Shown here in pieces: positions 1 to 64,000 of a DNA stretch of 64,000 nucleotides. Where the stretch lies: assembly GCF_020906515.1 (NCBI RefSeq), contig NC_085850.1:1178001-1242000 (forward strand), given 5' to 3'. The notes below the pieces were generated by a model that did no database searches, was not told where the DNA came from, and saw only the letters and a list, made by a program, of their open reading frames with translations. Numbering within the stretch: position 1 is the first letter of the stretch; each line of letters begins with the position of its first letter. Made by a program: the position numbers and the translations under genes. The stretch comes from Vanrija pseudolonga. Its lineage: Eukaryota; Basidiomycota; Tremellomycetes; Trichosporonales; Trichosporonaceae.

Positions 1-702
1 ATGACTGAGACGCCGTCGACAACGATCGACTCGGCCGAGTAGAGGAACAGCGCAATGTCAGTCAGCGTGAGAATGGTCGTGATGGCCGTAATGCGCAGGT
101 GGAAGCTGAGCGGCGGGCCAGGGGGTGGAATTTGGTCAAGCTGGGCGTGAGTTAGGGTTACGACATTCGGCACTCACGTAGTCGACGCGGTCGGCCGTGA
201 TCCAGTGGAAGCACTTGAGGAAGACGAGCAGACCGTACATGAGTGCGAACGGGATAGAGAAGGCATTTCTGGCTGTCAGCTACGTCGATTACCACAGCAG
301 CTCACCCGAAGATGGTAAGCGCGAGCAGCGACTCGGTGAGGAAGATCCATAGCCGCTCGAAGAGGTGCTGGGGTGTGAGCATGACTGGCTGGGACGAGGG
401 CTTCCCAATAGCCAACTCACCTCGTACTCGATTGGCCGCAGCTCGCCAAAGAAGATACGCTTCCACAGCACGCCCGTGCAGATGGTGAGGAACAGGAGGA
501 AGTTGCCGAGTATCTGTCTCTGTCAGCTGTTGCCCGCGCGCCAGCTGAGCGCCCGACGTACCAACAATGCTCCGCTGCTCCGCCCGACCGACACGGCCGC
601 CGCGTAGAAGTTTGGCCGCTCCTTGAGCGCGTTGCCCACGACGCCTGCCGCGAGTCCGGTCGAGAGGAGGCCGAACGCCGCGAGGCGCGACACGCCCGGC
701 AT
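1..702 (-). CDS. HRD1: ERAD E3 ubiquitin ligase HRD1 (synoviolin), N-terminal part
   Basis: Five exons can be read on the minus strand (702-562, 513-421, 367-306, 268-178, 140 to beyond the left edge), all joined in frame by GT-AG introns. The translation starts MPGVSRLAAFGLLSTG and continues with LWKRIFFGELRPIEYE, then a FERLWIFLTESLLALTIF segment, then LVFLKCFHWITADRVDY and DQIPPPGPP. This order of hydrophobic spans and the KCFHW...DRVDY...PPPGPP signature are those of the multi-spanning membrane domain of HRD1, the ER ubiquitin ligase that removes misfolded proteins. The catalytic RING-H2 domain should lie outside the window to the left, so it cannot be checked. The start is the first ATG before the conserved GLLSTGLAAGVVGNA segment. 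Identification is by remembered family motifs. Confidence 0.85.
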
Positions 703-1464
703 GGTGGGTGGGGCGGGGTGGGGTCGTAACTAGTAGCTAGGCGGGGGAGTTGTGGTAGTGCAGGGGTTGGGGGGTACGATGCAATGCTATTATGCTATGT
801 GATAAGGGAATGAGTGACGAGGGATAATGCGCGAGCTTGTGGTTTGTGGTTGTTGTCTTTCGACGTCGAGATGGTTCTTTGTCAGTGGCGAGTTGTCCAA
901 AGGTACCCACGCGCGTCTATGACGTGGAGGAAACAGAGTCGTGTGGCACGGCCTCGGGCGTCAGGTTTCAGCAGCCGCCATCAGTGCCGACAAGTCGCCG
1001 AGTGCAGGCAGCGATATAGAAATGCATGCGTTCTAGAGTATGTAGATTCGAGGTCATCATTGATATGATATGCATTGGAGATCTACAGCCTCACCGCGCA
1101 ACTACAGTGTCGACGCGACACCGATCAGTTCTGTACAGTGACGCAACTCAAATCCCACTGTGGGATTCAGCCCAGACCTGACCAAACAACTCTACATGCT
1201 CCGCCATGTACATAGATTAAAACGCTCTGCTTTCTTTGGTCACCTGCAAAGCAAGGATGCTTGAGCACGCAGACAGACTGGCAGCTTGAGAATCCGACTA
1301 TAAAAAGGCATGCAGAATCCTGTAGCGTGCCTAACTACTTTCAAGGCGCGCGCCGTTGTGGGCCTCCACACCCGCGGCAAGATTTCGAAAGATTTGAAGT
1401 GTTGGTGACCACTGAAGGTCAATCTTCCTCCTCCACCACACTCCCCCTTCCCATCACCACCACC
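703..1464. other. Divergent intergenic region between HRD1 and NOC2
   Basis: This 762-bp stretch separates the divergent starts of HRD1 (minus) and NOC2 (plus) and should hold both promoters. Open frames here are short and have no recognisable motif or splice-supported continuation. The only clear element is the TATA-like box near 1299. A CT-rich tract lies just before the NOC2 start. Confidence 0.6.
1299..1306 (+). promoter_or_regulatory. TATA-like box upstream of NOC2
   Basis: The sequence TATAAAAA lies about 160 bp upstream of the chosen NOC2 ATG at 1465, in an otherwise GC-rich region. Its position and orientation fit a core promoter with a 5' leader of roughly 100-130 nt. Transcript ends are not visible here. 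Confidence 0.45.
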
Positions 1465-3793
1465 ATGGGTCGCCCGTCCAAGCAGTTCAAAAAGTTTGCC
1501 TCGTCGGGCAAGCTGACCGAGACGATCAAGAAGCGCCGCACACAAAAGGAGTCGAAGCGCAAGTTTGAGAGCCAGGTCGCGCAGCGCCTGCACCAGCGCG
1601 GCGCCCCTCGACCGGAGCACGCTCTGTCCGACGACGAGGACGACGAGGATGCCGACGACGACATCAACCCGCGCAAGGTGCAGGGCGGCAAGGTTGCCGG
1701 TGTTGCCAAGACGGTCGACGAGCTGTTTGGCGCCGGCGGCCTTGACGTGCCGATCGACGACCCGTCCGACCTCGAGGACCTGAGCGACGACGAGGACGAG
1801 GAAGACGACGACGAGGATGAGGAGGGTGAGGGCGAGGATGAGGAGGACGAGGAGATGGACGAGGCGGCAATGGCCAAGGCCATGGCTGAGCTCGAGAAGA
1901 AGGACCCCGAGTTCTTCAAGCACCTCAAGGCCGAGGACCCCAGCCTTCTCTCGTTCGGCAAGGGCAAGGGCCGCGCCGACGCCATGGAGGAGGATGACGA
2001 GGACGAGGACGACGATGAGGACGACGAGGATATCGAGATGGACGAGGATGAGGATGATGACGACACCCCTGCGCCCAAGATCATCGTCACGATGAAGATG
2101 CTGCGTCTCTGGCGCGAGAGCATGCTCAAGGTGGGTGGCTGACTGACGCGAGTAGGACAGCCGCTGATGTGCCCAGCGCTTCTCGCTCCGTTCGCTCCGC
2201 AAGATGACCCAGGCGTTCCGGGCCGCCGCTCACATGAATGAGGCCGAGGAGGAGCAGGGTGACGGCTCCGAGTCGCGCTACACCATCCCCAGTGCTGCTG
2301 GTACGTGGCTGACCGCTGCTGAATGACCCCAGCCACTAACCTCCCCAGTGTTCAACAAGCTCGTGCTTACCGCGCTGAAGTTTACGCCCGTCGTTCTGAG
2401 CCACCACATGCCCTTCAAGGTCCTCCCCAACGGCAGGATAAAGCTGCTGCAGGACAAGAAGAAGGCGACGGCGGCCAACCTCGACCGCCTGGTGCTGAGC
2501 CACTTCTCGACCCTGCTCCACCTCATCAAGTCGCTCCCCTCTACTCCGTCGGCGCTGGCCGGCGCGAGCGGCGACGAGGCCGAGGCCGGCGGCCTGCTCG
2601 CCATGGCTGTCGCCGAGTCGGCCAAGCTTCTCCCCTGGGTCCTCAACGCGCGCAAGCACCTCCGCGCCTACCTCAAGGTCCTGCTCGACCTGTGGTCCAG
2701 CGCCGGCGACAGCGTGCGTGTCGCTGCGTTCCTTGCTATCCGCAAGATGTTCGTCGCTGGCGACGAGGCCGTCAAGGACCTTGCCCTCCGCAACATCTAC
2801 AAGTCGCTCGTCCTGCCCATGCGCCACACCAGCGTCCACACCCTCCCCTCGCTCAACTTGATGAAAAACACGGCAGCTGAACTTTACAACATTGAGCCGC
2901 AGCTCGCGTACCAGCACGCCTTCACCTTCATCCGTATGCTCGCCGTGCACCTGCGTACCGTTGTGCGTTCGTCGACGTCGGGCAAGGGTGGCGAGGACGG
3001 TGCCGCGTTCCGCGCAGTGTACAACTGGGCGTTTGTCCACTCCATCGACTTCTGGTCTCAGGTGCTTGCATCGGCGGCCAGCGTCGAGACCCAGCGTGCC
3101 CGCGGTGGCCTCGAGAGCCCCCTCAAGCCGCTCATCTACCCGCTCACGCAGATTGCGCTGGGTCTGGTCCGCCTGCTCCCTTCGTCGCGCTACTTCCCTC
3201 TCCGGTTCCATGTCATCGCTTCGCTTATCCGCCTCGTGTCCCTCACCGAGACGTACATCCCGCTCGCGCCATTCCTGCTCGAGATTCTCGACTCGGCCGA
3301 GTTCCGCCGCTCCAACCCCAAGAAGGCGACCCTCAAGCCTCTGGACCTCGCGTACATCATTCGCGCGCCCGCGGCTTACCCCAAGACCCGAGTGTACCAG
3401 GAGACGCTCGGCGAGGAGCTCGTCTACCTCCTTGGCGACTACCACGCTCAGCTCGCCAAGAACATTGCCTTCCCTGAGATCACGCTGCCAGTGGTGACCT
3501 CGATCAGGCGGCACATCAAGCGAGGCACGGCCGGCAGCCCCAAGGTGAGCACCCAGCTCAAGGTGCTTGTCGACAAGCTGGACGCGAACCGCACCTGGGT
3601 CGAGGGCCAGCGCCGCAACGTGTCGTTTGCGCCCCGTGACCGCGGTGAGGTGTCGCGCTTCCTCGAGAACACCAAGATCGAGGCAACACCGCTCGGTGGC
3701 TGGATGCGGATCCAGCGCAAGCAGCGGGACCAGCGCCGCCGTGAGGTGGAGAAGGCGCTGCGCGAGGAGCGCGAGGAGAGCGATGACGAGTAA
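1465..3793 (+). CDS. NOC2: Nucleolar complex protein NOC2, ribosome assembly factor
   Basis: Three exons (1465-2130, 2177-2300, 2349-3793) encode 744 residues. The protein starts MGRPSKQFKKFASSGKL, has a long Asp/Glu-rich stretch at about residues 57-215, and then the conserved helical-repeat NOC2 region beginning near VFNKLVLTALKFTPVVL and containing ALRNIYKSLVLPMRHTS-like and NFxLMK-type motifs. In yeast, Noc2p pairs with Noc1p and then Noc3p to escort pre-60S particles from the nucleolus to the nucleoplasm. The ATG at 1465 was preferred to the in-frame upstream extension because the basic N-terminus is typical and a CT-rich leader precedes it. Intron 2 shows a clear CTAAC branch site. No defect is seen. 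Confidence 0.93.
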
Positions 3794-4563
3794 GCGCGGC
3801 GGCGTGGCGTGGTGGCTAGATGGTGGTGGCTTTGGTATGTGCCTGGTGGCCTAGTCCCAGGCTGTATGTATTTCATGCATGGTCGATTCTAAACGTGCTC
3901 AGAGGGTGTGGTGGGGACAGTGCTATCTCGCACTTTGGCGTGATGCGAAGAAGCTTGGCAATGCAAGGCGTAGGCGATAAGGCAGCCTGCAAAGCGAGTA
4001 AGCCGAAGTTGGAACGAGCGCGGTCAATTGGTGTGCCAAGCAGTTGTGGTGCGAGTCACAACCGCTGACAGTGGCGGCGGCCGCATGTGGCACCTGCAGG
4101 CACCTGCGGCGCGTGTGATTTCAGAGCGAGTCGCTACCATACGTGCTCTGCACAGCGACTGAATGGGTCCGCAAGCGAGTGAGTGGGGGGTGTATCCACT
4201 CTTTGGCCGATATCCCAGCAGCGGATGTGCAGCGCGCAGGAGCCCCGCCGCCGGAGCCTGCCGGCGCTCACTGGACGGAATTAAGTTGGCTGGGCTGGGG
4301 TGTCGTGCTAGTGGCCGTTGTCGTGCTCGTGGCACTCGCTCGCGTTTACAGACAGTGGCAGTGTCCTGCCTGCTGACACGGCCGCCACCGCACAGCTACA
4401 GTAGCGCATGTCGGCGTCTCGCCTGGGTCACCATGCCACCATGGAAGCCGAGTGCCGCAGGTGACGGGGCCCATCTCATCCCGCCTCGAAGGGGTCAGAG
4501 GAGGACACGCTGGTACTTAAGCCAGACAGGCGGGAGACACTACCACCCCACTCCGGACCCAAC
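3794..4563. other. Intergenic region NOC2-PTR2
   Basis: This 770-bp stretch holds the 3' region of NOC2 and the promoter of the peptide transporter. Overlapping open frames on both strands are short, have no family motifs and do not extend by splicing. No TATA box, RNA gene or repeat was recognised. Confidence 0.55.
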
Positions 4564-6575
4564 ATGGCAAGCAGTATCAAGGACAAGGACCAGGACGTCG
4601 AGTCCAAGTCGCTCGAGGGCGACCTCGACCCCGATACCGTGCCAACCGAGCACGAGCTGGCGACGCTGCGGCGCGTCCCAGCGGCGATGCCATGGCCGGC
4701 GCTACTCCTCTGCTTTGCCGAGCTGGCCGAGCGCGCAAGTTACTGTGCGTGACACCCCCGCCACACGCTCACCTCCCCCGCAGACGGCACCTCGGGCCTC
4801 TTCTTCAACTTTGTCAAGAACCCCCTCCCCAAAGGCGGGAGCGGCACCGGCGCCGTGCCCCGCGGAGACGCGTACAAGAACGCCAAGCCGGGCGCGCTGG
4901 GCAAGGGGCTGGTCGCTGCGAACGCGGTGACGACGACGTGGGTGGCGCGGGGTCTGCTGGTCGCGCTCGCTGACGCCCACTCCCTCGCGCAGCTTCACGT
5001 TCCTCTCCTACGTCATCCCCATTGTCGGCGCCATCCTCGCCGACACCCGGTGGGGGCGGTACAAGGCCGTGTGGGTCGGCACGCTGGTCGGCATCTTTGC
5101 GCATATCCTCATCGTCGTCCCTGCCATTCCGGCAGTGATCAAGGTGCCTGACGCGAGCCTCGCGCTGCTTATCGTGTCAATCATGGTACTTGCGTTCGCG
5201 GCGGGCTTCCTCAAGCCTTCTATCTCGCCGCTGCTGTGCGACCAGGTCACTGTGAAGCGGCCTACCATCCGGGTTCAGAAGAACGGCGAGCGCGTCATCG
5301 TCGACCCCGAGACTACGATCGGGCGGTGGCTTATGATCTTCTACCTCTCTGTCAATATCGGGTGCTTCTTCGTGAGTCGAGTCATCATGTGAGGGAGCTA
5401 AGCCCAGTCCATCGCCACGACATACGCCGAGCGCTTTGTCGGATTCTGGCTGGGCCTGTTCCTCCCCGGCATCGTGTACGCCTTCGTGCCCATCGTGCTC
5501 CTCCTCATCAAGAACAGGCTGCAGCACGCGCCGCCGCAGGGCTCGGTGGTCCTCGAGGCGTTGGGCGTGCTCCGTATCCTCCTGGCCGACGGCGGGATAT
5601 GGAAGGCGCTCCGTGGCGGAGGCGACGCGTTCTGGGACCGCGCGCGGCCGAGCTATATCGCCAAGCATAACAACGTAGCCCACCCCGAAAAGGTTTTCTG
5701 GGACGACCTGTTTGTCGACGAGATCCGCCGCACCGTCTCCGCGTGCGGCTTTTTCGTGCTCCTCCCAATCTACAACCTCGCGCAGCTCGGCATCGCGTCC
5801 CAGCTCGGCGCGATGTCCGTGTCCATGGTGCTCAACCACATCCCCAACGACATCATGGCCAACTTTAATCCTCTTGGCGGTGAGTCGCACAAGTAGTCCG
5901 GCGAGTGCCGCTCATGCCCGCCAGTCGTCGTCGGCTCCCCGCTCCTCACGTACGGCTTCTACCCCTTCATGGCGTACATCGGCTACCCTCTTGCTCCGAT
6001 GACGCGGATTTCCATCGGCTTCGTCATCGGGTCGATCGGCTCGACCATCGCCGCCATCGTCCAGTGGAAGATCTACCAGACGTCCCCGTGCGGATGGTAC
6101 GCGACGAGCTGCGACGACGTGTCCAAGGTGTCCATTGCGTGGCTCATCCCCATCCTCGTCATCCCGGCCATTGGCGAGCTCATGGTCAATGTGACGGCGT
6201 ACGAGGTGGCGTACACGCACGCGCCGGCGCGTATGAAGGGGCTCGTGTTTGCCTTGTGTCTCTTCAGCACGGCCATCTCGGCGGCCTTCTCGCTCGCCTG
6301 TGCCGGCCTGATCAAGGACGTAAGTGGCAGATTAATTTGGTAGTCGGTAGCTGACATGCGACCAGCCCTGGCTCGTCTGGCCCTGGGTCGCCCTCACTGT
6401 CGCGGCCCTCATCTGCGCCGTAATCTTCCCCACCTACTTCCGCCACATGAACAAGGCGCCCCATACGTGGAACGACGAGGCGCGCCAGGCTGGAAAGCTC
6501 ACTGGGTTTACGCTTAACAAGACGGAGGCGGCGCGGGTAGAGGAGGAGGTGTCGCCCGAGCTGCGCAAGTACTAG
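4564..6575 (+). CDS. PTR2: Proton-coupled oligopeptide transporter (POT/PTR2 family)
   Basis: Six exons (4564-4744, 4784-4937, 4993-5371, 5408-5879, 5925-6319, 6366-6575) give 596 residues. After a hydrophilic N-terminus the first helix carries the POT signature CFAELAERASYYGTSG, with the ExxER motif used for proton coupling. YVIPIVGAILADTRWGRYK (helix 2 and following loop) and FAAGFLKPSISPLLCDQ (helix 4) are also standard family blocks, and about 12 hydrophobic segments follow. Members import di- and tripeptides across the plasma membrane using the proton gradient. The cytosolic C-tail after the last helix is short. All six exons join in frame and no lesion is seen. Substrate range cannot be told; a relative specialised for other solutes is possible. 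Confidence 0.92.
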
Positions 6576-7913
6576 GTAGGGGTAGGTTGAGGAGGAGGCC
6601 TGCAAGGAGAGAGGGCCACATCACTTGCTAGATGCCACACCGTTTGATAGCCGTCCCTCGCCGCGTCTGGCCGTGAGTCAGTGGATTACTGTCACGTGAT
6701 TGCCCCAGTGGATGTACGGATCTCCTGCTGGCTGCAGCCTTTGTGAGGGATGCGTGTGCTGCGCGCTAAATAGAGTTGTGAGACATTCGAGACTGTTGCG
6801 TTGCAGGGGCTCCACGCGAAACGCACGCCCACCCGCCAGCACGCCCGCCCAGCCAACAGGTTCCGGATGGACGGACGGCTCTGCGCCTGACTGCCCCTGA
6901 CTGCCAGGCACGCTGATGGGCCATAGATAGTGGGCGTCGGCAAGTGGCCCAGTGGCTCCAACCTCACGCACGTTCGTTGCGTCGATTTGCGGCTGCTGCT
7001 TGGCCATTCCATTCCACACCTTCGTATTCGGTTACACTGGGCGGGACAGGCGGGCGGTTGTGGGCATCGATGGCGTTTGGGAGGCACACCCAAGACAAAG
7101 CCGGGCCACGGCCACGGCCACGGCACTGCTGGCTTGCCTGCCAGAAGCACTCAGACGACCACCTCGTGCTCACCCACATGCCAGAGACCCCGACGAAAAA
7201 TACCAGCCTCTTGGTACCAGTCTGCGGGTCACGCGAACACTGCTGCTGCTACTACTACAGACAGCTGCTACACATCTGGCCAAGTGGAATATAAACTCTA
7301 CTTGGGGTGTATCAACAACGCCCACAACACACAGGCGCTATATACCGCGCACACGCACACCAGGTGGCAAACGTTGGTCTAGCGACCACGCCCAGCCCAT
7401 CAGCTCTCGTGAGTTGTTCTTGTCGCTTCTGTCATCTTGGAGCTAAACTCGCCTTTCGGGACACGCTCGGCACACACACAACCACACAGCCAACTCACAA
7501 CGACCGACCGTCGGCCCCACCTCGAGAGGCTTGCGGATCCCAAGCAACCAAAGCAGCCAAGGAAGGCGGCGCGGCTCGGCGGCAGCGGCAGCGGCTCCAA
7601 GCAACATCGCCCAAAAGTAGTCGCAGTGGCCCCCAAGTGGCTCTCAGGAGGCGCGCGGCTCACCCGTAGTGGTCGCCTGACACCCTCGTGCGTTATCCGG
7701 CAGACGCACGTTTAAACACTACACCCACGATTGTCACCCACGGTGGAGGACCACCGTCATTGCTGGGCGGGGCAGCACACGCATCACACGACTGGGCTGG
7801 GACGGTGCACCTGCACCTGCACCTGCCGCACCCGCTCCTGCAGCACGAGCAGCAGCTGTTGTATATCCCCACCTTGTACCCCCTCGACGTCGCTTCCTCT
7901 TTCCTCCATCGTC
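6576..7913. other. Long 5' region upstream of the bHLH gene
   Basis: This 1338-bp stretch follows the transporter and precedes the bHLH start. It has TATA-like sequences near 7285 (AATATAAACTC) and 7335 (CTATATA), so the bHLH transcript may start there and carry a leader of roughly 500 nt. The leader would contain several small upstream ATG frames, which is common for regulatory genes but is inference here. Open frames on either strand show no domain. Confidence 0.45.
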
Positions 7914-9654
7914 ATGGCCTGGGTACAGTCGCCAGTCGCCTCCACCTCGACGTCGACTTCCGTCTCCGTCTCTCCCACCTCTCCCACCTTTGGCCTGCAC
8001 TCGCTCAGTCTCACCGTCCCCACGTCTCTGAGCGCGCACTTGGCACCACCGCCAGGTCACCAGCAGCAGCGCTACCACTCGCCACAGCAGCAGCACCACC
8101 ACCTGCCGCCGCAGCAGCAGCGCGTCCCTCGCCCGCCATCAGCCTCAGCAGCAGTCTACTCCGCCATGGCGCCCCCTCCGGTCCCCTCCTCGAACCGGAA
8201 GCGCAAGTCGTACACGGACGTGCGGTCGTCGGCGTCGCCAGCACCCGAGTCGTCGGCCTCGCCGTCAAGCCACGCCGAGGAGGGCGACTCGGAGTATGAC
8301 CCTTCGCGCATGCACAACGCGCAACGCGCGCCCGTTCGCGCCAAACGCGCAATCCAGGCCAAGCCTGCCCCCGCCCCCGCGGCACCGCCCGCGCAGGCGC
8401 AGAAGATTGGCCCCGGAGGACGGCCAATGTCGCGCGAGCAGCTTCGCAAGGCCAACCACTCGTTGATTGAGCGCCGGCGGCGAGAGAAGATCAACGCCGC
8501 ACTGAGCGACCTCCGCGAGATGGTGCCCGGCCTCGGAGGCGAGGGAGCTGGAGGCAAGGGCGGCGAGTTCAAGCTCGAGGTGAGTGACGCGTCGCGACTG
8601 CCCCCCGCCGGCCTGGACAACCCGCTGACCGCGCGTCTAGGTGCTTGAACGGACAGTCGAACACATGCGCGAGCTCAAGGCGCAGCTCGAGGACATGCAG
8701 AGCCGGCTAGCCGGCCTGTCATCAGCACCCAAGGCGTACAAGAAGCGCCGGCCGAGCGACGACGACGACGTCGACATGGACGACCACGACGACAGCCCGC
8801 CGCGCCGCCCGGCCCACACCCCGGTCCAGCCCGTCCACGCCGGCAGCTACATTGCACGCAAGCCTGCGGCGTCGTCGACGCCTCCCTCGCCGTCCGTCAC
8901 CCCGCCGCTGCACCACACGACTGTGCTCTCGTCCCCCGACCCAAACGAGACTGAGCCTGAATTCGACCTGCCACCTCCACTTACCATGGCTTCGAAACGT
9001 GTGTCACAGGATGACACTAGTAGTTCGGCCCGCACGGCCTCGCCCCACCCGCCGTCGATCGCCTCTCTGCTTGCCTCGTCGGCCCAGTCGCAGCGCTCTT
9101 CCACAGGCGCGTCGACTGCGCGCCCAAGCGCAGGCCCAAGCCCAAACATCTACCTGCCCTTTCCGACCCCCTCGCCGACGTCGCCGTTCCTCACGTACCA
9201 CCCGTCGTCGGCGTCGACGGCCAGCTCGACCACGGGCCCGCCCGAGCCGAGTCCGTTCATGGCCCCGCTTCAGAACATCTCGCTGTTCGGCGGCGCGCTC
9301 GACAATTCGAGCGCCTCACCGTACGAGGGCCCCACGTCGGGCAAGCAGCCCTCACCGCCGGACCTCGTCATGCCCCCGCCGTCGTCGGCCAACGGGCGTG
9401 ACATGGCCCCCGAGGAGGCGGCCAATCTCTTGCTCGCCATCTCGTCCCCCGACACGCTGCACCCCACGCGGACGGGCACGACGCCGCTCATGTCTGCCGT
9501 CAGCGGGCGTTCTAGGGCACTGGAGAGCGAGGACTTTACTCTGGACGGAGGCGTCGCAACTGCGACTCATGCTCGCACCACGGTCAAGGTCGAACAACAT
9601 GGACAAAAGTACCGCTCGCAGGGCAAGACGGCGCGCGACATTCTTCGGATGTAG
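7914..9654 (+). CDS. bHLH transcription factor
   Basis: Two exons (7914-8579 and 8641-9654) encode 559 residues. A Gln/His/Pro/Ser-rich N-terminus precedes a clear basic helix-loop-helix domain at about residues 175-250: RKANHSLIERRRREKINAAL, then a Gly-rich loop, then LERTVEHMRELKAQLEDM as helix 2. The basic region has the His-x3-Glu-x3-Arg pattern (NHSLIERRR) of factors that contact CANNTG E-boxes. The single intron falls inside the loop. The remainder is low-complexity Ser/Pro/Thr with an acidic DDDDVDMDDHDD patch directly after the domain. An in-frame ATG at 7731 would lengthen the N-terminus; 7914 was chosen because the codons between look like leader sequence. Target genes are unknown; fungal INO4-like and HMS1-like factors share this domain type. 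Confidence 0.85.
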
Positions 9655-10744
9655 GTAGCAGCAGCAGCGAGTGCGAGTGTCGAGTGTACGCGTAGAGCAA
9701 AGAGGGTAAAATACATAGACTTGTACGTACATATACACTAGCGATGATCCGGGCTCTTCGGTGTTATGATCTTTGCGTGCCCGCCCTGTGCGGCGGGGGG
9801 GGGGGCGGGGCGGGCCGTGCGCGGCGGTGCGGCATGGGTTGACGGTGTGTACATTGCTGAATGTGCATCACTGTCTAGATAGTCCCCACAGCGTGTATGT
9901 AGATCAGGAGACGACGGCGAGGGAGACGAATGGGACGGAGCTGAAACGGGTCTTGTTAGCGGAGTGTGGCACTTTGGCGCAGGGATGGACAAAAGTCTCG
10001 GGTGCCATCGGTGGGTCGGCGGCGGCGGCGGCGCCGATGGCGGTGGTGGTGGTGGTGGCTCGAGAGAATGTTTCAACGACGCACTGATCGCTGGGCACCC
10101 ACAGAGCGGATGGACACCGAGTTTCAAAAAATGCGACGACGACGACGACGACGCCACGTCAATGCAGAGAGAGAGAGAGCGGGGTGCGTGGGGATCTGAG
10201 GGCGAGGGGAGAGACGGGCAACAAGCAGTGCTGCAGGGGCGAGCAGCGAGCCAGCCCGCGCGCGACAATCGTGACATACAGACGTGCGCGCTCTGGCTTG
10301 CTGGCGCAGGGTATCCACTGCCCCCTAGTCTTGCAAGGTCTTGTTTGCTTGGACCGCCTCGTCGACTTCGAGTGTGTGCTGCATGGACGCTGCACGCTGC
10401 ACGCTGTGTGCTGCTGCACACCTCGCACACACCACTCGCATCCAAACACTCGACACAGACCCGCAATGATTCTCTCTGCATTCCCTCCTCCCCCTCCCCC
10501 TCCTCCCCCTCCTCTCCTCCGACACGTCGTCGTCGCAGACGTCGTTGTCGCTGTCGCATCATCCTCGCCGCCGAGCGCCTACTCGTGAACAAGAACAACA
10601 ACACGGTATAACCCTCTTCTTTCTCCACGTCGCCAAGACCACTCGTCACCGCCGTGAGCCTCGTCCCCGGCGCTGCCCAAAGCTCACGCACCCCAAGCGC
10701 AGCTCACACACAGCTACCTAGCTACCTAGCAGCTTGTGGCAACA
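9655..10744. other. Intergenic region with G-run and CT-rich leader of the kinase gene
   Basis: This 1090-bp stretch contains an 11-G run at 9795-9805 inside a longer G-rich block (potential G-quadruplex on the plus strand), a GAC trinucleotide run near 10134-10150, and a CT-rich tract near 10485-10520 typical of a fungal 5' leader. A 317-codon minus-strand frame spans it but reads as low-complexity Ser/Pro/Arg without a domain and was not accepted as a gene. Confidence 0.5.
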
Positions 10745-13584
10745 ATGGAGCGGCCGTGGTCCCGGTGGGCCAGCATCTTCGGCATGGTTCTTCCCCGACG
10801 GGTGAGCGAGACTCTGGCCTCGAAACCAAGTAGCACCACTCACGCAGGGGGTCCCTCTCACGCGTCGCTCTCTGCTGCCGACGATGCCTCTGCTGCACGA
10901 CACCACCACGCAACAATACAACAGGGGCAGAACGGCGAGCCGCGCACCCTCTTCGGCTTCATCGACTCGCGCAGGCCAAGCGTGTACCCCGACCACCTGG
11001 TCACCGAGGCCGAGGGCGTCAGCCGGCCGGTCGTCGCTGTGCCTCGATCCCCAGTAGTGGAAGGCGAGGAACGCAATGGCGAGCCCAGCACCGCCGCCGC
11101 CGAAGCTGGCCCCTCGTCGCTGCCCGACACAGCCACAACGCCGAGTGTGACGCTTGACGCTGCGGCGCTCGCCGCGGCCGGAGACGACGAGTACCCGAAC
11201 GGCACGGTACGCACCGTCAAGCGTCCGCGGGTGATCAACAAGCTCTCGCTCGACCTCGCGCTCGTGCCGCCGCAGACGCCGCCGAGCAGCACGCCCAACT
11301 CGCCCAGCCCACCTACAGCAAGCCACGGGTCGCCGAGCCGCGCGTCGTCGAGAACGCTGACCGCCCCTCGGCCCGCGCTCGAGACGCTGGAGCGGGCCTC
11401 GTGCGCCGCCCTCTATTTCGAGCAGTACTACCACAACCTCACCAAGCCGGACGCCAAGCGCCAGCTCCTCCGCCGCGACACGGTCGACATCACCCACTTT
11501 GACATCGGCCGCGTGATCGGCCAGGGCGCGTTCGGCGTCGTGCGTATCGCTGCCGAGGCGTCGCGTCCCGACCACCGCCTCGTCGCCATCAAGCAGTTGA
11601 GAAAGTCCGAGTAGGTAGCGGGGCGTGGGCTGGTGGCGGTGCTGACGGACAGCCTTCTCAAGATGGGCCAGGAGGGCCACATCAGGGCCGAACGTGACCT
11701 TCTCACCTCTGCCGCTGACGGCGCGCTCGACACGCGCCCGTCCTGGATCCTGCGCCTATTCCACGCCTTCCAGGACAAGGACAGCTTGTACCTCGTTCTC
11801 GACTTCATGGGCGGCGGCGACTTGTTAACGCTGCTCATGGAGCGTATCAGCCTCCCTGAGGCCGTGGTCCGGTTCTACGCCGCAGAGATGATCCTCGCGC
11901 TGCAGCAGGTTCATGCGTTGGGGTACATTCACCGCGATGTCAAGCCAGACAACTTTTTGTTCACGAGCGAGGGCCACATCCGTATCGCCGACTTTGGCCT
12001 CGCGACCGACCTCCACTGGAGCCACGACTCGGCGTACTACGAGCAGCAGCGCCGGACGATTCTGAAGAAGCACGGGTTTGATCTCAGCAAGCCTGCGTTC
12101 GGGAACAGAAAGCGCAGAACAGGGCGTGATCAGACCGGTGGCAGTGGTGTTGGGTCGTTACGGGAGAAGAGTCGGTCGATACTTGGTCTCAAGGCCAAGA
12201 GCAGGCGTCGGTTGGCGTACACTATCTGCGGGTAAGTGGTGGTAAGGCACGTTGTGACACTGCTCACCACGCGCAGAACAAACTCGTATATGGGTAAGAG
12301 CAGCTACTTGTACACTCTATACTAACCCCAGCGCCCGAGGTCATCCGTGGACAGGGATACGGATTCGGCGTCGACTGGTGGAGTCTAGGAGTCATTCGTG
12401 CGTGTGCCACATTCACGATCGCACCGCTGACAAGCAGTGTACGAGGCCATGTTTGGCGCCGCGCCGTTCATCGGCAACTCGGTGCGTCTACCCAAAGCTC
12501 GTAGTGATCGATCGCGCTTACACCCCTTCGCAGCGGCACGAGGCCCGCGTCAAAATGTAGGCAAAGCCCGATCATCATTCATGAGCGCCACTGACCCCGC
12601 CCAGCCTCGAGTGGAAAGACAACCTCAAGTTCCCGCGCAGGCCTCACGTCTCGCACTTTGGTATCGACTTTATCCGGCAGCTGCTCTGCGAGCCCGAGGA
12701 GCGCCTAGGCTCGCCAACAAGCGTGCGGGGCAAGAACCCCGTGACGGGCGTGTCAGATCAGAGAGCGTCGCACATTGCCGAAGTTCTGCACCCTATCAAC
12801 CCCGCCACGCTGCTCGCGCCCGACGGCGCCGAGCAGCTCATGTCCCACCCGTGATTCTTTGGTATCGACTGGACGAGCCTTCAGGACAAGACGCCGCCGT
12901 ACCAGCCCAACCTCTCGACGCCGGACGACACACGGCACTTTGACGAGGACATTCCCGACGAGGTGGGTGGTGTGAAGGGCGGCGCTGACGAGCCAAAGCC
13001 ACTGGCACCGGCCAACAGTGCGCTCCAGATCCGTGACCCGCTCCTAGGCGACGGCAAGAGCGGACCGCACCTGCTCGAGATCCGCAAGGGGTGAGCAGCT
13101 TGGCATGATTCGCAGAAGCTGACACGCCAGACTCGCGTTCCGCGGCTGGACATTCCGCGAGCCGAGCCCATTCGCCGCGATGGGAGGTGACACTGAGCCA
13201 ACGCCGCGGGCCACGAGCTTCCCAAATGTTAGCGACGACTCTCGGTTTCTGGGCTCACAGTCTCCAGCATCGGACAGCAGCAGTATGATGGTGGTGGCGC
13301 ACAGTGGCGGCGGCGGCGGAGCTGAGCGCCTCGTCAGCGGGGGCTCGGGCTCGGGGTCAACAGCGAGCTGCACGACAGTGACAACGGCGACGTCGGAGGG
13401 GGGAAGCAAGGGCAGCGAGGAGGAAGACGACGACGACGAAGAGCAGGTCGGGGATGAGGACGAGGAAGATGACGAGGACGCGGACGGAGGCAACGTCCTC
13501 ACGCCTCGTGGGCCCGGCGCGTACCCCGGCCACCCAGCGCACATTGCGTCTTGCCCAGCCCAGCTCGAGGTCACGGTTAGGTAG
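10745..13584 (+). CDS. NDR-class AGC Ser/Thr kinase with in-frame TGA before the C-terminal hydrophobic motif
   Basis: Eight exons (10745-11610, 11653-12231, 12277-12293, 12332-12397, 12438-12481, 12534-12556, 12605-13090, 13131-13584) are joined in frame. The kinase domain begins near residue 252 with GQGAFGVV, and has HRDVKPDNF, ADFGLA, the NDR-type insert before the activation segment, GTNSYMAPEV and DWWSLG. In the AGC tail the frame reads SHP, then TGA (12852-12854), then FFGIDW. That segment aligns with the family motif HPFFRGVDW. The same frame then continues for 229 codons and includes FRGWTF, the hydrophobic phosphorylation motif of NDR kinases. So either translation ends at 614 residues, or the stop is read through to about 844, or it is a sequence error or null allele. 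An optional in-frame intron at 10802-10924 cannot be excluded. NDR kinases control polarity and cytokinesis. Confidence 0.85.
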
Positions 13585-14060
13585 GTAGATGGACGCGACG
13601 GGACAGTGGGCCGTTGGCCGCTTAGATTAGCATTGTCAGCATGGTTAGATGCAGTGTCTCTGCTTTGTCCGTTGGTCGCCTGGCTGCCTCGTTCACATGC
13701 GCGTCGCGCCACTGCCACGCCACCACAACGCCCAGATGCAGATAGAAACTCCATCTCAATGCGTACAAGCCGTCTACAGCGTCCTCCCAGTAACCGTTGT
13801 CGTGGATACAGCGAAATTTTTGTGGGGGGAGGGTGCTTAACCCGACTTGCCGGCGGGCTGCTGGTTCCTGTAGCTTGTCAGCTGCTGTCCTCTCGTGAAG
13901 AGTAAGGGGGCAGTTGGAAGGAGGGGTTCAGATAGGAGCGAAAGACTATTAGATGCTATGTGTCGATCATGATAGGTCTGATTGAACTATGCTTGAATTT
14001 GTGGATCATCCGGAACGAGGGCGAAGGTGCGAGAGAGGAGAACACAGCAGAGAGAGAGAC
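13585..14060. other. Convergent 3' regions of the kinase and eS30 genes
   Basis: This 476-bp stretch lies between two converging genes. No coding frame with a motif, RNA gene or repeat is seen. It presumably holds both polyadenylation regions. Confidence 0.5.
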
Positions 14061-14727
14061 TTACATCGAACGCTTGCCACCGGGGGTGAGGGTAACGTTG
14101 ACGAATCGGCGGGTGTACTGGGCACGCTTCTCTGGTTGGGGGTCAGTCGTGTGCGCGGCGTCGCCTAGGCGACGACGGCGGCCCCTCTCGCGGGTCGATC
14201 CGTCGCGCCGCACCCCTACTCACTGGCACGGCCCTTGGGCGTCTTCTTCTTCTCCTGCTTCTCGACCTTGGGAGTCTGGAGGCTGGGTCAGTGGGGTTCT
14301 TTGCCAAGTACGCGGCGGGATGGGCGGCAGGCAGGCAGGCCGGCCACAGCGACGGGGTGATGGTGCGTGTGCGCGCGCGGGCGGGCGTGATGGTGGCGAG
14401 AGAAGGGCGTTTGCCGTGGTTGTGGGTGTGTGGTTGACCCGGCGCACGAGTCGTCGAATCTGCAATTTCTCGGCCTTGCCTGGCTTCATCCTCGAATCCG
14501 TCTCCTCCCTCCATCGTCTCCTCTGTTCTCTGCCCTGCCCTCCTCGTGCCGTCGTCGTCGTAGTCGCTATCGTGGTCGTCGTGCCGAGTCCGTAGTCGAG
14601 CCCATCACCCGTCCCATGCCCTGCCTTCCCTGCCTTTCCTTGCCGTCCAATCCTTGCCACCAAACTCGCGACTCACCTGCGACTTGACCTTGCCGGCACG
14701 CGCGAGAGAGCCGTGGACCTTACCCAT
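14061..14727 (-). CDS. RPS30: 40S ribosomal protein eS30
   Basis: Three minus-strand exons (14727-14677, 14275-14224, 14131-14061) encode 57 residues: MGKVHGSLARAGKVKSQ, then TPKVEKQEKKKTPKGRA, then KKRAQYTRRFVNVTLTPGGK and a short RSM end. This is the complete small, very basic eS30 protein of the 40S subunit. It has no ubiquitin-like N-terminal fusion, as is usual in fungi. The C-terminus is a few residues shorter than in budding yeast. Intron 1 is about 401 nt, far longer than most introns here. A CAG acceptor-like signal lies shortly upstream of the ATG, so a 5' leader intron is possible. Confidence 0.95.
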
Positions 14728-15138
14728 GTTGACTGCGTCGTCAGTTCTGCACTCGTCGATGCTGTCGCCGTCGGGGGTACCCACCTAGATGTTGATGTAG
14801 TGTCGGTTGGAGGGCGAGTTCTTTGATTCGGCGTGCGGGTGAGGAGGTGGTGGCCAGCGAGCGAGCGGCGTGCAAGCAGTGGGCAACCACCAGCCAGCGT
14901 AGGATGCTGCTTGGAGAAACTGGGACGGAGGCAAATACGGAAATTTCTTTCGAGCCATAATCCCGCTCCCACGTGATGGTGGCAGATGAAAGTCGTTTCA
15001 GGGCTTGGTGTCCGTAGTGGAGGGCGTCATCGAGTCAGAACAATGTCGGGCCGAACACGGTGCGATGTAATGCTGCGACTTGTGCGACGAACAAGACCAC
15101 CCACCACACTACTCTGCGCAGCGACACGCGCATACACC
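14728..15138. other. Divergent promoter region eS30 / prephenate dehydratase
   Basis: This 411-bp stretch separates two divergent starts and should contain both promoters. On the minus strand a candidate leader intron of the eS30 gene ends shortly before 14727. Nothing else was recognised. Confidence 0.45.
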
Positions 15139-16335
15139 ATGCCGCCGCCCGAGTTCGACGACGGCGTCGAGCCAGCCGCCAAGCGCGCGCGTCTGGGCCC
15201 AGGCGCGCCATCCGTGCCGGCGCTCGAGCTGGCCTATCTCGGCCCGGAGGGCACGTACGGCGAGCAGGTGAGCTGAGGCGACCCGCAGCAGGCAGCTCAC
15301 ACCGCAGGCCGCAAGGCGATTCGCGCACCGCCTAGGCGTCGAGGTGTCGCTCGTGCCGTGCAAGAACATAGCTGGTGAGCTCCGCCGGCCATCGCCCGCA
15401 AGGCGTGACGGGCTCTCTGACACGCCACGCCCGCTGACCCGCCCAAGCCATCTACGCCCACCCCGCGCCGTTCCTCTGCATGCCGTTCGAGAACACGCTC
15501 CAAGGCACCGTGCTCGAGACGGTCGACTGCCTGCTGTCGCCGTTGGCCACCAAGCCGCGCACGCCCGCGGCGTACCGCCGCCCAGTGGCTATCGCCGACA
15601 CGGTGCTGCGTATCGACCACCAGCTGGTCGCGCGGCGCGGCGTCACGATCGACCAGGTGGCCTGGGTGCGCTCGCATGAGCAGGCGCTCGGCCAGTCGAG
15701 CGCCTTTCTGGACGCGTACTTGCCCGCCGCGCGCCGCGTGCCCTGGCCTTCGACTGCGGGCGCGGTCGCGAGCCTGTTCGACGCGCCGAACGAGCCCGGT
15801 GCGGCGCTGTGCTCGGGCGCGGCGTACGAGCGGGATAAGTGGCGCCTGGAGCTGCTATACTCTGGCACGCAGGCCGTGAAAGGTGAGCGAGCAGGGTGTG
15901 ACCCGCGCTGACACCGCCGCAGACAACTTCACCCGCTTCCTCCTCCTCACGCGCCTGCCTGACATCCCCGTCGTGCCCCAGCCACACGGGTACGGCTTCA
16001 CGAGCCTGTTTGCGTGCGCCGACCCGCGCGCGCTGGTCGCAAGCCACGCACAGCGCAGCAATATCGTTGTGGCCACGCACCAGCGGCCCGCACCGCCAAA
16101 CGTCGCCCCCGAGCCGTTCCCCCGCTGGGTGCTCGCCGAGGTCTACGAGCGCGACCCCGAGCAGCAGGACGTCGGGGGCACGCTCTGGCTCGGGACGTTC
16201 GAGATGGAGAACCCCCGTGCTGCCGACGCCGTTCAAGCCGCCCAGCCATCACCCTTCCACGCCCCATCGCCATTCCAATCACCATATCAGTCACCCGCAC
16301 AGACACCAACAACTAGCCATTTCTACAGAATTTAG
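15139..16335 (+). CDS. PHA2: Prephenate dehydratase (phenylalanine biosynthesis)
   Basis: Four exons (15139-15267, 15308-15374, 15448-15882, 15923-16335) give 347 residues. Family blocks are LAYLGPEGTYGEQAARRF at the N-terminus, PFENTLQGTVLETVDCL (the ENS-x-G-x-V block), and DNFTRFLLL, which holds the Thr-Arg-Phe of the catalytic site. The enzyme decarboxylates and dehydrates prephenate to phenylpyruvate, the step to phenylalanine. The segment after TRF (FTSLFACADPRALV and onward) sits where the regulatory ACT domain normally lies but is poorly conserved, and no ESRP-type Phe-binding motif is visible. The reading frame is open upstream of 15139 and contains other ATGs, so an N-terminal extension is possible. 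Confidence 0.85.
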
Positions 16336-16572
16336 GGTAATAGAAGTTTATATCACATCATTGCATGCTCATTGTACGTCCTTGGAATCCCTGCTTGTTG
16401 GGCTTGTGCACACAGATGCGGGTGATGACGGGGAATGGTCTCTAATATGGCAACGAATCGTGCTAAATGCGAGGAACGCTACACTAAATGCAGGAACGCT
16501 ACAGGAGTGTTCGAGGACAAGGGACTGAAAAGCGTGGGGTATCTTGGAAGCTCTTGCTCCGTGCATGGTATC

Positions 16573-18964
16573 TCAGTTGCGGGCGCGCTTCTTGGACTTC
16601 TTGGTGGCGACGTTGGTGCTGCTCGAGGCAAGGGGCTGGCTGGACGAATCGGAGGAGTCGTTGGGCGGGGTGGCGTCATTGTCACCCTCTTGCTCGAGGG
16701 ATGTGCTGTAGGTGCGCTTGAGGGACGAGCCGGGGGTCTTGTTGCCGGTGCTCCTGGCGTGTTTGGAGCGAGCGGCACTTGGGGTCTTTGGGGCTGCGGT
16801 GTGAGTGGAGGCGTTGTCCACCCGCATACCTCGAGACTTGGGAGCGGAGACAGCAGGGAGCGGACTCTCCGGAGACAGGTCGGTGAGGGCCGAGAGCGGT
16901 GTCGAGATGGCCGACTTTGGCGTGGCTGGCACCGGCGGAGTGGCATCCTGCTCGGTGCCAACTGCGGCGAGAAGACCAGTAGAGGTACTAGGCGAACCCC
17001 AACTGCTGCCGTCATCGGTGGGGCTTGACTGCGCCACATTAGCTCCGCCACACTGCCACTCTGAACTTACGCTGCCGTCCTCGCCACCGTCGTCCTCCTC
17101 GGCGTAGTTGGGCTTTACCCGGACGCTGCGAGTTGACTTGCGGAGGTGAATCGCGCCGTCGTGTGACGTGGCGCCAGAGCTCTCGGCAAGATGATGCTCG
17201 TCGAGAGCCTCAGCGTCGGCCGCCTGGGCTTGGGATGTCCGACGGCGTGCCTTGCCTTTTGCCTTGGGAGCCGGCTGAATGTATGAGCTCTGCCCCGCAT
17301 ACCACAGTTACCTTTGCAGAAGTCCGCGTAGACTTAGTCTCTGGACTGCGGTGGAGCAACTCCAGAAGGTCGGGTCGGTTGCGCCGAAACAAAGGGTGCG
17401 AGAAGCCGCACGAGCTGAGGGTGTCAGCCAACCCTACCAGCACCTCGTGACTCACCGCTCACCACCTTCACGGTAACGCTGGAAACCCCACCTGCGGACC
17501 TGGTTAGTGGTGCAAACACCCTGCACGCAGATCGGCTTACATGTGGAGCTGGCGGATGAAGCCCCCAGCATCCTTGGCGTCGGTGATACTCTTCATGGCT
17601 GCGCGTAAGAACCAGGCACGGATAACAAGTGTTTACCTTTGCTTCCCTCAAACTGCAATGTCAACACACACGCCACCATCCGGATCACTCACGGTCTTCT
17701 TATCAGGGATGACGCCTGAGGTCCCTCCCTCCGACCACCTTATCATGTTCCTGTACGCCGGGTTGTTAATGGCCCTATTGTGTGTGTGAGCGAGGTGGCC
17801 TACCCAGGTTACTCACTCCCACAACGCCACCTTGAAGGTCCTTTTGTTGTTCAGCCGGGCTGGTTGCTCCGAACCGTTGTCATCGTCAGCCACAATACCG
17901 GTTGACTCGGGGGACTCGGCGATCGTGGCTTTGGGCAGCTCATCGCTGACCCGACTCTTGTGGACACGCGCCTTCTTGACGGCCTTGCTGGGCAGCGGCG
18001 CGGCACTGTGAGGCGGTTCGCCCAGGGTGATGTCGTCATCATTGTCGCCTCTGATACTTCGCGATGTTTCTTGATAGGCCGAAGGGGCCGGGGAGATGGG
18101 CACGAAAGATGGTGCGCTGTACTCGCTCTCGTGGTCGAGGTCGGACATTGGCTTTGGTGGAGTGAGAAGGCTTTGTGGTCGGGTCCAGGGAATGACAGCC
18201 GCCGAGGACGTGTCCGTCGCCGCCGAGCCGCCAGACGCATGGAAGCCGCCGCTCGAGACTGAGCGCGCAGGAGACGACAGGTTAGAGGACACCTTGGGCA
18301 GACCAGCTGCATCGTCCTCCAGAGGGAACAAGCCATCGAGATCCCTCTTGAAGTCTTCCTCGTCGCGATACTTGCTCTGGAACCCGAGCTGCGCCCAGGA
18401 GTAGCTGCCGTGCCCGTACGGGAAGTACGCCGGTACGCCCCTCTCATCGGCCGAAGCGTACGTCGCCGACGATCCGAGGGAGAGTTGATCAGGTACCGCG
18501 TCACGGACGAGCCGGGGAAGCAGGGCAGTGGGGGATAGGGCCGGCCTGTTGAGCGGAATGCTCGTGCTCGAGCTCGTCGCGGTGGTGGAGACACGCGAAG
18601 GAAGACGGCGCGGGGTGAACGAGACGGGGAAGGCGTCGGCGTGGGGAAGGTCCTCGGTGAGCAAGACCGTCGTGTCTGGCGTTAAGACCTCGCCGTCGTC
18701 GTCGGCGTCATCGCCAGTCGACCCGTCACTGCTAGGGCTGTCGTGGTGCGAGTCGACGCCGGCACGCTCCTGGCCCAAGAGGGCGGAGAAGGGCCTGCTG
18801 AGCATGGGCGGCGAGGGGACGACCAAGTTGTTGTACGCGAGCGCGCGGGGGGACGTTCCGATGTGGACGCTGGAGCCGCGTTGTGCGAGCGGCGTGCGCG
18901 GCGTGTGGAATAATGGGTTCTCGAGCGAGTGGAAGGGGTAGGGAAGGGGAGTGGGAGGATGCAT
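16573..18964 (-). CDS. Transcription regulator with divergent HSF-type DNA-binding domain
   Basis: Eight minus-strand exons (18964-17817, 17774-17693, 17652-17637, 17598-17541, 17491-17456, 17414-17312, 17274-17071, 17028-16573) keep frame and give 700 residues. Residues 1-370 are Ser/Pro/Asp-rich and probably disordered. At about 373-472 lies a heat-shock-factor-type winged helix: TFKVALWEAINNPAYRNMI, RWSEGGTSGVIPD, GGFIRQLHMWGFQRY and FSHPLFRRNRPDLLELLHR. These match the HSF blocks IxWS, FVRQLNMYGF and FxRGRxDLL. No coiled-coil trimerisation repeat follows; the C-terminus is basic, Ser/Thr-rich and ends KKSKKRARN. The domain is cut by five introns and includes a 16-nt exon. It is more like SFL1/FLO8-era HSF relatives than canonical Hsf1, but the exact class is unsure. 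Confidence 0.8.
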
Positions 18965-20330
18965 GATGGTCGTGGGCGGCGAGCGGCGTGTAGTGTGCCG
19001 CGTTGGGAGGGAAGACGATACAAGGGGGTGGGGGGGACACGACAAGGAGTGAAGAAGAATGATGAGAGAAGGAAGACGAGGAAGGCGGGGAAGACGCACG
19101 ACGCGACACACGACACGAGGGGGGGCAAGACGCGCGTCTGTGGCACTTGGGGGGAAATGGGTCGAGGGGGGGAGAAGTGGAGAGAAATCCCACGACGAGT
19201 GATGTTGCCAGATCCCAGTCAGTTGACCGGCTGCCTGCGCCCACCAGGCAAGCTTCCAGAAGATCAGTGTGTCAGTGTACAGCGCAGCGCGCCCGCTCGC
19301 CCGCAGCTGCCGACAGGCCATCAGCACCCGTCGGCCCGCCGTAGAGCCCGAAGAAGGAGTCAAGGCCGACGCGCCCCTGTCGTCACCCGCTGATCCCAAG
19401 CAGCCCGCCGAGCCGGCGCGTCGCGCGTGTCGCGAGGGGCGCAGTAGGTGGGGCGCAACGTGGGCGTCGGTGCGCCCGGCAAGTGGTGGGGTTGAAAGGA
19501 TGGGGAGGAGGGGTGATGGTGGTGGTGGGGGAGGTGCCGGGTGGCTCGTGCGCACGCGAGCCGGCCATGCTGTGCGTGCGTGTTTCTCTCTGGTTCGTCC
19601 GGTTCGGGCAACTTGCCGTCGCGGTGACCAGCAGCTCAGCAGCGCGTAGCAGCCGAGGCCACGAAGTGTGGTGGTGCGCGGCAGAGGGATCCGCGGGCGT
19701 CGCGGTATGGCGGCTGGCGGCGGGCCAAAGGAGGGCGGCGGGTCACGAACACGATCATTTGCATCAGACGTCAGTCAGTTGACGAGGTCGTGAAGGCGGA
19801 CACGGCAGCGAGGTGGACTGGGTGGGGCAGCTCGTCTGCTCAGCCAGCACCCGCCGAGCCGCCACCCGCACACCCGCCACGCGCCACAGTCTCCAAGCGA
19901 CCAGCACCGAGGTGCGAGCACACGACCGCGTTGCCGTGGGTACCCCTTGCCACCGACACCAGAAGCCCGAAGCGTGGCGAGCAGTATAGGCCAGGGGTAG
20001 ACCAGACAGGTAGGCTCAGCTCGGTGGCACTCGACAGGGTGCGCTGGCGCGCTGGCTGACTCCTGACTTTGACCTCTGCGCGCAAGTCAACGCCATCCCG
20101 CAGTCACAGCAGAGTATACTGACCTGACGGGTGGGCTGGCGATCTCCACCTCTCCACGATGGCCCCTCCACGGTACCGATACGACGGGGTCAGTAGCAGT
20201 GAACGCGGCCTCGTCTCCTCCGGGCTCTCCCCCAGCCCACTCCCCTCATCCTCACCCCACACTTGCGTGATGAAATCAATACATCGCCCGATGCCAACCG
20301 AACCCCCGACTAAGTGCGCGGTGGCGCAAT
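18965..20330. other. Intergenic region upstream of the HSF-type gene
   Basis: This 1366-bp stretch lies between the start of the HSF-type gene and the 3' end of eL34, both on the minus strand. It holds the HSF-type gene's promoter, and a G/A-rich (minus strand C/T-rich) leader is visible at 18990-19190. In-frame upstream codons exist as far as 19555, so the HSF-type protein could start earlier than 18964. No RNA gene or repeat was recognised. Confidence 0.45.
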
Positions 20331-20723
20331 CTACTTCTTCGAGGCGGCGGCCTTGGCCTTGAGGACGCGCTTGACGATGGTGGCCTCCTCGATGAGGAAG
20401 GCGCGCGTGATGCGCTGCTTGACGCAGGTGGCGCAGACCGAGCCGCCGTAGGCGCGCGAGACCGACTTCTGGCGCTTCGAGATGGTAGCGTACTGGCGGG
20501 GGCGGAGGGCGGGGACACCGGCGAGGGCGTCGCCGCAGTCACCGCACTTGGGGGCCGACTGGGCGGGGTCAGCAAATGTTGCTACTCAGAGTTCCGGGCA
20601 ACTAACAGCAAGCTTCTTGAGGTGGTGGACAACAAGCTTGCCGCCGGGGGTCTTGACGACACGCCTGCGGGCCGAGGTGGTGTTGTAGGGCGTGCGCTTG
20701 CGGAGGGTGACACGCTGAGCCAT
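20331..20723 (-). CDS. RPL34: 60S ribosomal protein eL34
   Basis: Two minus-strand exons (20723-20607 and 20558-20331) encode 114 residues. The protein begins [20 protein letters not shown] and continues [14 protein letters not shown], then [18 protein letters not shown], and [16 protein letters not shown] with the second Cys pair, ending in a Lys/Ala-rich tail. The two CxxC pairs of eL34 are present. It is a structural protein of the 60S subunit. The bases directly before ATG form an acceptor-like CTGCAG, which points to a 5' leader intron whose donor was not located. Confidence 0.95.
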
Positions 20724-21477
20724 TCTGCAGAGGGTGGTTAGTGGTCGTGTTCAAAACCTCAAATTGTCGATCCAGGCGGGTTGGGTTGGCAGGCGAGCAG
20801 CAGCAGTAGCAGCACGAGGCGAACGTCGACGGCGAGGGCGATCCGACGCTGACAGAGCTCCACGACGCCGACAACGACAGCTGGGACGTCCCTCCCCCCT
20901 CTCTCGTCTCCGACACCATGCCCAGCCATCACACGGCCACCACCACAAATCTTCAACGCCCGTCCCAGCTGTTGTCGGTGTCGTCGGGTCGCTCGCTCAT
21001 CGTCGTCGTCGTGTCGTCTGCCGTGCATGCCGTGCTGTGCTGCTGCCGTGCCGTGCCGCTAAACCCGCCGTGGTCGTCGTCGCTGTCGGCACTCACTTGA
21101 ACGATGCTTGACGGTTAGAGTGACACTGCTGCTTTCGACGACGACAAGCTCGACCACCTCCCAGCGACGGACAGCAGCCAGAGACTCTGCGGCAGCAACC
21201 TGCCTGCCTGCCTGCCTGCCAGGATGCAGACACCCAGCACCTGGACGAAACTTGCAGCCTCAATCAAAACCATATTTCCGTCCACGTGGCCTCGGTATTA
21301 CAGAGTGGCATTTCTACGGTGTGTTGATTTTGGCTGGTCGGCCCTAAGCTAGTCGCCGACAGGGGCGATTCGAACAGCCAGAACCCTGACTTTGGGATTC
21401 GGGTGGCAAACAACGAGGTGGGATGTACATGCTCCTCAACGACACATGCAGCACACTGTACATGAATACATATGCCT
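20724..21477. other. Intergenic region upstream of eL34
   Basis: This 754-bp stretch contains the eL34 promoter and the 3' region of the next minus-strand gene. On the minus strand near 21345-21420 a short tRNA T-arm-like sequence with GTTCGAATC occurs, but no matching acceptor stem was found. Nothing coding is supported. Confidence 0.45.
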
Positions 21478-23516
21478 CTACTGGAACCCAGTGGTGTACT
21501 GATTTTGGCCGTTCTGCGCCTGGACCGCCTGCTGTGCGGCCACCTGCTGTGCGAGTCTCGCCTTGTAGTTCTCCAGCTCGGCCACGGTGAATGGAACCGG
21601 TGGCGGAGCGGGCAGCGTCGTGAGATGTGGCAGCGCCTGCTGCTGGTACTGCTGTAACTGCAGAATCTGCTGATGTTGCTGCAGTGGGATCGCCTGCTGA
21701 GGTTGCATCAAGAGCTGCTGCTGCACTTGTGGCGAGGAGTGCGGCGGCGGCTGCCGCAGCTGCTGCTGCTGGGGTTGCGCTTGCTGCGCTTGCTGCCCTT
21801 GTGGCTGCGCCGAATTGTTTCTCATGTGGTCCTTGATGTGCGTAACGACATCTCTGTACACGTCGTCACGGATGTTTGGCCGGATCTCGCTGAACGTCTT
21901 GTTGACCATAATAGGGACCAGGGCATCGACCCTGGCCTCCACAGCCGTTAACACCTCGGCCTTGAGCGTCTCAAACTTCGTCTCGACCTCTCTGCGGAGG
22001 ATGGACGCCGCCGCAGTCGTGTACGCGCCCGCAGCGGCCTCGGCTTGTCGCTTCGCCGACGCTGCCTGGCTGTCGCGGAGCTGTTGGATCTCCTTCTGCA
22101 TGCGCACCATCTCGGTGGCGAGTCGGAGGACGTTCTCAGACTGGTCGACCGGGGCGGGGGTTGGTGTTGGAGCCAGCATCGGCGGCATCCAGTCGTCTTG
22201 TGCTGGTTCGACTGCAGCTGTCGACGGGCCGGCCGCTGATGCCTCAGCGGCGGCCTCCGCCTCGGCAACCACTGCTGCGGCTACCGAGGGCTCTCGTGCT
22301 GTCGGCATCTCGTCGTCCTTCTTGTCCACGACAAGCCGCGGCTGCCCAGTTAGCCGTCCGTTGGGGTCGTTCCGGCGCTGGTACTGCTCCCAGGAGCGGA
22401 CGCGGTGGGTAGAGTCATAGTCGCGGACGTTGATCTCGTTCTCGAGTTCGTCGAACTTCTCGTCCAGGTTGTCGACGCGGCCCTGCACGGTGCTGACTTG
22501 CGTGACGAGGTCGAGGAGCATTTGGCGCACGCGGTCTCTCTTGCCCTCTACGCTCTTGTCCTTCGTCGCCGCTCCTACTGCTGGCGCAACAGATGATGAC
22601 GAGGCGCTGGGTTCTGCGTCGGTCGGCACCTCCACAGCCTTGCCCTTGCCCTTGTCCAGCGGCGGTGTGGGTGTCGGCTCATCGGGTGGTGGGGGTGGTG
22701 GCTCCTGAGATGGCGGTGGGGGCGTGGATGACGGCGGCGCGGCGATGCGTAATGGCGGGGGACCCGACTGCTCGAGCTGGAGTATGCGCTGTCGCAGCCC
22801 TTCAATCTCGAGCGCCGCCGTGTCCCCGTCTCGCACGCCTGGCCTGGACAGTGCGCGGCGGAGCAGGTCGTTGAACCCAGCGCCCACAGCCTCGGACGCT
22901 ATCCGAACCTCGTTGTTCAAGTCGGCCGCCTGTCTCTGGGCATCGCGGAGCGCCACGCCGTCCGTATTGAACGCCTTCAGGCGGTCGAGATGCCGCTGCA
23001 CCTGCGCTTGTCTCGTGCGCGCCGTGAGGAGGTTGTATATTTGCCTGCAAGGTTAGCGGAGCGCCGTAACAACATGCACCCAACTCACGTCGTGAAGTCG
23101 TCCATGCTGACTGGGTTCGGCAGTGGTGATGGATCGCGCGAATCGCGTCGCTTCGAAGGAGGCGAGTAGTATCCCGGCGAGTTGGCTCTCGGCTTGGGCC
23201 ACTTGTTGGTCGTTGCGCGCGTGGAGTCCCAACCAGCATTGCGCGAGGGCCCGGCCTCGGACGGGTCCTCGCGTCGTCGCCTAGGGTCGGACGGCCTGCC
23301 CGTGCGCCCGGGGGAGCGGTCGCGCTCGCGCTCGCTGCGGTACGAGTTGCCGCTGCCGCTGTATGCCGGGCGCTGCTGGTACGGGGGCGACGCGGAGCGC
23401 CGCGGCGGCGAGCGCGGGCGCGGCGGTAGCCCCGACGGCCGACTGTCGTTGTAGTACCCCCCTCTGGGCTCGCGCACCTCACCGCTCTCGCGTGGAGAGC
23501 GTGGTGGGCTCGGCAT
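21478..23516 (-). CDS. Unrecognised coiled-coil, Gln-rich protein
   Basis: Two minus-strand exons (23516-23089 and 23044-21478) give 664 residues in a consistent, GC3-rich frame. Residues 1-140 are an Arg/Ser/Pro/Gly-rich, disordered, RS-like region. Around 143-230 lies a helical segment with LLTARTRQAQVQRHLDRLK, then Pro-rich linkers. A second coiled coil near 280-330 contains QMLLDLVTQVSTVQGRVDNL and DELENEINVRD. A third helical region near 440-540 includes ENVLRLATEMVRMQKEIQQL and MVNKTFSEIRPNIRDDVY. The end is poly-Gln with FTVAELENYKARLAQQV. No catalytic domain is visible. The composition suits an RNA-processing or chromatin scaffold, but no function is assigned. Confidence 0.7.
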
Positions 23517-23812
23517 GGTGGTGGTGGTGCACGTTGAGTGAAGTGGGAAGAAGCAAGCGCATCATTCAAGGCTGGATCGCCGTGATTGTTGTTGTTGAGC
23601 GGCAAAATTAGGTTCCGCCCCGGGACGGCCGACGGTGGGGTTGTTGTTGTGGGTGTCGAGTTGCAGTGTGCCTCAAGACGACTAAGACTGATGCATGCAT
23701 GTGCCTTTATCCAGATCTACATCTCACGACCCGCGTCTATGTGCTACATACGCCGGCGAGGATACGTCGACGCGTGTTAATGCTGAGCCGAAGCGTCCAG
23801 CCCCACGCCACA

Positions 23813-24997
23813 TTACTTGGGCATGACGAACACAGTCTTGGCGACCTTGTTCTGCTCAAAGAGCTCATAGTACTTCTCGGCCTCGTCCAGATCCACCTTG
23901 TTCTCGACAAAGCTCTTGAACACGTCGAGGTTGTCCCGGAGCACGTTGGCAGCGAGCGGGAAGAAGGTGCGGACGGAGCAGCGGCCGAACTGGAGGCGCG
24001 CGTTCTTCGAGTAGAGCTGGTCGCCGTCGAGGTCGATGTGGCGCGAGTGCACGCCGACGGACGAGACGGCGCCGTACGGCCGCACAAGTTCGAGAGCAGT
24101 CAACACGGCGCCAGCGTGGCCGACCACCTCGAGCACGGCGTCGGCGCCCCGCCCGTTCGTGGCCTTGGCCAGCGCCTCCTTGAGCTCGGGCAGGGGGAGC
24201 GCGATGGCGCCGTGCTTCTCCGCCAGAGCTAGGCGCTGCGTCGCCAGATCAGTAGCGTACACCGTCTCGAACAGCGTGCGCGCCGACGAGATGGCGCACA
24301 GCCCGACCGGCCCGCAGCCAATGACGACCGCCACGCCCTTCTTGGGCACGGTGCCGGCGAGCGCGTCGGCATAGGTCCACTGTGCAGCGTCGTTGTCGAG
24401 CAACCGCCGCGCGTTCATCGCACTGCTGTACCCCGTCGGCAGGATATCCGTCATCAGCAGCGCGACGTCCTCTGGCAGCCCGGCCGGGAAAGGGAACAGG
24501 CAGCCGTCGGCGAGCGGCATGCGGAAGTACTCTGCCTGCCCGCCGATGAGGCACGCGTTCTGGTCGCACCGGGACGTGTAGCCCTGGTCGCAGTAGAAGC
24601 AGTTCCCTGGCGTCAGCAGACGTCAAGGGGCAGCACCCACCGCAAGAGACCGAGAAGGGCGCGATGACATGGTCGCCGACCTTGAACTTGTTGACGGCGG
24701 CGCCAGTCGCCACGACGGTCCCGACGACCTCGTGGCCCATGACGTACCCGCTGCCCTCCTCGTGGCCGCGGTACGCGTGGAGATCGGAGCCTGGGGCGGG
24801 CGTGAGCTTGAGATTCACTTCATCTCCCGACGCCAACGCCAGCACGCACCACACAGGCCGGCCAGGTGCACCTTGATCAATACGTCGGTGTCCTTCTCGA
24901 GCTGGGGCACAGGCACCTCCTTGACCTTGACGTCGAACGGGCCGTTCATGACCACGGCGCGCATGGTCGCAGGCAGGGGGGCGGGGGCAGCGGACAT
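23813..24997 (-). CDS. Zinc-dependent alcohol dehydrogenase (MDR superfamily)
   Basis: Three minus-strand exons (24997-24850, 24790-24641, 24606-23813) encode 363 residues. The catalytic zinc ligands appear in GLCGSDLHAYRGHEEG and GHEVVGTV. The structural zinc site is intact as CGNCFYCDQGYTSRC (C-x2-C-x2-C-x7-C). The Rossmann fold follows with VAVVIGCGPVGLCAIS. The sequence is of the formaldehyde dehydrogenase/threonine dehydrogenase-like branch of medium-chain dehydrogenases, which oxidise alcohols with NAD(P). The substrate cannot be told. There is no targeting signal, so it is probably cytosolic. The start is the first ATG; a second in-frame ATG 11 codons later is also possible. Confidence 0.88.
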
Positions 24998-25540
24998 TGT
25001 GTGAGTGGGTGGTCGGCACTGCACGGAGCAGCGCCGACGATTATTTAACGACGAGCCAAGGGAGCGAGCAGTGTGGACGTGTGGAGGCGAACGGGGTGCA
25101 ACCGGCCAAAGCCGCACCGGTGCCTGAGGGTGACCCGGCCGAGCGGCAAGCGCTGGCGCATCGATGGCGACGACGGCGGCGGCGGCGTGCAAGCTGCTGC
25201 TGCAGCATGGCACCTGATGCATCAGCTGCTTGGAGCATATGCGCGGGGCCTCGCTGCATGCGCCAGTCTACCTCGTCGATCACGACTAGAGAGTGGGTTG
25301 CGAGCGGAAAGCCAAGGCGGCAACTCCGCTTTGCCCCACCCGCAATCTCGCAATGTGGCAATCGCGCTGCGCCGCTGATTGATAGGAATGCGGCTGCGCC
25401 AAGGCGTCAGTAGCGTGCAAGCGGTCGGCAACCGCGCGGCAAGTAAGTATGCATCTAGCGTGTGGCGTGGCGTGGCGCGGCGTGCATCGCCGGCTATCGC
25501 AAAATCGTTCATAGGTAGGAAGGTATTCTAAAGATGTCTA
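24998..25540. other. Promoter region of the alcohol dehydrogenase and 3' region of the next gene
   Basis: This 543-bp stretch sits upstream of the minus-strand alcohol dehydrogenase. A TTAAATAA-like AT-rich box on the minus strand lies about 45 bp before its ATG (near 25041-25048). Nothing else is supported. Confidence 0.4.
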
Positions 25541-27651
25541 CTACTTGCTCGTCGTCGCGCGGTGCAGCATGCCCTCAAAGATCTCGACGTTGCGCGCGCG
25601 CAGCGCAGCCTTGTAGCGCGCGAACGTGTCGCCCGTGTTCCACCAGCGTGACGGGCTGAGGAATGCCTTGGCAGCCGGCACTGTGGGCGCAGGGGCAGCG
25701 CCATACGCCGCCTGCCATGGCTGCTGGCCGGCGCGCAGCTGCTCGATCGCGCGCACGGTCGTCGTGGACAGCGGGTTGGCGATGTAGCTTGGGCTGTGGA
25801 GGTAGGTGTAGCTCTCTAGCAGTCGGCGCGAGGCGAGGAGCGGTGTCTGGGGGTGTGAGCGGGGTGAAATACAGTACTAGCCTTCTGAACGCTGCTCACC
25901 TCGCACATGATAGCCGCTGGAATGCTCGCGCTCGACCGCACCTTGTAGTACGCGTCCGTGTTAAACGCGGGCAGCACGATGTCCTGCGGTGCAAGTTAGC
26001 TGCGGCGTGACGCCTAGCAGGACAACAACTCACCATGCTCCGGATCAAAGAGTAGTACTCGACGTTGGTGACCTTTGGGTGCACGACCACGACGGGGTTC
26101 TCCTCGGCCACCAGGAGCGGGGGGAACTCGACCTTGTGCTCGTTGAGCCCGATAAAGTGGAGTGTGAATGGGCTATCCTCGATGGGGATGATGCGCTGCG
26201 GGATACCTTCGACCTTGTATCCCCATGCCGGCGGGTCGGCTGTAGTCTGTCAGCACACTGAGTGGCACATGGCACATGGCACGACACGACGCACCCAGGA
26301 TCGCCTGCTCAAGCTCGCGCATCACGCCCTCGTAGTCGCGCGAGCTCTGCTGAATACGCCCAATAATGGCGGCCTTGTCAAACCTTCCAGTGACGACCTT
26401 ACGCGGGACACGCGACAGCGGGGGGTCGAACACGGGCGCCCAGTCCAACACGGGGACGCGCTCCCACGCCGTCGAGCGCGTCTCCTCGGCCCACCGGCCG
26501 ATGGTGCGACGCACCTCTTGGCCAGTGTGCGAGCCGAGCGTGAGCACGTCCAGGCGGTCACTCTCGGCCCACGGCGCATAGATCTCCGGGTCCATCTTCT
26601 GGATGCCGAAGAAGTCGCCCTCGTGCACCTGGCAAATCACGCGCACCGTCGAGTTGTTGAGCGCGTCGAGCACGCCGTGGCCGCGGTTCTGGAACTTGGG
26701 GTCGCCTGGTGTGTGTGTTAGCACTGGTCGCGGGCGTGGTAGCGGTGATGGCACGCACAGGAGTTGATAAACACCACGTCGTATTCGTTATTCTGGATCG
26801 CCTTGCCCAGCAGCTCGGGGTTGAGCGGCGCCTGCGGGTGGATGTCGGCGAGAATATCGCCAAACTCCCAGTTGGGGCGGTACGCTGGTGTGTGTGTGAG
26901 CGGCGATCGTTCAACAAGCACAGCAAGCGGTGTACGCACAATAAAACGTCGCATTGATGCCCATTGACTGGAGGACGGAGAGTACGGCGCCGAACACCTC
27001 TGCGCGACGTTAGCTTAGCGACGACCAGCGCGACCCACCGCCATGGTACGGCGTCGGCTCGTACACGGCGACGCGGAGCGACGACGACGGGCTCCCGACG
27101 AGTATTTTCCGTGTCCGGTCGCCACCGAACCACGGGAAGACGATAAAGGCCAGCACGAAGGCGAGCATGAAGGCCGGGGCGAGGCGGCGCGCGGCGCCAC
27201 CGTTGCGCGTGCGCGGGTCGAAGAGCATCTTGAGTCTGCGGGCGACGAGGTGGACGAGGTGCAAGATGATGCGCAGGTGGAGAAAGTGTGCCAGCGTCCT
27301 CCAAGGCGACCACCGTGCGCGGGTGTGGGTGTGGGTGTGGGCGTGGGCGTGGTGGGTGTGGGCGTGGGCGTGGTGGGTGTGGGCGTGGGCGTGGTGGGTG
27401 TGGGCGTGTCTTTTGTTCGTCGTGCGGGACGCGGGCGCGGACAGGCGGCTTGGGGCAGCAGCAGCAGCAGCTGGAGCGCGGCTGGACGTCGACGCGCTGC
27501 TCCTACTACTGCTGTGCACATTGCGTCCCATCCTGCTGCCGCCGCTGCTGGTGCTTGCGCCGCCCAATGTGCCTTGTTCCACCTCGCCCCCGCCCGGACG
27601 GGGTGCGCCCTGGTTGTATCCGTCGAGGGTGTCGTAACGGACGGCGGCCAT
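25541..27651 (-). CDS. Type II membrane protein resembling a GT-B glycosyltransferase, with His-rich cytosolic repeat
   Basis: Seven minus-strand exons (27651-27039, 26999-26940, 26884-26759, 26705-26295, 26239-26034, 25983-25900, 25846-25541) give 601 residues. The N-terminus is Ala/Ser/Gly-rich, then has an exact HAHTHHA triple repeat at about residues 84-104, a basic stretch, and one hydrophobic anchor (PAFMLAFVLAFIVFPWF, about 158-175). The luminal part contains EVFGAVLSVLQSMGINATF, ADIHPQAPLNPELLG, VRVICQVHEGDFFGIQKMDP, LLVAEENPVVVVHPKV and DIVLPAFN, in an arrangement reminiscent of nucleotide-sugar GT-B enzymes. I do not recognise the exact family. Golgi residence is inferred from topology. 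All exons join in frame and no break is seen. Confidence 0.65.
27340..27402. repeat. Three exact 21-bp tandem repeats encoding a His-rich segment
   Basis: The unit GGCGTGGGCGTGGTGGGTGT plus G occurs three times without change at 27340-27360, 27361-27381 and 27382-27402, flanked by degenerate GTGGGT repeats back to 27321. On the minus strand it encodes HAHTHHA repeats in the cytosolic tail of the type II membrane protein. A length that is a multiple of three allows copy-number change without frameshift. Confidence 0.9.
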
Positions 27652-28348
27652 CTTCAAGAAGAAGGATTGATTGAGATTGATTGTCGCGCGCGCGCTCGAG
27701 CCAGCTCTGCGCCACAACAGCGCCACAATCTGGCACTCGTTGTCGGCTTGATCTCTCGCCACAATTCACAATCTCGTGATCTGATCTCTGCAAGCAACAC
27801 CTGACGAGGCGTGTGAGATGCTTTCTGGGAACGATTCACTCACTTTCAAACTGGCAAAGCCCGGCTGTTGCCATGTCGTATGCCTCCCACCCACGCACAC
27901 ACAACGGCCAGGGGAAAAAACCACGGCAGCTGTCCGCGGACCCCGGGTCAACTAAGGCACCCGCGCCTTCTGATTACTGTATGCGAGCGCGCGCGGTGTC
28001 TTGGCGCCGCAGCGGATGGTCAGCTCGTCAGAATCAGTTGCGCGCAAGTCGTCGGTGTCGAATGCGGCGAGGTTGGAGTGTATGCAGTAACAACAACATG
28101 CCAAGCGCAGTGGTCGATTGACGCGCCCACGCGACCTGGAAGCTTGGAGCTAATCATACTTTGAAACGAGCAACCTTGTTTTGACCCAGTAAAAAAGGCC
28201 TTGCTGCGAGCCTTCCCCACGCGTGGGAAGATCTCGTTTCATGTTCAGGGCGGGGCAACGACTCCAACACGCTCAGTCGGTCAGTCGTCGTCCACCACAC
28301 TACATGGCTCAGCTCTACATGTACATCTTGACACTTTCTGCTTGCTCT
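27652..28348. other. Intergenic region upstream of the type II membrane protein gene
   Basis: This 697-bp stretch lies between two minus-strand genes. It holds the promoter of the type II membrane protein and the 3' region of GLC8. No TATA box, RNA gene or supported coding frame is seen. Confidence 0.45.
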
Positions 28349-29900
28349 CTACAGCGTGCCGTTGGCACCATTTGGCAGAGGAGGGACCGGGGATACCTCG
28401 TCGGCACCTTCGTCCTCATCCTCGTCCTCGTCCATCTCTTGCGCACGCTTGAGCGCCAGCGCCGCCTCCTGGCCGTAGTGCATGGCGCGCTTCTTCTCAA
28501 AGTCACGCTTGTGGGCACGCTGCTCCTCATCCAGGCCCTCGTCTTCGCTGTCGGCAAACACCTCGCTGCCCGACGTGTTGCCAGTAGCATTGCCAGACGT
28601 GTTGGCGTACGTCGCGCCGACGAGCGCCGGGATCGCCTGTGATGGCGACGACGGCTGGCCCGGGTACACGGGGTGCGGCTTGTCGGGCAGCGAGAAGGAT
28701 GCCGAGCGAGACGAGCCCGACGACGTCGCCGTCGAAGGGCGTCTGGCGTTGCGCTGAGTGTTCTCCACCAGTTCGGGGTTGATCTTGTTCGTGGGGCTGC
28801 GGCGGCGTCAGGCCACGCACGAGACTGAACACAGCAGCAGCGACGTACCTGTTGGGCGAGTCGAGCGACCACGCCGATCCGCGGTCCTGGCTCAGGTCGA
28901 AGTCTGGCACCTCTGCGGCAAGCGTCAGCATGTGTGGCGGCGTCCCTACTACACCGCCCGCACTGACCTCCAATACCAAGCACGACGTCGTTCTCGGCGT
29001 CATAACGGACATATGGCGTCTTGGGCTCGTCAATCTTCCTTTGCAGAGTCAGCGGTCGGTCGTTTGTCGCGAGGCTGGGGCTAGGACTGGCCGGCAGGCC
29101 TGTGCGCCCCAACGTCACTCACATGAGCGAGTCCTTCTGGATCTCGGTGAGCGCAATGTTCGCCTCGTCCCAGGTCAGGCTGGGCAGGGTTAGCACGGGG
29201 GCTTCAGTGGGGTATGATGGTCAAGTCGGATGCGGGCGGCGTCGTGGTGGCGAGGGGATGAGGGGAGCATGCGAGTGCGCAACGGCGGTGCTCGCCCGAC
29301 CAGGCCCTCCACCTCGGTGCAGGTCGCGATATCCGCTACTCAGATCCAGTCACCTTCGTTGCCTTCCTCGCCTGTCCCATCTTCCTCGCCTTCCTCGTCT
29401 TCCCTTCCTTCCTCGCCTTCCTCCGGCCGGCCGGCACAGCCGTCGCCCCCGCTCCCGCCCTCGAGCGTTGCTCGAGAGCTCGTGAGGAAGGGGGCCCGCC
29501 CGGCCACCTGCTGCGCGAGCAGGCCATCGTCCACCCACCCATCCACCCTGATGGCGCGAGCGATACTGTGCCCGCCCACCCACCTCTATGATCGCGCAGC
29601 GATCAAGAAGTATGCCACCACCCCTCCACCGCTCCGCCTCCCCCCACCGTTCACCCGGCTCCGCCTCTCCCTCCACCCAACTCACTGCTCCTGGTCCTTG
29701 GGGTCCGTCGGCGCACGGATCGGGTTCTTGAGAATACCCCTTGCAGGCGGAGGCCTCTCCGAGCTGTTACCCAGCTGCTGTCCCTGGTCGTCGCCGTCGT
29801 CGACCACCTGCTCGGCCACGACGTCGTTGCGTGCCTGCGGTGGAATGTCGATGTGCGACGGGTGCGCGTGCGTCTCGGAGTAGGGTGGGCGGTCTGACAT
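28349..29900 (-). CDS. GLC8: Protein phosphatase 1 regulatory inhibitor-2 homologue (Glc8)
   Basis: Five minus-strand exons (29900-29686, 29179-29123, 29038-28968, 28912-28849, 28796-28349) give 284 residues. All three hallmark blocks of inhibitor-2 are present: RGILKNP near residue 55, KIDEPKTPYVRYDAE near 95 with the Thr of the conserved Pro-x-Thr-Pro phosphosite, and KRDFEKKRAMHYGQEA near 230, the PP1-docking helix. LTWDEANIALTEIQKDSLM precedes the second block as in relatives. The protein binds PP1 (Glc7) and, depending on phosphorylation, inhibits or activates it. The tail is acidic. Intron 1 is about 506 nt, the longest intron resolved in this window. Confidence 0.9.
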
Positions 29901-30517
29901 TGTGCAATTGTGCGTGTGTGGTTGTTGTGAAGTGGAAAGGAAAGCAAAGCAAAGGGAATGAATGCGTTGTTGGTTGGCTTGGCTCTGTGGTGCGGCGACC
30001 ACTGATCAGGTGGCCCTTGTCGCTCGCTCACAGACGTCACAGTGACGAGTGGCTTGGGCGACTAGCAGTGGTGCAGGCCTATTGGATGAGAGAGTGTCCC
30101 GCCAGTCCCGCGAGAGGCTTTTGCGCGCCTTGATTAGGGCGCCTTGCGTATCATTACTAAATTGGGCCCTTGTTTGTGATTAGGACGCGCTTCCCCTTGT
30201 CCTCAGGGGCGAGACAGCCGCCTGGGATGCGGCGGCACATGTGCGCCGTTGGCTGGCGCGCTGCTGGCCTGCTGGCTGGCTGGCTGGCGGCACGCGGCAC
30301 GGCTTGCAGGACGCGCCTCCACGTCGACGACCAGAGTGACGGCCCTCGCCTCTCCACGCGCTCATACATGATTGACCCTTTACCTTCCAACCCCTTCCAC
30401 GTTCCACTCCCACTTTCAAAGCACTCACCACTGCTACTACTAAAACGCCATTGCGCCTTTGAGCTCACCACTCACTAGTGCTCTCTCGTCTCGTCTACCA
30501 ACCCGTCGAAAGAAAGA
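29901..30517. other. Divergent promoter region GLC8 / calnexin
   Basis: This 617-bp stretch lies between the divergent starts of GLC8 (minus) and calnexin (plus). A run of short GCTGGCTG repeats occurs near 30270-30290. No unfolded-protein-response element or TATA box was confidently recognised. Confidence 0.45.
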
Positions 30518-32460
30518 ATGAGGCCTCAGAACGTTGTCACCGCCGCCGGCACCGGCGCCCTCATCCTGGCCGCCTCGGCTTCTGCCTCCGAGGTCACTTT
30601 CAAGGTGTGTGTCATCAAGACGGGCGGCTGCTGCTCCGAGCGCAGGTTATGGTTAATTCGGCCCTCCGCGCGCACGCGTCGCGCGGGTCGTCACTCATGA
30701 TGGCGACGTTGCGAGCCAAGATGCCACTGCTGCTGAGGAGCCGCGCTCGCGATGTGTTGTGTGCACAGCTGACATCTCACAGCCTACCACCCTCAAGGCT
30801 CCGTTCATTGAGCAGTTCGTTGAGGACCTCGGCCCCGACTCGCGCTGGACCGTCTCGCAGGCGACCAAGCAGACCCCCGTCGGTGACGAGACCTTCTCGT
30901 ACGTCGGCACCTGGGCCGTCGAGGAGCCCGAGGTCTTCCCCGGCATCAAGGGCGACAAGGGTCTTGTTCTGAGTGCGTTTAGAAATTATTTTGCCCGCGC
31001 GCGACTTTGGCTGACATTGGCCCGCAGAGTCCAAGGCTGCCCACCACGCCATCTCGACCGTCTTCGAGAAGCCTATTGAGACCAAGGGCAAGCCCCTCGT
31101 TGTCCAGTACGAGGTCAAGCTCCAGAAGGGCCTCGAGTGCGGTGGTGCCTACCTCAAGCTCCTGTCGGAGCAGGGTGAGAAGGAGGGTCTCCGCGCTGGC
31201 GAGGAGTACACGGACAAGGTGAGTAGTGGCTGTGCAACAGCTGTGCACCTCTGTGGGCCGTATTACTCACACACCCAGACCCCCTTCACGGTCATGTTCG
31301 GCCCTGACCGCTGTGGCTCGACCAACAAGGTCCACTTCATCTTCCGCCACAAGAACCCCGTCACTGGTGTCTTTGAGGAGAAGCACTACAACTCTCCTCC
31401 TCTTCCTAAGATCACCAAGACGACGGCGCTCTACACCCTCATCATCAACCCCGACAACACCTTCTCGATCAAGATCAACGACGAGGAGGTCTCGACTGGC
31501 AACCTCCTTGAGGACTTCACCCCCGCCGTCAACCCCGACGCCGAGATTGACGACCCCGAGGACTTCAAGCCCGCCGACTGGGTTGACATTGCCGAGATTG
31601 ACGACGTGGAGGCTGTCAAGCCCGACGACTGGGACGAGGACGCCCCGCTCACCATTGTCGACGTCGAGGCTGTCAAGCCCGAGGACTGGCTCGACGACGA
31701 GCCCATTGAGATTGCCGACCCCGAGGCCGAGAAGCCCGAGGAGTGGGATGACGAGGAGGACGGAGACTGGGTCGCCCCCACTGTCCCCAACCCCAAGTGC
31801 CAGGAGGCGTCTGGCTGTGGTGACTGGCAGCCTCCCAAGATCCGCAACCCCGACTTCAAGGGCAAGTGGGTCCGTCCCAAGATCGCCAACCCCGAGTACA
31901 AGGGTGTTTGGGCCCCGGCCAAGATTCCCAACCCCGACTTCTTCGAGGACAAGAACCCTGCCGCCCTCACCCCCATTGGCGGTCTTGGCTTTGAGCTCTG
32001 GACCATGACCGAGGACATTCTCTTTGACAACATCTACATTGGCCACGACGTTGCTCAGGCCGAGGAGTTTGCCAAGGAGACCTTCTACGTCAAGCGCCCC
32101 ATTGAGCAGGAGGCTGAGGGCTCGGCTCCCGAGGAGGACGACTCGATCCCTACCACCGTTGTCGACAAGATCCGCCTGCGCCTCCTCGAGTTTGTCGCCC
32201 TTGCCCAGATTGACCCTCTTGACGCTGCCAAGCAGCTTCCCGAGGTCGCCGCTGGTATCGTCGCCGCCTTCTTCACCTTCCTCGCTCTCCTCGGTGGTCT
32301 CTTTGGCCTGTTCAAGTCTGGTGGCTCTGCTGCCAAGAAGCCCACTGTTGTCAAGAAGTCTACTGTCAAGGCCGCGCCCGCTCCCGAGGCCAAGATTGAG
32401 GAGATCAAGGAGGACGACTCTGCTGCCAAGAAGCGCACCACGCGCAGCAGCAAGGAGTAG
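30518..32460 (+). CDS. CNE1: Calnexin, ER lectin chaperone
   Basis: Four exons (30518-30604, 30783-30972, 31028-31218, 31279-32460) give 549 residues. A signal peptide (hydrophobic to about residue 23, ending ASASA) is followed by the lectin domain with [11 protein letters not shown] and [20 protein letters not shown]. The P-domain arm at about 239-381 has the two sets of repeats ([11 protein letters not shown] types and [13 protein letters not shown] types). A transmembrane helix near 477-500 ([20 protein letters not shown]) is followed by a basic cytosolic tail ending RSSKE. The protein binds monoglucosylated N-glycans on folding glycoproteins. Intron 1 (178 nt) separates the signal peptide from the rest. 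No KDEL is present, as expected for a membrane-bound form. Confidence 0.96.
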
Positions 32461-33033
32461 GGTGTGTCTTGACTCGTTGATACCCTCCCTCCCTCCTCCC
32501 TCCCTCCCCTCACTGATGGGCTGTGGTCGTGGTGGACCAAGTAGCCCATCTGTAGCCGCTCTAGTCATTGCGGGGGCGCTGCGGCGTCTCTGCGCGCTCT
32601 GAAGATCATGCATATTCACTTCATTTGCCGGCGGGGTGGGGGGTTGGGTGGTGGGGGAGGTGGTCGATGGTTGTGGCCTGGTTGCACTGAGCATGTAGAG
32701 GAATGTTACAGTTGGTGCCAGTGCGCTGTGCATGCCGTCGGTGTCAAGCCGTTGGAAAGCAGCAGCAGCAGGCAGGCCCCTCTCGGTCACAGGGTGTTGA
32801 GTCATTGGGCGCCACGGCGGTACCGGGCAAGGCCGAGGAAAGTGACGTGATTATCAATCAGCATGACTGCGGTGACCGATGTCAGCCAGGGTGTGTGACT
32901 GTGGGCTGTCTGTCTGCGCACCACACGGCGGCCTTGCGAGCAAGTGGAGGCAAACCACAAAGAGGGCTTTATGCAGCAGCGTGCTTTGTCTTCTCATCGC
33001 TTCGCCACCAACGAACGACACAAGCAAACGACA
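32461..33033. other. Intergenic region calnexin - DsbA-like gene
   Basis: This 573-bp stretch contains a CT-rich tract right after the calnexin stop (32485-32515) and a G-rich block at 32630-32665. No coding frame is supported. Confidence 0.45.
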
Positions 33034-33966
33034 ATGGCAGCAGTGGCCCGTACTCTCAAGGTGGACGTGACGGTGAGTGCGGCGTCCTTTCTCTCGCCAC
33101 CTTCCTTCCCTCCCACGCCGCCCGCCAGCTCGCTCGCTAACGCTCGCTCGCTCCCAGTCCGACGTCCTCTGCCCCTTCTGCTACCTAGGCGTCAAGCAGC
33201 TCCAAGCCGCAACAAAGACGTACAACACCTCGCACCCCACCGCGCCAGTGGCCCTCGACATCAAGTTCCACGCGTACCCCCTCTCGCCCGACCTCACCGA
33301 CGCGCCGCGCGACCGCGCCGAGCACATGGCCAAGAAGTTTGGCGCGGAGCGCGTCAAGGCCATGGAGCCGTTCTGGAAGGAGCGCTTTGGGCCGTACGGG
33401 ATTGAGCGGTGAGTCGAGTACAGCGAGTACACTCGCGCAGCGAGTGTGCGAGCGCCGAGGTGCTTGTGGCACTCGCTTTGGGCAGCAGGCTGACTCCTCT
33501 CCCCCAGCAACCCCGGCGGCAAGGTCGCCTCATCGCACCTCTCGCACCGCCTGACCTCGTACGCAGGCAAGCACGCGCCTGCCTCGCAGCTTCCCCTCGA
33601 GATGGACCTGTTTGACATGTATCACGCGCGCGGGATCGAGCCGAGCAACCGCGCCGAGCTTTCGCGGCTGGCCGTGAAGAACGGCGTCTTTCCTACCGAG
33701 GAGGCCGCGGCGGCCTTCCTCGACAGCACAGACGAGGACGCAGATGTGCGCTCGGCGTACTCGCTTGCGCGCAGGCGCGGGATCGACGGCGTGCCGTTCT
33801 TCATCTTTAACGACAAGTTTGCGACCTCTGGCGCTGTGGGCGAGGACGAGTTTGGCGAGGTGAGTGGTTGGGCGGACGGCCGTGGTCGGCTGTCCCGAGG
33901 GAGGCGCCGAGGTTGGTCATTCGCTGACACACGCCGCAGATCCTCGACACAGTCGTCAAGAACTAA
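33034..33966 (+). CDS. DsbA/FrnE-like thioredoxin-fold oxidoreductase, short form
   Basis: Four exons (33034-33072, 33158-33408, 33508-33859, 33940-33966) encode 222 residues. The thioredoxin fold starts almost at once, with the active-site motif in SDVLCPFCYLG (CPFC). A helical insertion follows, and the cis-proline loop is GVPFFIFNDKFATSGAVG near the end. This is the FrnE/2-hydroxychromene-2-carboxylate isomerase-like branch of the DsbA family, whose fungal members are cytosolic oxidoreductases of uncertain substrate. There is no signal peptide. A tandem relative lies 424 bp downstream on the same strand. The last exon is only 27 nt. Confidence 0.85.
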
Positions 33967-34344
33967 TGTTACCTGCTGTGGCTGGCTGTATCTATGCGAA
34001 CGAATGCGAATGCGAATGCAGAATGTGCTCGTGTGTGCAAGGCTAAGGTTGCTGCTGGCTGCTGCCTGCTGCCTCATGGTTGAACTGACTGACTGCTGCG
34101 GCGACTAGCCGGTAGTCGCCGCACTACCTGACACTTGACGTCACCCCAGCCAGTGGTTGCATTCCGCACACGGTGCGGGCTACGGGATATCAACATGCGT
34201 GGTCCGGCGCGCGGCGTGCTGGCATGGGGAAGGCAGATACCGCAGTCTATGCGCTGCCTCGCTCTCACGCGGCGCAGCCAGCGCCCGACAGGACGCCGCG
34301 AGGCCCGCGCTGCTTGCTTAGTGAGGCGGCTAGCGTCGCGACGG

Positions 34345-34350
34345 TATAAA
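34345..34350 (+). promoter_or_regulatory. TATA box of the second DsbA-like gene
   Basis: TATAAA lies only about 41 bp upstream of the chosen ATG at 34391. Transcription from it would start close to that ATG, so translation could instead begin at the internal Met before ARPITVDV. Confidence 0.5.
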
Positions 34351-34390
34351 TGGCGGCTGGGGGCCATGTGTCCCGCCTCTCCCCTCGTTC

Positions 34391-35288
34391 ATGTCAAGAA
34401 CGCAGCTACGCTTCGCCGTTGCTGCCCTAGTCGTCGCGCTCACCATATCGCTACTCCGCCTTCTCCCCCGCGCCAGCCTCCCGCTCAGTCGTGCCCCCTT
34501 CGCAGCCCGTAACCTGTCCACCACAGCACCCGCAGCCATGCCCGCCCGCCCCATCACCGTCGACGTGACGGCCGACCCGCTCTGCCCGTTCTGCTACCTC
34601 GGCACGACGCAGCTCAAGCACGCGGTCGTCAAGTACAACAAGGAGCACGACGCGCAGATCGACCTCCAGTGGAAGTTCCACCCGTACGCGCTCAACCCGT
34701 CGCTGCCCGAGACGCCCGAGACGCGCCAAGGGTACATGACGCGCAAGTTTGGCAGCACGTCGGGCTCGACCGACTCGCTGGCCAAGAGCTATGCCGCGGC
34801 GGGGCTCAAGCGGTGAGTGGCTAGCGAGGGGGGAGAGAAACAGGAGGCATGCTGACCCACCCACCCCCGCCAGCGCCGACCCCGCCCACTCGTACATCTC
34901 GTCGAGCTTCACGGCCCAGCGCCTGCTCGCGTACGCGCAGCACCACTGGGCGTCGCTGCCGCGCCACGAGGCCAGCACCAAGATCGTCCAGCTCAACAGC
35001 GACATCGGGTACATGATCCACACCGAGGGCCACCACGCGAGCGACCGCGCGCACCTCGCCAAGATCGCGCACAAGGACGGCGTGTTCCCGTCCGAGGCCG
35101 AGGCCAAGACTTGGCTCGAGGGCTCCGAGCTCTCCGACGAGGTCAACAAGGGCTATGCGGCCGCCTCGCGCCAGGGGATCCGCGGCGTGCCCTTCTTCGT
35201 CTTTGACCACAAGTTTGCTGGCAGCGGCGCTGTCGGCGAGGAGGGCTTCGAGGAGATGCTCGAGGAGGTCGTGGGTGCCGAGTCGTAG
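34391..35288 (+). CDS. DsbA/FrnE-like oxidoreductase with N-terminal hydrophobic extension
   Basis: Two exons (34391-34812 and 34874-35288) give 278 residues. The core matches the upstream neighbour: DPLCPFCYLGTTQLKHA with a CPFC active site, KFHPYALNPSLPETPE, KDGVFPSEAEAKTWL, and RGVPFFVFDHKFAGSGAVG. It differs by an N-terminal extension with a hydrophobic stretch (FAVAALVVALTISLLRLLP) followed by an Arg-rich segment, which could be a membrane anchor or a mitochondrial presequence. If translation starts at the internal Met near residue 50, a cytosolic form would be made. Same-strand tandem location and shared motifs indicate an old duplication. Substrate unknown. Confidence 0.85.
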
Positions 35289-35421
35289 GGCGTGAGCCTA
35301 CTCTTTCGCTTCTTCTCCTTGCCACCCTTGCCCTTAGTCTTCTTGTTTCTGTATCCAGTCCAATGCCTATGCAAGAATATGTATACTACAACAGCTGATG
35401 ATAACTGAGCCGGTGCCACAT

Positions 35422-36696
35422 CTACTCCTCTGCCGCCACCTTGGCCTCGGGCGCCTCCGCCGCCGCCTTGCGGCGGTACAGCCGCATCCAGTAGCGCGCA
35501 TTCTCAAGCTTGCACGGCCAGTCGGCGCCGACGCCGTCGGCAAGACGCCACCACTTGGAGTCGTCGGCGCGCACGCGCTCCCATGCGCCGGGGTCGGCGC
35601 GGAGCAGGAGCGCATCGAGGACCATGTATACGGGCCACGTGCGGCCGTCCTTCCCGAGCGCGAACTCGGCGATATCGCTCGCGCTGTCGGCGACAAGCAG
35701 CAGCCCGCCGGGCGGGGTACGTGCCGTGATTGAGCGCAGGAGCGCCGCCGTGCGCGGGCGGGACTGCGCGAGCAGCTCGGTGAGCGTGAAGAAGATGGTC
35801 GTGAGGGACGGCGCAGGGAGGGAGGTGATGGAGGTTGAGGAGGCGTCGAGCACGTCGTCCTTGATGTACTTGAAGTTGATGGACCCCGGCAGCTCCCACT
35901 CGGACCGCGCGGCGTTGCCGAGCCGCGTGAGCACGCCTCCCCAGTCCCCAATATCGAGGGACGTCCAGCTGATTGGCGCGCCACGGCCGAGCAGCTGTGC
36001 CGAGTGGGCGAGAGCCGCGACGGCAAGCAGTTCGGAGCCGGCACCGCCGCCGATGGAGAGGATGTGAGTGGGCGTAGCTGTCGAGGCGTCGGTCGCTGGG
36101 GCGTCGGCAGCCTGGTTCCCACCCTCCTCCTCCTTCTCATCGTCTTCCTCTTCTTCTCCCTCCTCTTCCTCCCCCTCCTCCCCCTCGCCAACGAACAACC
36201 CCCGCACATCCTTGATCCCCGCCATCAAGTCCCTAAAGCACAGCGCGCGACTCGGCACCCAGCGGCCGGCGTACGCGTCCAGCAGGGCCGGGTTGGTGAA
36301 GAGCTCGAGCCACTTCTTGTCGTACAGAAGGCCCTTTGCCGTTTGGACATCGGCCGTGAAGGACGGCGAGGTGAGTGCGGTGCCGAGCGCGGCGCGGATG
36401 ACGTCCAGGATCTCCTCGTCGCTCGGGCTGCTGGTAAACGCTGCCGCGGGCGGCGTGGGGTCGATGACGACGGCTTCGGCGGCGTCGGCGCCCGCGTCCG
36501 ACTGGTCGTCGTCGGACTCCTCGCCATCCGACTCGGCCTTGGCCGCGGACGCGTTGCGCGCCGGCGGGTGGTGCAGCTTCTTCGGCTTGCCCTTCTGCGA
36601 CGCCGGCTTGCCGAGCTTCTTCTTGGGCGCGAACGAGCGCGAGCGGTGGGTCATGGTGCGGTGCGAGGTGATCAAGGTCGTCTTCGCCGCCTCCAT
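35422..36696 (-). CDS. BMT6: 25S rRNA (uridine-N3)-methyltransferase, BMT6-like
   Basis: A single minus-strand exon of 424 residues. After a basic, nucleolar-like N-terminus (HRSRSFAPKKKLGKPASQKG) come EEILDVIRAALGTALTSPSF, VQTAKGLLYDKKWLELF and YAGRWVPSRALCFRDLM, a block typical of Bmt6. The SAM-binding motif is ILSIGGGAGSELLAVA and the later motif is WTSLDIGDWGGVLTRL. Bmt6 methylates one uridine (m3U2843 in yeast) of 25S rRNA. An acidic Glu-rich insert interrupts the domain near residues 170-190. The first ATG is at 36696; a second, 14 codons later (MTHRSRSFA), may be the true start. This is the only intronless gene outside the 42-50 kb island that could be modelled completely. Confidence 0.82.
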   Translation of the reverse strand: MEAAKTTLITSHRTMTHRSRSFAPKKKLGKPASQKGKPKKLHHPPARNASAAKAESDGEESDDDQSDAGADAAEAVVIDPTPPAAAFTSSPSDEEILDVIRAALGTALTSPSFTADVQTAKGLLYDKKWLELFTNPALLDAYAGRWVPSRALCFRDLMAGIKDVRGLFVGEGEEGEEEEGEEEEDDEKEEEGGNQAADAPATDASTATPTHILSIGGGAGSELLAVAALAHSAQLLGRGAPISWTSLDIGDWGGVLTRLGNAARSEWELPGSINFKYIKDDVLDASSTSITSLPAPSLTTIFFTLTELLAQSRPRTAALLRSITARTPPGGLLLVADSASDIAEFALGKDGRTWPVYMVLDALLLRADPGAWERVRADDSKWWRLADGVGADWPCKLENARYWMRLYRRKAAAEAPEAKVAAEE

Positions 36697-37723
36697 CAAC
36701 AGCAGATCGGCGCGCCAACTTTTGTGATGGCGGACCTCATGATCACCACGTGTGGTGGCGTCGGATTACGTAAATCATCACGTGACCTCGCACCCTCGCA
36801 CCACTTTTCGAGGCGGGTTGAGTGAAGCAAGGCGAGCCGCTCCCCCTCGCCGCAAGGTATATAAGGAGCGCGGGCCTCGATCCCCCATGTTCTCGATATC
36901 AAAAGCATGGTTTCCCCTCTGCCACCGAGCGCTAGCGACCCACACGCTCTCTTGCTCTGCCACGGGGATTCACTAGACGGACGGATTAATGCCTCGAAAC
37001 CTTTAGGAAACCTATTGCGTTGTTACCCATCGCGCACCGGGTGCTGTGGATTCGATACATTTGTAGCTTTGGGCCTATGGATTTTGCTCTGAACGATGTC
37101 GTGGGACCGAGCCCGGTGGGGGACGAAGAGCCAGGGGGACGCCGCGTCTGGAAAGTGATAGTGTCGGCGCTGGCAAGAGCGTGTAGCGACGATGTGGTCG
37201 CCGTCTCTGCCCGCCGAAGCCTGCACTGTCACTGTCGTTTGCTCTCGGCCAGGAATGCGTCGTGTTGCTCTGGTCTGGTCGTCGCTGGTTGCTGGCTGCT
37301 CCAAGTTCAAGGTTTGGCCGAGTGCAATGAGTTGGCAGCATTTTCTCCCCTAGAATGCCGTGGTCGAGTCTCCCCTCCCTCCCTGGCGGCGTGGCCGGCT
37401 GCGGCTGCTGCTGGCTGCTGCTGCTGCGACTTTGTGCCTGACGCGCATGACCACGTTTTCTGACCCTGATAAAGTCCCGTCCTCATCGACGGCCTCCACG
37501 ACGCCCGGCTAACTTGTCCACAATCAGCCACACTAGACTCTGGTTACAAGCCACAACCCGCTGCAGCCGCCTGCTGCTATTCAAGGACAGACAGCTTCGA
37601 CACGTTAACCTTCCCCCCCATTGACACATTGGAGACACTTGCCATCTCGTTCTCTCCGTTGCACTTCGACTGCTGCCTGCACCTGCCCACACACCCCACG
37701 CCCCACGTCATCGCGCCGATCCC
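36697..37723. other. Divergent intergenic region BMT6 / KEX1 with an isolated TATA box
   Basis: This 1027-bp stretch separates BMT6 (minus) and KEX1 (plus). A strong TATATAAG box occurs at 36858-36865 on the plus strand, some 860 bp before the KEX1 ATG, with no coding frame of merit directly after it. In the last 100 bp before 37724 the KEX1 frame is open but lacks ATG and reads a hydrophobic stretch. Confidence 0.5.
36858..36865 (+). promoter_or_regulatory. TATA box without an obvious gene
   Basis: TATATAAG followed by GAGCGCGGGCC lies between two divergent genes. It could drive KEX1 with a long, probably spliced leader, or a separate short transcript. No RNA fold was recognised downstream. 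Confidence 0.35.
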
Positions 37724-40255
37724 ATGCCAACGCAGCACGTCAACCCCCGCGCTCGCGTTGCGCTCGCCGCGCGCGATCTCGAGCACGAGCACGAGCGCGA
37801 CGCCGCCACCGTCGTCGAACGCGCACCCGAGCCCGAGGCCGAGTCGTCGACAAGCCAGAGCCGTGAGCTGCTGATCTGGGTGCATGGGACTACCAACTGA
37901 CCACTACAGGGGCCAAGCTGCGTGCCGTCGACGAGCGCCAGGCCAAGAGTGAGCTGCGTTCGCTGGCAATGTACTGACGGCCCAGCTCTCCCATCCGCGG
38001 CCAGCTTCTATGTCCACTCGCTCCCCGGCCTCGGCGTTCTGAGTACCCACCCAACGTGCGTGCTGCTACTCGGGAGATGCCGTGGCGCAGCAGCTGACGT
38101 ACCCAGCCACCCTCTCACAGTCCACGCCGGCGAGCTCCCATCGTACCCCGGAGAAGGCAAGGGCGGTGGTGAAGGCCCGGTGGGCAAAGATGCCGAAATC
38201 TTGTGAGCTCCCCGCCGGCTAAACGGTGCTGACTCCGACTTTAGTTTCATGATGGTCCGTGCCCGTCGCTCCGCAGGCAAGCAGCGTGTCGTCTTCTGGT
38301 TCAACGTGAGTGCAGCTGAATCGTTCACCTGAGTGCAGAGCTGACTCGACAGGGAGGGCCTGGCTGCTCGTCGTTCGATGGCTCGATGATGGAGGTCGGC
38401 CCATGGAGGACGGTACCCGCATCGCAGACCGAGTCGGGGCAGGTCGAGCTCAAGCTCGTTGAAGGCGGCTGGGAGGAGTACGCCACCATGGTGTATGGTG
38501 AGTGCCGTCGTCGTGGAGCTGGCCGCTGACGCCCCAGTCGACCAGCCGCCCGGAACAGGCTATTCGTTCATCCCCAGCAACGGCTACCTGCACGAGCTGA
38601 CCGAGGCCTCGGCACACCTCATCAAGTTCATGGAGAACTTTTACACCGTCTTCCCAGAGTTGGACGGCGCAGACGTGGGTCTGGGGCGTGTCCTGTGCGC
38701 CCTCCCGCTGACTCGTACAGACCTACCTTGCAGGAGAGTCGTTTGCCGGACAATACATCCCCTACTTTGCCGACGCGTTGATAAAGAAGGACGCGACCAC
38801 CCTCCCCAACTTCAACCTCCAGGGCATTGCCATCGGCAACGGCTGGATCGACCCTCTGAGGCAGTACCCAGCCTACCTCGAGTTTGCGTACGAGAGGAAG
38901 CTCATCAAAAAGGGAAGCGACGAAGACAAGGCTGCCCATGCCGCTATGGACGAATGCGCGGCATGGATGAAGAACTACACCGACCCCTTGATCACGCCCG
39001 TCAACATTCCCCACTGTGGTGGAGTCATGGATTCGGTGACAAAGCCCGCACTGAAGGAGTGGGTTGTCGCTAGGCTGGACGGGAGCTGACTGTCGCAGGA
39101 TTGACGGACATATGAAGTGTCTCAACATCTACGACGTGCGACTGGTCGACAGTTACCCGGCGTGTGGTATGAACTGGCCACCAGACCTCTCCGACGTGTA
39201 CAAGTACCTGGCGGTGGGTGAATTTGCCGAGTCCATCTGCTGACTGGACAGCGTCGGGATGTGGTCGAGGCTCTGCACGCCACCAAGCACCAAAGGGCAT
39301 GGACGGAGTGTGACGACCGCGTCGGCAACCAGATGAGAGCTGGCAAGGAGCCAGCCTCTGTCCACCTCATCCCTGGCATCTTGGAGAAGGGCGTCAAGGT
39401 CCTCATGTTTGCCGGTGACGAGGACCTCATCTGCAACTACATTGGCATTGAGCGCATGATCGAGGCGCTGGACTGGAGCGGCGAAGTTGGGTTTGGAGCC
39501 GTGAGTCACCGCCGGTGTTGTGAGGGAAGGAATGCCCGCTCACTCTCCAGAACGCCACTGCCCAGCCTTGGTATCTCAACGACACCCAGGTCGGCGAGTG
39601 GACGACTGACCGCAACCTGTCATACGCAAGGCTGTACGAGGCATCGCACATGGTTGGTTTCGACGTCCCTCACGTCTCCAACGACATGATCATGCGCTTC
39701 ATGGATGTCGACATCAACATGTTGCCTGGTCTCACTGGCTCCGGGTCGTCTCGAGTTGGAGAAGACAAGCGGCCTGCTGTCCACTTTGGTCCTCAGCCAA
39801 CAACCTCTGGCATGCCGATTCTCAAGGGCGGAAAGGGCGACTGGGAGGGTGAGTGGTTTCTTGGCCCTTGAGTACAGCCACTGACGCATTCAGAATGGTA
39901 CAACGCCGTCTCGGCTGTCCTTATCCTCCTCACGCTCATCGGCATCGTTGGCGTCTACCTCTTTGTTCGACACAGGCGAATGCGTCGCGGCCTCTCGCTG
40001 CCAACCCACGCCGGTCGTCGCTCAAACGACGGTAACCGCGAGGAGAGGATGCCTCTGGCCGGAGCAGACGAGTACGAGCTGGATGACGGTGTTGGCGGTA
40101 ACGGTGCCGCCGACAGCCGCGGGAAGGGCAAGGGCAAGAGCCGCGCACGGACGAGCGATGAGCTTGACGAGGAGGAGCATGGCAAGGACCCCAACCATGT
40201 GTTTGCGCTTGGTGATGAGGACGAGCACGACCACGAGTATGACGCTGGCAAGTAG
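37724..40255 (+). CDS. KEX1: KEX1-type serine carboxypeptidase of the late Golgi
   Basis: Twelve exons (37724-37862, 37910-37948, 37986-38055, 38107-38202, 38245-38305, 38353-38497, 38538-38674, 38721-39058, 39099-39213, 39252-39500, 39551-39848, 39894-40255) give 682 residues from the first in-frame ATG. Serine carboxypeptidase motifs are in order: [42 protein letters not shown] (nucleophile Ser), [14 protein letters not shown] (Asp) and [11 protein letters not shown] (His). A transmembrane helix ([20 protein letters not shown]) and an acidic cytosolic tail near the end are the KEX1 hallmark. The enzyme trims C-terminal Lys/Arg from peptides cut by Kex2. The start is doubtful: no signal peptide follows ATG 37724, but the open frame just upstream reads a hydrophobic stretch. 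Confidence 0.9.
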
Positions 40256-41003
40256 GCCACGTTGTTAGACTAGACGCGTTGTACGGGATGCCATAGAGTA
40301 TCTTGGAGTGACTGTGACGCAGTGTGTCTGTGCAGTGCCAGTCTCAACCATCACTCCGTCATCGGTGCGCCATCCACACCCCGCATTTGCCGCCCCGTCT
40401 TCCGCCGTCCGCTCACACACAATCATCTGCTCACACACACACACCTCATCCGCATGGTTCTCGCACTCCGCCCACGCACACAAGAAGCGCCATCCCCTGC
40501 CCCTCACCCCCGCCCCTCACCCCCACCGACCCAGCGACGCCGCCGCCGCCCACATAAAGGCAACCGACCCACCTCCCCTTCGCTCTTCCACCCACCCACT
40601 CACTCTCACTCTTCCACTTCACCCCACCGGTTCTACCCTCTCGCTTACACCTCATGCCCCACTGCCTCCCACCACTTCAACCACGTTTCACCGCGCACGA
40701 ACACGCAGGCAGCACCACGACGGCGGACACGACACGACTCACTCGCCACCACCCACACTCCGTCGACACTCCGCACCACCCACCACCCGTAGTCCGTCAT
40801 CAGGTTCCAGCACCACGCCAAGGCCCCAAGAGCCCGGCCTCACCTTGCTCACACTAATGTGCGCTCTCAGCACTGCACAGACGTACGTACCGCTGCTGAT
40901 CTATGCTCGTCGGCGCTCCACCAGCGCCGACTCCCTTCCCCGTGGGGTAGAGATTCGAAAGCTCAAAACCGTGGCCGAATAACCGAGATGACCGATGAAT
41001 CAT
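40256..41003. other. Intergenic region KEX1 - tRNA-Leu
   Basis: This 748-bp stretch holds the 3' region of KEX1 and a long CA/CT-rich block (40390-40800) with repeated CACAC and CACCC. Several frames are open across it because of composition, none with domain features. Confidence 0.5.
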
Positions 41004-41103
41004 GCGACGTTCTGCTAGTGGTCCATGCAGTCGGCCTTAAGCTTAAATTTTGCGTAAATCCGATGGGAGCAATCCCTCGCGCGTTCGAATCGCGCACGTC
41101 GCA
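41004..41103 (+). tRNA. tRNA-Leu (anticodon TAA), intron-containing
   Basis: A perfect 7-bp acceptor stem pairs GCGACGT (41004-41010) with ACGTCGC (41096-41102), followed by discriminator A. The D arm has TGC/GCA with TAGTGGTCCAT as loop. The anticodon arm TCGG...CCGA encloses C-T-TAA-G and an intron of about 16 nt (CTTAAATTTTGCGTAA). A long variable arm GGGA-GCAA-TCCC marks a class II tRNA. The T arm is GCGCG-TTCGAAT-CGCGC. A T-rich stretch (TTATTTT) follows as a weak Pol III terminator. Leu is inferred from the anticodon plus the long variable arm. One anticodon-stem pair (C31-T39) is mismatched, so a non-functional copy is possible. Confidence 0.75.
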
Positions 41104-41732
41104 TTATTTTGGACTTTGTTTGAAGTGGCACGCGAAGTCATAATTGGCTCAAGATAAGCAGCAACTGCTTTGACTACCTTGCATGGCGACTCTGGAGATC
41201 TTTGGCTGGTAGGCAAGGCAAGCCACAGCACATTGTTGCTTTAGCCTTCGTCCTCAGATGGTGCGGCTCACTCGCTCTCCTGTTGGGGCGTTTGTACATG
41301 GGCATTCGTCTCGACAACTGCTCGCAGCGTTGGGATACCCGTCACTTGACAAGGACGCTGGACCTCGGTAGGCTTCAATGCCGCAGAACACACACAACAC
41401 GCGATAGCATACAGAAGGGGACTGAAGCACGCCGAGCTCGGCGCCGGATAACCCAGACGGAGGAGACGGCGGGGGTACAACTCGCTCGAATACAAATGCT
41501 TGCAGGACTTCAACACAGCAAAGCCGCGGGACATGTCTTGGGCCGGTGCGACACAGGCACGCTACAATGGCCTCCTCCACACATGTCCATCGTTTCCTCC
41601 AGCCGAGCACTAGCCTCACCCCCTGCTCGTCTCGCTGCCGACTTGAAGAGGCGTGCGTGAGAAAAGACCGTCTAGTCGACGACGACTAGCAACACAGCGC
41701 GATGGGCACTAGCTCATCGGCAAGGATACCCC

Positions 41733-41815
41733 AAAGATAATCGCTCCGCCGCATCCACCCAGTCAGCGATGGGCTGCTGCCGGACTCCGAATCGCGGGCT
41801 CACAGCCTACGAAAC
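41733..41815 (+). repeat. Upstream block shared by island copies 1 and 2 (first copy)
   Basis: The segment resembles 43046-43128 in the same orientation: CCAAAGATA.TC.CTCCGCC at one end, CGGGCTCACAGCCTAC at the other. Further downstream both have GATCAC then TGACCTCA.GGC. Both blocks lie about 410-430 bp before the ATG of their gene, so gene and upstream region were duplicated together. Confidence 0.7.
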
Positions 41816-41950
41816 CGCACGGTAGTAGTAGTGGTACGGTAGGCTTGAATGTGGATCACATGTGTTGTTTCTGACCTCACGGCCGTTGCAGTGTCTGCCT
41901 GCTGGCGACTACACAGAAGGGCAGCATAGCTTAGTTCATGTTTCGGCCGC

Positions 41951-42004
41951 GCTGAACACACATGTCGCGCTGAACACACATGTCGCGCTGAACACACATG
42001 TCGC
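41951..42004 (+). repeat. Three exact 18-bp tandem repeats
   Basis: GCTGAACACACATGTCGC occurs three times without mismatch, about 160-210 bp upstream of the ATG of island copy 1. Each unit includes ACATGT, a palindromic hexamer. No similar array was seen before the other copies. Confidence 0.95.
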
Positions 42005-42160
42005 GCCGAGGACACGGGTTTCCGAGCAGCACGGGGTACCGCACAGTTGCACCGATATGGTCACTGAAGAGCTCGTTGCTAGACCACGATGTGTATATCA
42101 CCGGACGTCTCCACCGTCGGCATCGCAACTCGCGCTCACACCCACGCCGACGACCCCACC

Positions 42161-42883
42161 ATGTCCTTCAACTGCTCGTACCCCTACAACCCCAACGTGA
42201 CGTGCTTCCTCCAGCCCGCCGTGTACAACAACACTGCGTACGCCCTCATGTACGACGCCGATATGGCCCAGGCTGGGCAATGCCTCCTGCAATACGACAT
42301 CGTCTTCACCGAGTGCGTCACGAAGTCGAAGGAGCGCCGAGCGGCGCTTGGCCTGCCGTCTGGGTCGCACGCGCGACCGACACTCGGGCGTCTCCCACTG
42401 CTCCTCCTCCTCTTCCTCGTCTTCCTCTCTGCCGCCTGCGCGAAAGCAGTCTCGTGCTCGCGTTTCGACCCCGACTCCCGCGACGCATGGGACTGGAACG
42501 CGGTCACCCCGAGCATCAGGCTAGAGGACGCAGCAAGCCTGTGCTTCGCCAACGCCCCGTGTGGCGGGCCCTTCAAAGAAACGGCGACGACATCGCTCAC
42601 ATGGGCTGTGAACGGGACCGTCGAAGTCAAAGTCAAGCCCGCCGACGTGGTCGCCCTCGTCGGTGGGTCGTACGCGACCAAAGTCACGTCCGTGCCCGCC
42701 GACGGCATGTGGATCAATCATGGCAGAGCCTACATGACCACCTTTGCCTACGCGGTGAATGTTTCCGGCTGGTTTGAACAGTGCTCAGACGGGCAGAGGT
42801 ATCGTGGCTCTGCCCTGGTGCCGGACGGCGATAGGGTCGCGCTCCGGTACTTCTATACCGACCAAGCGGGCTCTGGTGCGTAG
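42161..42883 (+). CDS. Island family copy 1: internal signal-anchor protein of unknown function
   Basis: Intronless, 240 residues. Residues 1-65 begin MSFNCSYPYNPNVTC and end in the basic ECVTKSKERRAALGLPSG. A hydrophobic segment follows (LPLLLLLFLVFLSAACAKA, about 73-92), ending in an Ala-x-Ala pattern like a signal peptidase site. The C-terminal domain (about 93-240) has DAWDWNAVTP, a Cys pair, VALVGGSYATKVTSVP, a VSGWFEQCSD block and YRGSALVPDGDRV. The same blocks recur in five neighbours, so the frame is real. Sequons (NCS, NVT, NNT) lie on the N-terminal side and NGT on the C-terminal side. No known family was recognised. The C-terminal domain is probably extracellular. The start is fixed by identity with copies 2 and 3. 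Confidence 0.8.
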   Translation: MSFNCSYPYNPNVTCFLQPAVYNNTAYALMYDADMAQAGQCLLQYDIVFTECVTKSKERRAALGLPSGSHARPTLGRLPLLLLLFLVFLSAACAKAVSCSRFDPDSRDAWDWNAVTPSIRLEDAASLCFANAPCGGPFKETATTSLTWAVNGTVEVKVKPADVVALVGGSYATKVTSVPADGMWINHGRAYMTTFAYAVNVSGWFEQCSDGQRYRGSALVPDGDRVALRYFYTDQAGSGA

Positions 42884-43045
42884 TCGCTACTGTCCTCTGT
42901 CTCGGATGAGCAAGTGCGGGCCAGATCGTGTGGCCGTCGAGTTTCTGTTAATCCATAGTCGCATGCCAATCATGGTGGTGGTCGCCGCCACAAAGCAGCA
43001 ATGCCAGTGCGACAAGGACGCGCGCCACCACCAACCAGTACTCAC

Positions 43046-43128
43046 CAAAGATAGTCACTCCGCCATGACTCGGCCGAGCCAACGACCAGCTGCGGTCGGA
43101 TTCGGAGCGTCGGGCTCACAGCCTACCA
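43046..43128 (+). repeat. Upstream block shared by island copies 1 and 2 (second copy)
   Basis: Counterpart of 41733-41815 (see that entry); it lies about 408 bp before the ATG of copy 2, matching the spacing at copy 1. Confidence 0.7.
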
Positions 43129-43453
43129 AGACGTGCATAAACGCGCAGCAGTGGCGGCGGAGTAGTCTTTGATTGTTGATCACGTGCCAAGTCCGTGACC
43201 TCATGGCGGTGAGTGCCTCACCCATAGTGCGGTGCCTCAGCGTACATAGCGCCGACATAGCCTCGGCGCGCGACGTCATGTTTCGGTGCGCAGCACGCAT
43301 CTGACGCGGCGAGGGGCGGGGTGGCGAGCAGCAAGGGGTAGGGCACGAACACGGCCATGCTGTCGCCAAGGTGCTCTGTGGCAAGCAAGGGCTTCCGCTC
43401 ACTATATCACCGACAGCCTCGCCACTGTCTCCCCCGCCAATCAACCCAGCACA

Positions 43454-44169
43454 ATGTCCTTCAACTGCTCGTACCTCTACAACCCGAACGTGACGTGCCT
43501 CCAACCCAACAACGTCTCCGCCAACGGCGTCGCCTACGTCCTCTTGTATGATGCCGATATGGCGAAGGCCGGAAAGTGCCTCCTGTCCCAGGACTTGGTC
43601 TTCACCGAATGCGTGACGCAGTCAAAGGAGCGGCGTGCTGCGCTTGGCTTGCCGTCTGGGTCGCGCGCTGTACCCACCCTCGGCCCTCTGCCGCTACTCC
43701 TCCTCGTCCTCGCCTTCCTCTCCGCCACCTGCGCGAAAGCAGTCCCGTGCTCAAGCTTCACACCCGACCCCCGCGACACATGGAACTGGAACGCCACCAC
43801 TGAGGGCACAGTGCTCAGTGGTGCCGACGATTGCAGCGTCGCGGCTTGTGGCGGGAACATCACCAATACTACGACAATCAAGCTGGAATGGGAGGTGAAT
43901 ACGACAGCGGTAGAGGTCAAGGCCGCGGCGGCAGACATCGTTGCCACCGTGGGCGGTCGTATGCGACCCAGGTGACCTCGGTGCCAACTGACGGCATGTG
44001 GATTCTCAACGGCAGGGCCTACCTTATCGCCTATGCCCACGCCGTGCAGGTGCAGGGATGGTTCGAAGGCTGTTCGGACAGACAGAGGTATCGCGGCTCG
44101 GCACTGGTTCCGGACGGCGATAGGGTCGTCCTCCGCTACGTCTACACGGATCGGACTCGCCGGCGATGA
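43454..44169 (+). pseudogene. Island family copy 2, looks broken
   Basis: This copy keeps the family start (MSFNCSYLYNPNVTC), the KERRAALGLPSG stretch, the hydrophobic segment ending ATCAKA, and recognisable C-terminal blocks including YRGSALVPDGDRVV. It is closest to copy 1, with which it shares the upstream block. It appears to be interrupted by about one break and is otherwise little decayed, so the loss looks recent. A sequencing error cannot be excluded. Intronless. Confidence 0.7.
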
Positions 44170-44834
44170 TAGCCATTGGCCCCTGCCCACCAACTGTACC
44201 CTAGCTGCCCGTCTGATCACATAGCCACATAGCTACAGTAGTAGTAACAGGCGATCCCTCGAGCTCGTTCCGCATGTAGGAATCTCCTATGCCCTGCGAC
44301 GAACACCGTATAACCGCACGTTGGCGTGCCACTTCTATCTAGCCCTCCCGATACATTCCATTCAACCAGCCCATCCGAGGCTGGTTACTGCTCCGAGGCA
44401 ATGCATTGCCTTCTCAGATTTCGCCACTTGGATGTTGAATCGCCACTGCGAACCTGTGTCGGTTTAAGGTACGGCGGTCCGGCATCAAGCTCTCACCGAT
44501 TGGGCTCGTCGTCACCCACCTACAACACTACTGGCGCCAGTGAGCGCAGCATCGACACTAGAGAAGGCCGCCAAGCCACCCACGAGAGGTTTCATTCCTT
44601 CACAGCGCACCGCGGAGTATCTGTGCGGCTACCGACATGGCATTACCCATCTGTTTCAGTTCTACTTCAGCTCCATCACGAGGCACCAGCTGAAGTAGCC
44701 GCTGCGCAGCCTAAACTAGTATCGGGTCGACAGCCACACTTAAGCCCATACCACCGGTTGTCTCCCCTGTCTGTGTCGCCACCTATACCCACAACCACAC
44801 CCACGCCCATACCCACACCCACGCACACCAAGCA
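44170..44834. other. Upstream region of island copy 3
   Basis: This 665-bp stretch between copies 2 and 3 has no supported gene. The last 70 bp before copy 3 are CCCA/CACCC-rich. The block shared by the copies 1 and 2 upstream regions was not recognised here. Confidence 0.45.
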
Positions 44835-45554
44835 ATGTCTCTCAACTGCTCGTACCCCTACAACCCGAACGTAACGTGCCTCCACCCACACAACATCTCC
44901 GCGAACGGCGTCGCATACGTCCTCCTCCGCGATGACCAGATGGACCTCGCGGGCTGGTGCCTCCTGGACCACAACACGGTCTTCACGAACTGCGTCACTC
45001 AGTCGAAGGAGCGGCGCAAGGCGCTCGGCCTGCCCTCTGGAACAGGGCCCACTCTCGGCCCACTTCCGCTCATCCTCCTCGTCCTCGCTTTCGTTTCTGC
45101 AGTCTCGGCGAGCGTCATCCCCCGCGCAATCTCGTGCTCCAGCTTTGAGCCCGACCCGCGCGACGCGTGGAACTGGAACGCATACACCCAGACGAGGTTG
45201 CTCGGCGGCGGCGGCGCAATCTCGTGCAACGGTCTCCCATGCGGCGGCTCCTTCAACGACACGAAAACGACCTATCTCTCATGGCAGCTTCAGAACACCT
45301 CGGTGTCTATCAACGTCAACGCCAAGCCTGCAGACGTGGTCAAAGTCGTCGGCGGGACAGATGCGGAGCAGGTGACCTCTGTGCCCGCCAAGGGCCTGTG
45401 GTTGCTTCACGGCATCGGTATCCCCGCCACATATGCCTACGCTGTCGATGTCCCAGGGTGGTATAGCGGCTGCTCGGATCGACAGCGATACCGCGGGTCC
45501 GCTCTCGTGCCGGACAGCGACAGAATCGTCCTCTACTACCTCATCACGGATTGA
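44835..45554 (+). CDS. Island family copy 3: internal signal-anchor protein of unknown function
   Basis: Intronless, 239 residues, with the full family layout. The N-terminal module is MSLNCSYPYNPNVTCLHPHN with the CVTQSKERRKALGLPSGTG basic stretch. The hydrophobic segment is LPLILLVLAFVSAVSASV. The C-terminal domain starts ISCSSFEPDPRDAWNWNAYT and has a Cys pair, VVKVVGGTDAEQVTSVP, VDVPGWYSGCSD and YRGSALVPDSDRIV. Three possible sequons in the C-terminal half (NDT, NTS and the N-terminal NIS) suit a secretory-pathway protein. DNA similarity to copy 1 is high just after the ATG. Function unknown. Confidence 0.8.
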   Translation: MSLNCSYPYNPNVTCLHPHNISANGVAYVLLRDDQMDLAGWCLLDHNTVFTNCVTQSKERRKALGLPSGTGPTLGPLPLILLVLAFVSAVSASVIPRAISCSSFEPDPRDAWNWNAYTQTRLLGGGGAISCNGLPCGGSFNDTKTTYLSWQLQNTSVSINVNAKPADVVKVVGGTDAEQVTSVPAKGLWLLHGIGIPATYAYAVDVPGWYSGCSDRQRYRGSALVPDSDRIVLYYLITD

Positions 45555-46204
45555 GACGTAGCAAGACTGTCGAGATAGCCCCCAGCCCAAGCCCCAGAGG
45601 CGGGTCACATGTCCGTCCACCTAGTGCATAGTAGTATGCATGTACGTAGCCTGAGTGAGGTTTGGGGTGGTACTAGAGAGCACAGCCATGCCAGCAGCGA
45701 TGTCGAATGATGTCACCGACTACCTCGTCTTGGCATAGCTGAGAACACCGAGATTCACAGCCCTTTCAAACATGCCATACCTCGGCTGCGGCGAGAAGGT
45801 GCGGCTCACATGACTCTGCCGAGACTCGTCTCCGTTGTGGGTCACGCGGAGCGGCTGTTACAAACCGACCAGTGGGCGCAGCAAGCTGGCTAGTGCCTGG
45901 GTTTCTCTATTATGAGTTCCGGTCGGCGGATACGGACGAGAGGAAGAGGAGACAACACGAGCCAAGCTGGCGCTAGATATAGTGTGGCGCGCGGCCGGCT
46001 CCACTGGTTCTCAGTTCGTGGCACTCGGCGTGTCATGTTTCCACGACTGCTCGCTGATGATCTGCGCCACCAGCCTGTCTACCAGAGGAAGCCAAGATTG
46101 CTCGCTATGACAGCATGTCATGTCCGCAGCGAGCTGCTATTTGGCGATGGAGACTGCCCTTCCTCGAGGTGGCGGCCGACGCAGAGGATGGAAATGCTGC
46201 CCTA
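45555..46204. other. Spacer between island copies 3 and 4
   Basis: This 650-bp stretch has no frame with family motifs, no RNA gene and no repeat that I could recognise. The signal segment and N-terminal module expected for copy 4 are not found here. Confidence 0.45.
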
Positions 46205-46661
46205 GCTCGAGCCTTGCCCCTCTGTGCCTCGAGAGACTCTTTACACTCAGTCATTGCACCCTGATGGTGACAAGAGCACTTGGAACTTCAATGCCTACAC
46301 CGATGCCATCGAGGTCACCTCCAAGGTCGACTGCAGGTCCTCTCCTTCGCCCTGCAGCGTCTCAACAACAACGGCACAGTCGGCGACGTTCACCATCAAC
46401 TACGAGGTGTCTGTTTCCACCGACGTACTGTTCGCCTCCTTCTCAGCTTCCATTGGGGCATCCTATGCTGAGTCCTGGACAGTCTCCACAACCTTAACCC
46501 TCTATGTACCAGTGGGCCAAATCGGGGCTCTCGAGGTTTACAGCCAGGCGGTCGACGTCCCCGGCTGGTACCGCGACTGTGGGGACGGCTGGGACTATCG
46601 CGGGTCTGCCCTCATACGTAAGGAGAGTGGCGACCGCTGGGCCGTCATGATCACCGACTAG
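46205..46661 (+). pseudogene. Island family copy 4, C-terminal remnant
   Basis: Only the C-terminal domain is recognisable: STWNFNAYTD, a beta-rich Ser/Thr stretch with ASIGASYAESWTVSTTLT, VPVGQIGAL, VDVPGWYRDCGDGWDYRGSA. No N-terminal module, signal segment or plausible start codon precedes it, so it looks like a 5'-truncated relic. An unseen upstream exon is the alternative. Its beta-rich stretch is shared only with copy 5, so these two form a subfamily distinct from copies 1-3. Confidence 0.6.
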
Positions 46662-47754
46662 GAGTGTGAAGAGGGTACATTACATTGTATCAAAGAGAGA
46701 GCAAGCCTTTCATCGGCGACAACCACAGAGAAAATCAGGATAACAGGTCGCGGGGGTCCATATGTACGAATGAACTTGGCTGTGGCTTCCCCCAAGAACG
46801 CATGCCAGTCAGAGGCGCATTCGGGGAGGTCCTTACGAGGCGGAAAGGACTGGGGGGCAGGAGGAGTGACGTCGGGATGCGTTCATGGACGTTTACGCAC
46901 GACGCCTCCTAACACGGTGGCCGGATACCCCTTGAATGGGTACATATTGAGGTACGGTTGGCATGGCACTAGAGCGGAGCGGGGGAGAGATATGCAGTCG
47001 CTGCCGAAGCACGTTCGCCCCATCATCGCATCTCTTCCACATGGAAGCAGCGGAGCACGGTCGACTTCTCAGATCACACGTTCTCTCCTTCACAACGTCA
47101 TGATAACTGGTGCGAGGTATGTACCAAAAGTCGTTAAACAAGCATGGATCGGTTAGTTGACCAGTTATATTCCCTCCGCATCTGCCCGAAAACATGGTGT
47201 GGCATTCGTCGAATCGTATGACGCACGTCTACCCCGGTGATAACGTGCTAGCGGGCTACGAGTTTCCACGGATGAAACACGAATGGGTGGTTTCCGGCCA
47301 ACTACTGTTATGCTATGCTTTCATGCTGCAACCCCAAGTGACGCCTCTCGATCTCGTTGAGGCGATGTAGACACACGACGCCCAACCAGGACTCGCGACG
47401 CCGCCACACTTGCTCTACGACGCGGTGCGACGGTACGGGATGAAGTTCTCGGGGCCGAAGTGTTGTGATGGGGGATGTCACTGGTGCGACGGAAGGGGTG
47501 AGTTGTTTAGCTTGTTACGGTTAAGTTGTAAAGTTTACGAGTTGGCCGTTCGGAGTACGTGGGGTCTTGCGTGGGTGGGAATGGTGGGCAGAGAAAAGTC
47601 TTGGGAGACAACGCTTCGGGACGGCCAGCGCCAGCCGAGCCACGCGAAGTGGCAAGACTATGAATCGGTCCGTGTTGCCCCGTACTCAGTGGGGAAGGAT
47701 TATACCTTGATAAGGGGCCCAAGGAAGGAATGTCGTGGGACAGGAACAAGCTCA

Positions 47755-48012
47755 CGACGCCTGTAACACGACAACGTCGAGTGGCACTCCTGTGGCATCA
47801 AACTTACACGTTTGTTTGTCTGATGCTGCTGCTGGTCTCTCCGCGACGTCACTTCCAGAAAGGAGTACATCAGCACAGACGTCACTCTGACGGTTGTAAT
47901 GGGCGTCTTTAGGGCGCGGAGACCGGGCGGTTTGAGGGCAGCTAGGACTTGTTTGGACGGACCGGCGCGCGACGCTCCAACACGACAAGAAGTGGCACTT
48001 GTGGCGGAAACG
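47755..48012 (+). repeat. Diverged direct repeat pair
   Basis: CGACGC..AACACGACAA...AGTGGCACT..TGTGGC..AAAC occurs at about 47755-47800 and again at about 47964-48012 with short gaps. The roughly 200-bp interval has no feature. Origin unknown. Confidence 0.45.
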
Positions 48013-48180
48013 CGCGGCTGCATCGTTGATCAACTTCTTCTACTGCTCTTCAACAATTCAGTACGACTCTCAAAGGCGTTCAGGTGGTCCCCCTTGTCAG
48101 CTGATGTTGGCCTTCCCACTAGACGGTATGCGAGGTGAAAGAGGGGACCGGGTCCGATGCGGCGATGCCTTTTTGTAACG

Positions 48181-48188
48181 TATAAAAG
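48181..48188 (+). promoter_or_regulatory. TATA box of island copy 5
   Basis: TATAAAAG lies about 168 bp before the ATG of copy 5 and is preceded by a T-run. It is the clearest core-promoter element in the island. Confidence 0.6.
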
Positions 48189-48348
48189 CAGTGTCCTGCT
48201 CGGTTCCAAGGCTTCAGTCCAAGTCATTCCATCGACTCTCCGAATAGCTCTACTCTTCCACCCTACTGTCTCCCTCTATCTAGTACGTTGCTATGGTTTA
48301 ATCTAACAGGGCTGACAAGAACCAAGCTGCCACGAGCAACGATCAACA

Positions 48349-49461
48349 ATGACGCCACTTCGTCTCCTCTCCGCACTTTTCGCCACGCTGAGCCTCCCTT
48401 GGGGCGTTCAAGCTGCCCCCAACGCCGTGCCTCCCTCGCGAGCCGAGCCCAACGTTCCGCTCGTCAGCGCCGTGCCTCTTGACTTGTCCATCTCCCAGCC
48501 GATCGTCCAGCGTATCGACAACAACAAGCGAGGCTGCGGGCCCGCCGAGTCGCCTGCCTGCAACAACCCGTGCAAGGGGTACAGCACGGGCGGCATCATT
48601 GCCGATGCCAACGTGTACTCCGACTCCAAGTGCCAGAAGCTCATCAAGCACATCTCCATCGCCATCCCCTGCCCGTACTCGTTCTGCACGGGCGACATGA
48701 CTTGCGCGGGGCCCCTCGGCGACGGCCTCCCGAACGACGTGTGGATCAAGGCCAATGGCGGGTTTGACGGCGACGCCAAGCTCGACATCACAAAGGGGAC
48801 CAACTGTCCGGCCGGCGGGTCGGGGGGCACCAAGGTCCAGATCCACGGCAGGGGCTCGTGCGTTCAGCTCCAGAACGTCAAGCCGAACATGGGCCTGTCC
48901 TTCTGGCCGTGCGGAAGCTACGACATCGACCGTCGCGGCGGCAATAGCTCTGTCTCGGAGCCGCCGAGTCCGGCTCGCGAAGAGCCGATTCGCCGTCGCG
49001 CCGAGGGGGCAGCCATGATGATTGGCAGGGAGACCAAGCCCAAGTGCAAGACCTTTGACGCGGACCCTCGCACGACGTGGGACACCAACGCCTACACGCC
49101 CAACAAGAAGCTTAGCGCCCGGATCGACTGCTCCAACTCCCAGAGCGACTGCCCGATCACCCAAGCATACGCCAAGACTGTCACCTGGACTACGACGTGG
49201 AACGTCGGAGTGGATGTCAGCATCGGAAAGGTCTTTGGTCTTTCGGCCTCCAGTAGTGGTTCCTACGCCGAGTCCACCACCGAGACGATCACCCTTGATC
49301 ACTCGGTGCCCAAGGGCCAGATCGGCTACCTCACAGGGTACACTCTCGCTGCCAAAGTTCCCGGATGGTACCGCGACTGCGGCAACGGGTATGACTACCG
49401 CGGCTCCGCCCTCATCCCCAAGGTCAATGGTGCCACTTTTGATGTGCAGCTCACAGAGTAG
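48349..49461 (+). CDS. Island family copy 5: secreted preproprotein-like member with added Cys-rich module
   Basis: Intronless, 370 residues. A classical signal peptide (MTPLRLLSALFATLSLPWG, predicted end near AQA at residue 22) replaces the N-terminal module of the other copies. A short pro-like stretch ends in Lys-Arg (residues 60-61), then a Cys-rich module (about 62-195, about 10 Cys, with CGPAESPACNNPC and CPYSFCTGDMTC) runs to Arg-Arg near 195 and Arg-Arg-Arg at 215-217. The family C-terminal domain follows: FDADPRTTWDTNAYTP, a beta-rich segment with LSASSSGSYAESTTETI, VPKGQIGYLTGYT, VPGWYRDCGNGYDYRGSALI. The basic sites suggest Kex2-type processing into two parts. The alternating Ser/Thr strands recall aerolysin-fold proteins, but this is only a hypothesis. 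Function unknown. Confidence 0.78.
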   Translation: MTPLRLLSALFATLSLPWGVQAAPNAVPPSRAEPNVPLVSAVPLDLSISQPIVQRIDNNKRGCGPAESPACNNPCKGYSTGGIIADANVYSDSKCQKLIKHISIAIPCPYSFCTGDMTCAGPLGDGLPNDVWIKANGGFDGDAKLDITKGTNCPAGGSGGTKVQIHGRGSCVQLQNVKPNMGLSFWPCGSYDIDRRGGNSSVSEPPSPAREEPIRRRAEGAAMMIGRETKPKCKTFDADPRTTWDTNAYTPNKKLSARIDCSNSQSDCPITQAYAKTVTWTTTWNVGVDVSIGKVFGLSASSSGSYAESTTETITLDHSVPKGQIGYLTGYTLAAKVPGWYRDCGNGYDYRGSALIPKVNGATFDVQLTE

Positions 49462-50001
49462 CACCGTCACAGGTGCATAAGTAGCCTCTTCTCCTCTTCC
49501 CCACAACACGCCCGTCGTTGTGGAGTTCTGTGCTCAATTCGTCCGCTCCAGTATAAGATTTTTACAAATTGCCACAAAAGCCAAAGAAAATAGCTCCACG
49601 AAGAAACCAGTTCAATGAAGTTCGTATTGAAGTTGCTTGCCGGCGCAAGGGGGTTCGAACTAAGTCTTTCTCATCCTCACGCCGTTCGTGCTGTGGGCCG
49701 CTCGTCATGAAACGAACCCGGCATGTATGCATCATCCTTGCACGTACGAAGCTGGGTTGCCCCTCTCACATGACAGAGCCCACCCTGAATTCTGGGAGGG
49801 CTAGCGGTGTGGGGAGTTGCCACATCCTGCTGGTCGTCGCCAAGTGAACTGGTCCAGGCACTGCCTGCCCCTGTCCAGCTGCATCAAGTACGACTCACTC
49901 ACTCACCACTGCGTGCATCGTGAGCTCGATACTCATCACACTCGTCAATGTTGCAGGCATAATCCAACACCCACACGTTGCCCACTACTTCGCCACCGGC
50001 C
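49462..50001. other. Spacer between island copies 5 and 6
   Basis: This 540-bp stretch contains the 3' region of copy 5 and the promoter of copy 6. A palindromic GTTCGAAC occurs near 49654, but surrounding bases do not form a tRNA T arm. Nothing else recognised. Confidence 0.45.
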
Positions 50002-50715
50002 ATGTCGACCTTCAACTGCTCATACACGCCCTCGCCGGCCCAGCTGACCGGCTGCCCGGCCTTCAACGTCAGCTACGCGCCCGACAACAAGACGGCGTAC
50101 GCGATCATTGCCGACAAGGACATGGGCGGCGTGGGAAAGTGTCTCGCGAACAGCGGGCTGGTGTTCAACGAGTGCGTCACGAAGTCCAAGGAGCGGCGGG
50201 GGAAGCCCAGCGGCGCAGCGAAGCTCGGCATAGCCCCGCTGTTCGTCCTCGTGCTCGCGTTCCTCGCGGCCACCGCGTCAGCAGCCGTCACATGCAAGCA
50301 ATTCGACGCCTCCGACCGGTCCAGCTGGGACTGGAACGCCTTCACGCCCAACCAGCGCCTCGGCGCCCGGATCGACTGCACCAATGCCGGCTCGGCATGC
50401 GGCGGTGGTCCCTCAAGCGACGCGGCGACCTTCAGTGCGGGGTGGCAGGTGACCAACGGCACGGGCGTCAGCGTGGACGCCAAACTCGCGAGCGTCGTCG
50501 CGCTCGTTGGCGGCTCGTATGCCGAGCAGGCGACGTCCGTGCCCGTCGAGGGGCTGTACGTCCCCCGCGGACAGCTCGGATGGCTCACGGCGTACACGTA
50601 CGCCGTCGCCGTCGGCGGCACGTTCCGCGACTGCTCCGATGGCGCCGTGTATGCCGGGTCCGCGCTGGTCCCGGACGGCGATAGGGTCGTGTACCGTGTT
50701 GTGCTGGGCGAGTGA
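50002..50715 (+). CDS. Island family copy 6: internal signal-anchor protein of unknown function
   Basis: Intronless, 237 residues, the most divergent full-length member of the copies 1-3 type. It begins MSTFNCSYTPSPAQLTGC and keeps ECVTKSKERRGKPSG before the hydrophobic segment APLFVLVLAFLAATASAAVTC, whose Ala-Ser-Ala is a good signal peptidase site. The C-terminal domain has SSWDWNAFTPNQRLGARIDC, VALVGGSYAEQATSVP, a GTFRDCSDG block and YAGSALVPDGDRVVY, with YAG in place of YRG. Very high GC3 suggests it is expressed and selected. It closes the island before the PhzF-like gene. Confidence 0.8.
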   Translation: MSTFNCSYTPSPAQLTGCPAFNVSYAPDNKTAYAIIADKDMGGVGKCLANSGLVFNECVTKSKERRGKPSGAAKLGIAPLFVLVLAFLAATASAAVTCKQFDASDRSSWDWNAFTPNQRLGARIDCTNAGSACGGGPSSDAATFSAGWQVTNGTGVSVDAKLASVVALVGGSYAEQATSVPVEGLYVPRGQLGWLTAYTYAVAVGGTFRDCSDGAVYAGSALVPDGDRVVYRVVLGE

Positions 50716-51367
50716 GGTGCGCGGAGGTGTATGTATCGAGTGTGTGCAGTGGCGGCGTCGCGGCGCCGAGCAGGGCACGAAGCGATGATGGACAGGGCTG
50801 GCTTGTTTAAGCGACGTGCGTCCCGAAGATGAGTAGACGCCGAGGTGTTATCGCGGCGAGGGTTGCGAGGGGTAGTGGCTTGCGAGCAGGAGGTGCAGCG
50901 GTCATAGTCGCATCAGCAGCAGTGGCAGTAGCATGTGCCCGCCTCGCGCAGCGGCACCAGCAGACGTAGGCAGAGCCACAAGCCCACAATAGCTTGGGTA
51001 GCTTGGGTCAGGGCCGCCACCGCGCAGCGCCGAGCGAGCGAGACATCGCCATCGCCGCTTGTCCCGCCAAGCGTGCTGAGCCGCTTGGCCGCGCCGCCCC
51101 GTGTACGCGGCGCGGCGTCGGGGCCATGCGGGGCTGCTTTGCTGTATTCAGCACGCAATGCGCGTAGTCACGAGGTGCCTTCGTCGCCGCGTGGACTGCT
51201 CCGCTTCGTCAGCACCGTCGGTGGGCCGACCGACAGTGATAAGCCCTGCCTTGCCGCCGGCCCGGGACCGACCGACCGAGCGACGACCCACTTCCCACCC
51301 ACAACCGGTTTCCATCTCGCCTCTCAACTCACTCTTGTTTCATTACCCCCCACACCACACCCGCGCC
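50716..51367. other. Intergenic region island - PhzF-like gene
   Basis: This 652-bp stretch holds the 3' region of copy 6 and the promoter of the PhzF-like gene, with a CACACC-rich leader next to the ATG. Open frames through it are compositional. Confidence 0.45.
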
Positions 51368-52487
51368 ATGTCCGCCGCCGCGCTGCCCACCCCCGGCCCC
51401 TCAACCCCGGGGAGCACGACCCCGCCCGCCACCGCCCCCCTAGGCGCGCTATACACCCCGCAGCGGCACCCGCTCCCCTACCACCTGATCAACGCGTTCG
51501 CGACGAGCGCGCACAGCTCGGGCAACCAAGCCGCCGTCGTCGTCCTCTCCCCCTCCGCATCCAGCGCGGCATACACCGACGCATGGCACGTGCACGTGGC
51601 CGCCGACTTCGGCTTCGCAGAAACCGCGTTCGTGGTCCCGCTCGACCTGGCGGCCGACGAGCCCGTGTACGAGATCCGCTTCTTCACGCCGACCGTCGAG
51701 GTGCCGATGTGCGGCCATGCGACGCTCGCCGCAGGCCACGCGCTGCTGTCCTACATCCACGCTACTGCCCGCGCGGTGCACTTCCGCACCAGGGTACGCG
51801 GGAGCCTGGCTGCCAGCATCGTTGAAGGCAGCCGGCGCGGCGCCGGCGCGCGCATCGCCCTCGACTTTCCCCTCACCGTGCCCCAGGCCCCGCCGGACGA
51901 CACGATCGCGAGCAAGATTGCTGCGCTGGTCGCCGCTGCCGCTGGCGTGCCTGCGCACGACGTGATCCAGGTCGCTGCGGCGGACTTTGGGACGGGCACG
52001 GGGGTCATTGTCGAGGTTAAGCCCGAGGTGGATCTGCGGTCGTTGCGCGTGGACACGAAGCCGCTGGTGAGGACTGGCTCTGAAGCGCACTCGCACACTC
52101 GCTGACGCTCGTGTGCTCGCTCACTCCCAGTCCCGCCGCGAAACCCAGCTCACAATGATCACCCAACTCGCCGGCGCCTCGCCCACCACCCCCAACGCCA
52201 TCCGCATCAACACGCGCGTCTTCGCGCCCCACATCGGCATCGACGAGGACCCCGTCACGGGCGCAGCGCACACCGCGCTCGTGCCCTACTATCTCGACGG
52301 GCCAGCGACAGAACGCGTCCGCGCGCTCCTTCCTGCCGGAGCGGACCCGCGCGCCGCCATCGTCGACGCGCACCAGCTCTCCGCGCGCGGTGGCGCCATC
52401 GAGGGCAGTATCGTCAATGGCCGCGCCAAGCTTGTCGGCCGCGCATGGCGCTGGGGCAAGGGCGAGCTGACTGAGGAGGACGAGTAG
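51368..52487 (+). CDS. PhzF-family isomerase/epimerase
   Basis: Two exons (51368-52066 and 52131-52487) encode 351 residues. PhzF-fold motifs are present in both halves: INAFATSAHSSGNQAAVVVL, the FGFAETAFVVPL segment with the catalytic Glu, FFTPTVEVPMCGHATLAAGH, and in the second half INTRVFAPHIGIDEDPVTG followed by AAHTALVPYYL. Fungal relatives (such as yeast YHI9) are of uncertain physiological role; PhzF itself isomerises dihydro-hydroxyanthranilate in phenazine synthesis, which is not expected here. About 35 Ala/Pro/Thr-rich residues precede the domain. No break is seen. It directly follows the island on the same strand, but nothing links it functionally. Confidence 0.87.
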
Positions 52488-52919
52488 GCGGCCGTGGGCC
52501 GTGGGGCCTCGGGGCCGTGCGAGGGCCCGTGGGTGATGCATTATCAATGACACGGTTACGCTGGCCGATTGCAGCGCGTTAGTCGCGAGTGGCCCAAGGC
52601 GGCGTGCTCGGACCGCGGTGTGGGTTCTGACAAAATGGGGTCTGGCCTCTCATGCTCTTAATGCTGTTCCTCTTTGCACTGTGAGCTATGCAACGCGAGA
52701 TGCGCCGCTCGCTACGCTCGCAGTGCTCCCCTACCCACCCTACTCTCTCCGCTCGTAGGGCCTGTAGCACGCTACGTGTGTTCACATCGATCGCATCGCA
52801 CTCCGATGCCTGCCGCCATGGTACAATCTCCACGACCTGCGTCATCTTCTTATCACCGGCACGGCCGGCTGGCTGGCTCCCGGCTGACACGTCGCATGCG
52901 GATCCCACTGGGCCGCGGC
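52488..52919. other. Convergent 3' regions of PhzF-like gene and NOT2
   Basis: This 432-bp stretch lies between converging genes. No supported coding frame, RNA gene or repeat. Confidence 0.45.
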
Positions 52920-54799
52920 CTAGTGCGCCGCCTGCTGGAACTGCTGCTGCTGGTGGTTTGATCCACCGCCCATGACAGCACTCAGCAGACCAGAGTTGTT
53001 CGATCCGCCCCCGTTCGGGCTGCGGACAGAAGACTCCTTGCGCGCGGCCTTCTCGGCAGCGATAATGGCCTGAGCGGGGCGCGTAGCTTCGAGCGCGGCG
53101 AGGTCGACCGTAAAGTCGGGAGCAGTGTCCTGGCGCGCCCATGTAGCCGGGTTGAAGACGGTGAATGGCCCGCGAACAGCTGTTGGGTTGCCCTCGGCGT
53201 GCAGGTCAATCTGCGACAGGTGCGCCGACGTGAGCCAGACTCGGAGGTCCGTCTTGAAGCGCCAGCCGCGGTTGTAGAGCTCCTCGGCGGCCATGAGTTG
53301 CACAACGTCTTGAGGTGCCGAGTAGAAGATGTAGAAGAGCGTCTCCTCGGAGAAGTTGGGAAGCTTGGTCTCAACTGGCGGTGGCACAACGTGGTAGCAG
53401 CTGGGGATGTTGAACATGTCCTCGATCTGGGGTGGGAGCATGGTGCCTGGTTCTGCCCATGGTGTGACAAACGTAGAGTAGAGCGGGCTGGATAGTGTCA
53501 GCGGCTGTCGAACATGGATACCTCAGTAGCCTACTCACTCGGCTGACGACACGTCTACACCAAGATCCTCCAAGTTCTCGCCAAACATGAGCATACTCCG
53601 GTCGCCCTTGCCCATCTGTGTGCGAATCTCGTACAGCAGGGCCTTGAGTCCCCACTTGTCGACTGGAGATGACATGATCTGCTGCACGGGCCGGACCAGG
53701 GGTTCGTTGGGGCGACTAGGCGATTGCCGTGCCCATGACGAGTCGGACGTTGAGGGCGGTCCGCCCCCAGACTGCAGATGGGGAGGATTCGTTGATGGTG
53801 TTGCCGATGTCGACTGTGAAGAGCTTGGTCCGTTTAGCGATGCCTCGGGTGATCCTGGGGGTGCTAGCTTTGGCAAGCCGACCCACTGGCGCTACGTCAG
53901 TTCTGCGTCCACTCGCTCCAGCCTGCTCGAGCTACACCACCCACCCTTGCGTCCTTTTCTCCCCCACTCAATGCAGGGAAGTCGTCTCTCAATCCTTCGC
54001 TTCCGACGGGGTTGCCGTTGGCTTGTGCGGATGAGGATGCGAGCCCCGAGAGACCTGGCGGTGGTGGAGGTGCCAGGACGGAATCCAGAGGCTGTTGAGA
54101 CTGCTGCTGGTGCAAGTAGAGCTGCTGTTGCAGCAGCGCCTGGTTGGATCCGCCTGATGGCTGAGCCTGGGCAGCGTACGTCGATGCGCTGCCGTGCTGG
54201 CCGTGGCTCGAGTTCAATGCTCCGAGGGCGGGAAAGTCGCTGTTTGGATCTGCGAGTGTGAGTGGACTGCGACGCAGCGGGACCAGACGGGCGGCGAGGG
54301 GAGGGAGAGAGCAGCCGAACAATCCCACACGACGACGATGGGGTATGCGTGCTTGCTGCTGCTCGCGCGTCTTACGCGCGCCTCGCCTCGACGCCGTCAT
54401 CCCAGCACGCACCAGCTCCGCGGGCACCGAATCCAGGTGGTCCTCCGCGTCCCAGTGCGCCCGAGGAAGGAGGGAATCCGCCCTGCAAGCTCTGCTGTCC
54501 GAGGACGCCGCGGCCCTGCTGCTGCTGTGCCTGTTGCTGCTGCTGCTGTCCGGGCTGCTGTCCGGCGCCGCCGCTGCCCACCGAGGCATAGTACAGGCCG
54601 TTGGCGCCGCTGGGCTGTGCGGGCTGGGGTCCGCCTGCGCTCGATGATCGAAAGCCGGCGGGGAGAGCGGCAGTCTGGCGTGGTTGACCTGTGTGAAGTG
54701 GAGAGCCGTGAAAACAATGACGAGGGAAGCGGGAACCGAGCGTCAGTGATTGGCCGGATGTGAGCCCTCGGCAGTGTCCTCACCTCCTTGCCTGTTCAT
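52920..54799 (-). CDS. NOT2: CCR4-NOT complex subunit NOT2
   Basis: Five minus-strand exons (54799-54784, 54688-54413, 54249-53945, 53885-53539, 53487-52920) give 503 residues. The N-terminal half is Gln/Gly/Pro/Ser-rich with two NOT2-type short motifs, DFPALGALNSS and RDDFPALSGGEK. SPVDKWGLKALLYEIRTQMG starts the conserved part, and the C-terminal NOT box (about 330-440) contains LPPQIEDMFNIPSCYHV, FSEETLFYIFYSAPQDVVQL and YNRGWRFKTDLRVWLTS. NOT2 joins NOT1 and NOT3/5 to form the scaffold of the CCR4-NOT deadenylase, acting in mRNA decay and transcription. The 16-nt first exon (MNRQG) is the least certain part; an unseen upstream exon is possible. Confidence 0.9.
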
Positions 54800-55316
54800 G
54801 CTGGCCTCTGGAGGTGGTCGAGGTAAGGGGCGATAGAGGAAGGCGGCGTCGAAGAGGTTGAGCGGCGAATTGGAGGGTTGTGTCCGGAGGAAGGGGAGCA
54901 GGAAGGTCAGTGACTGGCGGCGGGTGTGGGTTCCTTTGGGCTTGGGTCGTGCGTGTCGGCTCGATGCTTACAGTGGTGGTGGATGTAAGATGAGTTGATG
55001 TTACTGCTGTCGATGTCCGAGGTGACCCCTCGTCGTTGTGGTTGAAGGAGGGTCGTCAACGCGAGCAGCGAGCAATCAATGAGCCCGTCACGAGTGGCTG
55101 CCAGGATGCTGCGCCAGCCAGGAGAGTGCTCGTCACCCAGGAGCCACCCAGCCCAGCCCAGCCAGGGTGGCACTCATAATGACCCCGGCAATTCGGCGTT
55201 ATCCCCGTGGCGTCTGGGGCCAGTCATTCCTCCACCTCGTATCTAGCTTGATCTTGGCCACCCAACTTCGATCGATCGACTGCATCAACAATCCACCCAC
55301 ATCACACGACAGCACC
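54800..55316. other. Divergent promoter region NOT2 / SF3B5
   Basis: This 517-bp stretch separates the divergent starts of NOT2 (minus) and SF3B5 (plus). An 88-codon minus-strand frame at its centre has no motif. No TATA box is clear. Confidence 0.45.
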
Positions 55317-55654
55317 ATGGTGAGTTGCTTGGGCCCTTGACGCCAGCTCACACCGCAGTCAGAACTCCGGTACACGGCCAACAACTCGCTCGAGCAGCTC
55401 CACTCGCGCTACACGGGCACCGGACACGCCGATATCACAAAGTACGAGTGGATGACGCACCAGCACCGCGACACGCTGGCGTCGATCGTGGGCCACGCGC
55501 CGCTGCTGTCGTACATTGCCATTGCGGACGGCGAGTCGCGCGGACGGGAAAAGTTTGAGGTTATCGAGGTGGGTTGTGTGTGAGAGACCCTGCTGACGCC
55601 GCCCAGCGCATGCTCCAGCCTTGTGGATTGCCGCCGGGCAAGACTGACGAGTAG
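55317..55654 (+). CDS. SF3B5: Splicing factor 3B subunit 5 (SF3b10)
   Basis: Three exons (55317-55319, 55359-55568, 55607-55654) give 86 residues, the same length as the human protein. Motifs are LEQLHSRYTGTGHADITKYE, HQHRDTLASIVGHAPLLSY, IAIADGESRGREKF and RMLQPCGLPPGK, which align through to the end with SF3B5. It is a small structural subunit of the U2 snRNP SF3b complex at the branch site. The first exon is only the ATG; the frame reopens after a 39-nt intron with SELRYTANN. This was chosen because the codons directly before SELR are not an open, ATG-led frame and the ATG-GTGAGT junction is canonical. Confidence 0.93.
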
Positions 55655-55864
55655 ACGACTAGAAGCATTGTTGTACACTATCGCATGCCATGGATGGCAC
55701 AGCTACACGGATATGGCGCTAATGTCTAGCAGTCTAACATCTGACCACTGCCTATGGAGCTTATGTACCCAGCGACGGCCTGTGCCGCGGTCACCTCATC
55801 CCGATACCTGGCCGTCCACCGCCTCCAAGTGATCGCTTCATCCCCCCTCGTTACGCCGCCGCGC

Positions 55865-57416
55865 CTAGACGACCGCGAACAACCGCTTGTCCTGCTTGAG
55901 CTTGGACGCCACCGTGAACCCAGTCGACGCGAGCACGACGACCCCGCTAAACACCCCGGCGTAGCGGTACCCCGCCGCGCCGTCAAACCTGGCAATGAAC
56001 GCGCCGTTGATCGGCGGCCCGCTGAGAGAAAAGAACGACGCAATGGCCCACATGAGGCCGACTTTTCGCCCCACGTCTTTCGGCGTCGCGACCTGCTGCA
56101 CGCACGCGAAGCAGATGCTGATGAGGATCCCCGACACGAAGCCGTACACGACTGCGAAGGCCAGGATCGCGTTGACTGAATTCAGCGGGATCCAGAAGGC
56201 GAGCAGCACCACGCCGGAGAGCACGGCCGACACGGCCATTGTGTTGAAGCTGATGTCAGCGGCGTCGTGCGCAGGTGGACTCACCGCCCCCACTTGTCTC
56301 CGAGCATGGACACCACGCGCCCGCCGAGCGAGCCGGCGTTGAGCAGCGCGAGCGTGTAGAACGACAGGTCGGGGCTTGCGCCGAGGCGGCTGGCGTTGGT
56401 CGCGAGGAACGTGAAGGGCATGTACATGCTGTGGGTTGTGAGCGCGATACCCGGCGTCGTCGACATACCCCCACATGACGAGGCACGTCCCGACGGTGAG
56501 CAGCGCGAACGGCGCCTCGCCCATGGGCGCCAGCACAGTCGACCACGGCACGGGCGTCTTCCTCGGCAGCCGCGTGCGCACGCACACGCACGCGGCGGCA
56601 CACACGCCGAGGGCGATGAAGCCGAGCGCGCGCATCGTCCATGGGAAGCCGATCTCGACAACGAGCCGGCGCACAACGATGGGCCACACGACCCCGCCGA
56701 GCCCGGAGCCGAGAGAAGCACACCCCATCGCCCGGGCGCGGCGGCGCGCGAACCACTGCCCCGGCGCCGCTACGCTCGGGTGGAACAGCAGCGTCGAGCC
56801 GATGCCGAACAGCACGCCTTGGGCAAGCAGGAACTGGTAGTACTGGGTACATACTGGGGTCAGCTGCTCGGCGGGAGCGCGGCGCTTACCGCTCGTGAGC
56901 ATCAGGCTGAGGACGAGGCACGCCGTGCCGGGGATCATGAGGACGTGGGGGCCGTGGCGGTCGAATATGCGGCCGAGGAAGAGGCCCTGGGAGGAGGCAG
57001 CGTTAGCTGCCGACGACCCGCATTGAATCACACATACGCAGAAGAACATGAGGAACATCTGCATGCTCCCGATCCATGATATCGCAGAGGGGGAGTACGC
57101 CGCCAAAGGCCCGCGTTCGTAGTATGCCTGGAAGACGCCGAACGAATTGGCTGCGGGGTGGGGGGTCAGCGCAGCGACGAGGTGAGGGGGGAAGCGACGC
57201 ACACAGCCCAAACTGCGTAAAGCCCGTCAGCGACGTGCCGAGGACGGCGAGCCATGCGTCGCGCCCGCCGTCGGGCGGGGGCCCGAGGGAGAGGGTGCGT
57301 GTGAGTGGGTCGGCGTCGGCGGCGATGTCGCTGTCGGTGGTGGGTGTGTCTGGGCCATCCTTGGCTTCGACGAAGCCTGCCTCGCCGCCGCCGTGCGTGC
57401 CCTTCTCCGCCATCAT
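55865..57416 (-). CDS. MFS monocarboxylate transporter-like protein (MCH family)
   Basis: Six minus-strand exons (57416-57203, 57150-57038, 56986-56890, 56853-56469, 56428-56285, 56249-55865) give 445 residues with about 12 membrane spans. After an acidic N-tail comes PPDGGRDAWLAVLGTS, the conserved D-G-G-W-type motif at the first helix of monocarboxylate porters. Then ANSFGVFQAYYERG-like sequence, LFLGRIFDRHGPHVLMIPG, GSTLLFHPSVAAPGQWFARR, MYMPFTFLATNASRLG, and VGRKVGLMWAIASFFSLSG follow. Fungal members (MCH1-5, ESBP6) move riboflavin or unknown monocarboxylates; the substrate here cannot be told. The intron after VMWG uses GTATGT and shifts frame, which resolves two overlapping open frames. 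No break is seen. Confidence 0.88.
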
Positions 57417-59965
57417 GGTCGCGATTAGTACAACCCCAACCACGTCCAGCCGTCAGAACAGTGCATGCGTGCGACTCGACGCCTCGGCGACACCACGACC
57501 CCCGCCCGAGCGTTTGGCGATGGAGGAGAGGTGCCGGCTGGTCGCAGGCTGGCTTTACCCGGCGCCGCGGTGGCTGGCGGGTAAACCGGCAACGCACAGT
57601 CGGCGTCTTGGCCCTGCTCTGAGTCATCTAGAGTCCGAGGTGCAAAGGTCGGTCAGTCATACATGGTGCGTGAAGGGGATACTTGGGGTACATGATGTAT
57701 TGTGGCGCGTGCTTGATATATGTACAGTAGTTGTGGGTCGCCGCCACATGCCCATGCCCGACGCGACGTCGCCGACGGACACGCACGCCGACCGACGCGC
57801 CCGCGACGGATTAGCTTTAACCTCAATCCTACGGTGATCTCGGCAAGATCCTCGCCGCGCACGCGCGGCGGGGCCTGACCCGCAACTATAACTTCCGGCA
57901 TAGGCTGAGCATGCTGAGCACTTGATGTTCACAGAAGGCCGCGCGAGATGTTTCGAGCCACGTCCGGCGGCTGTGACACACGCCGTCGTCTGTCAAGACG
58001 CACGGCACACCCATCGGGGAATTGCGGTTATCGTCTTTCGCCTGCCGCCGACTCCGACTCCGACGGCCTGGCTGTGGCATGGCACGTCCCTTCCGCGTGT
58101 GCGCGGCGAGTAACTGCAATAGACGCAGCACACATCACAAGCGCAAGCGCAGGTCGCACGAGGTCCTTGACGACGGGGGGACGTTTCGACGTTTCGGTAT
58201 GCCGCGCTAAACATTCTGTGGGATATTACATACTTGCGTCGTTGCACCGTCGTTACACCCGCTCTTTGCGAGCACACCACATGCACAAACACAAACACAG
58301 CGCATGCACAAACATGCCCCCCTCGCTCTTCCCCTCGCGCCTCGCGGAGGAGCCGCTCACATGCCCCCGCAACAAGCCAAGCCGCCAAACACGCGCGTTG
58401 AAACATGCCACCAACGAAGGGGGTGCGCGTCGCCGCAACACAATGGGTAGACCGTCTCCATTTGCCTTGTTGCTGAAACTATGAATATACTTACGACATG
58501 CCGCTCCGCTCTCGATTATGCCGGCACCTTGTGTCATTGTGACGGGTGTGGGCTGGGCTGGACTGGCTCTTATTCACGGGAGTAGTGGGTGGGTGTGGCA
58601 TGGGTGGGCAGCCGTGTTTTGCGGTTGGGCGGGGGTGAGGACGAGTATGGGTGAGTGTGTGCAGGCTCATGCATGGCCATGCCCATGGCCTATCAGCGGC
58701 CTTGTCGGAGCGACCACTCGAGATCTCGCTCCCTCGTCCTGTCCTGCCGGAGTCATGTACTCCCCTCCTCCCGCTGTCCCATACACCTTAGATATGCATC
58801 TTGCCCATCATCATCATCGGCCCCGCTGCTTGGGTTCTGGGGGCAGATTGGGAGATTGGCAGTGCGCCACGGGCGTCCGGGCCAGGTCCACATGGGGAGC
58901 AAGGTGGGTGGCTCAGGATCCCGCGTGCAGCTGGCGCGCGGGAGGGACGCGAGAGAGCCGGGCCGCCCAGGGAATGGAATGTGATCATTGGGGGTGGGTG
59001 TAATCAGCCGCTGCTGCTGTTTTGTTTAGGGCTGGATGGGTGCTTTACGAATACCCTCCAGGCTCCAGGCTCGTGGCCCTCTGCCCCCCTTCCCGAGAAA
59101 GCCAGGTGGCCGTTTACCAAAGGGTCCCTCTCCCCTCTCCCATCATCTGCCTCCCGCTTCCAGCGTGCGACGCCAAGCCAAGAGACAGCCGAGAGTGTGC
59201 TGTTTGTGCACCTCTTGTTGCTCGCCTGCCAGCGTGCCAGCGACGTGCGTGCGTGCGTTGATCAACAGTGCCTGGTCCCAGAGAAAACAGAGCCGTCAGT
59301 CTGGGAAGGGGGACAGCAGCGAGGGCAGCATGTCGGCCATGCATATGTAGATGGACCTAGAGTGTTCCCCTGTCTCTCTCTCCCACCTCAATCTACTTTA
59401 ATCGTCGTCGTACTTGCACCCCCCGCCGGAAAGTCTGCCTTGTTCAAAGTGAATCTGCTCGAATCTGCTCGCCGTCAGCCAACAACCACCATCCCCACCC
59501 ACGCCACCGACGACACGCAGCAACGCAGCAGTACCAGTAGTGCCATATTCTTTGCCCGCACGCACTCTGCCCAACACACCCACATTGACACTGCAATCAG
59601 CGTCGTCGACTTTGGGCCCTTGCATTACTCGCCCTGCAACAATTGTAATCGCCCTGCTGCCCGCGACGCCTTGCGACGCCCAGTGACGCCGACGACGACA
59701 CCCCCCGTGCCGTGCCGTGCCCCCGCTTCAAAAAGCCAAAGGAGGAGGCGCCCTTGACAGGGTTCAATCTAGTTTTTCCTTGCAGCCGCCCGGCAGCACA
59801 GAGCGCGCGACCACCAGCCAGCACCAACTCCACGCCGCCGCCGCTCTCATCGCCACCTGTCCTGTCTCACACGCAGCGACACCTGCTATAAAACAATCAC
59901 CCACCCCCCAACTCGTCAAAATAGGACACATCGCCATCCGTACTCCCCGCGTGCACCTCGCCACA
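57417..59965. other. Long divergent intergenic region MCH-like / GT61
   Basis: This 2549-bp stretch is the longest without a supported gene. It separates two divergent starts. Several frames of 100-318 codons cross it on either strand but are low-complexity, have no motifs and no splice-supported partners. A G-rich block occurs at 58540-58645, CAAACACA repeats near 58280-58315, and a TATA box at 59887 just before the GT61 gene. It may contain a long regulatory region, an upstream leader intron or a non-coding transcript; none can be shown. Confidence 0.5.
59887..59893 (+). promoter_or_regulatory. TATA box of the GT61 gene
   Basis: TATAAAA lies about 79 bp upstream of the ATG at 59966, correct orientation and spacing for a core promoter with a short leader. 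Confidence 0.6.
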
Positions 59966-62021
59966 ATGTCCTGGCACGTCACGCGCAGGGATATCCTCCT
60001 CATCTTGATCCTCATCTTGCTGTTCGGCCTCTTCCTACAGCTCGACCTCAGCTTCCGCTTCACAAACTCGAACGGATCCGACTCGCTCCTCGGCTTCCGC
60101 CTCGGCGTCGGAGGTCGTAAAGGCTGGAGAGGCAACTCTGGCGTCCACCGCCTCCCCGACCTCACCGAGGAGGCGCGCGAGGGCGGCGTCACCACCGGCA
60201 TCTCGGACGCCAAGGTCAAGTGGGGCGATGAGGGCGCCCAGCGCACAGAGGTGCTGGCGCATGCGCCAGGTGAGTGATGGCTCGGCGTTGGCGCCGGCGT
60301 CGGCAGCCGCTTCCGCGTTGCGCGAGCGACAGGAACCGAACGACCATGCATACGCACCAGTGAGATGCCGCGGCTGACACCATCACCAGGATGGACCATC
60401 TTCGACGACATCTACCTCCTCAACGGCACGTTCTACATCGTTACCGACCACCCTTCCAGCATCCCCCTGCTGCGCATGATGGCGTCGACTGGGCGCGAGA
60501 TCTGGAACGACGAAGAGTCGATCAAGGGGCGGTGAGTGTGGTAGTCGGGCGCTTGTCGGTGGGAAGCAACACAACTGACGCGCCTAGCGAACCTACCGAA
60601 CGCGACATGCGCATCGTGTTCCCCTCCGAAGCTAAGAAGCTCTGGGGCCACTCGGCGTCGCGTGTCTCCGGCACCACGTTGCTCGTCAACGACCCGCCCC
60701 AGTTCCTCGACCACTACTACCACTTTGCCGCCGAGCTGCTGTTCGGCCTCTGGCGCACGTACTCGTCGCTCGACCCGTCGATCGACGCGTTCGGCAAGAC
60801 GCACTTGCCCGCACCCGCCCGCATGATGATGCCCCACGTCCAGGCGGGCAAGTGGAACGACTACGCCAAGATGAACTCGTTCCTCACGCGCGCAATCTTC
60901 CCGGCCATGAGCTACGAGTACCAGAACGACTTCCACGACCGCACCGACACTGGCCGTGCGTACGTGTTTGACCGCGTCGTGTTTGCCGACCGTGCGGCCG
61001 CCTTCCGTGGCCCCGAATTCGCCAAGACGTGGCGCACGGCCGCCGAGGCTGTCGCCGGCTTCCGCGGAAGCAGGTACTGGTGGGCGCCTGTCCGTCGCAA
61101 CCTGCTCGAGTTTGTCGGCTCCAGCGCCGGCGTCCACGAAATCAACCTCGACGAGTACGGAATCGGTATCGACGAGCTCGACGAGGACATCTCCGACGTC
61201 ACCGCCCTCGAGGAGCACAACAATGTCAACGACCAGAACGACGCGCCGCAGTTTGTCAAGCGCGACCGCGACGAGAACCGCCTGACCAAGCGCGAGGCCG
61301 CCGCCGTCAAGAACAACAAGCTAGCGACGAGAAACCCCGGCACGCCCGTCATCACCTACGTCTCGCGTCAGGACTGGGGTCGTCGTATGCTCCTCAAGAA
61401 GGACCACGAGGGGCTCGTCGCCGCGCTTGAGGGCCTCGAGAAGAAGTATGGCTGGGAGGTCAACATTGTCGCCATGGACAAGCTCTCTCGCGACGACCAG
61501 ATCCGCCTGGCTGCCCGCACGACCATCATGATGGGCGTCCACGGCAACGGTCTGACCCACCTCATCTGGATGAACAACCTCAACCCCCGCGCTACAGTCA
61601 TGGAATTCTTCTACCCAGGTAAGTGCACGTCCCATCTCCCACCCACCCGATCTCCCACCCACGAAAACGAAAAGTGGCACCTCCACCCAAAGTGGCACTC
61701 CACCACCCATCCACCACCACCCACCATCCACCTTCCACCATCCAACATCATCCACAACCATCCACAACAACCTTCTTGGCCTCCTAGCATGCACCCCGGA
61801 CGCTTACGTAATCAGGTGGCTTCGCCTTGGACTATAGTTTTACTTCTAGAGCGCTCGGAATCCGTCATTACGGCTGGTGGGGCAACGAGAGTTTCACGGC
61901 GCCGAACACGCCGCCGGTCGCCTACCCCGAGGGCTTCCAGGGCAACGAGATTCCGCTCGACGGCAAGGCGGTCGCCGACCTGATTGAGCAGCGTCTGCTG
62001 GTCGACCGCGCGGGGGCATGA
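59966..62021 (+). CDS. GT61-family glycosyltransferase, type II Golgi membrane protein
   Basis: Four exons (59966-60269, 60390-60531, 60588-61618, 61816-62021) give 560 residues. A signal anchor lies at residues 9-30 (DILLILILILLFGLFLQL). The luminal catalytic region (DUF563/GT61 type) contains FDDIYLLNGTFYIVTD, DPPQFLDHYYHFAAELLFGL, PVITYVSRQDWGRRML and the signature MMGVHGNGLTHLIWM near residue 460-475, followed by ATVMEFFYPGG. GT61 enzymes transfer xylose, GlcNAc or arabinose to glycoproteins or polysaccharides; in capsule-forming basidiomycete yeasts a wall or glycan role is plausible but inferred. An acidic, Asn-rich insert (about 280-310) interrupts the domain. Intron 3 (197 nt) is longer than usual and CCAC-rich. 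Confidence 0.87.
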
Positions 62022-62473
62022 TTGCCACGGACACTTTATTCTCATCACTGCACGTCTGTTCGCGCAGAACAGGCCACAAACACACACTCTCATTTTTGCG
62101 CGCGAGCGCTTGTCATAGATTAGCTAGAGGGGGTTTAGCTAGCCCCCGCGGCGACAAAACAGTTATAGTGGGCGGCGGTGCGGTTGCGCTTGTGGCCGTG
62201 GGCGGCCGCCCTTTGCCGCGTTGGATACCGCGTTGGACATTGCGAATGAATCATGTTGTCAGAGTGGGCGCACATGAGCGCACACGAGCGCGAAGCGCGA
62301 GTGTGGCGCGAGTGTGGCAGATGCTCGAGTTGCTCGTGACGCCAACGAGCCCTTCGCACGTCTGAACTCTCCCCTCCCCTTTCAGACCAGTCCCGATGCG
62401 GCGGCCCTCTGAATGACAAGGCAGTAGTGAGACGAGCCTTGACTCAACCGACCGGCGCCCACCCACCCACACA
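62022..62473. other. Convergent 3' regions of GT61 and the next minus-strand gene
   Basis: This 452-bp stretch has no supported gene, RNA or repeat. Short GCGCGAGCG-type repeats occur near 62270-62310. Confidence 0.4.
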
Positions 62474-62992
62474 TCACACACTGCCCCCACACTCGAATGC
62501 ATGCGTCTGTTCTACGGAGAAAAGGATATGGGGCAGGGACAAGGGGTACAGCGCGGAAATAGGCTTGGGCGGTCTTGACGGTACCAGCGTTCGTCTCGGA
62601 AAGCTCGCCGTCGATGCGCTCGGCTCGTTCGAACGCGTATGCTTTCCAATGTTCTGCAGCTCGTCAGTGACTGGCGGGATGGGCAGAGGAAGCCGAGTCA
62701 CACTCACTGAGGTTCATGAACTGCTCGCCGCCTGGCTGGAGAACCTTCTCGGCCAGGCCTTCCTCGAGCGCCTCGAGGTTCGCCAGCTGCACCTGCTGGC
62801 GGTGCAGCCCGCTGGTTTTGCCCGCCGATCGTCACAGCAGCCTCAAACACTCCAGCGCCCTCAACGACGCCCGGCACCAATGCCCTCTGATTCCCGGTTC
62901 AGTCAGTTATACTCACAATAATACCCATCCGTGGTGCCCTGGTGTAGCAACGGGCGAATAGAGTGCAGCTTGGCTTTGTGGCGCCTGAGCCG
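62474..62992 (-). CDS. Unrecognised small coiled-coil protein, tentative model
   Basis: Three GC3-rich minus-strand segments look coding and can be linked by GT-AG junctions: 62992-62925 (RRHKAKLHSIRPLLHQGTTD), 62811-62708 (LHRQQVQLANLEALEEGLAE and VLQPGGEQFMNL), and 62653 downward (HWKAYAFERAERIDGELSET). The helical heptads suggest a small coiled-coil subunit of a larger complex. The first junction uses a GTATTA donor, and the end is uncertain: an additional intron may bring the stop to 62474, otherwise the last exon runs on to about 62250. A start codon was not found, so an upstream exon between 62993 and 63227 is likely. No family assigned. Confidence 0.4.
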
Positions 62993-63227
62993 CTGCAAGT
63001 CGGCGCCGCCACAAGTCAGTCCGCACACTCGGTCAGAACTGCCGCCAGACCTGCCCGCAATCTCCCCATAGACCTGGCTTGGCCTGGCGGCCTGGGCTCA
63101 GTCAACGTCTCAGCAAGCGCCGCTCCCCACCGCCTTGCCGTCAAGTGGCATCTCGCTCGCTGCCCTACCAGCCCTCCAGGCGAGCGGCCCAGCCCAAGTG
63201 TGACCATCACGATGCATACATGCTGCC

Positions 63228-64000
63228 CTATGGCGACGAGCTCCGCAGCCTTGAGCTCCGGCGCACCGCGCTGCCGCCGTGCGTAAGCGTCGACGCCGGC
63301 GTGAGCTGGGGCGTCTCGGGCGGGCTAACAGGCAGGGGCACGCTCGCGGCGTCGGCGTCGGCGCGGCCATTGGGCAGCGGCGCGACGGGGCGTCCGTCTG
63401 GGCGCGCCTGCTTGCGCATCGCCGCGGCCCAGGGCTCGGCCGTCGCGGGGTGCTGCGGGAGCGTCTTATCGAGCAGGACTGGGGCGTGAGCTCTGTCTTC
63501 GTCTGGGGCCACTCACCCTGCTCCATCCGTTCGAGGAGGTTGGCCTCGGCCCCACTCGCGCCAGCAAGCACCGGCGTGATCTCCTCAGCGAGGGCGCCGA
63601 CGCTCTCGCGCGCGAGCACAGACGCCATCGCGAACGCCTGCATGTCCCTGTCGCCCTCTTGCGGGGCGTACGCGGCGGCCAGCTGCGCGAGCGCGTTGCC
63701 TGCCTCGGAGAAGAGGCGGTGCGCGAGCGCGATGTGCTGGTATTGTGGCCGCATGAGCGTGCTGGCTGGGAGGATGTGGGTCGCGAGGATTGCGAGCGGG
63801 CGGGGAAGGAGGGACAGGATTGGCGCGGACGAGGGGCGCGAGTGTGCGGTCGGGGAGGGCGACATGAGGAGGCTAGCTTCGAGGACCAGCAGCGCGAGGA
63901 GGAGCGTGTAGCGCCACTTGAGAGCGGGGTCAGTCGGCATGTCTGGGCACGTTGGGCAGCCACGCCACTCACATACGCCCCCTTGCCCTGCCCGATCAGG
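63228..64000 (-). CDS. Unrecognised protein, C-terminal part, runs off the right edge
   Basis: Three minus-strand exons can be read: beyond the right edge to 63973 (ending GQGKGAY), 63916-63517, and 63478-63228. The visible part is about 226 residues. It starts with a hydrophobic helix (YTLLLALLVLEASLLM), then Ser/Pro-rich sequence, LPRPLAILATHILPAS, an Ala-rich helical region (QYQHIALAHRLFSEAGNALA, MASVLARESVGALAEEITPV) and a disordered tail ending RSSSP. The middle-to-last exon intron (38 nt) removes a segment that would otherwise shift to a poor frame. A membrane protein is likely; a peroxin-like role crossed my mind but is not supported. The N-terminus lies outside the window. Confidence 0.5.

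Follow-up and report, generated by a model that had tools for sequence, protein, structure and literature searches.

A row of related genes in Vanrija pseudolonga that may be a fungal competition locus

Among the closest described counterparts of the locus treated here are the aerolysin-type yeast killer toxin K62 and the K62-like toxins (KTA) (PMC12691639, PMC13211469), and statements on them refer to the available excerpts of those reports. Immunity to K62 is described there as genome-encoded, by a mechanism reported as undetermined (PMC12691639). A further point of comparison is the K1/K2/SMK killer toxin superfamily (PMC13404059, also in excerpt). The Pfam family DUF6060 (PF19535), to which the locus is also compared, has no assigned function, and the one paper found on it calls the domain unknown.

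The 64,000-nucleotide stretch of the Vanrija pseudolonga genome analyzed here (the window) contains, at 42161-50715, an island of six genes or gene pieces on one strand (plus) with a C-terminal domain in common. It is flanked on one side by PhzF and on the other by an S10 carboxypeptidase gene, which we take to be KEX1-like. All six open frames were confirmed where a preliminary description of this DNA had placed them; g1, g3, g5, and g6 have an ATG start, a single exon, and an intact frame. The proteins follow two layouts, which that description did not distinguish: that of g5 and that of g1, g2, g3, and g6. In g1 (42161..42883; 240 aa), an N-tail (residues 1-77, 4 Cys) and a hydrophobic core (78-94) precede the DUF6060 domain, predicted to be aerolysin-like, and g3 (44835..45554; 239 aa) and g6 (50002..50715; 237 aa) are organized likewise. 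The frame of g2 is broken, being lost at about 43955-43975: the 5' part (43454..43975) carries the N-tail, the hydrophobic segment, and the first half of the domain, while the 3' part (43957..44169) carries the second half in another frame. The NCBI model LOC62_02G002243 (P0007) spans this break by omitting 23 nt. Purifying selection has acted on the island, and the 3' part of g2 is still conserved (dN/dS of 0.14-0.30 versus g1, g3, and g6). The remaining piece, g4 (46206..46661), consists of the C-terminal domain only, with a Ser/Thr-rich hairpin and no ATG; tblastn with g1, g3, g5, and g6 as queries found no convincing hidden 5' exons upstream of it. The gap at 46662-48340 was considered as a transposon-like repeat, but a DNA search matched only that stretch itself.

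A comparison of g5 (48349..49461; 370 aa) with the K62-like toxins shows a similar overall plan, which no other copy in the window has. With g5 judged by hydropathy, basic sites, and the predicted model, both consist of a signal peptide, an N domain, a dibasic site, and a C-terminal aerolysin-like core, which in g5 would span residues 233-370 (49045..49458). Possible Kex2 sites in g5 are Lys60-Arg61 (48526..48531), ahead of the Cys-rich N chain, and Arg215-217 (48991..48999), at the boundary between the N chain and the putative aerolysin-like chain; thus g5 has KR and RRR, whereas the excerpts describe a single KR in K62. The K62 core is described with one cysteine before the hairpin and five after it, in contrast to three before (233, 261, and 268) and one after (344) in g5, and the K62 pattern is absent from the g5 core. 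According to the excerpts, no cysteines for bonding between domains are present in the K62 N domain, while the g5 N chain possesses ten. Modeled within g5, this chain has pLDDT values mostly under 50 and yields no usable structure or known fold. No paralog of it was found in the genome, and a database search with the complete g5 protein (E limit of 1) returned no relative of this chain. With the K1/K2/SMK toxins, as excerpted, g5 has in common a secreted precursor and dibasic sites, but its three listed most hydrophobic 19-residue windows, all N-terminal, give no sign of their central hydrophobic helix, and a Pfam search gave no match such as DUF5341.

The six copies are kin. Searching the genome with g5 recovered g4 (E = 1.4e-29), g6 (1.1e-28), a seventh, previously unnoticed copy located on the V. 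pseudolonga contig C5 (7.0e-17), g1 (1.0e-14), and g3 (4.3e-10), with g2 absent among the matches listed; g3 as query recovered g1 (1.2e-78), g2 (1.9e-59), and g6 (2.5e-45). These values exclude chance resemblance and uphold the earlier view of six same-strand relatives with a common C-terminal domain. The three motifs proposed as its signature are real but not universal when read by eye: W-x-W-N-A is present in four of six copies (WNFNA in g4, WDTNA in g5), and V-x-G-W-[FY]-x2-C and YRGSAL in five of six each, g6 having VGGTFRDC and YAGSAL instead. The frame shift of g2 precedes its second and third motifs.

The family had appeared undescribed, a view that the lack of a Pfam match would have supported, but it is not entirely so. 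On sequence comparison, the island domain belongs with DUF6060, whose curated cut-off is 26.5 bits. The relative P0006 exceeds this (35.9 bits), while g6 (22.9 bits; 24.0 for the domain alone) and P0008 (22.9 bits) fall below it; of 17 aligned members, 10 give a match when E values as high as 10 are admitted. In the Pfam profile search, g6 was the only window copy matching directly, with no DUF6060 match for g1, g2, g3, g4, or g5 queried singly, nor for P0005, P0007, or the C5 copy. Homology nevertheless follows for the island domains, because P0006 passes the cut-off and the island genes match its near-twin, the C5 copy (86.5% identity). The part matched by g6, P0006, and P0008 is DUF6060 positions 3-131 of 171, which excludes the N-tail and hydrophobic segment of the island proteins. 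Profile-profile probabilities are 98.5% for Vanrija versus smut-type domains and 99.2-99.8% for g4 and g5 combined versus either. The Vanrija and smut-type N-tails were rejected as one homologous domain (0.3%; 1.7% including the hydrophobic segment), and therefore the layout they have in common is no proof of common ancestry. Relatives outside V. pseudolonga are present in V. albida and also in Pseudozyma hubeiensis; the protein search touching V. albida also missed g1, g3, and g6 of the window itself, so its silence on further V. albida copies carries no weight. Scans of viral and prokaryotic contigs, an NCBIfam search, and a literature search on LOC62 and Vanrija pseudolonga gave no lead, and a search of the genome for the Pfam family matched nothing, its controls included.

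The domain likely folds as an aerolysin-like protein, as suggested by a predicted model of the g5 core. Its strands (8-13, 20-24, and 43-54, then a loop, then 84-95, 100-119, and 125-144) agree with the aerolysin core in order, in the split first strand, and in loop position, and 33 of 34 rows among the structure matches listed fall in what we take to be one superfamily. Matches to solved aerolysin-like proteins have low Z, the hairpin is modeled at low confidence, and a sequence search of the PDB gave no link. A characterized family, the suggested check on the earlier view, is approached by predicted fold and not by sequence. The haemolytic lectin of Laetiporus sulphureus (LSL, 1w3a) aligns structurally with the model at 13-14% identity; this pore-forming lectin carries its lectin domain as a separate unit and lacks a tether of the kind predicted for g1, g3, and g6.

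The candidate membrane-insertion hairpin of g5 (residues 276-324; 49174..49320), covering the tail of strand beta2 together with the loop and strand beta3, is 35% Ser+Thr, and both g5 and g4 have a putative Ser/Thr-rich insertion loop similar to that described for K62. Compared with the printed 37-residue K62 loop, g5 gave 11 and 2 of 1000 shuffles as good and g4 gave 8 and 5; 14 of 16 proteins did no better than 86 of 1000. P0012, which lacks part of the domain, was left out of this loop test, the tree, and alignment A7. Polar/non-polar alternation in the hairpin reaches 10 of 12 in g5, g4, and g1 (45, 73, and 60 of 1000 shuffles as good, respectively) and 4-8 in the other 13 of 16 rows; these measurements leave out g2 and the C5 copy, the latter represented by its relatives P0006 and P0010. 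The alternation of g1 is as strong as that of g5, and eight rows among P0008-P0017 have raised Ser/Thr and no strong alternation, both of which count against the reading proposed below.

The gene row could serve fungal competition: one member has the plan of a secreted killer toxin, and others seem bound to the cell's own membrane. We propose, at a probability of roughly 55%, a small multigene locus whose aerolysin-fold products, some secreted and some membrane-tethered, would act in microbial competition, with DUF6060 as the aerolysin-like beta-pore-forming core. The g5 product would be a preproprotein, routed into the secretory path by its signal peptide and cleaved by a Kex2-type protease at Lys60-Arg61 and Arg215-217, yielding a Cys-rich N chain as well as the chain with the aerolysin-like fold. 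The secreted chain, or a complex, could then oligomerize on a neighbor's membrane and insert its Ser/Thr-rich hairpin, as proposed for K62. In g1, g3, and g6 (and g2 when intact), one signal anchor crossing the membrane would hold the same fold outside and an N-tail of about 60-78 residues in the cytosol; these proteins would be released later or kept on the producer's surface. The proteins are probably secreted or surface-exposed, which bears out the earlier picture of such a tandem family between the presumed KEX1-like gene and PhzF, and competition stays the best guess at function.

Other readings accept or deny different parts of this scheme. The fold match may be spurious; DUF6060 would then have a different beta fold with long strands, and the locus would hold a secreted multigene family of the ordinary kind with an unrelated function. 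Low Z, low hairpin confidence, and the missing sequence link favor this, but we consider it unlikely, given that the strands follow the order of the aerolysin core, with a split first strand and the loop in the corresponding place, and given the presumed single superfamily of 33 of the 34 listed rows. Somewhat more plausible, although still rather improbable, is a real aerolysin-like scaffold that forms no pores, its members being surface or cell-wall glycoproteins (adhesins or sugar binders) with a type II anchor and g5 a secreted version. Most copies are tethered, the tethered g1, g3, g6, P0005, P0006, and P0010 lack a Ser/Thr-rich hairpin (17-20% versus a 19% background), and glycosylation sites are common in some proteins, N-tail NxS/T enrichment reaching 0.05 in 5 of 14 tested and not in the other nine. 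The aerolysin fold is also described, in the excerpt available, in very diverse functional contexts (PMC3110756). The K62-like hairpins of g4 and g5 and the processed-precursor layout of g5 do not fit this account.

Two further proposals concern the target. That the proteins are effector-like and secreted against a host, plant or otherwise, instead of competing microbes draws on relatives in Pseudozyma hubeiensis and on a DUF6060 protein that the excerpt of PMC10381368 includes among putative Plenodomus lingam effectors. That call rests on prediction, and Vanrija is treated as saprotrophic, though as a possible future opportunist, in the available part of PMC12820176; this is the least probable reading considered. 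Very unlikely, and speculative as regards immunity, is a killer-and-immunity array in which g5 would act as a secreted killer toxin of the aerolysin type, while g1, g3, and g6, in the producer's membranes and with hairpins lacking Ser/Thr-rich character, would join incoming or new toxin chains as non-inserting subunits and so block pores in the producer. If true, it would supply a concrete model for the K62 immunity described as genome-encoded in the excerpted report (PMC12691639).

If the predicted fold behind the competition reading is right, DUF6060 becomes an aerolysin-like family, and the locus would add aerolysin-like proteins that are tethered and keep an N-tail in the cytosol, an arrangement we did not find in the literature excerpts available and one with no counterpart in the excerpted descriptions of K62-like toxins. 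With a secreted and several tethered copies side by side, the self-resistance of fungi to their own aerolysin-type toxins becomes testable.

The expansion, first described as recent, appears older. Synonymous divergence among g1, g2, and g3 is 0.56-1.07, and 1.11-2.07 in their last third. The Logan-contig protein P0005 shares 82% identity with g3 and 61% with g1, which indicates that these copies split before the P0005 lineage diverged.

Between positions 42161 and 50715 of the window, one C-terminal domain occurs in six copies, all on the same strand (g1 to g6, starting at 42161, 43454, 44835, 46206, 48349, and 50002). The ordinary reading of this island is a tandem family of proteins with DUF6060 (PF19535); a better one is a locus of aerolysin-like proteins, one with a killer-toxin layout and several tethered, that is, with an N-terminal tail and a hydrophobic core before the domain. 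The aerolysin-like fold of the shared domain is predicted with a probability of about 0.75, and the chances that the proteins form antimicrobial pores seem to us roughly even. The island belongs to Vanrija pseudolonga, a basidiomycete yeast in the order Trichosporonales, with a 24.9-Mb genome in nine contigs (window G000:C2:1178001-1242000). A genome search with g5 matched g4, g6, g1, and g3, plus a single extra copy on contig C5. No eighth copy was found at a convincing E-value with g3, g4, P0010 from V. albida, or the database relative P0014 as queries (next-best matches 0.03 and 0.05), such copy numbers being lower bounds for large families.

The gene order is calreticulin-type protein, methyltransferase, S10 carboxypeptidase, island, PhzF, NOT2, MFS transporter, and GT61, and three further open frames flanking the island lack a Pfam match. 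The interval 38712-40255 comprises the serine carboxypeptidase of family S10 (Pfam matches 38712-39686) and, after it, a frame that has a hydrophobic segment and an acidic tail; the gene is presumably KEX1-like. Kex1 is described as contributing to the maturation of killer toxins such as K1 (PMC7021474); the placement of this gene beside the island is probably a coincidence. The spacing of g1, g2, and g3 gives a repeat unit of 1.29-1.40 kb with a trace of repeated DNA upstream of the units, and an 18-bp tandem repeat (41948-42006; 3.3 copies, 100% matches) lies about 150 bases upstream of g1.

Genes g1, g3, g5, and g6 are intact, and g4 is the domain alone, with no recognizable 5' part upstream in tblastn searches with those four. 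The frame of g2 is lost near 43955-43975, where the NCBI model (LOC62_02G002243) bridges the break by omitting 23 nt as an intron, a length we judge short for one. Downstream of the break the sequence remains conserved (dN/dS 0.14-0.30 versus three paralogues), meaning that the break is very young if it is not an assembly error; as both halves are conserved, a frame shift or assembly error is more likely than the intron.

DUF6060 scores 22.9 bits in g6 and 35.9 bits in the relative P0006 (Pfam cut-off 26.5), and at E up to 10 it is matched by 10 of 17 aligned members. Our literature search for PF19535 found no mention; the one paper found on DUF6060 lists it as a domain of unknown nature, carried by a putative effector of Plenodomus lingam (PMC10381368). 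The relatives with species names belong to V. albida or Pseudozyma hubeiensis. In the latter, proteins P0008 and P0012 are named "DNA excision repair protein" despite an N-tail, a hydrophobic segment, and a DUF6060-type domain, and the name looks wrong. Profile-profile comparison of the Vanrija group with nine smut-type proteins (P0008, P0009, P0011-P0017) shows the C-domains to be homologous (98.5%) and gives a probability of 0.3% for the N-tails.

The tethered layout is seen in g1, g2, g3, g6, the C5 copy, and relatives, with an N-tail of about 62-78 residues containing four or six cysteines. P0015 and P0016 have longer N-tails from gene models starting further upstream, and the partial P0017 a shorter one with one cysteine. 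In 17/17 such proteins the 15-residue stretch preceding the core has a more positive charge than the one following it, by only one unit in P0006 and P0010, which argues for an N-tail that would lie inside and a domain outside. However, the NxS/T sites of the N-tails do not fit a cytosol-facing tail: there are three each in g1 (42161-42391), g2, g3, and g6 (shuffle chances 0.01-0.04), with the same pattern in P0005 (0.04) and no marked enrichment in the other nine proteins tested (0.12-0.47). The small residues that follow the core would also be compatible with signal-peptidase cleavage. KR-D-V, immediately upstream of the domain in all nine smut-type proteins, is likely a Kex2 site.

The layout of g5 is distinct from that of the tethered Vanrija copies: a signal peptide (by hydropathy), Lys60-Arg61, a ten-cysteine chain (48535-48990), Arg215-217, and the domain. 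No paralogue of the chain was found in the genome, nor any relative in a protein database search with whole g5. K62 is presented as an aerolysin-family killer toxin with a signal peptide, an N domain, one KR site, and a disulphide-bonded core, and with over 1,000 relatives, Basidiomycota making up 1.2% of the top 1,000 (PMC13211469, PMC12691639). Of 16 proteins tested against its printed insertion loop, two stand out, g4 and g5, with a resemblance greater than expected by chance. Ser and Thr together make up 35% of the hairpin, a candidate membrane-insertion segment, in g5 and 33% in g4, compared with 23-29% in eight smut-type proteins and 17-20% in six tethered Vanrija proteins (overall 19%). 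Polar/non-polar alternation there reaches a marginal level in g5 and g4, with g1 on a par, and the cysteine pattern of the g5 core differs from that of K62. We therefore prefer "works like K62" to "is a K62-like protein". K62 immunity is reported as genome-encoded, by an undetermined mechanism (PMC12691639); that the tethered copies here act as immunity is speculative and improbable.

Purifying selection acts on the array, which is not very recent, judging from Nei-Gojobori estimates for whole genes and their two parts, the identities of P0005, and the tree. Among g1, g2 (5' part), and g3, dS is 0.56-1.07 and dN/dS 0.29-0.48, with dS 1.11-2.07 in the last third alone; g6 versus g1 and g3 gives dS 0.77-1.31 and dN/dS 0.42-0.71. 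For g4 versus g5, dN/dS is 0.14-0.50 with dS saturated, and for g1 versus the C5 copy it is 0.64-1.2. P0005, encoded on a Logan contig, shares 82% identity with g3 and 61% with g1. In the tree (18 rows, root arbitrary), g3 pairs with P0005 and then with g1 and g2, P0006 and P0010 cluster with the C5 copy, and g5 and g4 branch deepest, on the side of the smut-type proteins.
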